Of a DNA stretch of 64,000 bases, positions 1 through 64,000 are shown piece after piece. Within the stretch, counting starts at the first letter, position 1. Every line of letters starts with the position of its first letter. The stretch is from Pandoraea horticolens (GTDB lineage: Bacteria > Pseudomonadota > Gammaproteobacteria > Burkholderiales > Burkholderiaceae). The notes under the pieces were generated by a model. It was not told the DNA's origin. It did not search any database and saw nothing but the letters and a program-made list of their open reading frames with translations. The stretch spans positions 186,001 through 250,000 of the forward strand of contig NZ_CABPSM010000003.1 of NCBI RefSeq assembly GCF_902459555.1, in the 5' to 3' direction. A program made the translations under genes and the position numbers.

Positions 1-822
1 CGTTTGCGCGCGTCGCTGACCCGTCCGCCGAAGCCGGTTATTGTACCCGAGGGGGGGGCTCGCGCCTTGTCGCGCCTGCCCCGGCCATCCCGTCGCATGC
101 TTGTCTACGCGAGCACCAGCGGCGTCTACGGCGACTGTGGCGGTGCTTACGTGGATGAGACCCGCGCGCCGCAGCCAACATCGCCGCGCGGACAGCGCCG
201 CATCGACGCCGAGAGGACGATACGCTCGCTTGGCCGCCCGTCGGCGCATGCTCGCCACCGCCGCCGCGTGCTAAGCGCAGGCCCGGCCCGCGCAGGGGCG
301 CCAGCAGTGGCGGGTACGCGTGCGGCATGGCGCCACGCCGAGCGCGCCCGAGCCCCCTGGCGGGCCTCTATCGTGCGTATTCCGGGCATATATGCGGCAA
401 ACCGTCTTCCCGTCGCGCGTTTGCAGCGTGGCACGCCGGCGTTGCAGGCGTCCGACGACGTTTTCACCAACCATATTCATGCCGACGATCTGGCCGCGAT
501 CCTGATTTGCGCGATGTGGCGCGGCAAGGCGCAGCGGGTCGTACACGCGAGCGACGACACCGAGTGGCGTATGGGGGAGTATTTCGACCACGTGGCTGAC
601 GCGCTTGGCCTTGCCCGGCCGCCGCGCATTTCGCGCGACGAGGCGGGCCGTGTGCTGGAGCCGACGCTGCTGTCGTTCATGTCGGAGTCGCGGCGGCTGG
701 TCAACACGCGGCTCAAGCGCGAGTTGCGTTATCGGTTGACGTACCCCGACGTGGCGGCGCTGATTGCCACGTTGCCGCCTCCACCGTCATCACCGCCGCC
801 ACCGTCGAGCGAAGCCGCCTGA
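1..822 (+). CDS. NAD(P)-dependent epimerase/dehydratase family protein (YeeZ-like SDR), 5' end missing
   Basis: The reading frame is open from the window edge, so the start and the N-terminal nucleotide-binding fold lie upstream. The visible part has the SDR-type segment YASTSGVYGD, with the Tyr and Ser usual in the active-site region of extended SDR epimerases. A RIPGIYA segment and FTNHIHADDLA follow, which are typical of the YeeZ-like group. These proteins are predicted to act on NAD(P)-linked sugar or other small substrates; the true substrate is unknown. Between the two motif blocks is a stretch of about 30 residues rich in Ala, Arg and Gly (near residues 85-120) that looks like low-complexity insertion or locally degraded sequence. 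The C-terminus ends in a Pro/Ser-rich tail. The gene converges on the efflux lipoprotein gene that follows. Confidence 0.75.
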   Translation, partial: RLRASLTRPPKPVIVPEGGARALSRLPRPSRRMLVYASTSGVYGDCGGAYVDETRAPQPTSPRGQRRIDAERTIRSLGRPSAHARHRRRVLSAGPARAGAPAVAGTRAAWRHAERARAPWRASIVRIPGIYAANRLPVARLQRGTPALQASDDVFTNHIHADDLAAILICAMWRGKAQRVVHASDDTEWRMGEYFDHVADALGLARPPRISRDEAGRVLEPTLLSFMSESRRLVNTRLKRELRYRLTYPDVAALIATLPPPPSSPPPPSSEAA

Positions 823-844
823 GTCTCGTCGCGACGCTCGGGTC

Positions 845-2338
845 TCAGCCGGCGGGTTCCAGCGTACCGCCCAGCGCCTTGACGAGCGAGAGCGTCGCGT
901 CGATCTGATCGAGGCGTGACTGTGCGGCATTGCGCCGGGCCTGACGGGCGAGCCGTTGTGCGTCGAGCCAGCTTTGCAGATCGACATCCCCTGCGCGGTA
1001 GCGCACCCCCGACAAATCCGCCGCACGCTGCGCCAACGTCGCCGCGCGGGCGAGCGACGCGTATTGCGACGTGGTGCGCTCGCGCGCCGAGAGCGCGTCC
1101 TCGACTTCGGTCAGCGCCGTGAGCAGGGTATTGCGGAACGTGGCGACCGATTGTTCGTAGTCGTTGCGGGCGAGCGCGGTGGTGAAGCGTGCCGTCTGCA
1201 CTTGCAAGAACGGCATGGCGAGGGTGGCGGCGAGCGTGCCCACGGGATTGGCCAGCAGCCGCGAGAGCGAATCGCTGCTGGTCGCGGCCGTGCCGTTGAG
1301 GGTGATCGATGGATAGAACGAGAGCCGCGCGGCGTCGACATCGGCCAATCGCGCCCGCACGCGGGTCTCGGCGGCGGCGAGATCGGGGCGCCGCGCGAGC
1401 AGCGATGCGGGCAGGCCCGGCGCGATGTCCGGTAGATGGGCCGGCGCGAGCGAGGGGCTTTCGGCAAAGCGCGTCTGTGCAGGCAGGCCCAATGCGCTGG
1501 CGAGCGAGTGCCGCGCGATGTCGCGCCGCCGTTCCCAGTCCGCCAGTGCGCCGGCCACGGCGTCGCTATCCTGCTGCGCCTGCACCGGATCGATCGCCGA
1601 CACGGCCCCGGCGCGCCGGCGCGCATCGACCAGCGCCACGGTTCGCTCGGCTGCGGCCAGGTCCTCGGTGGCGCTGCGCACGTTCTCGTTCAGATACGCC
1701 ACGCGCCAATAGAGCGACGCCACCTGGCTCGACAGCGAGAGTGCGGCAGCGCGTCGATCCCATGCGCTGGCGGCGGCTTGCCAATGAGCGGCATCGCGTT
1801 GTGCGGCGAGTTTGTTCCACAGATCGATCTCGTAGCTGATGCCGAGGGTGGCGCCGGAGGTCGTCTGCGTCTGCCCGTTGTAGGCAATCGCAGCCTTGCC
1901 GCCATCGAGCGCGCGCGACTTGGCGCCGGTCACGGAACCGGTGAACTGCGGCCAGCGATTCGCGCCGGTCAGACCCGCTTGCAGCGCGTCGCGGTCCGCC
2001 TGCAACGCTTTGAGGGCGAGTCCGGGGTTAGCCTCCAGCGCTTGCCGGACAAGCGTGTCGAGCTGCGGCTCGTGGAACGCTTGCCACCACGGATCGATGA
2101 CGTCGCCGGCACTCTGCGATGCGCTCGCGGCGGTGTTTTGAGCACCATCGAGTGGTGTGTGAAATTGTGCGGGAACGCTCAACGCGGGGCGCTCGTAGGC
2201 AGTGCGTGTGAGGCTGCATCCGGCGAGCAATACGGCGGCGGCCATCGCGCAGAGCGACGGCAAGATCGGCCGTTGCACCGGCGTTGGCAGCGTCGGTGCC
2301 GTGGGGCATGCGTGAAGAGATCTGGAAAAGCGAATCAT
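845..2338 (-). CDS. Outer membrane efflux lipoprotein of the NodT/TolC family (MacAB partner)
   Basis: The product is 497 residues. The start was placed at the ATG giving MIRFSRS, because the frame upstream of it has no family similarity and runs into macB. A lipobox LLAGC with Cys41 predicts a lipid-anchored outer membrane protein. The body has the repeated helical features of the outer membrane factor family, including LEANPGLALKALQADRD and the NodT signature LLARRPDLAAAE. It should form the outer membrane channel for the MacA-MacB exporter encoded just upstream on the same strand. The 101-bp gap to macB contains a strong hairpin followed by a run of five T on the minus strand, so this gene is probably expressed less than macAB or under attenuation. 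Confidence 0.88.
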   Translation of the reverse strand: MIRFSRSLHACPTAPTLPTPVQRPILPSLCAMAAAVLLAGCSLTRTAYERPALSVPAQFHTPLDGAQNTAASASQSAGDVIDPWWQAFHEPQLDTLVRQALEANPGLALKALQADRDALQAGLTGANRWPQFTGSVTGAKSRALDGGKAAIAYNGQTQTTSGATLGISYEIDLWNKLAAQRDAAHWQAAASAWDRRAAALSLSSQVASLYWRVAYLNENVRSATEDLAAAERTVALVDARRRAGAVSAIDPVQAQQDSDAVAGALADWERRRDIARHSLASALGLPAQTRFAESPSLAPAHLPDIAPGLPASLLARRPDLAAAETRVRARLADVDAARLSFYPSITLNGTAATSSDSLSRLLANPVGTLAATLAMPFLQVQTARFTTALARNDYEQSVATFRNTLLTALTEVEDALSARERTTSQYASLARAATLAQRAADLSGVRYRAGDVDLQSWLDAQRLARQARRNAAQSRLDQIDATLSLVKALGGTLEPAG

Positions 2339-2348
2339 CGAATCTTTC

Positions 2349-2387
2349 AAAAAGACCCCCGCGCGCGACACCGAATCGCGCGCGGGG
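2349..2387 (-). terminator. Intrinsic terminator or attenuator between macB and the outer membrane factor gene
   Basis: A perfect 12-bp stem (2357-2368 with 2376-2387) closes a 7-nt loop. Read on the minus strand it is followed three bases later by five T (2349-2353). A second 7-bp stem (2395-2401 with 2422-2428) lies just upstream. The position, after macB and before the lipoprotein gene, suggests partial termination inside the operon. Confidence 0.7.
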
Positions 2388-2439
2388 TATAAAGCCGTCC
2401 CGAGCCATAGGGGGGCACTGCGGGACGGTGGGAGGCGAA

Positions 2440-4467
2440 TCATTCGCGAGCCAGGGCATCGACCGGATCGAGCCGTGCGGCGCTGCGTGCGGGCCACCAG
2501 CCACTCACGACACCGATGACGCACGCGCACGCGACAGCCGCCGTGAACGTACGCGCGGAGAACACGACGGCGACCTGCGGCACGAAGGTCGCAACGAGCC
2601 AGCCGATGGCATACGACAGCGCCACACCGACGGCGCCGCCCATCAGGCAGACGAGCACCGCTTCGATCAGGAACTGCCGGAGAATGTCCTGACGTCGAGC
2701 ACCGATGGCGCGTCGAATGCCGATCTCGCGTGTGCGTTCCGTGACCGAGACCAGCATGATGTTCATCACGCCGATGCCGCCGACCACGAGCGAGATCAGC
2801 GCCACGAACGAGAGCAGCAGCGTGAGCATCTGACTGGTGCGTGAGATCGACTTCACGATGGTGTCCATGTTGAACGTGAAGAAGTCCTTCTGACCGTGCG
2901 CGCGCGTGAGCACGCGGATGATGGCCGCCTCGGCCGCCGCAGGCGGATGCCCGTCGAGAATGCGCACCGTGATCGACTCCAGATGCTGCTGTCCTGCCAG
3001 ACGGCTCGCCACCGTCGTCCACGGGACATAGACGTTGAGCGAGCGGCTCACGAACATCGATGAACGATCGCGCACCACGCCGATGATCCGCAGCGGAAGC
3101 GACCCCGCGAGCACGATCTGACCGACCGGATCGCCGCCGTTCGGCATCAGCTTCTTGAGGGTGTTCTCCCCGAGCAGCGCAACCTGCGCCTGACGCTCGA
3201 CTTCAGAGGCATCGAAGCTGCGTCCGCGGGCGAGCTTCAGACCGTTGGCCCGCATGAAATCGGCGCCTTCTCCATGCACCTGCGCGTCGGTGTCCAGGCG
3301 CCCGAAACGCATGCGCGCCGTGCGTGGGCCGAGCTGCGGCGTCACGCTGTCGGTGTACGGCTGGGCCGCGAGCAGGGCGGCGTCGCGTGGCAGCAGGGTG
3401 CGAATCTCGGCGGCCTTGTCGTCGTTGAAGTCCTTGCCGCGCAGCACGGTGATCGTGTTCGGCGCGATGTTGCCGATGTCGTTGAGCACGCGCCGCTTCG
3501 TGCCTTCGCCGATGGCCGAGAGCGACACGACCGACGTGATGCCGATGATGATGCCGAGCATCGTCAGCCCGGTGCGCAAGCGATGCGACGCCAGCGCGTG
3601 CCACGCCATCGAGAGGCTTTCCGAGAACGTCGGCCAACCGCTCATCCAGCCGGTCGAGCTACGGTGGGGCTCGGTTGTGGCGACGATTGGTGTCCGCCCG
3701 TCGAGGTTATCGTTGCGCGACGGCGCGCATTGCGCCCTTGCCGTCGCGTCGGTGAGTGTCGCTTGATGCGTATCGTTCACGCGATCGCGCACGATGCGTC
3801 CGTCGGCAATCTCGATGACGCGTTGCGCCCATGCCGCCACACCGGGATCGTGTGTCACGAGAATGATCGTGTGCCCGCGCGCGTGCAATTCGCGCAGAAT
3901 CTGCATGACCTCGAGCCCGCTGTGGCTGTCGAGTGCGCCGGTCGGCTCGTCTGCGAGGATGATGTCGCCACCGTTCATCAGCGCCCGCGCGATGCTCACG
4001 CGCTGCTGCTGTCCGCCGGACATTTGCGACGGCCGGTGCGACAAATGTCCGCCAAGTCCGAGGCGTTCGAGCAAGGCCGCCGAGCGCGAGGCACGGATTG
4101 CCTTTGGTGTGCCCGCGTACACAGCGGGCACTTCGACATTGCCCTGCGCCGTGAGATGCCCCATCAGGTGGTAGCGCTGGAAGATGAAGCCGAAAGACTC
4201 GCGCCGCCGCGCGGCGAGCGCATCGTCCGAGAGCGAGGCGACATCCTGGCCATCGATTTCATAGCGTCCGCCGCTCGCCCGGTCGAGGCAGCCGAGCACG
4301 TTCATCAGTGTCGACTTGCCCGAGCCGGACGGCCCCATGATTGCGACCATCTCACCGCGCTCGATCTCGAGTTCGACGTCGCGCAGCACGGTGACGGCAC
4401 TCACGCCCTCGCCGAAGGTGCGCGAGACGCCCGTCAGGCGAAGCAGTGGTGCAGCGGCGCTTGTCAC
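2440..4467 (-). CDS. macB: MacB: macrolide-type ABC exporter, fused ATPase and permease
   Basis: The 675-residue protein has an N-terminal ABC ATPase with Walker A GPSGSGKS (residues 45-52), signature SGGQQQRVSIARAL and Walker B LADEPTGALD. After a linker come the MacB periplasmic core domain and the C-terminal FtsX-like permease segments with the conserved IGIRRAIGARR motif. MacB is a mechanotransmitting ABC exporter that works with the MacA adaptor and an outer membrane channel to expel substrates such as macrolides, lipopeptides or toxins from the periplasm. The start is a GTG that overlaps the macA stop in the tetranucleotide GTGA, which implies translational coupling. The substrate cannot be told from sequence. 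Confidence 0.93.
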   Translation of the reverse strand: MTSAAAPLLRLTGVSRTFGEGVSAVTVLRDVELEIERGEMVAIMGPSGSGKSTLMNVLGCLDRASGGRYEIDGQDVASLSDDALAARRRESFGFIFQRYHLMGHLTAQGNVEVPAVYAGTPKAIRASRSAALLERLGLGGHLSHRPSQMSGGQQQRVSIARALMNGGDIILADEPTGALDSHSGLEVMQILRELHARGHTIILVTHDPGVAAWAQRVIEIADGRIVRDRVNDTHQATLTDATARAQCAPSRNDNLDGRTPIVATTEPHRSSTGWMSGWPTFSESLSMAWHALASHRLRTGLTMLGIIIGITSVVSLSAIGEGTKRRVLNDIGNIAPNTITVLRGKDFNDDKAAEIRTLLPRDAALLAAQPYTDSVTPQLGPRTARMRFGRLDTDAQVHGEGADFMRANGLKLARGRSFDASEVERQAQVALLGENTLKKLMPNGGDPVGQIVLAGSLPLRIIGVVRDRSSMFVSRSLNVYVPWTTVASRLAGQQHLESITVRILDGHPPAAAEAAIIRVLTRAHGQKDFFTFNMDTIVKSISRTSQMLTLLLSFVALISLVVGGIGVMNIMLVSVTERTREIGIRRAIGARRQDILRQFLIEAVLVCLMGGAVGVALSYAIGWLVATFVPQVAVVFSARTFTAAVACACVIGVVSGWWPARSAARLDPVDALARE

Positions 4468-5618
4468 AGCAGGGCTCCGGTATCGTTGCTGCCGGGCGCC
4501 GGCGCGTCGGTCGGGTCGGCGGTCACGACCCGATCGCCTTCGGACAAGCCGTCGAGCGCCTGCGCCGTGAGCCGGTTGTCGAGTCCGACTTTCACCCAGC
4601 GCGCCTGCGCATCGCCGTTCTTGTCGAGCACACGCACGCGATAGCGGCCGTCGGCACGTTTCTCGCCAAGGGCGGCGGACGGAAACGTCAGCGCGTTTTC
4701 GACGCGTGCGCGCACGACTGAGACCTGCGCGGTCATATCGGGACGCAGCACGCCGTTCGGGTTCGGCACATCGAAGAGCGCGTTGAAGAAGATCGCGTTG
4801 TTGATCTTCTCGGGCGACGGCTGAATGACACGCAGCTTGCCTTCGTAACGTGTCTCGGGCGCACCGAGAATCGTGAAGTACACGTGCTGGCCCTCGCGAA
4901 TCCGCACGACATCCGCTTCGGAGACTTGCGCGCGAACCGTCATCATCGACAGGTCGGCGACTTTCAGAATGGTGGGAATCTGATAGATCGCCGTGACCGT
5001 CTGACCTTCCTGTGTAGTGATCGACGTGACCGTGCCCGTGATCGGCGCGGTGATGCGTGTGTACGACTGGTTCGTGCGGGCCTTGTCGACCTTCACGTTC
5101 TGCTGACTGATCTGCGAATCGAGCGAGGCGAGTTCGGCGGTCAATGCGTCGGACTCGGTGCGGGCCTTTTCCAGATCGCGCGGCGACGTCGCGTCGTCGC
5201 GCATCAACTGTCGTTGACGTGCCAGCTCACGTTCGGCTTGCGCGTGACGAATCGCCTTGGCGCGACGATCTGCCGCCAGCGTGGTGAGTCCGGCATTCGC
5301 CTCGCGCAGGTCGTTGTCGCTCGACGTCGGATCGATTTCCGCGAGCAATTGCCCTTTGGTGACGTGATCGCCGAGTACCACCTTGAGCGAGCGCAACTGA
5401 CCGTTGGCCTGCGAGCCAACTTCCACTTGCTTGATGGGCTGGAGCACACCCGTGGCGAGCACGGCGTCTTCGAGATCGCTGCGCGTGACTTTTGCGCTGA
5501 GGTATGCAGGCGGCTTCGGGCGCGGCCACTGCCAGATGGCGAGGCCGCAAAGCACAACGAGAACCGCCACGCCGATCTTGCGGCGGCGCGTGAGAGGGAA
5601 CGGGGAAAAGCGCTTCAT
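4464..5618 (-). CDS. macA: MacA: periplasmic adaptor of the MacAB exporter
   Basis: The 384-residue protein has an N-terminal membrane anchor (about residues 15-30, after a basic RRRK). It continues with the split biotinyl-lipoyl domain (VEVGSQANGQLRSLKV and ITAPITGTVTSI), a coiled-coil hairpin rich in Lys, Arg and Gln (about residues 95-185), and the beta-barrel and membrane-proximal domains. This is the standard membrane fusion protein layout. MacA stimulates MacB ATPase and docks to the outer membrane channel. It is the first gene of the operon and its stop overlaps the macB start. No dedicated regulator lies next to it. Confidence 0.92.
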   Translation of the reverse strand: MKRFSPFPLTRRRKIGVAVLVVLCGLAIWQWPRPKPPAYLSAKVTRSDLEDAVLATGVLQPIKQVEVGSQANGQLRSLKVVLGDHVTKGQLLAEIDPTSSDNDLREANAGLTTLAADRRAKAIRHAQAERELARQRQLMRDDATSPRDLEKARTESDALTAELASLDSQISQQNVKVDKARTNQSYTRITAPITGTVTSITTQEGQTVTAIYQIPTILKVADLSMMTVRAQVSEADVVRIREGQHVYFTILGAPETRYEGKLRVIQPSPEKINNAIFFNALFDVPNPNGVLRPDMTAQVSVVRARVENALTFPSAALGEKRADGRYRVRVLDKNGDAQARWVKVGLDNRLTAQALDGLSEGDRVVTADPTDAPAPGSNDTGALL

Positions 5619-5742
5619 CGATCAGGGAATAGGCCAATGGCTGCCGCAATGCGCGGACCTGTGGCGATCCTAATCAAATGGGGCGTCGCAAACTGTTTTC
5701 AGTTGTTGGGACTTTGTGAACAGAGTTGACCTGCCTGTGGCG

Positions 5743-6375
5743 TCAGGGCGGTGCGTGCGCTCTGGCGGGCAGGTCGGGGTGCGCCGGTGTCGGGTAAGTC
5801 AGACGCGGCATGGGCGCGCCGGTACGGCGCACCACGACCTGATCGACCACGGCTTCCACGTCGGCCGTCTCGCCTAGCGCCTTGAGAAATGTCGAAAGGG
5901 CAAAGCTGGGGGCGACACACCCTTGCACAACGATGATGCGCCGTTGAAACGTGAGCCAGAGCGACGTCCGCGTCGCCCATGGAATATCGGTGGCAATGGC
6001 CGAGAGACGCCGTTGGGCGGATTCTGCGATCTCCGCGTCGTAGCGATAGCTGTTCGACAACCGGCAGCGCCCTTCCAGCCAGCAATGGTTGCCTTTTTCG
6101 ATCCGGTGATGGGCATCGGCGAGCCAGTCGGATTCGCGCATGGCGGGGCCGAGCGGGGTGGGGCAGTCGGCAATGGCCGTAGAAATGTGGAGGAAGGGAT
6201 CGTGGCCGAAATTCTGCACGGCTGCCGGCGCGGAGACGCCCGAAACGGCGCTGGACGAGGCGTCAGCCCCGCCAGACAAGGCGTTCGGGAAAGCCAGGGC
6301 GGTGGCGCTCAGCGAGAGCGCCGTCGCCAGGGTCGCCGCCGAGCGGCTGCACAGTGTGAAGATTGCGCGGCACAT
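5743..6375 (-). CDS. Secreted BON-like hypothetical protein
   Basis: The chosen ATG gives MCRAIFTLCSRS and has a strong GGAGG six bases upstream, whereas the more upstream start has none. The 210-residue product begins with a signal-peptide-like hydrophobic stretch ending near ATALA. It then has a region with several Cys (DCPTP, HCWLEGRC) and a C-terminal half resembling a BON-type domain: residues around WLTFQRRIIVVQGCV followed by a segment like KALGETADVEAVVD. BON domains bind phospholipid or other envelope surfaces. It is likely periplasmic; the exact role is unknown. It sits after macA on the same strand but is separated from it by 124 bp and is divergent from a response regulator gene. 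Confidence 0.6.
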   Translation of the reverse strand: MCRAIFTLCSRSAATLATALSLSATALAFPNALSGGADASSSAVSGVSAPAAVQNFGHDPFLHISTAIADCPTPLGPAMRESDWLADAHHRIEKGNHCWLEGRCRLSNSYRYDAEIAESAQRRLSAIATDIPWATRTSLWLTFQRRIIVVQGCVAPSFALSTFLKALGETADVEAVVDQVVVRRTGAPMPRLTYPTPAHPDLPARAHAPP

Positions 6376-6656
6376 GCGGCCTCCCATACCCCTCGCGGGT
6401 GATGTGGACGACGTTGTGGTGTCGGCGGGCACGCGGGCAAGTGGAGATAAATGTGGGTTACGCCGCCTAACGTCGCCGAAATACCGATCTCTTGGGCGCT
6501 TGGCTGACTGCCGTGCCGACCTCTGGCGTCGATCTGCCTTACCTATCCTTTCTGAAATAAGGATTAGGCGCCATTCTATAAGATGCTTCGGCTAACGCGG
6601 CACTGGACGGGCGCGCAAACTGCCATGTATCTCACTTTCATGGCCGGGAAATTTTC

Positions 6657-7493
6657 ATGAGTCTGCATGTTCTTCTGGTCGACGACGATCCTGTCGCTCG
6701 CGACCTGTTGCGCGAATTGCTGCACGCCAATGGGATGCAGGTCTCGGTACTTCACAATGGCGCGTCGCTACTGCGCCGGCTCGAACTCGAGCGGCCGTCG
6801 GTGATTCTGCTCGACGTCATGATGCCGGAGCGCGATGGCTTGCGTGCGTTGCAGGATTTGCGCGCGACGGGTGACGACATCCCGGTCATCATGCTGTCGG
6901 CACGTGGTGGCTCGCTCGACCGGGCGCTCGGGTTGGAGCTGGGCGCAGACGATTACCTCACCAAGCCGTTCGATCCGCGCGAGTTGCTTGCCCGCATTCA
7001 CGCGGTGCTGCGCCGTCGCGGACCGGTGGCGGCCAGCGCGCCCGATGCACGCGTCCCGTACCGCTTCGGCCCGTTTGTGCTGGATTTCTCGCTACGCACG
7101 TTGCAGCGCGAGGGTGAGCGTCTGCCGCTGCGCGATACGGAATTCGCCATGCTCAAGGCGTTCACGCAGCATCCGATGCAGGTGCTGCCGCGCGTGAAGC
7201 TGCACGCCATGCTCTACGGCGACGGCATCGCATACCGTGACCGCAGTCTGGATGTGCCGGTGTGGCGTTTGCGGCGTCTCATCGAAGCCGACCCGTCGGT
7301 GCCGCGCTACATCCAGACGATTCGCGGTACGGGCTACGTCTTCGTGCCCGGTGGCGAATTGCCCGAGGGCGCGACGGCCGGTGCGCGCGAGCGATCCGGT
7401 GGCGTTGACGACAGTGACGACGCGTTGTCGCTCGCTCCGTCGGCATCGGTCGGCAAGCGCGCGGTGCACGGCTGGCGGGAGTCGGTTGCGTGA
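6657..7493 (+). CDS. OmpR/PhoB-family response regulator (orphan)
   Basis: The 278-residue protein has an N-terminal receiver domain with acidic pocket DDD at residues 9-11, phosphoacceptor Asp53 in LLDVMMPERDG, and the KPF motif near residue 104. The C-terminal half is a winged-helix DNA-binding domain with RDTEFAMLKAF and the terminal IRGTGYVFVPG. The extra 35-residue Ser/Asp-rich tail is longer than usual. No histidine kinase gene is adjacent; the neighbours are a divergent secreted protein and a convergent polyphosphate kinase. The cognate kinase must be elsewhere or shared. Confidence 0.9.
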   Translation: MSLHVLLVDDDPVARDLLRELLHANGMQVSVLHNGASLLRRLELERPSVILLDVMMPERDGLRALQDLRATGDDIPVIMLSARGGSLDRALGLELGADDYLTKPFDPRELLARIHAVLRRRGPVAASAPDARVPYRFGPFVLDFSLRTLQREGERLPLRDTEFAMLKAFTQHPMQVLPRVKLHAMLYGDGIAYRDRSLDVPVWRLRRLIEADPSVPRYIQTIRGTGYVFVPGGELPEGATAGARERSGGVDDSDDALSLAPSASVGKRAVHGWRESVA

Positions 7494-7589
7494 ATCGGCG
7501 CTGACTGCCGCGCGACTCGCTGTTCGCGCGAGGGGTTCGTGAGCGAAATCACGTCGCAGGGCCGCGCTCTTCGGACCACGCCGCGCCTG

Positions 7590-7616
7590 CCGCCTGCCAC
7601 CGGGCGCGGCAGGCGG
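7590..7616. terminator. Hairpin between convergent response regulator and ppk2 genes
   Basis: A perfect 9-bp GC-rich stem (7590-7598 with 7608-7616) closes a 9-nt loop in the 148-bp convergent gap. Neither side has a clear T run, so termination is plausible but not certain. Confidence 0.4.
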
Positions 7617-7641
7617 ACTTGCGGGTATTCGGGCCGCGTAG

Positions 7642-8562
7642 TCAGTAAATCTCCGGCACGATCATTTCATCTGCCACCGGATGGCGAATGTAGTCCTCGC
7701 TGCGCGCCCGCTCGGGCAGCACAACGGGCGAGCGCTCCACGTCGTGATACGGCACTTGCGCGAGCAGGTGATGAATGCAATTCAGACGCGCGCGCTTCTT
7801 GTCGTCGGCCTGCACCACCCACCACGGCGCTTCCGGAATGTGCGTGCGCTCGATCATCACTTCCTTGGCGCGCGTATAGCTTTCCCAGCGACGACGGCTT
7901 TCGAGATCCATCGGGCTGAGTTTCCACTGTTTGAGCGGGTCTTGAATGCGTGCGAGGAAGCGTGCTTCCTGCTCTTCGTCAGAGATCGAGAACCAGTATT
8001 TGATGATCTGGACGCCGCTGCGCACGAGCATCTTCTCGAACTCGGGTACCGAGCGGAAAAACTCTTCGTACTCGCTCTGCGTGCAGAAACCCATCACATG
8101 CTCCACGCCTGCGCGGTTGTACCAGCTACGGTCGAACAGCACGATTTCGCCAGCGGCGGGCAGATGCTGCACGTAGCGCTGAAAATACCATTGCGTGCGC
8201 TCGCGATCGTTGGGCGCGGGCAGGGCGGCCACGCGGCACACGCGAGGATTCAGGCGCTGCGTGATGCGCTTGATCGCGCCGCCTTTGCCTGCGGCGTCGC
8301 GACCTTCGAAGATCACTACGAGCCGGTGACGGCTGCGCATCACCCAATCCTGCAACTTGACGAGTTCGCCTTGCAGGCGGAACAACTCGCGGAAATACTG
8401 CAGGCGATCCCCGCGCGCGGCGTCGCTCAGATCGTTCAGGCCGGGCAGGCGAAGATCGTCGATCTCCATCTCGATCTCTTCGTCGTAGCTGTCGATCAGA
8501 TCATCTTGGAGACGACGCGCAAGCGAGGCGTCGTGGTCGGCGTCGGAATCGAATTGGGTCAT
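7642..8562 (-). CDS. ppk2: Polyphosphate kinase 2 (PPK2 family)
   Basis: The 306-residue product (start at MTQFDSD, 13 codons inside the longest frame) matches PPK2. It has Walker A EGRDAAGKGG at residues 86-95, the Walker B-like LFDRSWYNRAGVEHVMGF, the lid region rich in Arg, and the ending AEDYIRHP-like segment (SEDYIRHP). PPK2 enzymes transfer phosphate between inorganic polyphosphate and nucleoside di- or monophosphates in the cytoplasm. Family class I (NDP-phosphorylating) is most likely from length and the FEGRDAAGKGG motif, but class cannot be fixed by eye. The gene is alone, convergent with the orphan response regulator and divergent from the CorA-like transporter. Confidence 0.93.
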   Translation of the reverse strand: MTQFDSDADHDASLARRLQDDLIDSYDEEIEMEIDDLRLPGLNDLSDAARGDRLQYFRELFRLQGELVKLQDWVMRSRHRLVVIFEGRDAAGKGGAIKRITQRLNPRVCRVAALPAPNDRERTQWYFQRYVQHLPAAGEIVLFDRSWYNRAGVEHVMGFCTQSEYEEFFRSVPEFEKMLVRSGVQIIKYWFSISDEEQEARFLARIQDPLKQWKLSPMDLESRRRWESYTRAKEVMIERTHIPEAPWWVVQADDKKRARLNCIHHLLAQVPYHDVERSPVVLPERARSEDYIRHPVADEMIVPEIY

Positions 8563-8804
8563 GGCGACGATCTCTTTCGGGCCAGAAAACACAAAGGGCA
8601 CCCGTATAACGTGGGTGACGACAGGCAGACGCCGCGCGATACCGCTCGCAAAGCGCGCCCGAGGGTGAATCCCGAGTATGCGACGATTTTATGACACTCG
8701 CGTGGCGTTGGCGAACACCGTTGCGGCGCGCTCCCCGCGGTGGCCCGCCTGGCGGGCATGAGCGGCGCTGGCGGCGTGGCGTTCCTGTGTCACGAAAATG
8801 AAAT

Positions 8805-8817
8805 ATGACATTGTCAT
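8805..8817. promoter_or_regulatory. Perfect palindrome ATGACA-T-TGTCAT upstream of the ZntB-like gene
   Basis: Six-base arms separated by one base form a perfect dyad 68 bp before the start of the CorA/ZntB-like gene, inside the 323-bp divergent gap shared with ppk2. An AT-rich stretch precedes it. It looks like an operator; the factor is unknown. The rest of the gap shows no gene. Confidence 0.35.
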
Positions 8818-8885
8818 GATGACCGATCCCACCGTGCTGCGGCGCGATTCAAGTCATTGCTCACGTCCGTTCAGACTCCGCGCGC

Positions 8886-9902
8886 ATGTTTGCCGATCTA
8901 GTTCAAAACGCTTACGGTTGCGATCAGGCTGGCCTGATCTACGGCTATCGCTTTGCCGACGGTGCACCGCCCGAACCCATCGATTCGGCCGAGGCGCTCG
9001 AGTGGCTGGCGCAAGGCGCGCGCGCGGAAGGTTTTGTGTGGCTGCATTTCAACTTTGCGCACGCCGCGTGCGAGAAGTGGTTGCAACAGCATCTGAGCTT
9101 GCCCCACGAGTTTTACGAGAGTCTGAGCGAAGGCTCGCGTTCCACGCGCATCGAACATTCCGACGATTGGCTGCTTGCCGTCATCAACGACGTGATTTTT
9201 GCGTTCGACATTGCGCAGTCGGAAATATCGACGCTGCGTGTTGCTGCCAATGCCCGGCTATTGGTGACCGGCCGCGTGAAGCCGCTCAGGTCTATCGACA
9301 AGTTACGGGCGTCGGTCAAGCGTGGCGACGCCTTCCGGTCGCCGCTCGCGTTGCTGGTGCATCTGCTGCGCGATCAGGCGGACGTGCTCGAGCGCATCGT
9401 GCGTGAAACAAGCCGCCGCGTGGATACCGTCGAGGACAGGTTGTTGCAGCAACGCATCGAGAGCAACCGCGCGGACTTGGGGTCTTTGCGCCGGGTGCTC
9501 GTGCGGTTGCAGCGTCTGCTGGCGCCGGAGCCGGCGGCGCTCTTTCGTCTGTTGAGCCGTCCTCCGCTGTGGGGGCATGCCGAGGACGTGCAGGAATTCC
9601 GCCAGGCCACGGAAGAGTTCGCGGTGGTGCTCAGCGACCTGTCGGCGTTGCTCGAGCGAATCAAACTGCTGCAGGAAGAGATCGCGGCGATGGTCAGCGA
9701 GCGCACCGAGCGCACGATCTATACGCTGACGGTTGTGACGGTGCTCGCGTTGCCCATCAATATCGTGGCGGGCTTTTTCGGCATGAACGTGGGCGGCATT
9801 CCGCTCTCGGACCATCCGCACGGCTTTTGGGTACTCGTGGCCATCGTGGCTACCGGGACCGCTGCTGCCGGCTGGTGGGCATTCCGCCGGCGTCCGGATT
9901 GA
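8886..9902 (+). CDS. zntB: CorA/ZntB-family divalent metal transporter
   Basis: The 338-residue protein has a long acidic/helical cytoplasmic N-domain (residues 1-265) and two C-terminal transmembrane helices. The first ends in the family hallmark GMN (FFGMNVGGIP). The order and length fit ZntB, a proton-coupled zinc transporter, rather than classical CorA with its longer Mg-binding domain, but the two are hard to separate by sequence alone. It acts in the inner membrane as a pentamer. The gene is single, divergent from ppk2 and convergent with the MmyB-type regulator. Confidence 0.85.
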   Translation: MFADLVQNAYGCDQAGLIYGYRFADGAPPEPIDSAEALEWLAQGARAEGFVWLHFNFAHAACEKWLQQHLSLPHEFYESLSEGSRSTRIEHSDDWLLAVINDVIFAFDIAQSEISTLRVAANARLLVTGRVKPLRSIDKLRASVKRGDAFRSPLALLVHLLRDQADVLERIVRETSRRVDTVEDRLLQQRIESNRADLGSLRRVLVRLQRLLAPEPAALFRLLSRPPLWGHAEDVQEFRQATEEFAVVLSDLSALLERIKLLQEEIAAMVSERTERTIYTLTVVTVLALPINIVAGFFGMNVGGIPLSDHPHGFWVLVAIVATGTAAAGWWAFRRRPD

Positions 9903-9937
9903 GCGCGGCGGCTTGAAGTTCCCGTCTCGGCGCCCCG

Positions 9938-10798
9938 CTATGCCGTGGCGCTATCGGGCACGCTATCGCGCCGATGTTGCGCGGCGAGCCTTCGGATTTG
10001 CTGCGCGACGTTGCTATCGAGCGGCGTATAGACGATCAGGCCCAGATCGGGCCGTCCATCGACGGAAAAGGCCGAGTATTCCAGTTCGACGGTTCCCAAC
10101 ACCGGATGCTTGATGTGCTTGACGCTGTGCCCTTCGTTGTAACCCAGCACCTCGTTTTCTTGCCATAGCGTGTCGAACTCTGCACTCACACTGCGCAGTT
10201 CGGCGACCAGTTCGCCGACTTCGGAGGCAAGTCCCGCACGCGCTGCATCCGCACGGAAGGCGCCCACGACATAGCGGGCGACGCTTAGCCAATCATGCTG
10301 TTTCTCCCGCACGGCGGGATTGCGGAACAGGAAATGGAGAATATTGCGCTCGCCGGGTGGCAAGGTCTGATAGTCCGTCAAAACCACAGCGGCGGCATGG
10401 TTCCAGGCGACGACATCCCAGGTCGCGGTCTTGATGATCGCCGGGCTGGCATCGAACGAGTCGAGCAGCCGTTGCAGACGCGGGCTGACACTGTCGACGC
10501 GGCTGTAGCGGACTTCGGGCGGCCGTCCGAGCCCCAGCATGAACAGATGCTCACGCTCCGTATGCGTGAGCATCAATGCCACGGATATCCGGTCCAGCAC
10601 TTCCGCAGAGGGGGCGCCCCCACGGCCCTGTTCGAGCCACGTGTACCACGTCGGGCTGATGCTTGCGCGCTGGGCCACCTCTTCGCGGCGCAGGCCCGGT
10701 GTGCGCCTGCGCCCGGTAAAACCGAAGCTTGCAGGATCGAGTCGGGTGCGACGGCTCCGCAGGAAGTCGCCGAGCGATTTGGCGGTGTTGACTGACAT
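9938..10798 (-). CDS. Helix-turn-helix regulator with MmyB-like ligand-binding domain
   Basis: The 286-residue protein starts with an XRE-type helix-turn-helix, with RTPGLRREEVAQRASISPTW marking the typical family. The C-terminal MmyB-like domain (about residues 105-275) includes the segment AWNHAAAVVLTDY. Members often control a divergently transcribed oxidoreductase gene. Here an SDR epimerase starts 98 bp away in the opposite direction, so that gene is the likely target. The ligand is thought to be a hydrophobic or fatty-acid-like molecule in related proteins; that is not shown here. Confidence 0.88.
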   Translation of the reverse strand: MSVNTAKSLGDFLRSRRTRLDPASFGFTGRRRTPGLRREEVAQRASISPTWYTWLEQGRGGAPSAEVLDRISVALMLTHTEREHLFMLGLGRPPEVRYSRVDSVSPRLQRLLDSFDASPAIIKTATWDVVAWNHAAAVVLTDYQTLPPGERNILHFLFRNPAVREKQHDWLSVARYVVGAFRADAARAGLASEVGELVAELRSVSAEFDTLWQENEVLGYNEGHSVKHIKHPVLGTVELEYSAFSVDGRPDLGLIVYTPLDSNVAQQIRRLAAQHRRDSVPDSATA

Positions 10799-10896
10799 GC
10801 TGAGCCTGTTAGTCGCTTTACTATGATGTGGTCACTACTTTAACGGGATAACGAATGATCGGATAGTGAGCGCCTGATGACCAAGGAGGTTTCACC

Positions 10897-11787
10897 ATGC
10901 GTATCTTTCTGACAGGCGCGACCGGTTTCGTCGGCTCGGCGCTCATTCCCGAACTCATTGCCGCCGGTCACGAGGTGATTGGCCTGACGCGCTCGGACGC
11001 GGGAGCCCGTGCTCTCATCGCGGCGGGTGTCGAACCGTACCTTGGCACGCTGGAGGAACCGGGGGGCCTGGCGAAGGGGGCCGCGAAGGCCGATAGCGTG
11101 ATCCACACGGCGTTCGATCACGATTTCAACCGATTCGTCGAGAATTGCGAGAAGGACAGGCGAGTGATCGCGGCCCTCGGTGCCGCCCTCGCGGGCTCCG
11201 GTCGTCCGCTCGTCATCACCTCGGGGGTTGGCATGGGCAGTGGCCAGCACGGCGAACCGGCAACGGAAGACGTTTTCAATATCGCCCATCGCAACCCGCG
11301 CATCGCCTCGGAACTGGCGATGCAGGTCTTGCTGCAAGACGGTATCAACGTGTCCGTGGTGCGACTGCCGCAGGTTCACAATCCCTACCGACAGGGCCTC
11401 GTTACGCCGCTCATCGACGTGGCCCGTGAAAAAGGCGTCGTTGCCTATATTGAGGATGGCCGCAACCGTTGGTCGGCGGGCCACCTTTCGGATGTCGTGC
11501 GTCTCTATCGGCTCGCCGTCGAGGCCGGAGAAAAGGGCGCTCGCTATCACGCGGTCGGAGAGGAGGGCGTCACCGGCCGAGACATCGCCGAGTCGCTGGG
11601 GCGCGGTCTTGGCCTGCCGGTGACGTCAATCGCTCAGGAGGACGCTGCCGCGCATTTCGGTTGGTTGTCGATGTTCGTGAGCCTGGACATGCCGGCGTCA
11701 AGCGCCTTGACGCAGGCGCGGCTGGGTTGGCATCCGGCCGGGCCGACGTTGATCGCGGATCTCGACGAAGCGCGCTACAACGCTTAA
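10897..11787 (+). CDS. SDR-family NAD-dependent epimerase/dehydratase
   Basis: The 296-residue enzyme opens with the Rossmann motif GATGFVGSALIPEL (GxxGxxG), and a strong AAGGAGG Shine-Dalgarno precedes its ATG. The family's active-site region is visible around ITSGVGMG and the later VVRLPQVHNP. It belongs to the extended or atypical SDR group that reduces or epimerises NAD(P)-linked substrates in the cytosol. Substrate is unknown. Its divergent neighbour is an MmyB-type regulator that probably represses it in the absence of inducer. Its stop codon overlaps the stop of the convergent heptosyltransferase gene. Confidence 0.85.
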   Translation: MRIFLTGATGFVGSALIPELIAAGHEVIGLTRSDAGARALIAAGVEPYLGTLEEPGGLAKGAAKADSVIHTAFDHDFNRFVENCEKDRRVIAALGAALAGSGRPLVITSGVGMGSGQHGEPATEDVFNIAHRNPRIASELAMQVLLQDGINVSVVRLPQVHNPYRQGLVTPLIDVAREKGVVAYIEDGRNRWSAGHLSDVVRLYRLAVEAGEKGARYHAVGEEGVTGRDIAESLGRGLGLPVTSIAQEDAAAHFGWLSMFVSLDMPASSALTQARLGWHPAGPTLIADLDEARYNA

Positions 11788-13070
11788 GCCCGGTTTGCGG
11801 CGTTCTCCGCGATTCCTGTGATTCCCGGTACCCGATCTACCGCTGCCAGCACGTCTTCCGGTCGAATCTCCCGCGAGCATTCGAATGCCCGCGGGGTGCC
11901 GTTGTGCCGTGGGCACCAGTGAAAGTCGTCGTGGTCGTAGCGCAGCGCCGGGTCATGCCAGCAGCCGGTGCAGACGTCGCGCGCGATCACGCGGTACGGT
12001 GTGGCGAACTCGTTGTGCGGCAGCGTGAAGCCCGAGATCAGCACCGTGGGGGTGCCCATCGTCCACGCCAGCCAGGCCAGCCCGCTCGACAAGCCGATGA
12101 ACGCGTTCGCGTGCATCAGCCAGCGTGCGCGTTCGGTCAGCGGCAGATTGCCCGTCGCATCGATGGCGCCTGCCGGGATCGACTGCCAGAAATCTCCTTT
12201 GCCGTGCCGCGCGTTCTGATCGATGCACACCACCTGTACGCCGCGCTCGCGCAGACCGGCCACGACCGTCTCCCATCCCTGCGGCCGGTTCCAGTACTTG
12301 CATTGCGCCGTGCTCTGTACCGCGATACACACGTACGGCTCGGCCATCGGGCGAGACACGTCCGGCAATGCCGTCTTCGCAGGTGCCTCAGTGTCGTCGA
12401 CGCCGAGAATGTGTGCCGCCGTACGATGCAATCCGGTCTCGCGGAAGTCACGCGGCTGTTGGACGAGTTCGTGGTCGTCGAAGAACAGACCGACGTTGTA
12501 CGTTGCGTAATACTTGCGCCGCTCCACCTTGTCTTGCGCCACGAAATCCACGCTGGGATAGGCGTCGCGAAACAGTGCCGCTACCGCAGGTGTGACCACA
12601 CAGGCCAGGCGGCAACCGTGGGTATCGGCAAAACGCAGGGCATAGGGCAGCCAGCCGAGTACGTCGCCCAGCGCCGCGAGCGGGAACTGCACGAGCACAT
12701 CCTGATCGCGTGCCTCGTAGCGATGTTCGAAGACCACCACGTCGTTCAGCCAGATCGTGATGCCATACGGCACAAAGTACTTCGCCGGACTGCGCACGAC
12801 CCCCGATGACAGCGAGACCTCGATGAGCGTGGTGTCGTCGCGCAAATCGCTGATCCGCACGCGCCACGGCAGCGGTTGACCGAAATCGGGAATGACCACG
12901 CGTGCGCCCTCGTTGAAGTCGAAGCGCAGGCCGGCCGGGCCGACTTGTGTAGGCAGCAGGGCGGGCGCCAGAAAGATCTGGTGCGGTGAAGGGATAAACG
13001 GCGTTGCCACCGGGGCGTTGGCGGTGGTCGTCGCGTCGGTTTGTGCGGAGGCAGGGGCGGCATCGTTCAT
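11784..13070 (-). CDS. Autotransporter O-heptosyltransferase (TibC/Aah family)
   Basis: The 428-residue product (ATG chosen because AAGG lies at a proper distance; a GTG three codons upstream is possible) matches the bacterial autotransporter heptosyltransferase family. The C-terminal part is a GT-B-like nucleotide-sugar fold (YVCIAVQSTAQCKYWNRP, FIGLSSGLAWLAW). It then has four cysteines at 367, 370, 386 and 398, spaced C-x2-C-x15-C-x11-C, the ferric-ion finger known from TibC. These enzymes transfer heptose from ADP-heptose to Ser residues of autotransporter passenger domains in the cytoplasm before export. No autotransporter gene is adjacent, which is unusual since most are paired with one. 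Confidence 0.85.
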   Translation of the reverse strand: MNDAAPASAQTDATTTANAPVATPFIPSPHQIFLAPALLPTQVGPAGLRFDFNEGARVVIPDFGQPLPWRVRISDLRDDTTLIEVSLSSGVVRSPAKYFVPYGITIWLNDVVVFEHRYEARDQDVLVQFPLAALGDVLGWLPYALRFADTHGCRLACVVTPAVAALFRDAYPSVDFVAQDKVERRKYYATYNVGLFFDDHELVQQPRDFRETGLHRTAAHILGVDDTEAPAKTALPDVSRPMAEPYVCIAVQSTAQCKYWNRPQGWETVVAGLRERGVQVVCIDQNARHGKGDFWQSIPAGAIDATGNLPLTERARWLMHANAFIGLSSGLAWLAWTMGTPTVLISGFTLPHNEFATPYRVIARDVCTGCWHDPALRYDHDDFHWCPRHNGTPRAFECSREIRPEDVLAAVDRVPGITGIAENAANRA

Positions 13071-13124
13071 GCACGACACCTTACGCTGTACATCGCACGA
13101 TCAATCGCGCGGCAAACGAGCCGA

Positions 13125-13173
13125 AAAGGGCCTATTTCACGAAATTGCGCGGTATTGACGTGAGAAGCCCTTT
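13125..13173 (-). terminator. Possible terminator after the LysR regulator gene
   Basis: Seven-base arms (13125-13131 with 13167-13173) and an inner five-base pair of arms (13137-13141 with 13159-13163) can fold in the 132-bp gap between this LysR gene and the heptosyltransferase gene. On the minus strand the outer arm runs into four T. Weak evidence. Confidence 0.3.
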
Positions 13174-13202
13174 CAACGCCTTCCGACAAGACGAAAAAAC
13201 GC

Positions 13203-14174
13203 TCAGGTCCCGCTGGTCATCGTCTGGTATTGCGTGCGCAGCGCCTGTGTGAAGCGCCGATGTGTCTCGCGAGGGTTTTCACGACGTGTGAACATCGCCA
13301 CCGGCGGCAGCGTCCATGTGAGCGACCAGGGCACGACAGCCACGCCCGCGACACGCACCAGTTCCTCTGCAATGTCGGCGGGCAGCAGCGATACCGCGCG
13401 CTCGCTGCTCGCGAGCAATTCGCCGGTCAGGCGCGACGAGAAGCTCTCGACGACTGGCACCGGCGGCACCACGCCCGCGTGCAGGAACAGGTCGGATAAC
13501 TGGTCGCGCATGGGCGTATTGGGCGCGCCCATGACCCAGTCCAGTTCGGCCAGTTGCGACCATACGGGTGCGCTGCGGCCGAGGCGGGCGGCCAGACGGC
13601 GGCTGGCCACTACGCGCGGCATTTGATGATGCAGGACTTCGAACTGCACCTGAGTGAGGTCGACGTTGGCGGCGGCGCGTCCGATCACGACATCGAGCGT
13701 GTGATCGCGCAGTTGCGCCATCAGCGCTTCGCTGGTGCCTTCGTGCAGGGTGACGGTCAGCCGCTGGGGAATCTGGGCGAGGGTTTGCTGAATGGCGGCG
13801 GCGAGCGTTTTGCCTGAGATGTAGGGGATCACGCCGACCTGAAGCCTTGCGGCGTGCCCGGCCATCACCGCCTCGATGTCCCGGGTCAGATGGTCCAGAT
13901 CGTGCACCATCGCCTGCGCATGGGCGAGGACGACCGCGCCGAGCGGCGTCGGCGTCATGCCGCGCGGGGTCCGGTCGAACAGCGGGCCGCCGAGCATGCT
14001 TTCCAGCTCCGCGAGGGAGCTTGTCACGGCCGGCTGGCTCGTCGCCATATGCTCCGCCACCCGGGTAAGCGAACCGTGCTGCTGAATTTGCAGCAACAGC
14101 ACGAGATGACGCATCTTGAGCCGGGTCGTCAGCCGCCGAACCGCCTCCCCCGTATCGAATGGCATCGCCCCCAT
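13203..14174 (-). CDS. LysR-family transcriptional regulator
   Basis: The 323-residue protein has an N-terminal winged helix-turn-helix (about residues 20-80, LTRVAEHMATSQPAVTSSLAELE) and a periplasmic-binding-protein-like effector domain (about residues 110-300). An alternative ATG lies three codons downstream; both have a purine-rich leader. It is divergent from maeB with a 195-bp gap, so malic enzyme is a possible target, though LysR proteins often regulate more distant genes. It is followed on the same strand by the heptosyltransferase gene after 132 bp. Confidence 0.9.
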   Translation of the reverse strand: MGAMPFDTGEAVRRLTTRLKMRHLVLLLQIQQHGSLTRVAEHMATSQPAVTSSLAELESMLGGPLFDRTPRGMTPTPLGAVVLAHAQAMVHDLDHLTRDIEAVMAGHAARLQVGVIPYISGKTLAAAIQQTLAQIPQRLTVTLHEGTSEALMAQLRDHTLDVVIGRAAANVDLTQVQFEVLHHQMPRVVASRRLAARLGRSAPVWSQLAELDWVMGAPNTPMRDQLSDLFLHAGVVPPVPVVESFSSRLTGELLASSERAVSLLPADIAEELVRVAGVAVVPWSLTWTLPPVAMFTRRENPRETHRRFTQALRTQYQTMTSGT

Positions 14175-14369
14175 CTGTCCTCAATCCCCTGAAACCCCCG
14201 ATGCTCCGGGCTTATATCGAAAATATGATGCCCCCATAGTAATTCAGAATCGTTCCCCGCTGGCGGCTGCCTAGAATGGCCTGACACCCGATGCGCCAGG
14301 GCGGCAACCGTCTTCAGAACGGTCCGCGGCGATTGGTATCGACGAGACATTCACCGAGGACGACACGCC

Positions 14370-16658
14370 ATGAGCAACAACAACGATCACCAGGCCGCCC
14401 TGGAATATCACCAGTTCCCGACGCCGGGCAAGATCTCCGTGACCGCCAGCAAGCCGCTCGTCACGCAGCGCGATCTGGCGCTCGCCTACACCCCGGGCGT
14501 CGCCATCCCGTGTCAGGAGATCGCCGCCGATCCGGCGCAGTCGTTCAAATACACGGCTCGCGGCAATCTGGTCGGTGTGATCACGAACGGCTCGGCCGTG
14601 CTCGGTCTGGGCAACATCGGCGCGCTCGCGTCCAAGCCGGTGATGGAAGGCAAGGCCGTCCTCTTCAAGAAATTCGCCGGAATCGATGTGTTCGACATCG
14701 AAATCACCGAGAGCGACCCGGACAAGCTCGTCGAAATCATTGCGAGCCTCGAAGCCACGTTCGGCGGTATCAACCTCGAAGACATCAAGGCGCCCGAGTG
14801 CTTCACCGTCGAGCGCAAGCTGCGCGAACGGATGAAAATCCCCGTCTTCCACGATGACCAGCACGGCACCGCCATCACGGTGAGCGCCGCGTTCATCAAT
14901 GGCCTGAAGGTCGTGGGCAAGGACATTCGCGAAGTGAAGGTGGTCACCTCGGGCGCCGGCGCGGCCGCACTCGCCTGTCTGGACCTGATGGTCGATCTTG
15001 GCCTGCCGGTCGAGAACGTCTGGGCGACGGACATCGATGGCGTGGTCTTTGAGGGCCGTGCCGTGAGCATGGACCCGGACAAGGCCCGTTTCGCGCAGAA
15101 GACCGACAAGCGCACGCTCGCGGAAGTGATCGAGGGCGCCGACGTGTTCCTCGGTCTGTCCGCCGGCGGCGTGCTCAAGCCGGAAATGCTCAAGACGATG
15201 GCGGCGCGCCCGCTGATTCTGGCGCTCGCCAATCCGACGCCGGAAATCTTCCCGGAAGAGGCGCGCGCCGCGCGCGAGGACGTGGTGCTTGCCACGGGGC
15301 GCTCTGACTTCCCGAATCAGGTCAACAACGTACTTTGCTTCCCGTACATCTTCCGTGGCGCGCTCGACGTGGGTGCCACCACCATCACGCGCAGCATGGA
15401 AATCGCCGCCGTCCACGCGATTGCCGGTCTGGCGCAGGAAGAGCCGAACGACTCCGTGGCCACCGCATACGGCGCGTATGACCTGTCGTTCGGGCCGGAA
15501 TACCTGATTCCGAAGCCGTTCGATTCGCGCCTGATTGTGCGTATCGCCCCGGCTGTGGCGCGCGCCGCCATGGAAGACGGTGTGGCCACCCGCCCGATCG
15601 CCGACTTCGACGCGTACGCCGAGCAGTTGCAGCAGTTCGTGTATCACTCGGGCGCGTTCATGAAGCCCATCTTCTCGGCGGCCAAGCAACTGGTACGCGA
15701 CGGCGGCAAGGCACGCATCGTGTTCGCGGAAGGCGAGGAAGAGCGCGTGTTGCGTGCGGTCCAGGTGATTGTCGACGAGAAGCTGGCCCGCCCGATTCTC
15801 GTTGGCCGTCCGGAAGTGCTGCTCGCCCGCATCGAGAAGTTCGGTCTGCGTCTGCGTCTGGGCGAAGACGTTGAAGTCACCAATCCGTACTACGACGAGC
15901 GCTTCCATCAGTACTGGACGAACTATTGGGAACTGCGCTGCCGTGACGGGATCACGAAGGAAATGGCGCGCGTCGAGATGCGCCGCCGTCTCACGCTGAT
16001 CGGCGCGATGATGGTGCGTCTGGGCGACGCCGACGGCATGATCTGCGGCACCGTGGGTGCGTATCACGATCACCTGCGCCTCATCGACGAAGTCATCGGC
16101 AAGCAAGCGGGCGCGAACACCTATGCGGCGATGAACATCCTGCTGCTCGACAAGCGCACCGTGGCCCTCGTGGACACGCACGTCAACGACGACCCGACGG
16201 CCGAGCAGATCGCCGAGTTCACGCTGGCGGCGGCCAAGCAGATGACGTGGCTGAACCTCAATCCGAAGGTCGCGCTGCTCTCGCGCTCGAACTTCGGTTC
16301 GGGCAGTGCGGCGTCGGGCGCGAAGATGCGTCGCGTGCTGGAGATGGTCACGGCACAGGCGCCTGCGCTGGAGATCGACGGCGAAATGCATGGCGACTGC
16401 GCGCTCGATGAAGGACTGCGCAGCCGCATCCTGCCGCATTCGCGTCTGAAGGGCGCGGCCAACCTGCTGGTGTGCCCGAACGTGGACTCGGGCAACATCG
16501 CCTACAACCTGCTCAAGACGGGCGCGGGCAGCAATGTGGCGGTGGGGCCGTTCCTGCTGGGCGTAGGCGCACCGGTCAACGTGCTCACATCCAGCTCGAC
16601 GGTGCGACGCATCATCAACATGACGGCGCTCACCGTCATCCAGGCCAATCGTGACTGA
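14370..16658 (+). CDS. maeB: NADP-dependent malic enzyme with phosphotransacetylase-like C-terminus
   Basis: The 762-residue protein combines an N-terminal malic enzyme (residues 1-430) and a C-terminal phosphate acetyltransferase-like domain (about 430-755). Malic signatures AYTPGVAIPCQEI and HDDQHGTAITVSAAFINGLK and the NADP-binding GAGAAALACLDLM are clear. It decarboxylates malate to pyruvate and supplies NADPH in the cytosol. The C-terminal domain in this class is regulatory and usually not an active transacetylase. A GAGG Shine-Dalgarno sits ahead of the ATG. Its last 23 bp overlap the end of the convergent amino-acid permease gene. Confidence 0.95.
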   Translation: MSNNNDHQAALEYHQFPTPGKISVTASKPLVTQRDLALAYTPGVAIPCQEIAADPAQSFKYTARGNLVGVITNGSAVLGLGNIGALASKPVMEGKAVLFKKFAGIDVFDIEITESDPDKLVEIIASLEATFGGINLEDIKAPECFTVERKLRERMKIPVFHDDQHGTAITVSAAFINGLKVVGKDIREVKVVTSGAGAAALACLDLMVDLGLPVENVWATDIDGVVFEGRAVSMDPDKARFAQKTDKRTLAEVIEGADVFLGLSAGGVLKPEMLKTMAARPLILALANPTPEIFPEEARAAREDVVLATGRSDFPNQVNNVLCFPYIFRGALDVGATTITRSMEIAAVHAIAGLAQEEPNDSVATAYGAYDLSFGPEYLIPKPFDSRLIVRIAPAVARAAMEDGVATRPIADFDAYAEQLQQFVYHSGAFMKPIFSAAKQLVRDGGKARIVFAEGEEERVLRAVQVIVDEKLARPILVGRPEVLLARIEKFGLRLRLGEDVEVTNPYYDERFHQYWTNYWELRCRDGITKEMARVEMRRRLTLIGAMMVRLGDADGMICGTVGAYHDHLRLIDEVIGKQAGANTYAAMNILLLDKRTVALVDTHVNDDPTAEQIAEFTLAAAKQMTWLNLNPKVALLSRSNFGSGSAASGAKMRRVLEMVTAQAPALEIDGEMHGDCALDEGLRSRILPHSRLKGAANLLVCPNVDSGNIAYNLLKTGAGSNVAVGPFLLGVGAPVNVLTSSSTVRRIINMTALTVIQANRD

Positions 16659-17496
16659 AGTCCACACGGCGCTCACGCTCGGGTAACGTTCCCGGCGCGC
16701 GGCGCCGGTCACGGCGGCTCAGACGGCTGAGACCGTTCGTAAGCCCCGGCAGGTTCGGCAGACGCATCGACGCGAAGCGCCGCCAGCCGCGCCGGGGCTT
16801 TTCCGTGGCATTCGCCTCTGGCCGCAATGGCCTGCCGAGCCACTTCGTGCAGAGCCATTCGAGCGCGCTGCACATCACGAAGTAGATCAGCGCGACAAAC
16901 GCGAACACCTCGGCCGGATAGACCATCAAACGGCTGTTGACCTGCGTGGCGACGAAGGACAATTCCGCGACACCCACGATGTAGGCGAGCGACGTGTCCT
17001 TCACCAGCGATACCCACTGATTGATGAACGACGGCGTCATGATGCGCAGCGCCTGCGGCAGTACGATATGGCGCAGCGTCTGTATGCGCGTGAGCCCGAG
17101 CGACATCCCCGCGTGCCACTGTGCGGTGCCCACGCCGCGAATGCCTGCGTAGACCGTATGCGAGAGGTACGCGCCACCGATCAGCGCGAGCGCACAGGCC
17201 ACCGTGGCGAGTCCGGGCACATTCACGTTGAACAGGATCGGCAACAGAAAGTATGTCCAGAAGATCAGCATCAGTACGGGAATCGCGCGGAAGACGCCGA
17301 TCACGAACGCGAGCGCCCAGCGGGCCGGGCCGCCGAGCACGGCGAGCGCGATGCCGCCCGCCAGGCCCAGCACCCCGGAGGCCAGCGCACTGATGGTTGC
17401 GAGCACGAGCGTGAGCGCAGCCCCCGAGAGGGGGCCATCGGGAAAGTTCCCCCAGAGCAGATAGGGCAAGTTGTCGAATACGGCGGAGACATTCAT
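16636..17496 (-). CDS. Polar amino-acid ABC transporter permease (GltK-type)
   Basis: The 286-residue inner membrane protein has the binding-protein-dependent permease signature (EAA-like loop ALGLTRIQTLRHIVLPQALR; here MSLGLTRIQTLRHIVLPQAL) and about five hydrophobic helices. It belongs to the glutamate/aspartate-type permease pair with the gene just upstream. A long Arg-rich C-terminal tail (about residues 225-286) is not typical and may arise from the 3' overlap with maeB. It follows the companion permease by 34 bp. The operon lacks its ATPase. Confidence 0.88.
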   Translation of the reverse strand: MNVSAVFDNLPYLLWGNFPDGPLSGAALTLVLATISALASGVLGLAGGIALAVLGGPARWALAFVIGVFRAIPVLMLIFWTYFLLPILFNVNVPGLATVACALALIGGAYLSHTVYAGIRGVGTAQWHAGMSLGLTRIQTLRHIVLPQALRIMTPSFINQWVSLVKDTSLAYIVGVAELSFVATQVNSRLMVYPAEVFAFVALIYFVMCSALEWLCTKWLGRPLRPEANATEKPRRGWRRFASMRLPNLPGLTNGLSRLSRRDRRRAPGTLPERERRVDFSHDWPG

Positions 17497-17530
17497 GAGG
17501 CGCTTCCGGGAGGTTTCGTGGGTGGCTGTC

Positions 17531-18253
17531 TTAGCGCGACGGCACGCCCGCGTGGCGTTGCGTGGTGGCGACGCTCACCGCTTCGATCAGTGCAATCGCG
17601 CCGACGTACAGCAGCGTGGCGATGCCGAACGCCTGAAACGTCTTGAACGTTTCGGTTTCCACCTGGCGCGACGCGTACGACAACTCGGCCAGCCCGATGG
17701 CCATCGTCAGCGACGAGTTTTTCACGACATTCATGTATTGGCCGAAGAGCGGCGGCATGGCGATGCGCACTGCCTGCGGCAGCACGACGTGACGGAAGAC
17801 GGCGACGCGGTTGAGTCCCAGGGCGGCGGCGGCCTGTGTCTGCCCGGCGGGTACGCCACGGAGTCCGGCGCGAATTTCCTCGCCGACGAACGCCGTCGTG
17901 TAGATCGTGAGGCCGAAGAACCCGGCGAGCGTCTCGAGCGCCGGCCAGCGAATGTCGAACAGCACGAGATGCCAACTGTGGGGTTGCGAGAGCCATAGCA
18001 CGGCACCGGCCGGCAGCAGGGCCGCCACGCCGAAATACCAGAAGAACAGTTGCACCAGCAGCGGAGTGTTGCGCATGAGCGCGACGAAGGCGATGGAGGG
18101 GCGCGCGAGCAGTGCGCTACGGGAGTCTCGTGCGAGTGCCAGTCCGAAGCCAAGCCAGGTGGCGGTGGCGCTCACGGCAATCGCGAGTGCAAGCGTGACG
18201 CCGAAACCCTGGAGCAGCCAGCCGATATATTTCGGGGCGAGCCAGTCGATCAT
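17531..18253 (-). CDS. Polar amino-acid ABC transporter permease (GltJ-type)
   Basis: The start was set at MIDWLAPKYIG, with GGAAA upstream, since the longer frame begins in a hairpin region. The 240-residue protein has the permease loop LGLNRVAVFRHVVLPQAVR and five predicted helices. It forms a heterodimeric inner membrane channel with the next permease. It sits between the binding protein gene and the second permease. The hairpin upstream, following the binding protein gene, suggests reduced expression relative to the binding protein. Confidence 0.88.
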   Translation of the reverse strand: MIDWLAPKYIGWLLQGFGVTLALAIAVSATATWLGFGLALARDSRSALLARPSIAFVALMRNTPLLVQLFFWYFGVAALLPAGAVLWLSQPHSWHLVLFDIRWPALETLAGFFGLTIYTTAFVGEEIRAGLRGVPAGQTQAAAALGLNRVAVFRHVVLPQAVRIAMPPLFGQYMNVVKNSSLTMAIGLAELSYASRQVETETFKTFQAFGIATLLYVGAIALIEAVSVATTQRHAGVPSR

Positions 18254-18272
18254 GACGGGATTTCCAATGCAA

Positions 18273-18312
18273 AACGCCGGGGTGCACGAGGTATTCACCC
18301 CGTGCGCCCCGG
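18273..18312 (-). terminator. Attenuator hairpin between the binding protein and permease genes
   Basis: A 12-bp stem with one G-T pair (18277-18288 with 18301-18312) closes a 12-nt loop and is followed on the minus strand by a TTTT run. It lies in the 78-bp gap after the binding protein gene, the usual place for a stem-loop that raises binding protein output over permease output. Confidence 0.55.
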
Positions 18313-18331
18313 TGAGGCCGGCGGGCAAGCG

Positions 18332-19177
18332 TCAGGCCTTGTCGCCGATCTTGAACAGACGCGGCAGCGGCTGAGCCGTGTTCGGGCCGAACCAGCGGTC
18401 GTAAATGTTGGCGGCAGTGCCGTCTTTCTCGAGCCCGCGCAACGTGTCGTTCACAAACGCGGTCAGGCGTGCCTCACCCTTGGGAGCGCCCACGCCCATG
18501 TAGTCGTTCGAAATCGTGAACGCCGGGATCTCGTAGTTTTGTTTGTCCGGCACGTTGGCCAGCAGGCCGACGAGCTTCGGACCATCCTGCGTGATCGCCT
18601 GAACCGTGCCGGTGCGCAGTGCGGCGAACGCGAACGGCGTGTCGTCGAATGCCACGATCGTCGCTTTCGGGAATTTCTCGCGCAGCGTGATCTCGTTGGT
18701 GGTGCCCTTGTCGGCCCCGATGCGCAGCGCGTTCAATTGATCTGGCGAGGACAGCGTGCCCTTCTTCGCGAGGAACTGCTGGCCCGACGAGAAGTACGGA
18801 ATGCTGAAGTCGATCTGCTTGGCGCGCTCGTCCGTGATGGTGAAGTTCGCCAGCACGAGGTCGACCTTCTTCGACGTGAGGAACGGAATGCGGTTGGCCG
18901 GGTTCGTCGGCTGGATTTCGAGCTTCACGCCGAGTTTGTCGGCCAACGCCTTCGCGTAGTCGACGTCGAGGCCGACGATCTTGTGCGACTTCGCGTCGAC
19001 GTAGCCGAACGGCGGATTGCTGTCGAACGTGGCAACGCGCAACACGCCGGCCTTCTTGATGTCGTCGAGTTTGTCGGCGTGAGCGGCAAGGGGGGCGAGG
19101 GCAGCGGCCGACAGCAGCGCTGCGGCGAGGGAGAAAACAGCGTGTCGTGCGCGTGGTTGGCGAATTGGGTTTTGCAT
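18332..19177 (-). CDS. Amino-acid ABC transporter substrate-binding protein
   Basis: The 281-residue protein has a cleavable signal peptide (about residues 1-34, ending in AAHADK) and the type-3 solute-binding fold. It shows GVLRVATFDSNPPFGYVD near the N-terminus, and the later KKVDLVLANFTITDERAKQI is typical of polar amino-acid binding proteins. It captures its amino acid in the periplasm and delivers it to the permease pair downstream. Glutamate, aspartate or a related amino acid is likely, but the exact ligand is not fixed. It is the first gene of the transcription unit. Confidence 0.9.
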   Translation of the reverse strand: MQNPIRQPRARHAVFSLAAALLSAAALAPLAAHADKLDDIKKAGVLRVATFDSNPPFGYVDAKSHKIVGLDVDYAKALADKLGVKLEIQPTNPANRIPFLTSKKVDLVLANFTITDERAKQIDFSIPYFSSGQQFLAKKGTLSSPDQLNALRIGADKGTTNEITLREKFPKATIVAFDDTPFAFAALRTGTVQAITQDGPKLVGLLANVPDKQNYEIPAFTISNDYMGVGAPKGEARLTAFVNDTLRGLEKDGTAANIYDRWFGPNTAQPLPRLFKIGDKA

Positions 19178-19340
19178 GGCCTGTTGGGTTCCGTTATGCG
19201 TAGATCCGTCTCGGGTCCCGGTCTCGTCAATGCAAACGATGGACAGACGTCGGCGGGCACCGGCTGCGGGTGGCAGCGAACGGGTTCTCTACGATAACGG
19301 TGCACCCACGTGCGCCCAACCAATCGATTTTTCTTAGCAA

Positions 19341-19368
19341 AACGCCGGCGCTGATAAGCGCCGGCGTT
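19341..19368 (-). terminator. Terminator after the YXWGXW gene
   Basis: A perfect 12-bp GC-rich stem with a GATA tetraloop (arms 19341-19352 and 19357-19368) lies 30 bp after the end of the YXWGXW gene. On the minus strand it is followed by a TTTT-containing stretch. The rest of the 220-bp gap to the binding protein gene contains no gene. Confidence 0.6.
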
Positions 19369-19398
19369 CCTCTCGGTAAGAGGCGAGTGTGAAGCGGA

Positions 19399-19800
19399 TC
19401 AGTCGTGGCGATCGTGGCCGTGGCCTCGGTCGTGATCGCGCCCGCGGTCGTGGTGGTGGTCATCATGACGATCCCGTCCCCGGTCGCGATCTCCATGATC
19501 CCAGCCGCCACGGTTCAACTCCCAGCCATGCGGACCCTGATGCCAGGCCGGCGCGCGATACGCATAGCCCGGACGCTCATGTTCCCAATGACCGCCGCGC
19601 CACTCGTGGCGATAGCCATCCCAATCCCAGTAGCCCGGCGCCCACACATATCCGACGCGCGGCGGCGGCACCGGCTCGTAGCGCGGTGCCGGCGGTGCGC
19701 CGATGCTGATGGAAACGTCCACCTGCGCATGGGCCGGCGCCGTGGCAATACCGCCGAGCGTGGCAGCAACGAGCGCAATGGTCAGCGTCAGTTTTTTCAT
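19399..19800 (-). CDS. YXWGXW repeat secreted protein with His/Asp-rich tail
   Basis: The start was set at MKKLTLTIALVAA, a clean signal peptide ending in APAHAQ, within a longer open frame. The 133-residue product has aromatic repeats such as GYVWAPGYWDWDG and WRGGHWEHE, the hallmark of YXWGXW proteins in Burkholderiales and other proteobacteria. Its last 35 residues are packed with His, Asp and Arg and could bind metal. It is probably periplasmic or surface exposed. Function is not established. It stands alone, with a terminator downstream and AT-rich sequence upstream. Confidence 0.75.
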   Translation of the reverse strand: MKKLTLTIALVAATLGGIATAPAHAQVDVSISIGAPPAPRYEPVPPPRVGYVWAPGYWDWDGYRHEWRGGHWEHERPGYAYRAPAWHQGPHGWELNRGGWDHGDRDRGRDRHDDHHHDRGRDHDRGHGHDRHD

Positions 19801-19996
19801 ATTCGTCCCCTTTGGAAAGCGATGTTCCGGTACGTCTTCATCGTACGAGGGAAACGGGACTGTTATGAAGTAAATAGTCGTAAAAAAGTGTTGGAAGTGT
19901 TTCGTTCCATTCCTCGGGAAGCCGCATGAGCTGGACGTTCGCACCGGTTGGCACGCAGTCGGGATTGCTTGGCGCGCGAGGAGCGAACGCCACGCA

Positions 19997-20398
19997 TCAC
20001 ACCTTTGACGCGTGCTGATGACGGTATTCCTGCGTGCGTCCGCCGTAACCGTAAGCTGCGGCGCGAGCGTCGATCACATGAATATACGAGCACGCATGCA
20101 CGTTGCCGAGCAGTCCCGACAGGGCTTCGAAGACTTGCGCGATGAACTGTGCCTTCTCCGCTTTCGTGTTCGTCTCGTCCGTCACGCTGATATCCAGATG
20201 GAAGGCGTTTTTTCCTTGCGCCGAGAGTGGCGCCCCTCCGACGAACCAGCGTTCGTGTGCAATGTAGTCGACGGTCACGGCAATCACTTCCGGTGCCTTG
20301 TGCAGCGTGTCGACCGTGAGTTGCGACACGGCGCGCACGGTCTCGCGGGTGAGCGTGTCGTCAGGGATTCCGGAGAGTTGCAGAACGATGTGCGGCAT
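19997..20398 (-). CDS. Tautomerase-family protein
   Basis: The 133-residue product begins MPHIVLQLSG, leaving Pro as the N-terminal catalytic residue after methionine removal, as expected for the 4-oxalocrotonate tautomerase superfamily. A GGGAG Shine-Dalgarno sits ten bases upstream. The length matches the tautomerase_3-like or 5-carboxymethyl-2-hydroxymuconate isomerase type rather than the 62-residue class. The substrate is unknown. It is divergent from a LysR regulator gene with a 113-bp gap, so the two are probably linked in regulation. Confidence 0.75.
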   Translation of the reverse strand: MPHIVLQLSGIPDDTLTRETVRAVSQLTVDTLHKAPEVIAVTVDYIAHERWFVGGAPLSAQGKNAFHLDISVTDETNTKAEKAQFIAQVFEALSGLLGNVHACSYIHVIDARAAAYGYGGRTQEYRHQHASKV

Positions 20399-20511
20399 GG
20401 TGTGACTCCCAAACGTTGAGTGGTTGAGTGATGTGGACAACGACTTCAGTCTAGGGAGATGATTGACATCGGAAAAGCGGGAATTTACGATCCTATCCAT
20501 CGTTTTCTTCA

Positions 20512-21411
20512 ATGGATAAGGCCATGGCTCCCGGATTCGATTTCGATCAGCTGCGCACCTTCGTTGCCGTGGCCGAGGCGGGCAGTCTCTCGGCGGCTGC
20601 GCCACGCGTATTCCTGTCGCAGTCGTCGGTGAGCGAACAGATTCGCAAACTCGAGGAGCGCGTTGGCGTGACATTGTTCACGCGCGGCAAGCAAGGGGTC
20701 GCGACGACGCCCGCCGGCGAGCGTCTTCTGGTCCATGCGCGGCAGTTGATCGCCCAGTCCGAACGCGCGTGGCATGACGTGCGCGGGTTCGCGCTTGCCG
20801 GTGAATTGCGGCTGGCAATCACGGATTACTTCCGCCCCGGTGACGTGGCGCGCGTGCTGCGACACCTCAGCGTGGCGTATCCGTCGCTGCGCATTCACGT
20901 GACGATTCTGAAAAGCGGCGTGATCGAGTCGGGTTACGACGGCGGCGACTTCGACATTGGCCTGTCGATGCGCGTGCTTGGCAGGTCCCTCGGCCGCGAC
21001 GCGGTCGCGGGCACCCGGACGCTGGGCAGAGAGCCGCTCGACTGGGTGGCGTCGCCGGATTTCGTGCTGGAGAAGGGGGTGCCGCTACCGTTGCTGGTGC
21101 TGCCCGATACCTGTGCGTTGCATCGCTTCACCACGGAATGGCTCGACGAGCATTGCGTGCCATACACGATTGCGCACGTGGCGTCGGGGGTGGCGGGGTT
21201 GCAGTTGGCATTGAGCGCGGGGCTCGGGGTAGCGTGTCTGAATGCGTCGGCGGCGGGGCCGTCACTTGTACGCATCGAGACGCCGATGCCCGGACGGCGC
21301 CTGCCTTCGTTGCCGGAGGCAGAGTTTCATCTCTTGCCCGCGCGCCGTGGCGAACCCGAGTGGGTCACGCAGGCGCGCGATGCGCTGGCCGAGCAACTGA
21401 CCGTCCGTTAA
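20512..21411 (+). CDS. LysR-family transcriptional regulator
   Basis: The 299-residue protein has the LysR helix-turn-helix at residues 12-70 (FVAVAEAGSLSAAAPRVFLS) and an effector-binding domain after about residue 90. A second ATG lies four codons downstream. It is divergent from the tautomerase gene, which is the probable target. Its stop is 27 bp from the end of the convergent MBL-fold hydrolase gene. Confidence 0.9.
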   Translation: MDKAMAPGFDFDQLRTFVAVAEAGSLSAAAPRVFLSQSSVSEQIRKLEERVGVTLFTRGKQGVATTPAGERLLVHARQLIAQSERAWHDVRGFALAGELRLAITDYFRPGDVARVLRHLSVAYPSLRIHVTILKSGVIESGYDGGDFDIGLSMRVLGRSLGRDAVAGTRTLGREPLDWVASPDFVLEKGVPLPLLVLPDTCALHRFTTEWLDEHCVPYTIAHVASGVAGLQLALSAGLGVACLNASAAGPSLVRIETPMPGRRLPSLPEAEFHLLPARRGEPEWVTQARDALAEQLTVR

Positions 21412-21438
21412 AGCCGACAAGAAGCGCATTAGCGCGGA

Positions 21439-22308
21439 CTAAAGCGCATTCAGCGGGATTTTCAGATAGCGCGTGCCGTTGGCCTCCGGCGCAGGCATGT
21501 CGCCTGCGCGAATATTGACCTGCACGGCAGGCAGGATCAGCGTGGGCATGTCGAGTGTCCTGTCGCGAGCTTCGCGCATGGTGACGAAGGCAGCTTCATC
21601 GATGCCGTCGTGCACATGGATGTTCGCCCGGCGCTGCTCGCCGACCGTTGTCTGCCAGTTCGCGGCACGCCCGGAAGGCGGATAGTCGTGGCACATGAAC
21701 AGACGCGTCGATTCGGGCAGGGCCAGCAGACGGCGGATCGAGCGGAACAGCGTGTGAGCGTTGCCACCGGGGAAGTCGCAGCGTGCGGTACCCACATCGG
21801 GCATAAAGAGCGTGTCGCCCACGAAGACGGCGTCGCCCACACGATAGGCCATGTCAGCTGGCGTATGGCCCGGCACGAACATCGCCTCGGCCTGCAATGC
21901 GCCGATGGCGAACGTCTCCCCATCTTCGAACAGATGATCGAACTGCGAGCCGTCGGGTGGTACGTCGGTACCCAGATGAAACAGCTTCTTGAAGACGTGT
22001 TGAACGTCGCGGATGTGCGCGCCGATGGCAATGCATCCGCCGACGTGCTCCTTGAGCCAGCGGGCCGCGGAGAGGTGATCGGCGTGCGCATGCGTCTCGA
22101 GAATCCAGTCGACCGTGAGCTTTTGCGCGGCAACGAAGTCGAGGACACGTTCGGCCGACCCCGTGTGCGTACGGCCCGCCTTGGGATCGTAGTCGAGCAC
22201 CGGATCGATGATCGCCGCGTGACCGCCCGGGGCATCGAACACGACGTACGTCACCGTGGCGGTGACAGTGTCGAAGAAGGCTTCGATGTGTGCTGGCGTA
22301 GCTGACAT
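21439..22308 (-). CDS. blh: Persulfide dioxygenase-like MBL-fold hydrolase (Blh)
   Basis: The 289-residue enzyme has the metal-binding HxHxDH motif at residues 73-78 (THAHADH) and later metal ligands in PGHTPADM and CHDYPP. Its general sequence matches the ETHE1-like persulfide dioxygenase group called Blh. Such enzymes oxidise glutathione persulfide to sulfite in sulfide detoxification. No rhodanese domain is fused. It has a GGAG Shine-Dalgarno and is transcribed divergently from bigR, with palindromic sequence in the 111-bp gap, which supports control by BigR. Confidence 0.88.
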   Translation of the reverse strand: MSATPAHIEAFFDTVTATVTYVVFDAPGGHAAIIDPVLDYDPKAGRTHTGSAERVLDFVAAQKLTVDWILETHAHADHLSAARWLKEHVGGCIAIGAHIRDVQHVFKKLFHLGTDVPPDGSQFDHLFEDGETFAIGALQAEAMFVPGHTPADMAYRVGDAVFVGDTLFMPDVGTARCDFPGGNAHTLFRSIRRLLALPESTRLFMCHDYPPSGRAANWQTTVGEQRRANIHVHDGIDEAAFVTMREARDRTLDMPTLILPAVQVNIRAGDMPAPEANGTRYLKIPLNAL

Positions 22309-22323
22309 GACCGACTCCTGAAA

Positions 22324-22349
22324 AAATCTATCGATTTATATATTATAAA
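22324..22349. promoter_or_regulatory. Overlapping AT-rich inverted repeats, candidate BigR operator
   Basis: Two dyads overlap in the blh-bigR gap: AAATC-N4-GATTT (22324-22337) and TTTATA-TAT-TATAAA (22335-22349). BigR-family repressors are known to bind AT-rich palindromes over their own promoter. The position between divergent genes fits control of both. Confidence 0.55.
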
Positions 22350-22361
22350 CTAGTAAAGTGT

Positions 22362-22374
22362 ACGTAATTTACGT
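22362..22374. promoter_or_regulatory. Perfect palindrome ACGTAA-T-TTACGT upstream of bigR
   Basis: Six-base arms with one central base lie 46 bp before the bigR start. Outer bases GTGT and ACAC extend the dyad with a one-base offset. It is separate from the AT-rich dyads next to it and may be a second regulator site. Confidence 0.45.
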
Positions 22375-22419
22375 GACACGTCGTCGCGCTGCGACTTTCC
22401 GATTTGTATTGATCCTGCC

Positions 22420-22782
22420 ATGCCCCGAGTGACTGCGCTATCCCCTGTCGACCGGGCGACCGTCTCCGCAGACGTCGCGCCGCTCGATATTGCGCGCCTG
22501 CGAAGCGCCGCGCACGACGCGTCTACGCTGCTGCGTGCGCTCGCCAACGAAGACCGTCTGCTGATCCTGTGTCAGCTCACGCAAGGCGAGATGTCCGTCG
22601 GCGAACTGGAAGCGCAACTCGACATCCGGCAGCCGACGCTTTCGCAGCAACTTGCCGTGCTGCGCGCCGAGGCGCTAGTGAGAACGCGTCGCGACGGCAA
22701 GCGCATCTACTATTCGGTCGCAGATGGCGCGGTGCTTGCCGTGCTGGCTTGTCTTTACGATCAGTTTTGTCCGAAAGCCTGA
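22420..22782 (+). CDS. bigR: BigR: ArsR-family sulfide/persulfide-responsive repressor
   Basis: The 120-residue winged helix-turn-helix regulator matches BigR and SqrR. It has ALANEDRLLILCQLTQGEMS and Cys51 and Cys117, 66 residues apart exactly as the redox pair Cys42 and Cys108 of the Xylella protein. Oxidation or persulfidation of that pair releases the repressor from DNA. A third Cys (Cys111) is extra. It heads a unit with two YeeE/YedE genes downstream and is divergent from blh; together these make a sulfide-detoxification set. Confidence 0.9.
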   Translation: MPRVTALSPVDRATVSADVAPLDIARLRSAAHDASTLLRALANEDRLLILCQLTQGEMSVGELEAQLDIRQPTLSQQLAVLRAEALVRTRRDGKRIYYSVADGAVLAVLACLYDQFCPKA

Positions 22783-22852
22783 TTGCCTCCGATCGCCTCG
22801 CTATTTGTTACCACATCGCTCATTGCCTAATGTTCAGGGGGAAGCTCCACTC

Positions 22853-23299
22853 ATGACTCTCGACACGCTTCATTTCACTCCGTGGACCGCATTGGCCGGT
22901 GGGGTGCTCATTGGACTGGCTGCCGTCTGGTTGATGCTGGCGGCTGGCCGCATCGCCGGTATCTCCGGCGTCGTCGGCGGTCTGTTGTGGCCGCGTGCCG
23001 GCGATGTGGGCTGGCGCGTCGTATTCATCGCCGGAATGATGGCGGCGCCTTGGGTGTATCGCACCGTTGCCGTCGTGCCCGAAGCGCAGATCGATGCCAG
23101 CACCGCGATGCTCATCGCAGCAGGCTTGCTGGTCGGATTCGGCACGCGGCTCGGGTCGGGCTGCACAAGTGGGCACGGCGTTTGCGGTCTTTCGCGATTG
23201 TCGTGGCGCTCGCTCGTAGCCACGCTGTGCTTCATGGCGACCGGTTTCGTAACGGTATTCGTCGTGCGGCATGTCCTGAACGTAGGAGGTGCCGCATGA
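22853..23299 (+). CDS. YeeE/YedE-family half-transporter (PmpA-like)
   Basis: The start was set at MTLDTLHF, preceded by a purine-rich AGGGGGAAGC segment. The 148-residue membrane protein has four predicted helices and the family signature GFGTRLGSGCTSGHGVCGLSRLS-like block with conserved Cys. YeeE/YedE proteins transport sulfur species such as thiosulfate or sulfide-related anions. It lies 70 bp after bigR, and its stop overlaps the next start by ATGA, so the two halves are probably made together. Export or import direction is not known here. Confidence 0.85.
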   Translation: MTLDTLHFTPWTALAGGVLIGLAAVWLMLAAGRIAGISGVVGGLLWPRAGDVGWRVVFIAGMMAAPWVYRTVAVVPEAQIDASTAMLIAAGLLVGFGTRLGSGCTSGHGVCGLSRLSWRSLVATLCFMATGFVTVFVVRHVLNVGGAA

Positions 23300-23718
23300 A
23301 GAAGCTGATCTTCGCATTCGCCGGCGGCCTCGTATTCGGGCTTGGGCTGATACTCGCGGGCATGGCGAATCCTGCAAAGGTGCTGGGTTTTCTCGACCTG
23401 GCTGGCAAATGGGATCCATCGCTGGCGTTTGTGATGGGCGGGGCCATTGCGGTGGGGCTCGTCGGGTTTCGCTTGGCGCATTCACGGGCGCTCGCCTGGA
23501 CGGGCGAGCCGCGTGTGTGGCCCGCCTTGCGCGGTATCGACAAACGCCTGGTGCTCGGTGCATTGCTGTTTGGCGTGGGTTGGGGGATTGCAGGCATTTG
23601 CCCGGGCCCTGCGCTGGTGTTGCTTGGCGCGGGGTATGGCAAGGGGCTGTTGTTCGTTGTCGCGATGCTCGCCGGCATGGTGCTGCACGCGGTGTTCTCC
23701 CGTGTGAGCACGAAGTAA
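23296..23718 (+). CDS. YeeE/YedE-family half-transporter (PmpB-like)
   Basis: The 140-residue protein overlaps its partner by four bases. It has four hydrophobic helices and the conserved GIAGICPGPALVLLG motif containing a Cys, characteristic of the second YeeE half (also called DUF6691). With the preceding protein it probably makes one functional transporter in the inner membrane. The context with bigR and blh points to a role in handling sulfide or persulfide. Confidence 0.85.
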   Translation: MKKLIFAFAGGLVFGLGLILAGMANPAKVLGFLDLAGKWDPSLAFVMGGAIAVGLVGFRLAHSRALAWTGEPRVWPALRGIDKRLVLGALLFGVGWGIAGICPGPALVLLGAGYGKGLLFVVAMLAGMVLHAVFSRVSTK

Positions 23719-23763
23719 GGTACGAAACAAAGGGTGAAACGACGCATGAAGCCGCGCTTCGGC

Positions 23764-25146
23764 TCAGTGCTTTCCCGCGAGTTCCGTGCCCGCGTCGGCG
23801 GGCAGTTGCCGGGTGACGGGGATCGATAGCCACGAGAACAGCCCGATCACGAGGAACGCCGGCAGGAAGTCGCTGGCCGTCAGGTGTTCGTGGCCGGCGA
23901 GCCGGCTGCTCGCCTGTAGCACCATCCCCGAAATCGTCACCCCCAACCCGAGCGACAACTGCTGCACCACGCTTGCCAGGCTCGTCGCGCGGCTCGCGTC
24001 GGCACTCGCGATGTCGGCGTACACGATGGAGTTCAGGCAGGTGAATTGCAGCGACGGGAAGAAACCGCCGAACGCCACCACGCCCAGCATCACAAGCACC
24101 GGTGTGCTGTGCGTGAACAGCCCATAGGAAGAGAGTGCCAATCCGGCCAGCGCCGCGTTGACGATCAGCACCCGGCGGAAGCCGAATCTCGCCAGCACCC
24201 GCCGCGCAATCGCCTTCATGAAAATCGCGCCGAACGCCGATGCGCAGGTAATCATGCCGGATTCGAAGGGGTCCATGTGCAGTCCTTCCTGCAGGGCCAG
24301 CGGCAGCAGAAACGGCACGGCTCCCAGGCCGATGCGGAAGAGCGAGCCACCGGCGACACTGGCGTGGAACGTCGGAATGCGCAGCAGACGAAAGTCGAGC
24401 AGCGGCGCTTCCACACGATTCGCGTGCCGCCAGTACGCGTAGACGAACAGCGCACCCAGCACGCACATGGCGATCACGACGCTATCGGCGACCTGATGTT
24501 CGCCAATCATGGCCAGCCCCAGCATGAGCAGGCCGCTACCGAGTGCGGAGAAGATGAAGCCGAATGTGTCGAGGCGTCCGGCGTCGCCGCCGCGCTCGTT
24601 GTCAATGTACTTGCCCGCGAGGTAGATGCCGAGCAGGCTGATCGGAATGTTAATGAAGAAGATCCATCGCCAGTGCAGATAGGCCGTGATGGCGCCACCG
24701 AGCGGTGGGCCGATCACCGGCCCCAGCAGGGCGGGCATCGTCAGATAGCCGATGGCCTTGATCAGATCACGCTTGGGCACCGCGCGGAAGATCACGAGAC
24801 GGCCGACCGGCACCATCATCGCGCCGCCGGCGCCTTGCAGAAAGCGAGCGAACACGAACGTCGGCAACGAAAACGACAGCGCGCACAGGATCGATCCGGC
24901 CATGAAGATGCCGATCGCGGTACGAAAGACGTTACGCGCGCCGAAGCGGTCGGACACCCAGCCGCAAATCGGAATGAAGATGCCAAGCCCGACCACGTAG
25001 GCGGTGAGCGCCATCTTCAGTGAAATCGGGTCCTGATGGAGATCGCGTGCCATGGCGGGCAGCGAAGTCGTGATCACCGTGGCGTCGATATTCTCCATGA
25101 ACAGAGCGCAAGCGATGATGAGCGGGATGATGACGGCGCGCGACAC
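23764..25146 (-). CDS. MFS multidrug exporter, DHA2 (EmrB-like) family
   Basis: The 460-residue protein starts from a GTG; no good Shine-Dalgarno is seen. It has the N-terminal IPLIIACALFMENIDATVI block typical of DHA2 members, motif A-like GWVSDRFGARNVFR, and GGAMMVPVGRLVIFRAVPKR after helix 4. About 14 hydrophobic helices are predicted. Such transporters use the proton gradient to expel drugs or metabolites. No EmrA-like adaptor is adjacent. A GNAT gene lies 82 bp upstream on the same strand and could share a transcript. Confidence 0.9.
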   Translation of the reverse strand: MSRAVIIPLIIACALFMENIDATVITTSLPAMARDLHQDPISLKMALTAYVVGLGIFIPICGWVSDRFGARNVFRTAIGIFMAGSILCALSFSLPTFVFARFLQGAGGAMMVPVGRLVIFRAVPKRDLIKAIGYLTMPALLGPVIGPPLGGAITAYLHWRWIFFINIPISLLGIYLAGKYIDNERGGDAGRLDTFGFIFSALGSGLLMLGLAMIGEHQVADSVVIAMCVLGALFVYAYWRHANRVEAPLLDFRLLRIPTFHASVAGGSLFRIGLGAVPFLLPLALQEGLHMDPFESGMITCASAFGAIFMKAIARRVLARFGFRRVLIVNAALAGLALSSYGLFTHSTPVLVMLGVVAFGGFFPSLQFTCLNSIVYADIASADASRATSLASVVQQLSLGLGVTISGMVLQASSRLAGHEHLTASDFLPAFLVIGLFSWLSIPVTRQLPADAGTELAGKH

Positions 25147-25228
25147 GATGGGGGCGGGGGGGACGGCTGGCGCAAAGACTCGGATTCTCCCACGATTTAA
25201 GCGTACGCTTCAATCGCGAAGGCGACGC

Positions 25229-25837
25229 TCACCGCTTGCCGGCCACCAATTCGTGAGCGTCGAGCCGATACAGCACGTGGCGACGCAGCCGGTGACCCAC
25301 CGGAATCAAGGGGTGCAGAAAGTCTTCGTCGGGGCAGTGCCGCATGCCGATGCGCTGCATCACCGCTCTCGAGCGGATGTTGGCGGGCACGGTGAACGAG
25401 ACCAACCCGTCGAGGCCCAGTGTTCCAAACGCGAACTGCGCCGCGGCGCTCGCCGCTTCCGTTGCATATCCCTTCGACCACCACGCCGACGCCAGCCGCC
25501 AGCCGATTTCCACTGCCGGCACGAAAGGAGCGTCGAAACCGACGCGCATCAACCCGACGAAACCGGCGAAAGGCGTCACGCCCGGAATCTCCAGCGCCCA
25601 TGGGCCATAGCCATGCGTCTCGATGTGTTGCGCCAGCCGGTGGGCGATGGCGTCGCTTTGAGCCCGATCGAGCGTCGTCGGAAAGTGGCGCATGACTTCC
25701 CGATCGGCGTTGAGTGCGGCAAAACGCGGCAGATCTTCCGTGCGCCACTGACGCAAGATCGTACGCTCAGTGGCGAGCGTCGGCGCGGGCGTGCCGAAAG
25801 GGGAGTGCGAATCCATGGCAATGGTCGAAGTCGTCAT
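25229..25837 (-). CDS. GNAT-family N-acetyltransferase (RimJ/RimL-like)
   Basis: The 202-residue protein has the acetyltransferase fold typical of the RimJ/RimL group, with LATERTILRQWRTEDLPRFA at the start and the acetyl-CoA loop region near EIGWRLASAWWSKGYATEA. It transfers acetyl from acetyl-CoA to an unknown amine. The start ATG is the longest; MDSHSPFG seven codons later is an alternative. It precedes the MFS exporter on the same strand. Confidence 0.85.
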   Translation of the reverse strand: MTTSTIAMDSHSPFGTPAPTLATERTILRQWRTEDLPRFAALNADREVMRHFPTTLDRAQSDAIAHRLAQHIETHGYGPWALEIPGVTPFAGFVGLMRVGFDAPFVPAVEIGWRLASAWWSKGYATEAASAAAQFAFGTLGLDGLVSFTVPANIRSRAVMQRIGMRHCPDEDFLHPLIPVGHRLRRHVLYRLDAHELVAGKR

Positions 25838-26060
25838 GCGTCCAAAATCCCTTGTTGAATCAGTGCGAATTCAGTTGGCAATTGCCGATCAAGACAAATC
25901 AGGATTTGCTTAATTCGATTCGTGACAATGCGATTTCCCAGGCGGTGAGCCTTGCCGAATGGGACTCTGCGGACAATCGCATGCAGGCGGATTGTCCAGT
26001 CTCACGAGGCCTATCTTACGAAAACTCTTTCGATTCGGGAAATGACATCGACGCATGAGA

Positions 26061-26076
26061 TTGACGTATACGTCAA
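26061..26076. promoter_or_regulatory. 16-bp perfect palindrome TTGACGTATACGTCAA
   Basis: A gapless 16-bp dyad with 8-bp arms lies in the gene-free gap, about 680 bp before hns and 220 bp before the GNAT start. The adjacent dyad ACAAATCGG/CCGATTTGT (26076-26084 and 26103-26111) directly abuts it. It looks like a dimeric protein binding site. Confidence 0.45.
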
Positions 26077-26656
26077 CAAATCGGACAGTACGTCGTTTTG
26101 TCCCGATTTGTCGGTGTCTTGGCTCCCGGAGGGGCATCGAAGGCATATTGCCGCCGATATAGGGAAAAGGCATATTGTGAGCAACGATGGGTATGCCATC
26201 CGTAGACACCAATGGGACGTCGGACGAAAGCTACCTAATTCCTACGGGAAAATTCTCACTTCGGGTTATCCGTAAATCGCGACGCCGGATGCGAATAGTC
26301 CGAATCAGCACAGTGCTTCGGATAACAGAATGATCGGATTGCGCTTAAATATTTGTGATCGTATATCTTGGCGACGGTCAAATGATCGGAATGTCTGCGT
26401 TGTGGATCAGGGAGCGCCCGGCTGGCAAATGCCCCTGCCAAATCTTGCGGGATGGTGCGTGAACCCGTGGGGTCGCGTGGAGTCCTGATCACTATCTGGC
26501 AAATTTGTTCCCTATTGCGAGGCAATTGACACCGCTTATCGAGAGATATCGGCAACGGCGGGGACGATGGTAATCCTGGATTCATGCCCCGACTCCGTGC
26601 ATTTTCTGAACCGTCGATCAGAAAATTCAATGCGGTTTGTGTGTTCGGAGACTCAC

Positions 26657-26685
26657 TTGATGGAAATGCCGTTTTCAAATTATTA
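26657..26685 (+). promoter_or_regulatory. Candidate sigma70 promoter of the hns-family gene
   Basis: A TTGATG -35-like box (26657-26662) and a TTATTA -10-like box (26680-26685) with 17 bp spacing precede the hns-family ATG by about 55 bp in strongly AT-rich sequence. Confidence 0.35.
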
Positions 26686-26740
26686 AAACTCGTGCTATTT
26701 TAAGTGGCGCTCCATTTTTAACAACGTAAGGACACGCCAG

Positions 26741-27031
26741 ATGGCAAGCTATAAGGAACTCGTCGCGCAACGCGAAAAGATCGAAAGGCAAATCGAAGAG
26801 GCCCGGACCCGTGAAGTGGCTCAGGTCATCGCCGAAGTCAAACAGAAGATCCATGAATACGAACTGACTGCGAAGGATCTGGGTCTTGCCACGATGGATG
26901 GCCGCCGCCGTGCCGCTCGTGCACAGATTGCGCCGAAGTATATGAATCCGGCTACCGGTGAAACATGGTCGGGCCGTGGCCGCGCGCCGAAGTGGGTCGG
27001 GAAGAACAAAGAAAAATTCCTGATTAAGTAA
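26741..27031 (+). CDS. H-NS histone-like nucleoid protein
   Basis: The 96-residue protein has an N-terminal coiled-coil (about residues 1-50; KELVAQREKIERQIEEA) for dimerisation. The C-terminal DNA-binding segment (about 65-90) contains YMNPATGETWSGRGRAPKWV, typical of Burkholderiales H-NS-type proteins. It binds AT-rich DNA and silences horizontally acquired genes. It is the only gene for several hundred bases on either side, and the AT-rich upstream sequence is a plausible target of its own autoregulation. Confidence 0.93.
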   Translation: MASYKELVAQREKIERQIEEARTREVAQVIAEVKQKIHEYELTAKDLGLATMDGRRRAARAQIAPKYMNPATGETWSGRGRAPKWVGKNKEKFLIK

Positions 27032-27200
27032 TTCGCCGGCGAAAGCCGGACTGGCATTGCCGGTCACATGCCAGGGAGGTCGGGGAGCCGATAGTCGCGA
27101 TGACACCCTAATGTCTAGCGTCTTGTCATCTCCATCGTGTCCCTGAGAGCAGTAAAGCAGCAGCCCAGTAGTCGCGTTACCCTCCCCCAACAAAAGTCAA

Positions 27201-27234
27201 AACCCGCCGTTCGTTTATCGACGGCGGGTTTTTT
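27201..27234 (+). terminator. Intrinsic terminator downstream of the hns-family gene
   Basis: A perfect 10-bp stem (27201-27210 with 27221-27230) with a 10-nt loop is followed by a run of T on the plus strand. On the minus strand the hairpin is followed by four T, so it may also stop transcripts of the convergent histidine kinase gene. It lies about 170 bp after hns, so the transcript would have a long 3' region. Confidence 0.75.
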
Positions 27235-27324
27235 CATTGTGCGGGAATCGGCGCGCGTGACGCGGGCGGCAAGTGACGCAGTCGGCGCCCGATTCGACGC
27301 CGCTGCCCGTCCTGTGTCGGGGGC

Positions 27325-28599
27325 TTACTCCGTACCCGGATCGTCCGGCGGGAACATCAGCGTGACCTGCAAACCGCCCGTGGAACGGTTGCTGAACGAT
27401 ACGCGTCCGCCCAGTTGCTGGGTGAGCTTGTCGACGATGGCGAGGCCTAGTCCGCAATGAGCGTTGCCGCCGCGGGCCGGGTCGAGGCGCACGAAGGGGC
27501 GCACGATCCGGTTGATGTCTTCATTCGGAATGCCCGGCCCACTGTCTTCGATTACCAGACGCCAGCCGCCGGCATCTTGCGACGAGCGGATCGCGAGCGG
27601 TGCCCGGCCGTACGTCACCGCGTTGTCCAGCAGGTTGTTCACGATTCGCTCAAGGTAGGTCTGCCGGAGCCGGAAGCCCGGCCCGGCCTGCAAATCCAGC
27701 TCGATGGCGTAGCCTTGGTCGAGGAACGGCGCAATCAGGGAGGGAATGCGAGCTTCCACCGGCGACGCTGCGCTGTCCATTTCAATGCCCCGGGCAAACA
27801 GCAGGAACTGATCGACGATCCGGGTCATGGATTCGGCGTCGCGCGTAATGCCCTCGCTCATTTGCACGTCGTCGATCATTTCGGCGCGCAGACGCAATCG
27901 TGCGAGCGGCGTTTTCAGATCGTGGGCGATGCCGGCCAGCATCGTGTTGCGCTCGCGGTCGGTCTGCACAATGTCCTGACTCATGCGGTTGAAGCGCTCG
28001 GTGAGTTGGCGCAACTCCAGCGGACCGCGTTCTTTGACCTGCGTTCGAACGCGATGGGTCGCAAGCTGCTCCGCTGCCGCTGCCATATCCCGCACCGGGC
28101 GCTGCAACTGCCAGGCGGCAAATAGCGCGAAGATCACCGTAATGCCGAGGACGGCGGCCAGCCCAGGCAGGATCGTGGCGGTGCCGGGCGGGTTGCGCAC
28201 GGACAGTACCGGCGTGGCGATCCAGTAGTCGCGGCCCGGCAGGCGCGCCCAGATGCGCGGCGGCGGCGTGCGCTCTACGCGCAGTTGCGTGCCGGCCGGC
28301 AGACGCCGGGCAAGCTCGGTCGTCAGGCGGGCATGCTTGCTGGTCGGCTCGAAGACATCGCCATGCGCGAACGAGACCGGTACGACTTGCACGAGATCGG
28401 GCAGCGTGAGCGTCGAGTTGCCGTCATGTACTTCCGAGGCGGCCTTGATGATGAACGCCATCTGCTCGGCGGCGTTCTGCACACGCGTTTCGTCGTGATC
28501 GCTGCGCAGGATCGTGAGATATGAGAAGTGGCTGATGACCAGCGCGGCGATGATGAGCAACGCCAGCCGGCCAAACAGGGTGTCGAAACGGCCTTTCAT
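27325..28599 (-). CDS. EnvZ-like sensor histidine kinase
   Basis: The 424-residue protein has a first membrane helix (about residues 11-31), a periplasmic sensor region of about 110 residues, a second helix (about 142-163) and a HAMP domain. The H-box has His226 in GIAHDLKTPLARLRLR. ATP-binding motifs are NNLLDNAVTYG (N box), DSGPGIP (G1) and GLGLAIV (G2). It autophosphorylates and passes phosphate to the OmpR-type regulator encoded upstream on the same strand, 118 bp away. The pair is divergent from the RND efflux operon. Confidence 0.92.
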   Translation of the reverse strand: MKGRFDTLFGRLALLIIAALVISHFSYLTILRSDHDETRVQNAAEQMAFIIKAASEVHDGNSTLTLPDLVQVVPVSFAHGDVFEPTSKHARLTTELARRLPAGTQLRVERTPPPRIWARLPGRDYWIATPVLSVRNPPGTATILPGLAAVLGITVIFALFAAWQLQRPVRDMAAAAEQLATHRVRTQVKERGPLELRQLTERFNRMSQDIVQTDRERNTMLAGIAHDLKTPLARLRLRAEMIDDVQMSEGITRDAESMTRIVDQFLLFARGIEMDSAASPVEARIPSLIAPFLDQGYAIELDLQAGPGFRLRQTYLERIVNNLLDNAVTYGRAPLAIRSSQDAGGWRLVIEDSGPGIPNEDINRIVRPFVRLDPARGGNAHCGLGLAIVDKLTQQLGGRVSFSNRSTGGLQVTLMFPPDDPGTE

Positions 28600-28717
28600 G
28601 CAATGCTCCGCATATGGGCCGGGGTAAGCAGTATCGGCGTCATGCCGGAGTCCTTCTCAGACCGGAAGAGGTACCTTCGAACAGGACGGCGGCAAACGGC
28701 CGCGCCCGGCCGGTCTA

Positions 28718-29464
28718 TCAACCGGTGACCATGTCGGCGCGTTGGCCGTCGGGAACGAAGATATAACCACGCCCGCGCACGGTCTGGATGAAGCGCGGGC
28801 TCTGCGCGTCTTCGTCGAGCAGACGGCGCAAGCGCCAGATCTGTACGTCGATGCCGCGGTCGTTGACGTCGCTGTCTGCGCCGTAGAGCAATTCGATGAT
28901 GCGTTCCCGAGAGAGTACCTGCATGGCATGGTTCACCAACAGGCGCAGCAAGCCATATTCGCCGTCCGAGAGCGTGAGCAACTGCGCATCCCGGGTCAGC
29001 GTGCGGCTGCGGAAGTCGAGCACGAACGGGCCGAACGTGTAGTTCTCGCGCTGCTCGGGCACCGCGGCGTCCGGCGTCTTGCGACGGCGCAGCACGGCGT
29101 TGATCCGGGCCAGCAGCTCGCGCGGGCTGAAAGGCTTGCCGAGATAATCGTCGGCGCCGATTTCCAGTCCCACGATGCGGTCGATCTCGTCGCTGCGTGC
29201 CGTGAGCAGGATCACCGGCACATCGTCGTTACGCGCACGCAGGTCGCGCAACGCGGTCAGTCCGTCGACCTTGGGCATCATCAGGTCGAGCACGATCAGG
29301 GCCGGACGCTCACGCTCGAGGCGTGCGGCCAGCCCGTCGCCGTCGTGCATCACTGCCACCGAGAAGCCATGGCGGCTCAGGTACTCGCGCAGCAGATCAC
29401 GCAGATCGGGATCGTCGTCGACAACAAGAATCTTCATATTGGTTCTGACAGGTAGTGTCGTCAT
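28718..29464 (-). CDS. OmpR-family response regulator paired with the EnvZ-like kinase
   Basis: The start was set at MTTLPVRT; MKILVVDD nine codons later is an alternative without a better ribosome site. The 248-residue protein has receiver residues DDD at 16-18, phosphoacceptor Asp60 in VLDLMMPKVDG and a winged-helix output domain ending VRGRGYIFVPDG. With the kinase downstream it makes one two-component system. It is divergent from the four-gene RND pump, and the 521-bp gap contains two dyads that could be its binding sites, so control of the pump is a reasonable inference. Confidence 0.92.
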   Translation of the reverse strand: MTTLPVRTNMKILVVDDDPDLRDLLREYLSRHGFSVAVMHDGDGLAARLERERPALIVLDLMMPKVDGLTALRDLRARNDDVPVILLTARSDEIDRIVGLEIGADDYLGKPFSPRELLARINAVLRRRKTPDAAVPEQRENYTFGPFVLDFRSRTLTRDAQLLTLSDGEYGLLRLLVNHAMQVLSRERIIELLYGADSDVNDRGIDVQIWRLRRLLDEDAQSPRFIQTVRGRGYIFVPDGQRADMVTG

Positions 29465-29511
29465 GATAGAGGGCTCCCCCCGCGGCTTTACACGCGTTTT
29501 GTTTCCGGGCA

Positions 29512-29533
29512 TTACAGCCTTGGTCGCCTGTAA
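29512..29533. promoter_or_regulatory. Dyad TTACAG-N10-CTGTAA
   Basis: Six-base perfect arms spaced by ten bases lie about 50 bp upstream of the response regulator start and about 450 bp before the RND pump. The helical spacing fits a dimeric regulator; the factor is unknown. Confidence 0.35.
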
Positions 29534-29536
29534 CGA

Positions 29537-29568
29537 TGCGTAATAATAGAGCCTGCTTTGATTACGCA
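29537..29568. promoter_or_regulatory. Dyad TGCGTAAT-N16-ATTACGCA
   Basis: Perfect eight-base arms spaced by 16 bases lie next to the previous dyad in the divergent gap between the two-component genes and the RND operon. The remaining 400 bp of the gap hold no convincing gene. Confidence 0.4.
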
Positions 29569-29985
29569 CGAATTTCGCCCACATCATGCAAGATTTGCGC
29601 AGCGCAATACGCCGCTGTTCGAGCGGAAAATTCGGCATGCCCAAGCGCACATCTCGTGCTGCGAGGGCGTAGCGACAAGGCATTGCAGGAGACAGGCGCC
29701 GCGCAGCAGCAGACGCAGCGCGGGCTGCGATGCGAACCATCGGCCGTGCTGCCGGTCTCTTTGCAGCAACTCCTTCGCTTGCCCGTAGGGAAAGCTGCTG
29801 TAATCATCGGCCTCATCGGTCTTTCACAACGGTCTGCTATGCTGATCAGCCAAAGCTGGCGCAAGGCGCTGTTTGGCGCGATTCCGGCGCTCCCAGGCAA
29901 TTTGCCGCGCCGCAGCAATCAGACAAAAAGGTACCTCGTCCTCATTGGACGACTCCGCTAACTACTCCGCTGTTACGAGGAAGTC

Positions 29986-31329
29986 ATGACCGAGCACGGT
30001 CCCCACGGTTCGGAACAACCGAACGGTTCTGATCGGCCCACGTCCCCCACGCCCGGGGCGCAACGCAACGCAGAGGCGGCCTACGCGCCTTCACGTACGC
30101 GCCGCTGGCTCGTGCCGGGCGTTATCGGGCTGTTTGTCGTGCTCATCGCAGGGGGTGTCTATTACCGTCTGCACTCGCAAAGCGCGCAAAGACCCGCGCA
30201 AGCGGGCGCTCGGGCCGGTATGGCCGGGGCGGGCGCACCCGCCACGCCGGTGACGGCGGTCGAGGCGAAGACGGGCGATTTGCCGGTCTTCCTCAACGGA
30301 CTGGGCACCGTGACGCCAACGCGCAGCGTTACCGTGCATTCGCGGGTCGACGGTCAGCTCATGAAGGTGCATTTCAAGGAGGGCGACATGGTCAAGGAAG
30401 GTCAGTTGCTCGCCGAGATCGATCCGCGTCCGTTCCAGGTACAGGTCACGCAGATGGAGGGGCAACTCGCGCGCGATCAGGCGCTGCTCAAGAACGCCCA
30501 GCTTGATCTTGCCCGTTACGAGACCCTCCTCAAGCAGGACTCGATTGCCGGACAAACCGTCGATACCCAGCGTGCGCTCGTCAAGCAGTACGAGGGCACG
30601 GTCAAGGCCGACGAAGGCCTGCTTGGCAACGCCCGTCTGCAACTGAGCTACGCGAGCGTGAGCGCGCCGGTCTCCGGGCTCGCGGGTCTGCGTCAGGTCG
30701 ATCCGGGCAATATCATTCACGCTTCGGACACTAACGGTATCGTGATCATCAACGAGGTCACGCCGATCACCGTGGTCTACACCATTCCCGAAGACAGCCT
30801 GCCGAAGGTGGTCAAGCGCTCGCGCGGCGGCGAGACGCTGCTCGTCGAGACCTTCGACCGTTCCGGCAAGATCAAGCTCGCGAGCGGCAAGCTCGCCTCC
30901 ATCGACAACCAGATCGATACGACGACGGGTACCGTCAAGCTCAAGGCCGAGTTCGCCAATGGCGACGGCCTGCTGTTCCCGAATCAGTTCGTCAACGTGA
31001 AGATGCTCGTGGACACGCTCAAGGGCGCCACCCTGATTCCGAGCGCGGCCGTGCAGCGCGGCACGCAGGGCAGCTTCGTCTACACCGTGCAGCCGGATCA
31101 GACGGTCAAGCTCAAGACCGTGAAGCTCGGGCCGACCGACGGCACCAATGTGGCAGTGGAGTCGGGCATTGCGCCGGGCGAGAAACTCGTGATCGACGGT
31201 ATGGACAAGCTGCGCGATGGCGCCAAGGTCGAGGTAATCACGGCCGCGAGCCGCGCGGCGGCTGTCGCACCGCGCGCCCCGGACGAGAAGCGCAACGGCA
31301 ACGGCGGGCATCGCCGTCCGGCGCAATAA
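29986..31329 (+). CDS. mdtA: RND efflux membrane fusion protein (MdtA/MuxA-type)
   Basis: The 447-residue adaptor has a cytoplasmic start, one membrane anchor (about residues 43-60), the split lipoyl domain (VHSRVDGQLMKVHFKEGDMVKEGQLLAEIDPRPF region and SAPVSGLAGLRQV), a hairpin and a beta-barrel region. MdtA-like proteins link inner membrane RND pumps to an outer membrane channel. The ATG has a GAGGAAG leader. It opens the mdtA-mdtB-mdtC-outer membrane factor operon, the same order as MuxABC-OpmB of Pseudomonas. The basic Gly/Asn tail of about 20 residues is unusual but not diagnostic. Confidence 0.92.
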   Translation: MTEHGPHGSEQPNGSDRPTSPTPGAQRNAEAAYAPSRTRRWLVPGVIGLFVVLIAGGVYYRLHSQSAQRPAQAGARAGMAGAGAPATPVTAVEAKTGDLPVFLNGLGTVTPTRSVTVHSRVDGQLMKVHFKEGDMVKEGQLLAEIDPRPFQVQVTQMEGQLARDQALLKNAQLDLARYETLLKQDSIAGQTVDTQRALVKQYEGTVKADEGLLGNARLQLSYASVSAPVSGLAGLRQVDPGNIIHASDTNGIVIINEVTPITVVYTIPEDSLPKVVKRSRGGETLLVETFDRSGKIKLASGKLASIDNQIDTTTGTVKLKAEFANGDGLLFPNQFVNVKMLVDTLKGATLIPSAAVQRGTQGSFVYTVQPDQTVKLKTVKLGPTDGTNVAVESGIAPGEKLVIDGMDKLRDGAKVEVITAASRAAAVAPRAPDEKRNGNGGHRRPAQ

Positions 31330-31409
31330 GACGCCGTGGCGTGAGCCCACGCGACGCCCTGCGCGATCAAGTCCGACCACGCCCCCAGAGACGCCCTTCG
31401 ACGTAGCCA

Positions 31410-34400
31410 ATGAATCCGTCCCGCCCGTTTATTCTCCGACCGGTCGCCACATCGTTGCTGATGCTGGCGATCCTGCTTGCCGGTTTCGTCGCCTACCGGT
31501 TGCTGCCGCTCTCGGCGCTGCCGGAAGTCGACTATCCGACCATTCAGGTGGTCACGCTCTATCCGGGGGCGAGTCCGGACGTCATGACCTCGTCGGTCAC
31601 GGCTCCGCTGGAGCGTCAGTTCGGCCAGATGCCGGGCCTGAACCAGATGTCATCGACCAGCTCGGGCGGCGCATCGGTGATCACGTTGCAGTTCTCGCTC
31701 GACCTCGGGCTCGACGTCGCGGAACAGGAAGTGCAGGCCGCCATCAACAGCGCCAGCAACCTGCTGCCGAGCGATCTGCCGATGCCGCCGATCTACAGCA
31801 AGGTCAACCCGGCCGACACGCCGATTCTGACGCTGGCGATCATGTCGAAGACCATGCCGTTGCCCAAGCTGGAGGATCTGGTCGACACCCGTGTCGCGCA
31901 AAAGATCTCGCAGTTGCCCGGCATCGGACTGGTGAGCATTTCGGGCGGACAGCGCCCCGCCGTGCGTATTCGGGTCAATCCGCGTGCGATCACGTCGTAT
32001 GGGCTCAATATCGAGGACGTTCGTACGTCCATCGCGGCGGCCAACGTCAATCAGGCGAAGGGGAGTTTCGACGGTCCGCTGCGGGCCTCGACCATCGACG
32101 CCAACGACCAGCTTGCCTCGGCCGACGAGTATCGCAATCTCGTGATTGCCTACAAGAACGGCGGTCCGATCCGGCTTTCCGACATTGCCGACGTTGTCGA
32201 TGGCGCCGAGAACACCAAGCTCGCCGCGTGGGCCGATACCACGCCGGCCATCGTGCTGAACGTGCAGCGCCAGCCCGGCGCGAACGTGATCGAGACAGTC
32301 AACAAGGTCAAAGCGCTGTTGCCGCAGTTGCAGGCCGCGTTGCCGGGCAGCATCGACGTCAAGCTGCTCACCGACCGAACCACGACGATTCGCGCCTCGG
32401 TCTCCGACGTGCAATTCGAACTCATTCTTGCCGTCGCCCTCGTGGTGATGGTGATCTTCCTGTTCCTGCGCAACGTCTCGGCAACCATCATCCCGAGTGT
32501 GGCCGTGCCGCTGTCGCTGGTCGGCACGTTCGGCGTGATGTATCTGGCGGGCTTTTCGATCAACAACCTGACGCTCATGGCGCTCACCATCGCGACCGGT
32601 TTCGTGGTCGACGACGCCATCGTGATGATCGAGAATGTCGCGCGTTACATGGAGCAAGGGGAAAAGCCGTTGCAGGCGGCGCTCAAGGGGGCGGAGCAGA
32701 TCGGCTTCACGATCATTTCGCTCACGTTCTCGCTGATCGCCGTGCTGATTCCGCTGCTGTTCATGGGCGACGTCGTCGGTCGCCTGTTCCGCGAGTTTGC
32801 GATTACGCTGGCGGTGTCGATCCTGATCTCCGCTGTGGTCTCGCTCACGTTGACGCCCATGATGTGCGCGAAGCTCCTGCGCCATGTGCCGGAAGAGAAG
32901 CAGGGCAAGTTCTATCGTAAGACCGGCGAGATCTTCGAGCGCATCATCGCGAAGTACGGCGAATGGCTCACGTGGGTGCTCGACCGTCAGTTCGCGACGC
33001 TGCTCGTCGCGCTGGGCACGCTCGTGCTCACGGTGCTGTTGTACATGTGGGTGCCGAAGGGCTTCTTCCCGGTGCAGGACACGGGGGTGATTCAGGGCAT
33101 CTCCGAAGCGCCGCAGTCGATCTCGTTCGCGGCGATGGGCGAGCGGCAGCAGGCGCTGGTTGCTGCGGTGCTACGAGATCCGGCCGTCGAATCGGTGTCG
33201 TCGTTCATCGGCGTGGATGGGGTGAACGCCACGCTCAACAGCGGGCGTCTGCTCATCAACCTGAAGGACAAGGGTGTGCGCGGGATCAACGCCTCGGAAG
33301 TCATCCGGCGCATTCAGCCTGAAGTCGCGAAGGTGCCCGGGATCACGCTTTACATGCAGCCGGTTCAGGATCTGACGATCGAAGACCGTATCAGCCGCAC
33401 GCAGTACCAGTTCACGCTGCAAGACCCCAGTCTGGATACGCTCGGCGTCTGGGTGCCGAAACTCGTCGACAAGCTGCAACACGTACCGCAACTGGCGGAC
33501 GTCACGAGCGATCTGCAAGTCAACGGCCTCCAGGCGTACGTGGAGATCGACCGCGATACCGCGAGCCGTCTGGGGGTCACGCCGTCCGCCGTCGACCAGA
33601 CGCTTTACAGTGCGTTCGGCCAACGGCTGATTTCGACGATCTATACGCAGGCGTCGCAATATCGAGTGGTGCTCGAAGTGGCGGACGACTTCCGGCGCGG
33701 GCCCGAAGCGCTCAAGGGCATTTACGTCGCGTCGTTGTCGGGCGTGCAGGTGCCGCTCACGTCGTTTGCGAAGATCGTGGAAAAGCCCACGCCGCTGGCG
33801 ATCAACCATCAGGCGCAGTTCCCGGCCGCGACGATCTCTTTCAACCTCGCCAAGGGCGCATCGCTGGGCGATGCCGTGAAGGCGATCACTGCGGCCGAGC
33901 AGTCCATTGGTCTGCCGGTGAGTACACAGACGACGTTCCAGGGCGCGGCGCAAGCCTTCCAGGCGTCGCTCTCGAACACCTTGTGGCTGATTCTCGCGGC
34001 GGTCGTGACCATGTATATCGTGCTGGGCGTGCTCTACGAGAGCTACATCCACCCGATCACGATTCTGTCGACGCTGCCGTCGGCCGGCGTGGGTGCGCTG
34101 CTGGCGCTCATGGTCTCCGGTAACGACATCAGCGTCATCGCGATCATCGGCATCATTTTGCTGATCGGTATCGTGAAGAAGAACGCCATCATGATGATCG
34201 ACTTCGCGCTCGAGGCGGAGCGCCAGCATGGGATGGCGCCGCGCGAGGCCATCTATCAGGCGTGTCTGCTGCGTTTCCGTCCGATTCTGATGACGACGAT
34301 GGCGGCCGTACTGGGCGCGCTGCCGCTCATGCTGGGCTCCGGGGTGGGGTCCGAGTTGCGCCAGCCGCTGGGTATCACGATGGTGGGCGGGTTGATGGTC

Positions 34401-34589
34401 AGTCAGGTGCTGACACTGTTCACCACGCCGGTGATCTACCTGTGGTTCGACCGTTGGGCCGCGCGGGCGCGCGCCTGGCGTGAGCGGCGCTTCGGGCCGT
34501 CGGACGATCACGAGCACGGCGATCATGGCGATCACGGCAACCCGGGCGGCGGCGCAGGCCCGGTCACGACGGACGGCCCCGCACGATGA
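31410..34589 (+). CDS. mdtB: RND efflux transporter MdtB/MuxB
   Basis: The 1059-residue inner membrane pump has the RND layout: TM1, a large periplasmic loop, TM2-6, a second loop and TM7-12. The proton relay aspartates are in [18 protein letters not shown]. Later [21 protein letters not shown]-type residues complete the proton path (here [20 protein letters not shown]). Its sequence places it with MdtB rather than AcrB. It works as a heterocomplex with MdtC. The gene follows mdtA by 80 bp and overlaps mdtC by ATGA. Confidence 0.93.
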
Positions 34590-37500
34590 ACCTGTCGGCC
34601 GTCTTCATCCGGCGCTCGGTCGCGACCGTTCTGCTCACCATCGGGGTGACGCTGGCGGGCATCGTCGCGTTCGGGCTGCTGCCTATCTCGCCATTGCCGC
34701 AGGTCGACTTCCCGACGATCTCCGTTTCGGCCTCGCTGCCGGGCGCCAGCCCCGAGACGATGGCCGCGAGCGTGGCCACGCCGCTGGAGCGCTCGCTTGG
34801 CCGTATTGCCGGCGTGACGGAAATGACATCGAACAGTTCGCTGGGATCGACGCGCATCACGTTGCAGTTCGATCTTTCGCGCGACATCAACGGCGCGGCG
34901 CGCGACGTGCAGGCGGCGATCAATGCCGCGCGCAGTCTGCTGCCGTCGGGGTTGCCCAGCAATCCGACCTATCGCAAGGTGAATCCGGCGAGCGCACCGG
35001 TGATGATCATTGCATTGACCTCCGAGAGCATGACGCGCGGGCAGATGTACGACGCGGCGTCGACCATCCTTGCGCAGAAACTCTCGCAGCTCCAAGGCGT
35101 GGGCGATGTGACGGTTGGTGGCAGCTCGTTGCCGGCGGTGCGCGTCGAACTCAACCCGACGGCCCTCAACAAGTACCAGATCCCGCTCGAGACGGTGCGC
35201 ACGGCGATTCAGGCAGTGAATGCGAACCGCCCGAAGGGCGCGCTCGAAGAGGGCGACCGGCGCTGGCAGATTCTCGCCAACGATCAGGCGAAGACGGCGA
35301 AGGAATACCTGCCGGTCATCGTCGCGTATCGGGAGGGGCGGCCGGTGCGTCTGGCCGATATCGCCGACGTAGTCGATTCGGTTCAGGACTTGCGCAATGC
35401 GGGTTCGGCCAACGGCAAGCCGTCGGTGCTGCTCGTCATTACGACGCAGCCCGGTGCAAACATCATCGAGACGGTCAACGGCATCAACAAGATCCTGCCG
35501 AATCTGCGCGCCTCGATTCCGGCCGCGATCAATCTCGACGTTGTGATGGACCGCACACCGACCATCCGCGCGTCGCTCAAGGAAGTCGAGTACACGCTGT
35601 TGATTTCGATTGCGCTCGTGATCCTGGTGGTCTTCATCTTCCTGCGGAACTGGCGGGCGACGTTGATTCCGAGTGTGGCCGTGCCCGTCTCGCTGATTGG
35701 CACGTTCGGGGTGATGTACCTGTGCGGCTTCAGTCTCGATAACCTTTCGCTCATGGCGCTCACCATCGCAACGGGCTTCGTGGTCGACGACGCTATCGTG
35801 GTGCTGGAGAACATCTCGCGTCATATCGAAGAGGGGCTGAGTCCGTTCGCGGCGGCGCTCAAAGGCACGCGCGAAGTGGGCTTCACTGTGCTTTCGATGA
35901 GTATTTCGCTGATAGCGGTCTTCATTCCGTTGCTGATGATGGGAGGCATTGTCGGCCGGTTGTTCCGTGAATTCGCGGTCACGCTCTCGGCGGCCATCAT
36001 GGTCTCGCTGGTCGTCTCGCTCACGACCACGCCGATGATGTGCGCGCGTCTGCTCAAGGGCAAGCCGGCACCGGGGGTGCCCGCAGGCACGGCGCCCCTC
36101 GCACCGGAGCCGCCGCCGCGCCCGTCCCTCTGGGCACGCCTGGGCGCCTGGACCGAGCGCGGGTTCGACGCCATACTGCACGAGTACGAACGCTCGCTGT
36201 CATGGGCGCTACGCCATGGCCCGTTGATGCTGCTGATCCTGTTCGCAACGATCTGCCTGAATGTGTGGCTGTACACCGTGGTGCCGAAGGGCTTCTTCCC
36301 GCAGCAGGACACGGGGCGGATGATCGGCTTCATTCAGGCCGATCAGGCGATCTCGTTCCAGGCGATGGAGAAGAAGCTCGCCGACTTTATCAAGATCGTG
36401 CAGGCCGACCCGGATGTGGCGACTGTCACGGGCTTTACCGGCGGCTCGAACCGCAACGGCGGCTTGATGTATGTCACGCTCAAGCCGTTGGGCGTGCGCA
36501 AGCTCTCGGCCGATCAGGTCATCGCGCGCCTGCGCGGCAAGCTGGCGAAGGAGCCGGGTGCGATGCTCTATTTGCAATCGGTGCAGGACATCCGTGTGGG
36601 CGGGCGCTCCAGCAACGCGCAGTATCAGTACACGTTGCAAGCGGACGATCTTCAGCAGTTGCGCGAGTGGGAACCGAAAGTGCGCAACGCGATCTCGCGT
36701 CTGCCGAACCTCGTCGACGTGAATACCGATCAGCAGGACAAGGGGTTGCAGACGACGCTCGACGTCGACCGCGATCAGGCGTCGCGGCTGGGGCTCACGA
36801 TGAGCCAGATCGATAACGTGCTCAACGACGCTTTCGGGCAGCGTCAGGTCTCCACCATCTACAACCCGCTCAATCAGTACAAGGTCGTGATGGAGGTGGC
36901 GCCGCAATGGTGGCAAAGCCCCGAGTCGCTCAAGGACATCTATGTGGTGACGTCGACGGGGGCGCAAGTGCCGCTCTCGGCGTTCGCGCGTTACCGCCCG
37001 ACGAACACCGCGCTGGGGGTGTCGCACCAGGGGCAGTTCGCGGCGAGCACGATTTCGTTCAATCTGCCGCCGGGGGTCTCGCTTTCCGAGGCGCAGGCAT
37101 CGGTTAAGGATGCCGTGGGCCGGTTGGGCATGCCCACGTCCGTACAAGGCAGCTTCCAGGGCACGGCGCAGGCATTCCAGTCGGCCCTGTCGTCGCAGCC
37201 GCTCCTCATCCTGACGGCATTGCTCACGGTGTATATCGTGCTGGGCGTGCTCTACGAGAGCTACATCCATCCGCTCACCATCCTGTCGACATTGCCGTCG
37301 GCGGGCGTGGGGGCGTTGCTGGCCCTGCTGCTGTTCAATACGGAGTTCAGCATCATCGCGCTCATCGGCGTGATTCTGTTGATCGGTATCGTGAAGAAGA
37401 ACGCGATCATGATGATCGACTTCGCGCTCGATGCCGAGCGGCGTCAGAACATGTCGCCGCGAGACGCCATCTATCATGCGTGCGTGCTGCGCTTCCGTCC

Positions 37501-37750
37501 GATCATGATGACGACGATGGCCGCCATGCTCGGTGCGGTTCCACTGGCACTGGGCACAGGCGACGGCGCGGAGTTGCGTCAGCCGCTGGGGATCTCCATC
37601 GTGGGCGGCCTGCTCGTGAGCCAGGTGCTCACGCTCTACACGACACCGGTGGTGTATCTATATCTCGACCGTGTGCGCGTGCGCTGGGCGCGATGGCGTG
37701 CACGTGGCCAGACCGGCCATAGCGACGTTGGGGAGGTGGGCCGTGGCTGA
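34586..37750 (+). CDS. mdtC: RND efflux transporter MdtC/MuxC
   Basis: The 1054-residue protein is the partner of MdtB with the same two-loop, 12-helix RND architecture. The Asp pair is in [17 protein letters not shown] and the later helix has [15 protein letters not shown]. The proline-rich insert around [20 protein letters not shown] after TM6 is a local linker. MdtBC heteromers export drugs, bile salts or metabolites by proton antiport. It overlaps mdtB by ATGA, and the following outer membrane factor starts inside its 3' end. Confidence 0.93.
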
Positions 37751-39410
37751 TGTCGTTCGCCGCCTGCGCCGCGGGCTTTCCCGTGCGCTTCAGGGGGGGC
37801 ATCCCGATGTGCCTTCCGGCGCATTTTCCGAAACTTCCGTCCCGGCCGATGGGCCGATGTATGCCATGTCCCGAGCCCTGAATCGTCAAGTCTCCACCGT
37901 TCGTTCTCATGCGGGAACCGCCGCGGCAGCGGGGCAAGGGCGCGGCGTGGCGGCATCTGTGCGCGCGCGCCGTACGGCGACATTCCTGGCCGCGAGCGCT
38001 GTGCTATGGCTCGCGGGCTGCGCTGTGGGGCCGGACTATGTGCGCCCGGACGTCGATGCGCCGGCCGCGTTCAAGGAAACCGGCGACTGGAAGCTCGCCG
38101 AGCCCAGCGACGCGGTGTCGAAGGGCGAGTGGTGGGCGATCTATCAGGACCCGGTGCTCTCTGAATTGATGGCGCAGGTCGACGTCAACAACCAGAACAT
38201 CAAGGTTGCCGAGGCCAACTACCGCCAGGCACTGGCTGTGGCCTCGCAAGCCCGTTCGGCCTTCTTCCCGACGATTGGTGCGGATGCGAGCCTCACGCGT
38301 GCCAGCTCGCGTGTGAGCAGCACGGCGGTGAGCGGATCGGGCGTGGGCGGCATCTCGAACAGCTACAGCCTGTCGGGTACGGCGAGCTGGGAGCCGGACA
38401 TCTGGGGCAGCGTGCGGCGCTCGGTCGAGGCCGGTAACGCCAGCGCCGAGGCGAGTGCGGCCGATCTGGCCAATGCACGTCTGTCGGCGCAGGCGCTGCT
38501 CGCGCAGAATTACTTCGACCTGCGGGTGACGGATGCACAGAAAGCGTTGCTGGATCGCACGGTCGCTACCTATGAGGAGACGCTCAAGCTGACGCAGAAC
38601 CAATACGCAGTCGGCGTGGCGCAGCGCTCGGACGTGATTCAGGCGCAAACGCAATTGCAATCGGCGCAGGCGTCTGCGATCGATATCGAGGTGACGCGGG
38701 CGCAACTGGAGCACGCGATTGCGCTGCTCGTCGGCAAGGCTCCGGCGGCGTTCGCGCTGACGGTCGCGCCATTGCACGCCGCATTGCCGCCGGTGCCGGT
38801 GAGCTTGCCGTCGACATTGCTGGAGCGCCGGCCCGACATTGCGGCGGCAGAGCGGTCGGTGGCGGCGGCCAACGCGAAGATCGGTGTGGCCAAGGCCGCC
38901 TTTTTCCCGACGCTCTCGCTCGCGGCGACGGGCGGTCTCCAGAGCAGCAGCTTCGCCAACTGGCTGACGCTACCGAGCCGCTTCTGGTCGGTTGGTCCCG
39001 CGCTGGCGGCTACGCTCTTCGACGGCGGCTTGCGCCGCGCGCAAACCGACGCGGCCATTGCTGCCTACGACGCGCAGGTCGCGACCTACCGTCAGACCGT
39101 ACTGAGCGCGTTCCAGTCGGTCGAGGACAATCTCGCCGCGCTGAACTATCTCGGGCGAGAGTCCGTCGTGCAAAACCAGGCCGTGCAGTCGTCACGCGAA
39201 GCGCTGCAACTGATCCTCAATCAGTACAAGGCGGGTACGGTCAGTTTTCAGAACGTGTTGACCGCGCAGGCGACTGCGTACACCACGGAGCGCACGGCGT
39301 TGACGATCCTCGGTCGTCAATTCACGGCAAACGTACTGCTCGTGACGGCTCTTGGCGGTGGCTGGCACGGATTGCCGACCGAGGGCGCGAACCGTGGCGC
39401 ACAAGATTGA
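37743..39410 (+). CDS. Outer membrane efflux lipoprotein of the RND operon (OpmB/NodT-type)
   Basis: The GTG start was chosen because GGGGAGG lies seven bases upstream and the gene overlaps the mdtC stop by eight bases. This gives 555 residues, but the lipobox LAGC (in [13 protein letters not shown]) then sits near residue 93, so a later start such as the GTG before RARRTATFL is possible. The rest is a standard NodT channel, with the repeat [19 protein letters not shown] and long helical hairpins. It is lipid-anchored in the outer membrane and completes the MuxABC-OpmB-type pump. The translation start needs proteomic evidence. Confidence 0.85.
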
Positions 39411-39528
39411 TGCGCCGGCTGGGCACCCTCATCGCTGGCCGGTCGCGTTCGCCTTCGACCGGCAAGCGCTGCGCACCTCATGTCGTCCGGCTACGCATTT
39501 TCCGGCGCTCGCAACGCGTGGATCACTA

Positions 39529-39568
39529 AGCGTGGCTAACAAAACCATGTCATCCGACATCTGGGGGA
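39529..39568 (+). repeat. Left copy of a perfect 40-bp inverted repeat bounding the O-acetylation islet
   Basis: This 40-bp stretch matches the reverse complement of 43526-43565 base for base. It starts AGCGTGGCTAAC and ends CATCTGGGGGA. The sequence outside and inside it does not continue to match, so the two copies are bounded repeats rather than part of a longer duplication. It lies in the gene-free 262 bp between the efflux lipoprotein gene and the islet. It is probably the end of a mobile element. Confidence 0.9.
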
Positions 39569-39672
39569 CATCGTCAACCGCCGGATTGTTGAACTGTATT
39601 CTGTGGCCCACAGTGTGCTGAGACCTCAGCGTCCTGCAACCGCGTTAAACGCCTGGCGCGCTGTAGGGCTTT

Positions 39673-40869
39673 TCAATTTCTGCAAAGCGCCACCATATTC
39701 TTCGGTGGGCTATTGCCAAGGGTTTTGATATTTCGTTGGACAATCTGCAAGGCAACCACAGTGGGCTTGCGTCGGCGAACTTCATCGCCGTCGATATCTC
39801 GTCCAAGATACGTCCACGTGTTGGCGAAGTCTTCGGCGATGAACTGCATGAGCTCGCCACTGAATGAGTCTTTGTAGAGCAGAAGTCTCCCGTGTCCGGA
39901 GCGGTTCTCGCTGAATACCGAGTCGTTGCGTTGAGGCGCGTCTACTGGAGCGCCCACCCATTGGGAAAGCCTCGGCGTGCGCTTCTCAAAGTGGGTGTTG
40001 ACGTCTTTGAAGTATCCTGGGAGAGACAGCAAAGAGACGGCGATGTCCCCCTGGTCGAACGGCGATTGCGTGACTGTCCAGGCGTCCAAGGTCGCCGCCG
40101 GGGCTGACGGAATGATGCCGTCCCGTGCGAACCGATTGGCCACCGCCTGGTAGCCATAGAACGCCCCTAGGGAATTCCAGTGCGTATCCGTACGCTTGTA
40201 CATTTCGTATGGTGAAGTCCGCTTTGCGTCTACTAGGGCGGGTCTGAGATCCACTAGACGGAGTTCCGCGAGTTCGACCTTGAGATAGTCGACTAGCTGG
40301 TCCAACTGCGTGGTGACGCCGGCACGTACGCGAACGCCAAGTTGTTCTGGGTAGACATACTGTTTATCTGGCGCCACGATGAAATAGAACGGAATGCTGC
40401 ATGCCGCCAATGCCTTTTGCGTAACGCGCAGATTCTCGGTGATTTCGCGTAACTGCCCCTGCGAGAGTGGATCCTTGCCCTGCAGATCAGCAAAATGAGG
40501 CTGGCCGGGCACGTAGTATTGATCGTAGAAAAGCCACTGGTTAGGGCCAACGACGACATCCTGGTTCGTTGGAGATCCGGTGCGTGCCATCTGGAGCCAC
40601 GACCCGTAATACACTAGTGCGTCACGCATGCCGAAGCGATCGCTGAACCAGCGCTCGAGCCGCTGCAGCGAATGAAGCGACAAGTCGGGGAGGGGTTCCA
40701 GTACTCGGTTTTCGTGAAGCGGGGCGGGGGTGAAACTGGCGCGACCAAACCAGGCAATGGGGAGCGCGATAAGCGCGAAGAATACGAGCGGCACGGCCGC
40801 TCGGTTCAACTTCCTGAGCCATGTGTAGGACCGTTGTGCCCGTCGGCGAAGTTCTGCGTTTTCAAGCAT
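39673..40869 (-). CDS. AlgX/AlgJ-like SGNH-type O-acetyltransferase
   Basis: The 398-residue protein has one N-terminal membrane anchor (about residues 27-40). Its periplasmic domain carries AlgX/AlgJ catalytic residues: Asp228 and His230 in RTDTHWNS and Ser335 in LYKDSFSGEL. It takes acetyl groups passed by the membrane-bound O-acyltransferase encoded just upstream and places them on an exopolysaccharide or other envelope polymer. The gene follows that partner after six bases. The sequence is visibly lower in GC than the flanking genes. No polymer biosynthesis gene is in the window, so the acceptor is unknown. Confidence 0.85.
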   Translation of the reverse strand: MLENAELRRRAQRSYTWLRKLNRAAVPLVFFALIALPIAWFGRASFTPAPLHENRVLEPLPDLSLHSLQRLERWFSDRFGMRDALVYYGSWLQMARTGSPTNQDVVVGPNQWLFYDQYYVPGQPHFADLQGKDPLSQGQLREITENLRVTQKALAACSIPFYFIVAPDKQYVYPEQLGVRVRAGVTTQLDQLVDYLKVELAELRLVDLRPALVDAKRTSPYEMYKRTDTHWNSLGAFYGYQAVANRFARDGIIPSAPAATLDAWTVTQSPFDQGDIAVSLLSLPGYFKDVNTHFEKRTPRLSQWVGAPVDAPQRNDSVFSENRSGHGRLLLYKDSFSGELMQFIAEDFANTWTYLGRDIDGDEVRRRKPTVVALQIVQRNIKTLGNSPPKNMVALCRN

Positions 40870-40875
40870 GTCGGA

Positions 40876-42306
40876 TCAGAAGCGGAAGTAAATGAACGGG
40901 TTGTACTGCCCGAGTGCGATCGACATAGCTGCAAAGATTAGCGCAGGCGCAACAAATGCTGCCGCCACGAAGCCGTCGACGTTGCGCGCGAGGAGCCAAT
41001 TGCGGACCGGCGCGAAGCGTTCAAGTGCCCAAGGGTAGAAGCCAGCCGCCAACACGACGGCGGTCGGTATAAGCCAACCAAGGTGAGTAGAAAAGAGCAT
41101 CGACACGGTTACTGAAGGTTCGGTAGCCGTTGGCATGCCGACGAGCGCACCGAAGTAGTTGAGGGCGTGCGCGGTGGTGTCGCTTCTAAACAGCACCCAC
41201 GTCAACATGAAAGCCAGAACGACGTAGCCGTGGCGAGCCCATCGCCAGACCCCGGATCTCGAAACGACGTTCGATGGCACGATCTTTTCCAGTGTCAGAA
41301 AGGTACCGTGCGCGGCCCCCCAAAGCAGGAAATTCCAAGTTGCGCCGTGCCAGAATCCAGTGAGAAGGAAGACGATCCAGAGGTTGCGCAGCGTTCTGCG
41401 GGCGCCGTCTTTATTACCACCGAGCGGGATGTACACGTAGTCACGGAACCACGTCGACAGGGAGATGTGCCACCTGCGCCAGAAATCTTGCATCGACTCG
41501 GCGGCATACGGGTAATTGAAGTTCTCGGGAAACCGGAAGCCAAACATGCGCGCAAGTCCAATGGCCATGTCGGAATACCCAGAGAAATCAAAGTAGATCT
41601 GCAGCGTGTAGCACAGGAGGGAAAACCAGGCGACGGACGCGGACAATTCGCCGGTCGGCACGCTAAAGCCCGCGTCGGCCACGATCGCGAGCTGATTGGC
41701 GATAAGCACCTTTTTCGCGAGACCCATCGTGAAGCGCAGCGCCCCGGCAGACACATCGTCGAGGCGGGCCACGCGTGCCCGTAGTTGCGACTGGATGTCT
41801 TTGTATCGGATGATCGGGCCTGCGACCAGTTGGGGAAACAGCGTGATGTACAGACAGTAGTCGACGATGCTTCGATTCGGCCGTGCGTTTCTCCGATAGA
41901 TGTCGACCAGGTATGAGATCGCGTGGAAGGTGTAGAACGAAATGCCAATGGGCAAAGGCAGTGGTCGCAGCACGAGTGGGGCCACACCAAACGGGGACAA
42001 AATCGCGTTCAGATTGCCAACGATGAAAGCAGCATACTTGAACACGCCCAATATGAAGAGGTTGATGGCCACGCCCCACCCAACCATTCTCAGCCGATTC
42101 TTTGCCCGATCGATGCTGATGGCCAAACGGAAGTTGACTCCGATGGAGACGATCATCAAGATCAAGAAGCGAGGTTCGCCCCAGGCATAGAAGACGATAC
42201 TAGCCAGCGCGAGCGTGAAATTGCGCCACGGACGGGGCGTCAAGAAGTACGCGGCCAAAGTGATTGGGAGAAATAATCCCAAAAAGGCGATGCTGCTGAA
42301 AACCAC
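40876..42306 (-). CDS. AlgI-type MBOAT O-acyltransferase
   Basis: I place the start at the GTG giving MVFSSIAFLGLFLP, because that is the classic AlgI beginning and AGAGGA lies eight bases upstream; the ATG three codons earlier touches the Shine-Dalgarno. The 476-residue protein has about 11 hydrophobic helices. The MBOAT signature has FWRRWHISLSTWFRDYVYIPLGG and the active-site His in LTGFWHGATWNF. It moves acetyl groups from a cytoplasmic donor across the inner membrane for the SGNH partner. It lies inside the 40-bp inverted-repeat islet. Confidence 0.9.
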   Translation of the reverse strand: MVFSSIAFLGLFLPITLAAYFLTPRPWRNFTLALASIVFYAWGEPRFLILMIVSIGVNFRLAISIDRAKNRLRMVGWGVAINLFILGVFKYAAFIVGNLNAILSPFGVAPLVLRPLPLPIGISFYTFHAISYLVDIYRRNARPNRSIVDYCLYITLFPQLVAGPIIRYKDIQSQLRARVARLDDVSAGALRFTMGLAKKVLIANQLAIVADAGFSVPTGELSASVAWFSLLCYTLQIYFDFSGYSDMAIGLARMFGFRFPENFNYPYAAESMQDFWRRWHISLSTWFRDYVYIPLGGNKDGARRTLRNLWIVFLLTGFWHGATWNFLLWGAAHGTFLTLEKIVPSNVVSRSGVWRWARHGYVVLAFMLTWVLFRSDTTAHALNYFGALVGMPTATEPSVTVSMLFSTHLGWLIPTAVVLAAGFYPWALERFAPVRNWLLARNVDGFVAAAFVAPALIFAAMSIALGQYNPFIYFRF

Positions 42307-42664
42307 GGGGGACATCCTCTGGATTTATTGATCTGGTCCAAGCACGCGTGCTAAATGTGGACGTGATCTTCTACTAATGCCGTACACGTTCGGGCCGTAT
42401 TGTAATGCGTGCCACTGCGATGCCGGAAGTCGACGCAGGCGTCCGAACGATAGTTGGCTGTCAGCCAGAGAGGGGGGCGCAGGGCCGCTTTGTTGGCGTT
42501 TGCGATGTGGCGTGTGCCGCAAACGCCCAGTCCAAGAATCCGTTGATGGAATCCTTCACGGGGATATCACAACGTGGAAGGAAGATTCGCGCCAGTCTCC
42601 ATCCGTATTATGATGTTCGAGGCTGGTCGGCAGGGGGCTGGCCCCCAATCAAAATTTCATTGAC
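42307..42664. other. 358-bp gap between divergent islet genes
   Basis: The AlgI-type gene and the FMN reductase gene are transcribed away from each other. No supported gene is present. A short hairpin GGGGGC-TG-GCCCCC (42633-42646) lies just before the FMN reductase start; its two-base loop makes it doubtful as a true RNA structure. Confidence 0.4.
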
Positions 42665-43270
42665 ATGAAACTCTTGGCTATTTCCGGTAGCTCACGCCGG
42701 AACTCCACCAATACTGCGTTGCTGATGGCGATGAAGGGCTTCGTCCCGGCCGACGTCAAGCTATCTGTTTTTCATCGCCTGGACACCTTGCCCGTCTTCT
42801 CACCTGACTCGGAGGGAAACAAGACACCGCCGCAAGTCATCGAGTTTCTGGAACTCGTATCAGCTTCCGACGGCATCATCATCTCGAGTCCCGAGTATGC
42901 AAGAGCGATTCCAGGTGGACTGAAAAATGCAATCGACTGGATGGTTTCTCGATTTGAAGCCGTTGGAAAGCCCATAGCGCTTGCACACGCATCTCATCGC
43001 GGCGAAGAGATGCTGGCATCTCTGCGGCTTGTACTTTCGACCGTTAGTGACGGCTTCCTTGAACCCCTGTTCCTGCGGGTCCCGCTCATCGGTAAATCTC
43101 CGGAGGAGATAGCCGATATGCTGTCTCTACGCGGGTATGGGTCACAAATATCGGCGTTCTTGTCTAACTTCGTAGAAGCAATCCGTCTAAATCACGGCGA
43201 ACAGGCTGGTTCCCTTGATTCAGATGCTGAGGGGGTATTCGCGACAACGAAGGTGCTCAATGAATCGTGA
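42665..43270 (+). CDS. NADPH-dependent FMN reductase (NAD(P)H-dependent oxidoreductase)
   Basis: The 201-residue flavodoxin-like protein starts with GSSRRNST (residues 8-15), the FMN phosphate-binding loop, and has SPEYARAIPGGLKNAIDWM, the characteristic FMN reductase block. It reduces FMN or quinone-like substrates with NADPH. It is inside the inverted-repeat islet and its last codons overlap the edge of an IS5-family remnant on the other strand. GC is lower than in neighbouring core genes. Its link with O-acetylation is not obvious. Confidence 0.85.
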   Translation: MKLLAISGSSRRNSTNTALLMAMKGFVPADVKLSVFHRLDTLPVFSPDSEGNKTPPQVIEFLELVSASDGIIISSPEYARAIPGGLKNAIDWMVSRFEAVGKPIALAHASHRGEEMLASLRLVLSTVSDGFLEPLFLRVPLIGKSPEEIADMLSLRGYGSQISAFLSNFVEAIRLNHGEQAGSLDSDAEGVFATTKVLNES

Positions 43271-43499
43271 GCAGACGATGGCGCAAACCAACGAAAGCAG
43301 TGCCTGATGGGTATTGAGACTTCGTTCGAACCGGATGCGCAGCTTTCCAAAACCGGTCAACTAGGCCTGTGAACAACACGAACAGAATGCCGTTCGACAC
43401 AGCACGGTCACCAACGTGTGGCCGCCCGCCGTTGGGCGAGTGGCTTTGTGTTGGCAGCAACGGCTCGAGCGTTTCCCGCAACGCCTTCTCTGATTCGTC
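43257..43499 (-). pseudogene. IS5-family transposase remnant with internal deletion
   Basis: On the minus strand, one frame beginning at 43499 reads an IS5-type N-terminus (ALRETLEPLLPTQSHSPNGG, then RAVSNGILFVLFTG). After about 43360 the frame loses the match, but a second frame reads an IS5-type C-terminus (FGKLRIRFERSLNTHQALLS, then LVCAIVCSRFIE). The catalytic middle is missing. Thus the transposase lost its DDE core by deletion with a frameshift. A 40-bp inverted repeat copy lies 27 bp upstream. Confidence 0.7.
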
Positions 43500-43525
43500 T
43501 TATTGTCATCCACTTTCAAACGTAT

Positions 43526-43565
43526 TCCCCCAGATGTCGGATGACATGGTTTTGTTAGCCACGCT
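43526..43565 (-). repeat. Right copy of the perfect 40-bp inverted repeat
   Basis: This is the reverse complement of 39529-39568 with no mismatch over 40 bp. It lies directly next to the IS5-family remnant, so it may be the end of that element, with the distant copy being the trace of a second copy in opposite orientation. Confidence 0.9.
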
Positions 43566-43953
43566 AAATCCGATCCCGGTGTTTAAGGTAATTCCGAACT
43601 TCACAATCGGAATGCCGGAAACGCCTGCTGTAAATCCTCCCAATGCCGGTGACGCGAGTAGCACGAACTGCCACGTCATGCGGCTAAGCAATTTCACCTC
43701 TGAGCGAGTCCCGTCAAGCAGTTAGGTGGCAGTGCCCGCTCTATCGGGCAGCATGCGGGCGTCGCGCCCATTGACCACACCGCGTGGCAAGAATGCCCGC
43801 CCGAATCGACTATGTGACGTTTCCCATCCAGTCGGCATGATCCCTTTTTGCCAGAATGAACGCGCTTCGATGCGATGACAGGCGCGAAGCACCGTACGCG
43901 CATTGCGGCGGTGACGGTGCTGTCAGATGACGAAAAAAGAGAGGGGGGCAACG
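43566..43953. other. Gene-poor gap after the islet
   Basis: About 390 bp separate the repeat from the RcsB-like gene. A small minus-strand frame (ending at 43506 and starting at 43697) reads a 63-residue hydrophobic peptide through the repeat, but it has no clear Shine-Dalgarno or family match. No other gene is supported. Confidence 0.35.
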
Positions 43954-44592
43954 ATGACGATCAATGTCGTGGTCGCAGATGACCATCCGATTGTGCGTTA
44001 TGGAATACGACGTTTGCTCGAAGAGCGGGAAATGATCCATCTGGTCGGCGAGGCGGGCAATTCGTCGGAACTCGTGAATTTGCTGGCCAAGGCGCCCTGC
44101 GACATTCTGGTGACCGATTTCTCTATGCCGGGGGGGAACTTCAAGGACGGGCTTTTTCTTATCGGTTACGTGCGCCGGTATTTTCCCAACATCAAGATCA
44201 TCGTCGTCACGATGCTCGAAAACCTGGCGATTCTTCGCGGCATGCTCAAGCTTGGGGTGCATTCGATTCTCTCGAAGCTCGACGAGCAGAGTTCGATTGC
44301 CGACATCGTTTGTGTGGTGGCGGACGGCAGCCGATACATTCCGGCGGGGCTGGCGACAAGGCTGCACGACTCGGTGGTCGACGACACCGAGATCGACGCG
44401 TCGAAACTCTCGGGCCGCGAGGTGGAGGTAGTGCGGCTGTTCGTCTCCGGCCTCACGATCAGCGAAATTGCGTTCCAGCTCAGCCGTAGTGTGAAGACGG
44501 TCAGTTCGCAGAAAACCAACGCCATGCGCAAGCTCGGGCTGGACCGTGACGTCGATCTATATCACTACGCCACGCGCACTGGCATTACCTGA
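43954..44592 (+). CDS. RcsB/NarL-type response regulator
   Basis: The start was set at MTINVVVADD because GAGGGGGG lies about eight bases before it; an ATG nine codons upstream is open. The 212-residue protein has receiver residues near Asp9-Asp10 with phosphoacceptor Asp55 in LVTDFSMPGG. The C-terminal LuxR-type helix-turn-helix is LSGREVEVVRLFVSGLTISE. It resembles RcsB or BvgA-type regulators. No kinase is adjacent. It is convergent with the FUSC gene. Confidence 0.9.
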   Translation: MTINVVVADDHPIVRYGIRRLLEEREMIHLVGEAGNSSELVNLLAKAPCDILVTDFSMPGGNFKDGLFLIGYVRRYFPNIKIIVVTMLENLAILRGMLKLGVHSILSKLDEQSSIADIVCVVADGSRYIPAGLATRLHDSVVDDTEIDASKLSGREVEVVRLFVSGLTISEIAFQLSRSVKTVSSQKTNAMRKLGLDRDVDLYHYATRTGIT

Positions 44593-44599
44593 GGGATGG

Positions 44600-44634
44600 C
44601 TGCCGGCCGGATGCCCCAAGTATCAGGCCGGCAG
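44600..44634. terminator. Hairpin between the convergent RcsB-like and FUSC genes
   Basis: A perfect 9-bp stem (44600-44608 with 44626-44634) overlaps the FUSC stop codon in the 30-bp convergent gap. No T run is present, so it is a possible shared terminator. Confidence 0.4.
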
Positions 44635-46845
44635 GCGAATTCCCCGCATATCGCGCAGGATCAACTCGCCCGCCCGAAGCATTTGTTTGAGCTGATGCAC
44701 CACCTGTTTGATTTCCTGAACGTGGGTCTCGGAGGTGTCCGGCTGTTGCTCTTGCGCGACGACCAGCGCGTCCAGACGCCGCGTGTAATCGCGCATCGCG
44801 TCGCTCGCGGCCTGCGTGTCGGTCGGCACCGACGCCGCCGGTGCCGCGACCGCCTGTGAGAGCAGATCGCTGATGGCGGCCACGACCTGTCCCAACTCAC
44901 CGCTCTTGTCGGCTGCAATCTGGCGCGGTAGCACATCGGCCATGCCGGTGATGTACGACGCCATCACATGGTTCTGCACCAATAGATCGTTGAGCTCACC
45001 GACCGAGACCTGTTTGGACTTCGGCTCGAGCATCATGCGTTTGAAGGCTGCGCCGAAATTCCCGAAGGCGATATGCATGTCCTTGCGCGCCATGCGATAG
45101 GCGAAGTCGTCACGCTTACCCTCGCGACCGGCACACGATTCGAGATAGGCGCGCGTCGACTGCACGGCTTGCCGGATGAGCGGCCCCATCAGCCGGTATT
45201 CCCAGTAGGGGAACAGGTACGAGCAGACCAGGGCCACGGCCGAGCCGATGAGCGTGTCGATGGCGCGCTCGCCGATCACGGACAGCGACCCGGGCAACAG
45301 GAAGTGGAACAGCAGCAGCACGTAAGACGACATGAATACGACCGACAGGCCGTAGTTGAACAGCGACAAGCTGTTGCCCATGACCATGCAGAAGAACATG
45401 AGCGCGAGCAGCATCCAGGGCTTGTGCACGAAGGACAGAATCAGCAGCACGCTCACGCAGCCCAGAAGCGTGCCGGTCAGACGTTGGGCGTTCTTCTGCT
45501 TGGTCAGGCTGAAGCCGGGCTTCAGAATCACGATGATCGTGAGCAACACCCAGTAGCTGTGCGCCTGTCCGGCGAGCAGCGACCAGTTCTCGCAAATCAT
45601 GAGTCCGGCCGAAATGGCGATCGTCACCCGTAACGCGTGACGAAAGCTCGGCGACGAAAATGTCAGATTCTTCCAGAGCAATTTCGGCGAGAAGCTTTGC
45701 CGTGACGTGAAACGCAGAAGTGCCTGATCGATCTTCACTTCGGTAGCCGCGCCTGCCGTTGCGAGGTTCGTGTTGCGGTGCATGCGCTCCACGACCCGCG
45801 TGCTGCTCCACACGCGGCGGAACGTACTGGTGAGCGCCTGGTAGGCCTCGGGCGCACGCTGCGGCAGCGACTGCTTGCGCATCAACTCGATCTCATACTC
45901 GATGGCGCGGAGTTCCGCACGCCAACTGCGTTGGGCTCGCGACGGTTCGTTGGTGGCAATGGCGTAACCGATGGCGTCCACTTCGTTCGCGATCTTGCGG
46001 ATCATGTCGCGGAAGAACAGGAGCACATCGTTGTTGGCGAACTCCCGGCGCAGCATCGGATAGTCGGTATGCACCGACACCACCACCTCATGCAGATCGA
46101 CGATGTTGATGAATAGGTTGAACAGCATCGTGCGGCGTGGCTCGAGTGTGCCGCTGCGCAGGCGCGGAAGATTGCGAAGAATGATTTCGCGCGCGGCCTG
46201 CTGCTTTTCCACGACATTGACCTGCGAGGCGATCAGGCGCCGGTAGCAGTCGTCGATATCGGTCGATGTGTCGTAGAACGCCGCCTTGGCTTCCAGATAC
46301 TCTGCCGTGACGAAGAAACACTCGGCGAGCGTCTGCTGTTCGATGCGAAACCACCAGACGCGGCAGACGATGAGACTGAAATAGGTGTACCAGAGACCGC
46401 CCGCCAGAACCGCGCCGGCGTCGAGCACCGCCTGATGTCGCGTCAGATCGGCTTCGACATTGAGCACCATCATCATCAGACAGGCAAAGCTCACCATCGA
46501 CGCGCGATAGCCGTAGACCACGAGCATCGACAGGCCGAAGGTCAGAATCAGCGAGGTGATCCAAAGCTGCCACGGCTGCGCCGCGGTGGCTATGCCGGTG
46601 ATCAGGACGGTGAGCGCGCCGAGCAGTGTGCAACTGAGCAGTTCCGTGTGCTTGTGGCGTAGTGGCCCATTGATGTCGACCACGCTCGCGCACAGGGCTC
46701 CCGAGGCAACTTCGATGCCGAGCAGGTGCTGGTCCATCCCCCAGAAGAGGACGAGGGCGGGCAGCACGACCCCCACTGCCTGACGAGTGCCGCTGAAAAA
46801 GTAATGGCTATATAGGAACTTCTTGATATCGGTCTGATAGTCCAT
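44623..46845 (-). CDS. FUSC-family inner membrane protein (YccS/aromatic acid exporter-like)
   Basis: The start was set at MDYQTDIKKFLYSHYF; the longer frame upstream has no family character. The 740-residue protein has two sets of hydrophobic helices (about residues 20-180 and 380-530) separated and followed by soluble helical regions. This is the FUSC layout of YccS, YhfK and AaeB-like efflux proteins. It may export aromatic acids or other small molecules. No AaeA-like adaptor or outer membrane partner is nearby. It is divergent from recC. Confidence 0.85.
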   Translation of the reverse strand: MDYQTDIKKFLYSHYFFSGTRQAVGVVLPALVLFWGMDQHLLGIEVASGALCASVVDINGPLRHKHTELLSCTLLGALTVLITGIATAAQPWQLWITSLILTFGLSMLVVYGYRASMVSFACLMMMVLNVEADLTRHQAVLDAGAVLAGGLWYTYFSLIVCRVWWFRIEQQTLAECFFVTAEYLEAKAAFYDTSTDIDDCYRRLIASQVNVVEKQQAAREIILRNLPRLRSGTLEPRRTMLFNLFINIVDLHEVVVSVHTDYPMLRREFANNDVLLFFRDMIRKIANEVDAIGYAIATNEPSRAQRSWRAELRAIEYEIELMRKQSLPQRAPEAYQALTSTFRRVWSSTRVVERMHRNTNLATAGAATEVKIDQALLRFTSRQSFSPKLLWKNLTFSSPSFRHALRVTIAISAGLMICENWSLLAGQAHSYWVLLTIIVILKPGFSLTKQKNAQRLTGTLLGCVSVLLILSFVHKPWMLLALMFFCMVMGNSLSLFNYGLSVVFMSSYVLLLFHFLLPGSLSVIGERAIDTLIGSAVALVCSYLFPYWEYRLMGPLIRQAVQSTRAYLESCAGREGKRDDFAYRMARKDMHIAFGNFGAAFKRMMLEPKSKQVSVGELNDLLVQNHVMASYITGMADVLPRQIAADKSGELGQVVAAISDLLSQAVAAPAASVPTDTQAASDAMRDYTRRLDALVVAQEQQPDTSETHVQEIKQVVHQLKQMLRAGELILRDMRGIRLPA

Positions 46846-47100
46846 GCGTCGGGGGCGAGAGTTCCGCAGCAAAGCCGGCCACGCGAAGGGGGAGGGCGTG
46901 GCGCAGTGAGAGTCTAGCCGAAGCCCCGGGCGCCGCGAAGAGGGGATACCGCCGGTTACATGCGGCGCGGGGACGTGCTTGCGATGAGCCGCGACACCAG
47001 TGTGACGTATGAAGGGGCAGGTTTTCGGATCTGCCCGATCGGCTTCGCTATGGGGCATTTGCTATGCTTGCGAACAGACTCGCCAACCCACCATGCCCGC

Positions 47101-50100
47101 ATGCTCCACCTATTCTTTTCCAACCGGTTCACCACGCTCGAAGCCGCGCTGTTGCGCGATCTTGCCCAGGCGCCCGGCGGCAGTGCCGGCGACGCCGGCA
47201 ATCCGTTCGAGACGGAAACCATCGTCGTGCCAAGTGTGGCGGTGCAGCGCCGGCTCGAATTGGACTATGCGGATGTCTTCGGTGTGTGCGCCAACGTCCG
47301 TCTGACCTATCTCGCCCAATGGCTGTGGGACATGGCGGGCAAGCTGCTCACGGTGCCGGAGAGTTCGCCGTTTGCGCCGGACCGCCTCGTCTGGCCGCTG
47401 TATCAATGTCTGGCGCAACCGTGGGTGGAAGCCTCGCCGCGTCTGGCGGGCTATCTGTCGGGGGCGGACGATGTCATGCGCTTCGAACTGGCCGATCGTC
47501 TGGCGCATATCTACGATCAATACCTGACATACCGGCCGAACTGGCTCGAACGGTGGCAATCGGGCGACACCATCGAGCCGGGGGCGGCAACGGGCTGGGG
47601 CGAGGTGCAGCGCGACGACGAAGCGTGGCAGAGTGCGTTGTGGCGGCAGGTGCTGGCGCATCTGGAGATTCGCGAGCGTCACCCGACGCTGCGCGCCATC
47701 GACCGGCTCGAGCAACTAACGCCTGAGACGGTGCCCGTCGGATGGCCCTCGCGTGTCTCGGTGTTCGCGCTGTCGTCGATGCCGCCGCTGTCGATGACGC
47801 TGCTCAAGGCGATGTCTCGCCTGATCGATGTCCACCTGTATGTTCTCAATCCGTGCGAAAGCTATTGGTTCGACATCGTGCCGCCGTCGCGCCTGTCGTA
47901 CCTGACGCGCCGTGACGGTGCCGCGCACCGGGAAGTGGGGCACCCATTGCTCGCCGAGTGGGGGCGGCAGACACAGTCGCATATCGACGCGCTGTATGCC
48001 GATTTGGCGCCGCAAGCCGTGGAGGACAGGGCGCTGTTCCAACCGAATCCCGCGCCGACATTGCTCGGCGCGTTGCAAAACGGCATTCTCACGCTGGACG
48101 ACGGCCGCCATGGCCCGCCCGATGGCGTCGACGCCGACGGATCGGTTCAGGTGCATGTGTGCCATAGCCTGGCCCGCCAGATCGAAGTGCTGCACGATCG
48201 ATTGCTGGCGTGCTTCGACGAGATTCCGGACTTGCGTCCCGATGATGTGCTGATAACCGTGCCGGATCTGGGCCGGGCGGCGCCGCTCATCGATGCCGTG
48301 TTCGGTACTGCGACGCCTCGCATTCCCTATCTGGTTACCGGTCTGCCGCCAACGCGAACCAATCCCGTCGCCCGTGCCTTTGCCTCGATTCTGGCGTTGC
48401 CGCAGCAACGCGTAGCGGCATCGAGTCTGGTGGAACTGGCGCGCACGGAGGCCGTCGCGCAACGCTATGACCTCGGCGGCAACGTGCTCGACGCCATTCA
48501 GAACTGGCTGCACGCCGCCGGCGCCCGTCGCGGCTGGCGCGGCGATGCGCTGTTGCGACTCGACACCCAGCGTCCGGCTACGCTGCCGGCCGCCGGGGCG
48601 GGCGTTGCACCCGCGCTGGAGCGGCACACGCTGGGTGACGCCATGATGCGGTTGTTCCTCGGCTATGCGTTGCCGGACGATGCGCTGCCGGTCGACGATT
48701 GGCTCCCTGTCGGGGGAATCGAAGGTGGGCGTGCCGAACTTCTGGGGCAACTGGCGCGGCTGATCGACGATCTCGATGCGACAGCCGTGACGTTGCAAAC
48801 CGAGCGCACGGGGCTCGCGTGGCGTGATCAGTTGCTGGCCATGCTGGAGCAATTCTTCTCCGACGAACCCCGCTTTGCCGACGATGTCGCCGAAGTGCGT
48901 ATGGCCATCGAACAGATCGGTTCCGCCATTGCCGACGGTGCGCCCGAGGTGCGGGCGCCGGTCGAAGTGGTGTCGCGTGTGCTGGCCGATGCGCTCGACG
49001 ACCCGACCCGTGGCGGTGTGCCGTCGGGCCGGGTGACGTTCGCGGCGATTCCGAGCCTGCGACTGCTACCGTACCGCGTGGTGTGCATGCTCGGGATGGA
49101 CGACGGGGTGCTGCCGGGGCGCGTACGTGCCGACGAATTCGATCTGATGCGTGCGCTGCCGCAGCGCGGCGATCGCCAGCGCCGTGACGACGAGCGCAAT
49201 CTCTTTCTCGATCTGATGTTGAGTGCGCAGGATCGGTTTCTGATGACGTATACGGGGCGAAGCGTTCGCGATAACGCGCCATTGCCACCGTCGACCGCAG
49301 TGGACGAACTGCTCGACTTCACCGGGCAGTTTCTGGCGCCGGTATCACAGGGATACACCCTCGACGATCAGCGCGAAGCGCGCGAGCGTCTGGTGGTGCT
49401 GCATCCGTTGCAGCCGTTTTCTCCGGCGTATTTCGACGGGCGCGATGCGTCTCTCTTTAGCTACGACGTGTCCAACGGCGAAGCGGCGCGGCAATTGGCG
49501 GAGCAACTGGCTTCTCCGGCGCCGGAGGCTCCCGCTGCGCCTTTTGTTCGCGAGTCGTTGCCCGCGATTGCGCAAACACATCTGACACTCGACGATCTGC
49601 TGCGCTTCTGGCGTCACCCGGGCCGAGCCTGGGCGCGCGACAGACTGGGTCTGTCGCTTGGCGAGATGCTGACGGAAGTTGAAGACGAAGAGCCCTTCGT
49701 GCTCGATTGGGCCGGACGTGATGCGCTGGCGGCGCGACTGTTGCCGCGGCTTCTGCGTCGCGATGGGCGCGATATGCGCACGCACGTCGACGCCATTGAG
49801 CGTATTGCGAATGTGAGCCACGAGTTGCCGGGCGGCGCGACCGGTGCCGTCTGGCGCCGACGGGAGCTGGGCGGCCTGCGTGCGCTGGCGGCGCAGGTGA
49901 GAGAAGCGCAGGCCGAGGGCGCGCAAGAGCTGCTGGCAACGTTGCCCTTGAAGCCGGCATTGCCGCCGTCATGGCGCGAGTCGACGGATGCGGCGTGGCA
50001 CGGCGACGTGACCCTGTCTGCGGATTGCCTGTTGCAGGGGCGTCTGGCGCCGGTGTCTCGCTACGGGTTGGTGATGTATCGATACGGCAGCATGCGTCCG

Positions 50101-50526
50101 AGCGATCTGCTGGCGGCATGGTTGGCGCATCTCGCGCTTTGTGCGCATCTTCAGCAGCCAGAGCATGCCGGGCTGGATGTGGCGGCCAGAACCCTTTGGT
50201 ACGGTGAAGACGAGACGTTTGCCTTGCGTCCGGTCGACGATGCGGCGACGCTTCTGGGGCAGTGGGTGGCGTTGTACCGGCTGGGGCAGACCCGGCCACT
50301 ACCGTTCTTTGCCCGCAGCGCCTGGAAGCTGGCGAGCACCGGCAAGCCTGGCGAGGCCGAGAGCGCGTGGCTTGGTTCGGCCTTCGCGCGCGGTGACGCG
50401 GACGATCCCTACACGCGATTGCTCTGGCGTGGGGTTGAGAACCCACTGGCGTCGCCATTCGACTTGCTCGCCAACACGGTATTCGGTCCGGTGGTGCAGC
50501 ACCTCGACGTTGTGGAGGGCGCATGA
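47101..50526 (+). CDS. recC: RecC: exodeoxyribonuclease V gamma subunit
   Basis: The start was set at MLHLFFSNRFTTLEAALL, typical of RecC; the frame upstream is spurious. The 1141-residue protein has RecC features such as the N-terminal helicase-like fold (TIVVPSVAVQRRLELDYA region) and the later VVCMLGMDDGVLPGR. RecC has an inactive nuclease-like fold that recognises Chi and splits duplex DNA ahead of RecB and RecD. Its stop overlaps recB by four bases, so the three subunits are translationally coupled. It is divergent from the FUSC gene. Confidence 0.95.
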   Translation: MLHLFFSNRFTTLEAALLRDLAQAPGGSAGDAGNPFETETIVVPSVAVQRRLELDYADVFGVCANVRLTYLAQWLWDMAGKLLTVPESSPFAPDRLVWPLYQCLAQPWVEASPRLAGYLSGADDVMRFELADRLAHIYDQYLTYRPNWLERWQSGDTIEPGAATGWGEVQRDDEAWQSALWRQVLAHLEIRERHPTLRAIDRLEQLTPETVPVGWPSRVSVFALSSMPPLSMTLLKAMSRLIDVHLYVLNPCESYWFDIVPPSRLSYLTRRDGAAHREVGHPLLAEWGRQTQSHIDALYADLAPQAVEDRALFQPNPAPTLLGALQNGILTLDDGRHGPPDGVDADGSVQVHVCHSLARQIEVLHDRLLACFDEIPDLRPDDVLITVPDLGRAAPLIDAVFGTATPRIPYLVTGLPPTRTNPVARAFASILALPQQRVAASSLVELARTEAVAQRYDLGGNVLDAIQNWLHAAGARRGWRGDALLRLDTQRPATLPAAGAGVAPALERHTLGDAMMRLFLGYALPDDALPVDDWLPVGGIEGGRAELLGQLARLIDDLDATAVTLQTERTGLAWRDQLLAMLEQFFSDEPRFADDVAEVRMAIEQIGSAIADGAPEVRAPVEVVSRVLADALDDPTRGGVPSGRVTFAAIPSLRLLPYRVVCMLGMDDGVLPGRVRADEFDLMRALPQRGDRQRRDDERNLFLDLMLSAQDRFLMTYTGRSVRDNAPLPPSTAVDELLDFTGQFLAPVSQGYTLDDQREARERLVVLHPLQPFSPAYFDGRDASLFSYDVSNGEAARQLAEQLASPAPEAPAAPFVRESLPAIAQTHLTLDDLLRFWRHPGRAWARDRLGLSLGEMLTEVEDEEPFVLDWAGRDALAARLLPRLLRRDGRDMRTHVDAIERIANVSHELPGGATGAVWRRRELGGLRALAAQVREAQAEGAQELLATLPLKPALPPSWRESTDAAWHGDVTLSADCLLQGRLAPVSRYGLVMYRYGSMRPSDLLAAWLAHLALCAHLQQPEHAGLDVAARTLWYGEDETFALRPVDDAATLLGQWVALYRLGQTRPLPFFARSAWKLASTGKPGEAESAWLGSAFARGDADDPYTRLLWRGVENPLASPFDLLANTVFGPVVQHLDVVEGA

Positions 50527-53500
50527 CCCAACTCATCGACCTCGACGTCTTCGGTTGCGATCTCGATGGCGTTTGCCTCATCGAGGCGTCGGCCGGTACC
50601 GGCAAGACCTGGAACATCTGTGCGCTGTACGTGCGCTTGCTGCTGGAAAAACAACTGACGGTCGAGCAGATTCTCGTCGTCACCTTCACCAATGCCGCGA
50701 CGGCCGAGTTGCGTGAGCGCATCCGCGGGCGGTTGGCTGGGCTGGTCGCCGCGATGGCGCCGGTTTTCGGGGAGGACGAAGACGCGACGAACGAAGACAC
50801 CGAAGACGAATTCCCCGACTTCGACCCCGATGCCAGCGACGACCCTCTGTTCAACGTGATGATCGCCGGGTTGATCGAGCGCGGTGAGATGACGCCGAAG
50901 GCGATTCGCGACTGTCTTCAAACGGCGTTGCGAGCCTTCGATCAGGCATCCATTCATACGATTCACGGTTTCTGCCAACGTGCGCTCGCGGAGGTGCCGT
51001 TCGCCGCCGGGTTGCCGTTCGCCTACGAACTGGTGCCGGACGACAATGGTGTGCGACACGACCTGGCGGTCGAATTCTGGCGTCGCGTGGTCGAACCGCT
51101 GGCGGCGCAGGACGATGGTTTCGCTGCATGGCTGGTAGATCGCAAGCGCACGCCGGGCGCGCTCACGGACCAACTGGCGCGCCGGCTGAAGAAGCCGATG
51201 TCGGCGCTGCGTTGGCCTGAGGCAGTGGAGGGGGAAGCGCAAGCGTCGCCCGATGCCGAGTTGCTCGCGATCTACGCAGCGGCGTCCGACTGCTGGGAAG
51301 CCGAGGCATCGGCGATTGCCGATCTGATGCGCGCCGCATTGCCGTCGTACAAGAAGAACATCTATCACGAGACGTCGCTCGCGCAAGCTGTCTCGGCATG
51401 GCAGCGCTATCTGGGGGCGCGCGACGCCGCTGCGCTGCTGAGTCCCAAGGCAGCGTTGCTCACGACAACGCGGCTGGCCAAGGACATCAAGAAGGGCGAG
51501 ACGCCGCCGGATCACCGCTTCTTCGACATGGCCGACGTTCTCGTACGCGCGCGCGTCGATGCGGACGAACGTTACGCAATGCAATGGCTACGGATTTTGC
51601 GCGAGTGGCTGATCCAGGCCCCCGACCAACTGGCGCTTCGCAAACGCGAGTTACGCGTGGTGTCGTTCGACGATCTGCTTGGCAATATCGCACGCGCGCT
51701 GACTCAGCATCCCGATCTGGCCGACGCCTTGCGCTCGCGTTACCCCTGTGCGTTGATCGACGAGTTTCAGGATACCGACCCGCTGCAGTTCGCCATCTTC
51801 AGTGCGGTGTATGGACAGCGGGCGGTGTCTGCGCCGAATGAGACGCCGGGACCGATGTTCATGGTCGGCGATCCGAAACAGGCGATCTACAGCTTCCGCG
51901 CAGCGGACCTCCATACCTATCTGGCGGCGCGCGAGAACGCCGACGCGGCGTACACGCTCGCTGTCAATCAGCGCTCGACCCCGGCCATCATTGAGGCGGG
52001 CAATCGCCTGTTCGGTGCCAACGACCGGGCGTTCGTGCTTGAAGGACTCGAGTATCCGCCGGTGCGTCCGGGGGCACGCCGGCGCCCGCCGCTGTCGGAC
52101 GTTCGCGAGGTGGCCGACTTCACTGTCTGGTGGTTGCCGGACGATGACGAACCGCTGTCCAAAGACGACGCGCAACAGGCCTGTGCGCGCGCAACCGCCG
52201 CCGAGGTGGCGCGTTTGCTGGCGGGCGCGTCGCATGGCGAAGTCCTCGTCGGCGAGCGGCCGCTTGCGCCGGCTGATATTGCGGTGATTGTGCAGACGCA
52301 CCGGCAAGGCGCCTTGATGAAGGCGATGCTCGCGGAACATGCCGTGGGCAGTGTAGAACTGACGCAGGACTCCGTGTTTGCGAGTGAGGAAGCTGAAACG
52401 CTGCTGCGGGTGCTACGCGCGGTGGAATCGCCCGGCGATGTGCGCGCATTGCGGGCGGCGCTCGCCACCGAACTGTTCGGGCTCGATGCAACAGCCTTGT
52501 ATCGCATGCAGACCAGCGAAGCCTCCGATGCGGAAGCGATCGCCTGGATCGAGCGGTTGCAGCGGTATCGTCAGTTGTGGATCGATCGTGGTTTCTCGGC
52601 CATGTGGCGCACACTCATGCGCGAACTGGGGCTGGCGGCACGGCTGGTGGCGCAATCGGGCGGCGAGCGGCGCCTGACGAACTTCATGCATCTGGCAGAG
52701 CTTGCGCAGGCGCGCTGGGCCGAGCAGCCGGGCATGCCTGCGCTGCTGCGCTGGCTGGCGTCGCAACGCAATGCGAGTGGCGGTGAAGAAGCGCAGTTGC
52801 GTCTCGAGTCGGACCAGAATCTCGTGCAGATCGTGACCGTTCACAAGTCGAAGGGGCTCGAGTACGGCGTGGTTTTCTGTCCGTTCCTTTGGGATGGAGC
52901 GGTGCGCGACGGCGGCAGCCTCGACGGACTTGAATACCACGACGGCCCCACGGCGGTGATCGACTTTACCGATGCCGCCGGTAAGGGCTCTCCGGCGGCG
53001 GCCGCGCTCCGGCAGGAGCAGTCGGCGGAGCAGGCGCGGCTGCTGTATGTTGCGCTGACACGTGCGGTCTATCGTTGCTATCTGGCGGCGGGTATTTACG
53101 CGTCGCGCCGGAGCGTGAAAGAGGCGTGCGGCGGCATGCTGAATTGGTTGGCCGCCGGGCAGGGCGTGCCGTTCGACGCGTGGATTACGTCGACGGTCGA
53201 TACCGACGAACGGGTTGCCATCATCCGATCGGCATGGAAGGCGCTTGTCGGCGGCCCGCTGGCTGTCGTGCCGTTGCCGACAGGCGATGCGCTCGACGCA
53301 GGCACGCGCCTCGCACACGACGCGGCACCCGAAATTACCACACGTGCCAGTACGCGGGCTTTGCGTGAAGTCTGGCGCATCGGCAGCTTCTCCGGATTGT
53401 TGGCCGGAATGCACGCGGGCCCGCAACTGGGGGGCGGTCAGCTCAGTGCGCCGGAGCGCACGCGTCCCGACTACGATGCGCAAGCGAATGCGGGGCCGAC

Positions 53501-54359
53501 GTTCGCCTTGCCGCCCGAGGGTGACGATGCCTGGCCACCGGCTGACGACATTCTCCGTTTCCCGCGCGGCCCAGCCGCCGGCGAGAGTTTGCACCGTGTG
53601 TTTGAGTTGGCCGATTTCCAGTCGCGTGCGCAGTGGCCGCATGCTGTCTCGCGGGCCCTGCGTGAGCGTCCGCCGGGGCGGGGCGCCGAACTCAACGATA
53701 CGTGGCGGGTCATGATGATGAACATGCTGGCCGACACCCTGGCGACACCGCTGCGTCCCGGTCTGCATTTGGCTGACGTCGCGCTGGCGGAGCGGCTCAC
53801 CGAAATGGAGTTCACCTATCCAGCCGATGCCGTGTCGCTCGATGCGTTGCGTGGTTTGTTGCGCCAGTTCGGATACCCGGATTTGCCGCTCGACGCCACC
53901 GTGTTGCGCGGCTATCTGAAGGGTTTCATCGATCTGGTGTTCCGTCATGGCGGGCAATGGTGGATTCTGGACTGGAAGTCGAATTACCTCGGCACGGCAC
54001 CCGAGAACTACGGTGCCGACGGCCTGCGCGAAGCGATGGTCGAGCATGGCTATCACCTCCAATATCTGCTTTACACCCTGGCGTTGCACCGTTATTTGCA
54101 ACGACGTATGACACATTACGATTACGACCGCGACATGGGGGGCAGCCTCTACCTCTTTGTCCGGGGCGTTCGGCCCGACTGGGCCAGTGCGCATCCGGCC
54201 GGTGACGATGTGCCGGGTGTCTTCTTCGACAAGCCGTCGCGCGAGATGGTCGACGCGCTCGACCGTTTGTTCTCCGCGGGCGAAAACCCAGCCCTGGTGC
54301 AAGCGCTGGCGCTTGACTCGCGCAGTGATGACGCGGTGCTCGACGGGGAGGGCGTATGA
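50523..54359 (+). CDS. recB: RecB: exodeoxyribonuclease V beta subunit, helicase and nuclease
   Basis: The 1278-residue SF1A helicase has Walker A EASAGTGKT (residues 21-29), motif II-like ALIDEFQDTDPLQ, VGDPKQAIYSFRAAD, TVHKSKGLEYGVVF and LLYVALTRAVYRC. The C-terminal nuclease domain has GFIDLVF and ILDWKSNYLG. It is the 3'-to-5' motor and the nuclease of RecBCD. Both overlaps with recC and recD are ATGA. It is slightly longer than the Escherichia coli subunit. Confidence 0.95.
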   Translation: MTQLIDLDVFGCDLDGVCLIEASAGTGKTWNICALYVRLLLEKQLTVEQILVVTFTNAATAELRERIRGRLAGLVAAMAPVFGEDEDATNEDTEDEFPDFDPDASDDPLFNVMIAGLIERGEMTPKAIRDCLQTALRAFDQASIHTIHGFCQRALAEVPFAAGLPFAYELVPDDNGVRHDLAVEFWRRVVEPLAAQDDGFAAWLVDRKRTPGALTDQLARRLKKPMSALRWPEAVEGEAQASPDAELLAIYAAASDCWEAEASAIADLMRAALPSYKKNIYHETSLAQAVSAWQRYLGARDAAALLSPKAALLTTTRLAKDIKKGETPPDHRFFDMADVLVRARVDADERYAMQWLRILREWLIQAPDQLALRKRELRVVSFDDLLGNIARALTQHPDLADALRSRYPCALIDEFQDTDPLQFAIFSAVYGQRAVSAPNETPGPMFMVGDPKQAIYSFRAADLHTYLAARENADAAYTLAVNQRSTPAIIEAGNRLFGANDRAFVLEGLEYPPVRPGARRRPPLSDVREVADFTVWWLPDDDEPLSKDDAQQACARATAAEVARLLAGASHGEVLVGERPLAPADIAVIVQTHRQGALMKAMLAEHAVGSVELTQDSVFASEEAETLLRVLRAVESPGDVRALRAALATELFGLDATALYRMQTSEASDAEAIAWIERLQRYRQLWIDRGFSAMWRTLMRELGLAARLVAQSGGERRLTNFMHLAELAQARWAEQPGMPALLRWLASQRNASGGEEAQLRLESDQNLVQIVTVHKSKGLEYGVVFCPFLWDGAVRDGGSLDGLEYHDGPTAVIDFTDAAGKGSPAAAALRQEQSAEQARLLYVALTRAVYRCYLAAGIYASRRSVKEACGGMLNWLAAGQGVPFDAWITSTVDTDERVAIIRSAWKALVGGPLAVVPLPTGDALDAGTRLAHDAAPEITTRASTRALREVWRIGSFSGLLAGMHAGPQLGGGQLSAPERTRPDYDAQANAGPTFALPPEGDDAWPPADDILRFPRGPAAGESLHRVFELADFQSRAQWPHAVSRALRERPPGRGAELNDTWRVMMMNMLADTLATPLRPGLHLADVALAERLTEMEFTYPADAVSLDALRGLLRQFGYPDLPLDATVLRGYLKGFIDLVFRHGGQWWILDWKSNYLGTAPENYGADGLREAMVEHGYHLQYLLYTLALHRYLQRRMTHYDYDRDMGGSLYLFVRGVRPDWASAHPAGDDVPGVFFDKPSREMVDALDRLFSAGENPALVQALALDSRSDDAVLDGEGV

Positions 54360-56509
54360 GCGATCACCGTCATACGGGCGATGCATCGGGTGCACCGATG
54401 GCCGATAGCGGCGTGGTGCGACTGGCGCAAGGGTTCGCACGTCGAATGGCGCTGCTCGCACGCGGGCATGGTGCGGACGATGTGACGTGCCGCTACGTCT
54501 GGCGTGCCGCGCTCGCGGTAAGTCTCGCCACGGCCGAAGGTCACGTCTGCGTGCCGCTCGATAATCTGCTCGACGCGCAGGCCAGCGGTGAGCTGTTCCC
54601 CGGCGACGCACCGGCCTTGTCCGTTTGGCGGGATGCGCTCTTCACCAGCGGCTTGTGCGCACGCGCCAGTCTCGCGCTGGCCCTGACGGACGACGCGCAG
54701 GCCGATGCCTTCCCGTTGCTGATCGACGATCAGGATCGGCTCTACCTGGCGCGTTACTACGGTTATGAGGCGCGTCTGGCGGCGGCGCTTGGACGGAAAC
54801 TGTCGTCGACCGTCCGCACGCCGGTGACGTCCGACGATCGCGCGCGTCTGCGGCGCTATTTCGGCGAGGGCGTGCTCGCCTCGCCCGACGGGCAACGCGA
54901 GCCCAATTGGCAGATGGCGGCGGCAGCGCTCGCGCTGCAACGTTCGCTGGTGGTGCTCAGTGGCGGCCCCGGCACAGGCAAGACGACCACTGTGGTGGGC
55001 TTGCTCGCGTGCTTGCTCGAGCGCGACGCCAACCTGCGGGTGGCGCTCGCCGCGCCCACAGGCAAGGCGGCACAGCGTATGCAGGAGGCGTTGACTGCAC
55101 GGCAGGACCTTCCGGAAACGGTACGTCAGGCGCTGCCCGAAGCGGCGGTGACGCTGCACCGGCTGCTTGGCGTCTTGCCCGAGTCTGCGGAGCAGGTCGG
55201 CCGGCGCTTTCGCCACCACGCGGGCAACCCGCTTCCCTACGATTTGATCGTCGTGGATGAGGCATCGATGATCGATTTGTCGATGGCCACGCAATTGCTC
55301 GAAGCCGTGCCCGAAGGTGCGCGTCTGATCCTGCTGGGGGACAAAGACCAATTGGCGGCAGTCGAAGCGGGAGCCGTATTCGGGGAGTTGAGTGCGCAAC
55401 GGGCGTTTTCCCCGGACATGCGTTCGCGCTTGTTATCCGCGCTGGAATGGCCCGCAGAAGCGCCGCCCCGGTCGGGGCCGCTGGCCGCCGTCGCCATTGC
55501 CGATGGCAATCAGGGGGTGGCCGGAGGAAACGCGCCCGTATCGCAGGGACTGGAAGACACCGTCGTGTGGCTGGAGCGTACCTATCGCTTCGGGGCGCAC
55601 TCCGCCATTGGCCGGCTGGCTACCGCGATCAAGGCCGGCAAGGTGATCGAGGCGCGAAAGGAGTTCACCATCCCTGACAACGAGCGTGACGCGCGCTCGC
55701 ACGTCACCGCATCGCAGGAGCATCGTGCGCAGGAAGAGGGGGGCGACACGGAGGGCGCAGACCGGGTAATGCTCAGCGAGGATGGCGGCATACAATTGTC
55801 GCCCGCCCATCTGAACGCGCTGGCCGACGGCTATTCGGCGTACCTCGATGCGCTGGCCGACGCGGTGACGACGATCGGACAACTGGGCGACCCTGCGGCG
55901 GCCACCACGGCCGATATCGCCATGGTCGCGCAGCCGGTATTTGCGGCGTTCGGCCAGTTCCGTGTGTTGTGCGCGACGCGCGGCGGGCGGCGGGGTGTCG
56001 AGTTTCTCGGCGCACAACTGACGGCGCTGCTGGCGCGTCGCGCCGGCGTAGCGCTCGGTGCCGGCGGCGGCGCATGGTTTGCAGGACGCCCGGTGCTGGT
56101 GACGCAGAACGAGTACGCACTGAACCTGTTCAACGGCGACATCGGCATCGCACTACCTCTTGGTCCGTCCGGCACGCTGCGTGTGGCGTTTGCCACACCG
56201 GACGGCGGGTATCGCCTCTACTCGCCCGCCAGTCTGCCTGCGCACGAAACAGCGTTCGCCATGACGATTCACAAGTCGCAGGGTTCGGAGTTCGAGCGTG
56301 TTGCGATGGTGCTGCCGGAGCAGGCGAGCCGGGTATTGTCGCGCGAGCTGGTCTACACGGGGGTGACACGGGCACGCCGTCAAGCGTGGCTGTACGCGCC
56401 TTGGCCGGTGATCGCGTCGGCCATCGCGCGGCCGACGCAGCGCGATGGCGGATTGACCGACCGGTTGCGAGAGGTGCTGGCTACGATGCCGGATTCGACG
56501 TCGGGATAG
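54356..56509 (+). CDS. recD: RecD: exodeoxyribonuclease V alpha subunit, 5'-3' helicase
   Basis: The 717-residue SF1B helicase has Walker A GGPGTGKT (residues 203-210), VVDEASMIDLSMATQLLEAV, LLGDKDQLAAVEAGAVFGEL, LERTYRF and the late MTIHKSQGSEFERV and LVYTGVTRARRQ motifs. It drives the second strand of the RecBCD complex. It is about 110 residues longer than the Escherichia coli protein, mainly from an insert between motifs III and IV near residues 345-500 rich in Pro, Gly, Asp and Glu. Its last 29 bases overlap the end of the convergent CNNM-type gene. Confidence 0.95.
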   Translation: MSDHRHTGDASGAPMADSGVVRLAQGFARRMALLARGHGADDVTCRYVWRAALAVSLATAEGHVCVPLDNLLDAQASGELFPGDAPALSVWRDALFTSGLCARASLALALTDDAQADAFPLLIDDQDRLYLARYYGYEARLAAALGRKLSSTVRTPVTSDDRARLRRYFGEGVLASPDGQREPNWQMAAAALALQRSLVVLSGGPGTGKTTTVVGLLACLLERDANLRVALAAPTGKAAQRMQEALTARQDLPETVRQALPEAAVTLHRLLGVLPESAEQVGRRFRHHAGNPLPYDLIVVDEASMIDLSMATQLLEAVPEGARLILLGDKDQLAAVEAGAVFGELSAQRAFSPDMRSRLLSALEWPAEAPPRSGPLAAVAIADGNQGVAGGNAPVSQGLEDTVVWLERTYRFGAHSAIGRLATAIKAGKVIEARKEFTIPDNERDARSHVTASQEHRAQEEGGDTEGADRVMLSEDGGIQLSPAHLNALADGYSAYLDALADAVTTIGQLGDPAAATTADIAMVAQPVFAAFGQFRVLCATRGGRRGVEFLGAQLTALLARRAGVALGAGGGAWFAGRPVLVTQNEYALNLFNGDIGIALPLGPSGTLRVAFATPDGGYRLYSPASLPAHETAFAMTIHKSQGSEFERVAMVLPEQASRVLSRELVYTGVTRARRQAWLYAPWPVIASAIARPTQRDGGLTDRLREVLATMPDSTSG

Positions 56510-57818
56510 TGGCTTCGGACACCGATCCCAAACGCGTGACGAGCAACTGGTCGATCTTGTAGTTGTCGATGTCGACCACTTCGAATTTGTAGCCCGCGGC
56601 TTCGGTCGCTTCGGATTTTTTTGGAATGCGCTTGAGCTGGTAGATCATGAAACCGGCGATGGTTTCAAACTCGCCTTCGCCGGGAAGCTCGTCGATATCG
56701 AGGGCTTTTTTCACGTCTTCGACCGACGTCACACCGTCAACGAGCCACGAGTGGTCGTCGCGCTGCACGATCTGATCTTCGTCGGTGGGGTGAATGACGT
56801 CGCCCATGAGTGCGCCGACGATGTCGTTGAGTGTCACCACGCCAACGACCAGACCGTATTCGTTGATGATGACGGCAAAACCCTCGCGGGTTTCCTTGAA
56901 GCGCGCCAGCGCTTCGGACAGATTGAGCGTGTCCGGAATGACCAGCAGCTTCTTCGCGTAGAGGCGATCCAGATTGCGGATCACGCTCGACAGGTCTTCG
57001 CTGGCAATGCGTTGGAGCAAATCCTTCGAGTCGACGTAGCCGAGCACGTTGTCGATCTCGTCGCGGCACACGAGATATTTCGAGTGCGGGCTTTCGATCA
57101 TCTTCTGGCGAATGCTGCGCTCTTCTTCCGCGATGGTGAAGTACACGACGTCGTCGCGAAACGTCATGACCGACCCGACCGTGCGCGATTCCAGCTCGAA
57201 CACGTTTTCGATCAGATGAAGTTCCTGTTTGCGGACCACGCCGGCTTGCGCGCCTGCCCCGACCATGGCGGCAATGTCTTCCGAGGTGATGTTCTCGATG
57301 GCGTGCGTGGGCAACTTGAGGAGACGCAGAAATAGGTTCGCCACTCCGTTGAACAGGTAGACGAGCGGGCGCAGGATCTTCAGGCAAAGCAGCATCGGAT
57401 CGATGATGCCCGTGGCGACACGCTCGGGATTGACCATTGCGAGACGCTTGGGAATCAGATCGGCGAACTGAATGAAGGCAATCGTGATGAACAGGAACGA
57501 GCCGATGCCGGCGAGGCGCAAGGCGAGCGCCTGATCGATAAACGTCGAGAGCCACCCGAACAGGTAACTGGTCAGGAAGCTCTCGCCGAGCACCCCGCCA
57601 AGCACGGCGACCGCGTTGACGCCGATCTGCACGACGGTGAAGAAGCTGCCGGGCTGCTCCTTGAGCGCGAGCACTTTACCGGCCTGCAGATCCCCCTTTT
57701 CCGCGAGTACTTGCAGCTTGGTGCGCTTGGCGGCAGTCAGAGAGATTTCGGCGGCGGAAAAGAAAGCGCTCACCAGAACCAGCAAAAAGATACTGAAAAG
57801 AAAACCGTAACCACTCAT
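56481..57818 (-). CDS. CNNM/CorC-family membrane protein (hemolysin-like, CBS domains)
   Basis: The 445-residue protein has a DUF21/CNNM transmembrane domain (about residues 1-190), a CBS pair (about 205-330, with AGVVRKQELHLIENVFELESR leading into it) and the CorC_HlyC transporter-associated domain at the C-terminus (about 345-430). Family members are involved in Mg or Co efflux or homeostasis; the name hemolysin is historical. The start ATG has a weak GGAT leader. Its 3' end overlaps recD. A hairpin lies in its 5' leader. Confidence 0.9.
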   Translation of the reverse strand: MSGYGFLFSIFLLVLVSAFFSAAEISLTAAKRTKLQVLAEKGDLQAGKVLALKEQPGSFFTVVQIGVNAVAVLGGVLGESFLTSYLFGWLSTFIDQALALRLAGIGSFLFITIAFIQFADLIPKRLAMVNPERVATGIIDPMLLCLKILRPLVYLFNGVANLFLRLLKLPTHAIENITSEDIAAMVGAGAQAGVVRKQELHLIENVFELESRTVGSVMTFRDDVVYFTIAEEERSIRQKMIESPHSKYLVCRDEIDNVLGYVDSKDLLQRIASEDLSSVIRNLDRLYAKKLLVIPDTLNLSEALARFKETREGFAVIINEYGLVVGVVTLNDIVGALMGDVIHPTDEDQIVQRDDHSWLVDGVTSVEDVKKALDIDELPGEGEFETIAGFMIYQLKRIPKKSEATEAAGYKFEVVDIDNYKIDQLLVTRLGSVSEATIPTSNPAS

Positions 57819-57866
57819 ATTGTTATCCCTGTAAGTGCGAGAGCGGGTACATTGCCGCGACGCAGG

Positions 57867-57896
57867 CCGGACCCGTTTGCACGGGGAAGGGTCCGG
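57867..57896 (-). promoter_or_regulatory. Leader hairpin of the CNNM/CorC-type gene
   Basis: A perfect 8-bp stem (57867-57874 with 57889-57896) with a 14-nt loop lies about 50 bp upstream of the start of the CNNM/CorC-type gene on the transcribed strand. It could be part of a leader control element or a promoter-side structure. The rest of the 468-bp gap to the next gene has no supported gene. Confidence 0.35.
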
Positions 57897-58286
57897 TAGC
57901 AGGGAAACATTTCAAAACAAGGCCTGTGGGCCATCATTTTGAGATGTCTTCGGGCTGGAGCGCGGGAAGCGCGTCCCCAGTCCGGCGCCAACGGCGAGCG
58001 AATATGCCGTGTGCCCCGTCTGGCGGGCCGCGTCAGCCGCGTCGGCTGTACCGCTGTCCGATAGCATGCCATAAGTTCGGGGCGGGCCGACAGCGGTTCC
58101 TGTTGGGGTGGGTGAGGACTCGCGGCCGTTGTCTACCTCAGGGCGGTGCCTTACCCGAGCCGCGAGACCTCGTGTACAGAACCGACAATGGGCGTTCGCC
58201 CCCTCGGGCATCGTGAAAACCGCTTCGACGCAGTGTCGGGGCCGTGGCAATAAGCCATGCTTCTCTTTCCTGAGGAACGTACCACG

Positions 58287-59387
58287 ATGAACGGCATACA
58301 GGCATCTCACTACCCGCCCGGCATGGGCAATATTGCGGCACCGACGCCTATCGTCCTCGATCCGGCGGCGGGACTTGCCAGCCCTGAAGGGATTCCGCTG
58401 GTGAGGGTTGCCAACGCTGGCGTTGGCAGTTTGATACATCCTTCGGTGATTCGTGACCCGCAAGCCGTGCCGATGCAACAAAACTTGAACAAGCAATTCA
58501 TCAACGATTTCCTCGGCTCGTCGCCGGAACCCGAAGCCTCGCCGGGGACATCCTTCGGCCCGTACCTGCCGGGGCATGTCGACGCGGACAGCGTTAATGT
58601 GCTGCTGGCGCCATTGGCCGCCCCCACGAGCGGCGCGGGGCGAGGCGCGCAGCCGGTGCTGATCGCGTCCGCCGTGGAAACCCTTCATGTTTGCGCCAGC
58701 GCACAGAACGTCAATCCGCGGATCGTGTCAGTCGACAGCAGCAGTCATCCGGTCCGCATGCCCTACGGCCGCAGCGAGCGCGCGCAGATTTGCCGGGGTA
58801 TCGTGTGCGGATCGTTACTCGGTACGGGGGGGCGCAACGGCACCGTGCCGTTCGATACCGGCCGTGACGACGTGACGGCCATCGTCGCGGATACCGCGCG
58901 GCGGTGGACGGGCCACCCGGCGCTGGCTGGCAAAAAAGAGTGGTCGAGAGCGTGTGACGAACTGGAGTCGCCTGCGACGTTCATCGCGAAGGTGTGCGAG
59001 CGCCTGCATCAGGGGGCTCGCGTTCTGCCCACGCGTGCCAGCACGGAATGGATGCTTCGCGTGGGATATGCCGACGGCCTGCCGATGCATCAGGCAATGG
59101 TGCGATCCGATTTGCCGCCCGCCGTCGCTTTGGGCTCGGACGACTGGGTTAAGCTCACCCTCGGCATCGAGCAACTCGGCGAGCGTCACTGGGAGATGCG
59201 CCACGTGGAAGTGATGGACGCGGCGGCGTTGCCCGCATCGAACACGAAGTCATTTACGGCGCTGGCAACGTCAATGTCGTCGAAGCCGCCGCACATCGCG
59301 ACGCAGCGGCTGCGCAACCAACTCACCCTGCGCGGTTTGCCTACGGCGCCGGCCGACGGCACCACCGATGCGTCGGCGCAGCGGTAA
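58287..59387 (+). CDS. Hypothetical protein of unknown function
   Basis: I do not recognise this 366-residue protein. The ATG giving MNGIQASHYPPG was chosen because GAGGAA lies nine bases upstream. It has no signal peptide or membrane helix by eye. The first 110 residues are rich in Pro, Ala, Ser and Gly and look disordered. The rest, with Cys in VETLHVCASAQNVNPR and ICRGIVCGSLLG, looks folded, with mixed alpha and beta segments; a C-terminal tail is again polar. A disordered N-terminus is seen in some secreted effectors, but nothing else shows that here. It is alone between a CNNM/CorC gene and thiC. Confidence 0.65.
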   Translation: MNGIQASHYPPGMGNIAAPTPIVLDPAAGLASPEGIPLVRVANAGVGSLIHPSVIRDPQAVPMQQNLNKQFINDFLGSSPEPEASPGTSFGPYLPGHVDADSVNVLLAPLAAPTSGAGRGAQPVLIASAVETLHVCASAQNVNPRIVSVDSSSHPVRMPYGRSERAQICRGIVCGSLLGTGGRNGTVPFDTGRDDVTAIVADTARRWTGHPALAGKKEWSRACDELESPATFIAKVCERLHQGARVLPTRASTEWMLRVGYADGLPMHQAMVRSDLPPAVALGSDDWVKLTLGIEQLGERHWEMRHVEVMDAAALPASNTKSFTALATSMSSKPPHIATQRLRNQLTLRGLPTAPADGTTDASAQR

Positions 59388-59430
59388 GCGCCGCCGGCCA
59401 GGCACACGCCCGATCGTTAGGCGTCATCCA

Positions 59431-59465
59431 TAAAAAAACGCGCCCGGTGTTACCTGGGCGCGTTG
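59431..59465 (-). terminator. Intrinsic terminator downstream of thiC
   Basis: A perfect 9-bp GC-rich stem (59438-59446 with 59457-59465) has a 10-nt loop and runs into a T tract on the minus strand (59431-59439 is ATAAAAAAA on plus). It lies 75 bp after the thiC stop. Confidence 0.8.
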
Positions 59466-59539
59466 GCATTTCGCATGGACGATCAACTCAGGCGCGGGAC
59501 AAACGAGTCATCAGACACATCGTGCGCCGAGGCGTCGCG

Positions 59540-61540
<2,001 letters not shown>

Positions 61541-61545
61541 CTACG

Positions 61546-61625
61546 CTCCCTGCGCTGGCATTATCCAGATCAGGTTCTAAGGGTATTTCTCACCCACAAC
61601 TCACGTTGCAGGACCCCTGCGCTAG
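61546..61625 (-). ncRNA. TPP riboswitch (THI element) controlling thiC
   Basis: On the minus strand the conserved core reads GGGGT, TGAGA, ACCC, GAACCTGATCTGG, a short joint and GCCAGCGCAGGGA, the diagnostic order of the thiamine pyrophosphate riboswitch. It ends about 90 bp before the thiC ATG. High thiamine pyrophosphate is expected to repress thiC by blocking translation initiation or ending transcription; which one cannot be told. Confidence 0.93.
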
Positions 61626-61753
61626 CTTTGCGGCAACGATACACCGACATGCCAGGCAAACACAAGCGCGGTGTGTCCCGAAAAGCGTGAACCACCGATG
61701 GTGCGATGCGACATGAGAATTGCCGATGCCAACCTCGGGGTGCGCTGCCTGCG

Positions 61754-63310
61754 TCAGGTGAGGGCGGGGGGCTTGTCGTCTTCGTCGAACGCGCGTGCGA
61801 GCCGTTGGGCGACATCCCCGGCCAGTGCTTCGGGCACGTTGGTAAAGCTCATCACGAGCGCGGGCGGCAACTGGCGGGCGAGGCTGAAGAACGACAGCGC
61901 GCCCGGTGCAATGCCGTGCCGGAACGCGGTGCGGCACAGTGCGCGATCATCGCGGTGCGGCGCCAGCCAGCCGAGCAGATGCATGCCGCCGGCTTGCTGT
62001 GCGAGTTCAATGCGTCCCGGCAGGTGTTCACGCAGCGCCTGCGCGAGCGCGGCGCGGCGTTCTCCGTAGAGCTGGCGCATGCGCTTGATGTGGCGGCTGA
62101 AATGTCCTTGCGTGATGAAGTCGGTGACGGTGGCCTGTTCGATCCAGCCCTGCGCCGGGGACGAGAGCGACGCGCTGGCGATGAACGCGTCGCACAGCGT
62201 AGGCGGCACGACCAGATAGCCCAGACGCAAGCCGGGAAACAGCACTTTGCTGAACGACCCGGCGTAGAGCACGCGTTCCCCGCCGTCCAGGCTCTTGAGC
62301 GCGGGCAACGGCGCGCCGGTGTAGCGGAATTCGCTGTCGTAGTCGTCCTCGACGATCCAGGCGTCATGCGCCTGAGCCCACGCCAGCAGAGCGAGGCGGC
62401 GCGCGAGCGGCAGCGTGACCGATAAGGGTGACTGATGCGAGGGAGTGACGACCGCGAGCCGGGCGTCGGGGGCGGCCCGCTCGCCCGCAGCGACGTCGAG
62501 TCCGTCATGATCGACGGCCACCGGCACCAGCGCGGCGCGGCTCATCCGAAGCGCCTCCTGCGCGCGGAAATAGCCCGGATCTTCACACCACACGGCATCG
62601 CCCGGACGCAGCAGCACGCGTGCGATCAACGCGAGGGCGCCCTGATACCCGGCGGTGACGATGATCTGTCCGGGTTCGCAATGAATGCCCCGTGCGATTG
62701 CCAGATAACCGGCAATGGCTTCGCGCAACGGTGCCCAGCCGATGGCGCTCTGATAGTGCAGCCCTTCGGGAGAAAGATGTCGTGCATGACGTGTCGCGAG
62801 CCGTGCCCACAATTTGCGCGGGAATTCGTCGAGGGCCGGCAGGCCGTTCTGCAACGGCAATGGCATACCGAAAGCGTTTAGCGGAATGCTGCTGGGGTTC
62901 TCTGGCTGCGCGTGGCTGGGCAACGGTGGCGAGTCGGATCTTTCGCCGGTGTCCGCTTCGGGACGGCTCGACCGGGCAGCGTTGGCTCGCGGCAGTATGG
63001 CTCTCGCGGCGGCCCCGAGACGCGTGCCATCCAACTGTGGATTGACGCGGCTGCCTGCGGCGCCGCGCCCCACGACGAAGCCCTCCGCAACCAGCCGTTC
63101 GTAAGCGGCTTCGACCGTGCCGCGTGCCACGCCGAGTTCACTTGCGAGCGCCCGCGTCGAGGGCAGCCGGCTCGATGGCGCGAGCTTGCCCGAGAGAATG
63201 CCGTCGCGGATGCGCTCGTAAAGCGCGCGGTAAGTGGGAACGCCGGAGGCCTGCGCGGCATCGGCCAGATGCAGGGCCGCGAGTGCGGCAGGGCTGGATT
63301 TTTCGGACAT
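61754..63310 (-). CDS. PdxR/MocR-family transcriptional regulator (GntR-aminotransferase)
   Basis: The start was placed at MSEKSSPAALAAL, since the longer upstream frame is not conserved. The 518-residue protein has an N-terminal GntR winged helix (residues 25-95; RALYERIRDGILSGKLAPSS) and a C-terminal type I aminotransferase-like fold with PLP-Lys in YAGSFSKVLFPGLRLGY. MocR proteins use PLP, often to control pyridoxal phosphate synthesis or amino-acid metabolism. It is divergent from a carboxymuconolactone decarboxylase-like gene with a 235-bp gap and may regulate it and itself. Confidence 0.9.
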   Translation of the reverse strand: MSEKSSPAALAALHLADAAQASGVPTYRALYERIRDGILSGKLAPSSRLPSTRALASELGVARGTVEAAYERLVAEGFVVGRGAAGSRVNPQLDGTRLGAAARAILPRANAARSSRPEADTGERSDSPPLPSHAQPENPSSIPLNAFGMPLPLQNGLPALDEFPRKLWARLATRHARHLSPEGLHYQSAIGWAPLREAIAGYLAIARGIHCEPGQIIVTAGYQGALALIARVLLRPGDAVWCEDPGYFRAQEALRMSRAALVPVAVDHDGLDVAAGERAAPDARLAVVTPSHQSPLSVTLPLARRLALLAWAQAHDAWIVEDDYDSEFRYTGAPLPALKSLDGGERVLYAGSFSKVLFPGLRLGYLVVPPTLCDAFIASASLSSPAQGWIEQATVTDFITQGHFSRHIKRMRQLYGERRAALAQALREHLPGRIELAQQAGGMHLLGWLAPHRDDRALCRTAFRHGIAPGALSFFSLARQLPPALVMSFTNVPEALAGDVAQRLARAFDEDDKPPALT

Positions 63311-63545
63311 CGCGCAATGCCTCGCGTGGCTTGGGGCTGGATGGTGGCTTGATGGATAAGCCCACCGCGCGCCGTCGGCACCGGTTTCCGGTTGGGCTTG
63401 TGTTGGCCTACCGATTCTATTCGGTTTTGGCTCTTCTGGATGAGACAAGGTGTGCGTATCGTCTGGGGGGTGAATGCATCTTATGCGTGACGACGGCATA
63501 CACCTGTTACCTCGGCATTTTCTGACCTGAAGGGAGAATCGACTC

Positions 63546-64000
63546 ATGCAACGCCTGAACTTCATCAACGCTGCTCCGCGCCCGTACGAACATCTGGGCA
63601 CGTTGAGCCACTATTTCCATGACTGCGGCTTGCCGGACGGGCTGGTCGAACTGGTCTGGCTTCGCGCGTCGCAACTCAACGGCTGCGCGTTCTGCATCGA
63701 CATGCACGTGGCCGACGCCCTGAATATCGGCATCGACCCGCGTCGCTTGCATCTGCTTGTCGCCTGGCGCGAGACCGAGTTGTATTCGCCGGCCGAGCGT
63801 GCCGCGCTGGCCTGGACGGAAGCCGTCACCAATGTGCAGGACGGCCATGTGCCGGACGACGTTTTCGACGAGCTGCGCGCCCACTATGACAACAAGCAGA
63901 TCGCCGATCTGACGTTCGCTGTCGCCACGATCAACGCGTGGAACCGGCTGGCGATTTCGTTCCGGTCGGCGCTGCCGAAGACGCCGCAGGGCGTGCGCTG
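63546..64000 (+). CDS. Carboxymuconolactone decarboxylase/AhpD-like protein, partial at window edge
   Basis: An AGGGAGA Shine-Dalgarno precedes an ATG that gives a frame open to the window edge (151 codons and two bases; the next base may complete a stop). The product has the AhpD-core motif with Glu35, Cys47 and Cys50 in GCAFC and His54, the CxxC redox pair of alkylhydroperoxidase-like proteins. It likely acts in peroxide or thiol redox chemistry. It is divergent from the MocR gene, which is the probable regulator. Its true end lies at or just beyond base 64000. Confidence 0.88.
   Translation, partial: MQRLNFINAAPRPYEHLGTLSHYFHDCGLPDGLVELVWLRASQLNGCAFCIDMHVADALNIGIDPRRLHLLVAWRETELYSPAERAALAWTEAVTNVQDGHVPDDVFDELRAHYDNKQIADLTFAVATINAWNRLAISFRSALPKTPQGVR

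Follow-up and report, generated by a model that had tools for sequence, protein, structure and literature searches.

The two arms of Tn903 are inverted. Tn903 and its relatives (IS903 group, IS5 family) hold their cargo between two IS5-family copies, and TnaphA1-pIE545 contains two directly oriented copies of IS102 with a 9-bp target duplication, as described in the part of PMC12670165 that concerns these elements. In the IS427 group, the Paracoccus elements in the relevant rows of PMC3281130 are 832-865 bp long with short inverted repeats, some members have two overlapping transposase frames, and the target duplications amount to 2 bp, or to 4 bp in ISPha1. Known MBOAT-SGNH acetylation systems, namely AlgI with AlgJ/AlgX, PatA-PatB and the Wss cellulose proteins, have an MBOAT gene adjoining an SGNH gene, and the tyrosine of the FXYXXF motif is the acetyl carrier in PatA, according to the passages of PMC12148441 that treat these proteins.

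The locus described here lies in a 64-kb stretch of Pandoraea horticolens DNA, referred to as the window. The interval 39530-43564 is very probably a decayed composite transposon, composed of two inward-reading IS5 copies and inserted before the species split from P. communis. It would share with Tn903 and its relatives the placement of cargo between two IS5-family copies, whereas it differs from TnaphA1-pIE545, as far as the account of the latter goes, in that its arms are inverted remnants, its duplication is 3 bp and its cargo concerns glycan acetylation; Tn903 also belongs to another IS5 group than the one that the window element resembles (PMC12670165). The unit is a known kind of mobile-DNA relic, and its cargo is unusual: targeted literature searches found no work on a composite transposon with MBOAT O-acetylation cargo, and none on Pandoraea genomic islands with an IS5-family insertion sequence. 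The features are:

39527-39529, no strand: left TAA target-site duplication; a single TAA stands here in empty-site relatives (e.g. G005, G003, G026)
39530-39568, forward strand: left arm, the outer 39 bp of an IS5-family end of IRR (transposase-proximal) type; the remainder of the IS is absent
39673-40869, reverse strand: predicted SGNH O-acetyltransferase of AlgX/AlgJ type (PF16822, E 9.5e-20)
40876-42315, reverse strand: MBOAT of AlgI type (PF03062, E 1.3e-36)
42665-43270, forward strand: NADPH-dependent FMN reductase-like gene (PF03358, E 1.2e-26)
43238-43564, reverse strand: right arm, IS5-family remnant with the outer end intact, the inner end decayed and the transposase broken
43526-43564, reverse strand: outer 39 bp of the right arm, a perfect inverted match to the left arm
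43565-43567, no strand: right TAA target-site duplication, from comparison with the single TAA of relatives

Inverted ends and insertion site

Positions 39529-39568 and 43526-43565 are complementary at 40 of 40 positions and the match breaks off directly on either side, just as the first-pass annotation had described; no other perfect inverted repeat in the window reaches 25 bp. When the 6.0-Mb genome was searched with the 40-mer at up to three mismatches, just two sites were recovered, both of them arms of the unit, and the 36-bp core was absent at the same tolerance from all 31 other genus genomes.

A comparison of 101 bp around the right end with plasmid records matched nine records at E values up to 10. 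Short plasmid matches in P. faecigallinarum and Cupriavidus taiwanensis pointed to IS5-family elements there; those in Klebsiella and Exiguobacterium (E 0.2-3) were taken for chance. With at most three mismatches, the 26-bp end occurs at 13 places in 9 of 299 family genomes, representing 2 of 25 genera. Pandoraea, Cupriavidus and one further genus of the family have full-length relatives, which measure 864-866 bp (three, L050, L051 and L052, were aligned end to end). L052, from genome G211, has a single open transposase frame with PF13340 (DUF4096) and PF01609 (DDE_Tnp_1) domains, to which the two transposase pieces of the window remnant are 67% and 63% identical, and L050 and L051 have two overlapping frames each. 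Judged by this DDE transposase (DUF4096 plus DDE_Tnp_1), the element whose ends match is of the IS5 family. It resembles the IS427 group insofar as its size, frame layout and short duplications fit the published description: the length class, the short inverted repeats and the overlapping frames of L050 and L051 agree with the elements covered in PMC3281130, whereas the duplications look to be 3 bp, TAA in the window and TTA around both L051 and L052. The triplets bordering L050 are unequal (TTA and TAA), so that its duplication is not clean.

The type of the two ends determines how many IS copies are needed. The two ends of a single IS have only about 17 bp in common and then diverge, and both window arms continue past this point as the transposase-proximal (IRR) type; the left arm matches this end of the full-length elements L050, L051 and L052 rather than the opposite one. 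The window thus contains one end twice, in inverted orientation, a pattern that one IS cannot give and that requires the ends of two IS copies. On the right, the 327-bp remnant aligns to both termini of a full-length element with an internal gap of about 540 bp; on the left, the 39-bp end stands by itself, so that a whole second IS is a reconstruction from this end. The remnant has a large internal deletion and a stop, and the unit contains no functional transposase; a relic is therefore what we claim, and not a live composite transposon. A resident transposase for the unit was likewise not apparent, as the 22 own-genome matches to the 267-aa transposase of a relative were all partial (longest, 132 residues).

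The insertion site could be read from relatives. The target lies in the intergenic DNA that separates an RND-efflux outer-membrane gene from a response-regulator gene, and removal of 39530-43564 together with one TAA yields the sequence of relatives, in which (G005, G003 and G026) ATCACTAAAT is read unbroken. Since the TAA triplet is duplicated, the element proper is 39530-43564, and its outer inverted ends are flanked by a target duplication, as an IS5 composite transposon would have them. The flanking genes are 475-597 bp apart, and the unit is absent, in 25 of the 26 other genus genomes with the locus resolved; the gap is 4,520 bp in the window and 4,411 bp in P. communis. The flank sequences had no match in 5 of the 32 genus genomes (G017, G023, G025, G028 and G030), and the locus comparison covers the others. 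At the aligned target position, the 25 unit-free genomes read TAA in 11 cases, CAA in 9 and other letters in 5, a count that depends on the alignment. That the unit was acquired and still shows its element ends had been proposed from the window, and the duplicated TAA, the 25 unoccupied sites and the IS5 identity of the ends support it. We infer that the unit was transposed as one; no second place with the unit and both its ends was found in its own genome, in the 31 other genus genomes or in the 299 family genomes, so that movement as a unit is represented by this one insertion.

A repeat with just two copies in the genome might also be regulatory or structural and have no relation to transposition, with the islet arriving by homologous recombination. 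The matches to full-length IS5 ends, the attached transposase remnant and the duplicated TAA contradict this explanation, which we consider highly improbable.

Base composition and age of the insertion

The islet had been described as lower in GC than its surroundings. Its GC content is indeed 56.2% against 63.4% for the window, a value that 0.7% of 4,035-bp segments, sampled across the window in 100-bp steps, match or fall below, and the left edge shows a sharp step from 67% to 56%. The description holds less well on the right, where low values continue into the core DNA beyond the repeat (58.2% in the intergenic DNA, 56.9% in the response-regulator gene), so that this edge is not marked by GC.

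In P. communis, the MBOAT-SGNH genes (94% DNA identity) and the reductase (93%) lie between the same flanks, with the acetylation operon inverted relative to the window. The P. communis locus has neither IS end, and also lacks about 20 bp of the left flank and the TAA. Because the left flank of the window is as in relatives, the window arrangement is unlikely to derive from that of P. communis, which most likely lost its IS ends. Synonymous divergence from P. communis is similar inside and outside the unit: dS is 0.13 for MBOAT, 0.17 for SGNH and 0.18 for the reductase, and 0.17 for the efflux gene and 0.09 for the response regulator. These values come from comparison with P. communis only, using MBOAT, SGNH, the first 186 codons of the reductase, the efflux gene minus its first 93 codons, and the response regulator; rows against G008, G005 and G013 were left out, and for FUSC the comparisons with P. 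communis and G005 were discarded as defective, given a stop in the matched sequence and dN exceeding dS at 94-99% amino-acid identity. The data fit one insertion before the window species split from P. communis, and as P. communis lacks IS ends there, that the insertion is shared is concluded from position and divergence.

A recent acquisition of the islet does not agree with these observations. Recent horizontal transfer might be read from the GC content (56% against 63%) and from GC3, which is 57-73% in the cargo and 75-81% in the neighbours; however, the same locus is present in P. communis with flank-like dS, and the P. cepalis homologues also have 56-57% GC, so that these genes have long had low GC. 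A recent transfer is therefore very unlikely, being contradicted by the shared insertion unless the whole region was exchanged between P. communis and the window genome.

The identity of the arms requires comment at such an age. If the arms are older than the P. communis split, the probability of zero changes over 39 bp twice is about 0.06 at the intergenic rate and about 0.002 at the synonymous rate; with probabilities this low, the arms may have been repaired against each other, or one of them may have arisen later. The identical arms of an old-looking unit would also suit a stepwise history, in which a single IS5 copy first occupied the TAA and the cargo was added beside or inside it later, through recombination or IS-mediated inversion that copied the outer end leftward. 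The right remnant does align to both element termini, with the inner one decayed, and the opposite operon orientation in P. communis indicates that rearrangement inside the unit did happen. Such a history nevertheless needs extra steps, the copied end must land exactly at the target duplication, and the left flank is intact up to the TAA; we regard it as unlikely, though less so than a recent transfer.

Among 32 genus genomes, the stretches specific to P. communis (L035 3740-3960 and 6650-7060) matched P. communis itself, those parts that the window has in common with it and, beyond these, just two 30-bp segments in G023 and G025 (E 4e-4). In a search of 61 genomes, the window spacer 42470-42670 matched only its own genome and P. 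communis, the latter over the final 55 bp of the spacer.

For a composite transposon, the following course of events can be proposed. Two inverted IS5-family copies, the second of them reconstructed, would have flanked the cargo and read inward, so that both outer ends were transposase-proximal. An IS5 transposase would have used these outer ends and joined the unit into the intergenic TAA, duplicating it, before the window species and P. communis separated. Decay presumably followed, the left IS shrinking to 39 bp and the right IS losing most of its transposase, whereby the unit would no longer be mobile by itself; in P. communis, the ends would have been lost altogether and the acetylation operon came to lie inverted relative to the window.

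Cargo genes and their distribution

The gene content first read from the window, an AlgI-type MBOAT, an AlgX/AlgJ-like SGNH protein, an FMN reductase and a broken IS5 transposase, was borne out by the profile matches and the remnant. In the SGNH protein, D228/H230 (DTHW, aligned to AlgJ) and S335 (KDSF, aligned to PatB1) are invariant in 5 of 5 aligned sequences; in the MBOAT protein, H323 (FWHG, aligned to DltB) and the C-terminal FIYFRF, which fits the FXYXXF motif, are invariant in 6 of 6. By sequence, the two proteins keep the catalytic residues checked, with the motifs of an MBOAT-SGNH acetyltransferase pair. Both the adjoining genes and the motifs (MBOAT His and FXYXXF; SGNH Asp-His and Ser) are as in the known pairs, whereas the islet, unlike the AlgI-AlgJ/AlgX, PatA-PatB and Wss systems as presented in the pertinent passages of PMC12148441, has no glycan synthesis gene. 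The pair would be expected to pass acetyl from acetyl-CoA to the C-terminal tyrosine of MBOAT, then to SGNH and finally to a periplasmic or secreted glycan.

The FMN reductase matches chains of chromate reductase, FMN reductase and azoreductase. Its final codons extend into the IS remnant, and the P. communis copy ends at a place aligned with about position 43220. With dN/dS against P. communis of 0.14 for MBOAT, 0.18 for SGNH and 0.22 for the reductase, all three cargo genes look to be under purifying selection, and thus appear selectively conserved.

Across 32 genus genomes, with the best nine candidates per genome scored so that the counts are lower bounds, the reductase adjoins the MBOAT-SGNH pair only in the window genome and P. 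communis. The pair is present in at least four further genomes (G008, G014, G019 and G028), with differing neighbours, and the reductase in at least six (G001, G014, G015, G023, G025 and G030), separately from the pair; in G001 a stop or frame change interrupts the gene, and in G014 pair and reductase lie on different contigs. The O-acetylation genes and the redox enzyme, earlier put forward as a module, are thus side by side in at least 2 of 32 genomes and otherwise at separate places, a distribution that speaks against a conserved module.

The AlgX family was detected in 16 of 32 genus genomes against 0 of 14 control genomes; the MBOAT model matches 3 of the 14 controls too. A second acetylation locus, with one MBOAT and two AlgX-type genes, is located on contig C8 of the window's genome. 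AlgX of the divergent, lower-scoring islet type occurs in 6 of 32 genomes (G000, G010, G008, G014, G019 and G028). When 84,980 genomes were scanned with the SGNH protein, by a method that detects close relatives only and may omit the own genome, the matches were P. communis LMG 31110 (93%) and P. cepalis LMG 31106 (80%). The 4.3-kb islet had 70 matches to plasmid records, 40 of them from Sinorhizobium, and none covered 80% of it; the 20 matches listed involve MBOAT or FMN-reductase genes where annotated. From its presence in 6 of 32 genomes and its differing neighbours, IS5 ends here and an adjoining phage-type integrase gene in G014, we tentatively suggest that the divergent MBOAT-SGNH pair could be a travelling accessory cassette of Pandoraea, which may acetylate a pre-existing host glycan and bring no glycan synthesis genes with it.

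Pandoraea includes opportunists of cystic fibrosis lungs. The locus offers a clear case in which, very probably, an IS carried surface-glycan modification genes into the chromosome and then died, with the cargo apparently still under selection, and the duplicated target, the sites without the unit and the relative dating support the case. Should the pair be active, gene gain borne by an IS would be linked to changed surface chemistry.

Base composition right of the islet and the P. communis locus

To the right of the islet, which we read as a decayed IS5-family composite transposon, GC content was still low (57-58%) over about 1 kb of core DNA (window 43568-44592), so that its right boundary would be misplaced if drawn from GC alone. 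In the P. communis locus carrying the islet genes (L035), the first part of a putative reading frame lies at 6690-6830, between the acetylation operon on one side and the reductase on the other, and the sequence of this stretch is common to the window only as far as L035 position 6750.

Repeats in the P. horticolens genome

An orphan IS5 end with 91% similarity to the inverted repeat of the islet was observed on contig C9 of the same genome (L039, 3018-3052), and a run of imperfect repeats of about 200 bp was seen by eye a few hundred bases before it. Within the window, a sequence at least 25 bp long recurs in the same orientation at 34012 and 37230, with one copy inside each of two adjacent large genes. 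The gene with the second copy encodes an AcrB-type pump, as identified by domain match, and the gene with the first appeared by eye to be similar to this neighbor; such a repeat would be expected between paralogues.

A related acetylation pair in another Pandoraea genome

In another genome of the genus (G014, contig C15; L049, 203-4301), genes related to the MBOAT-SGNH pair, with identities of 58% and 38%, adjoin a phage-type integrase gene, which suggests that cargo like that of the islet has a further vehicle.
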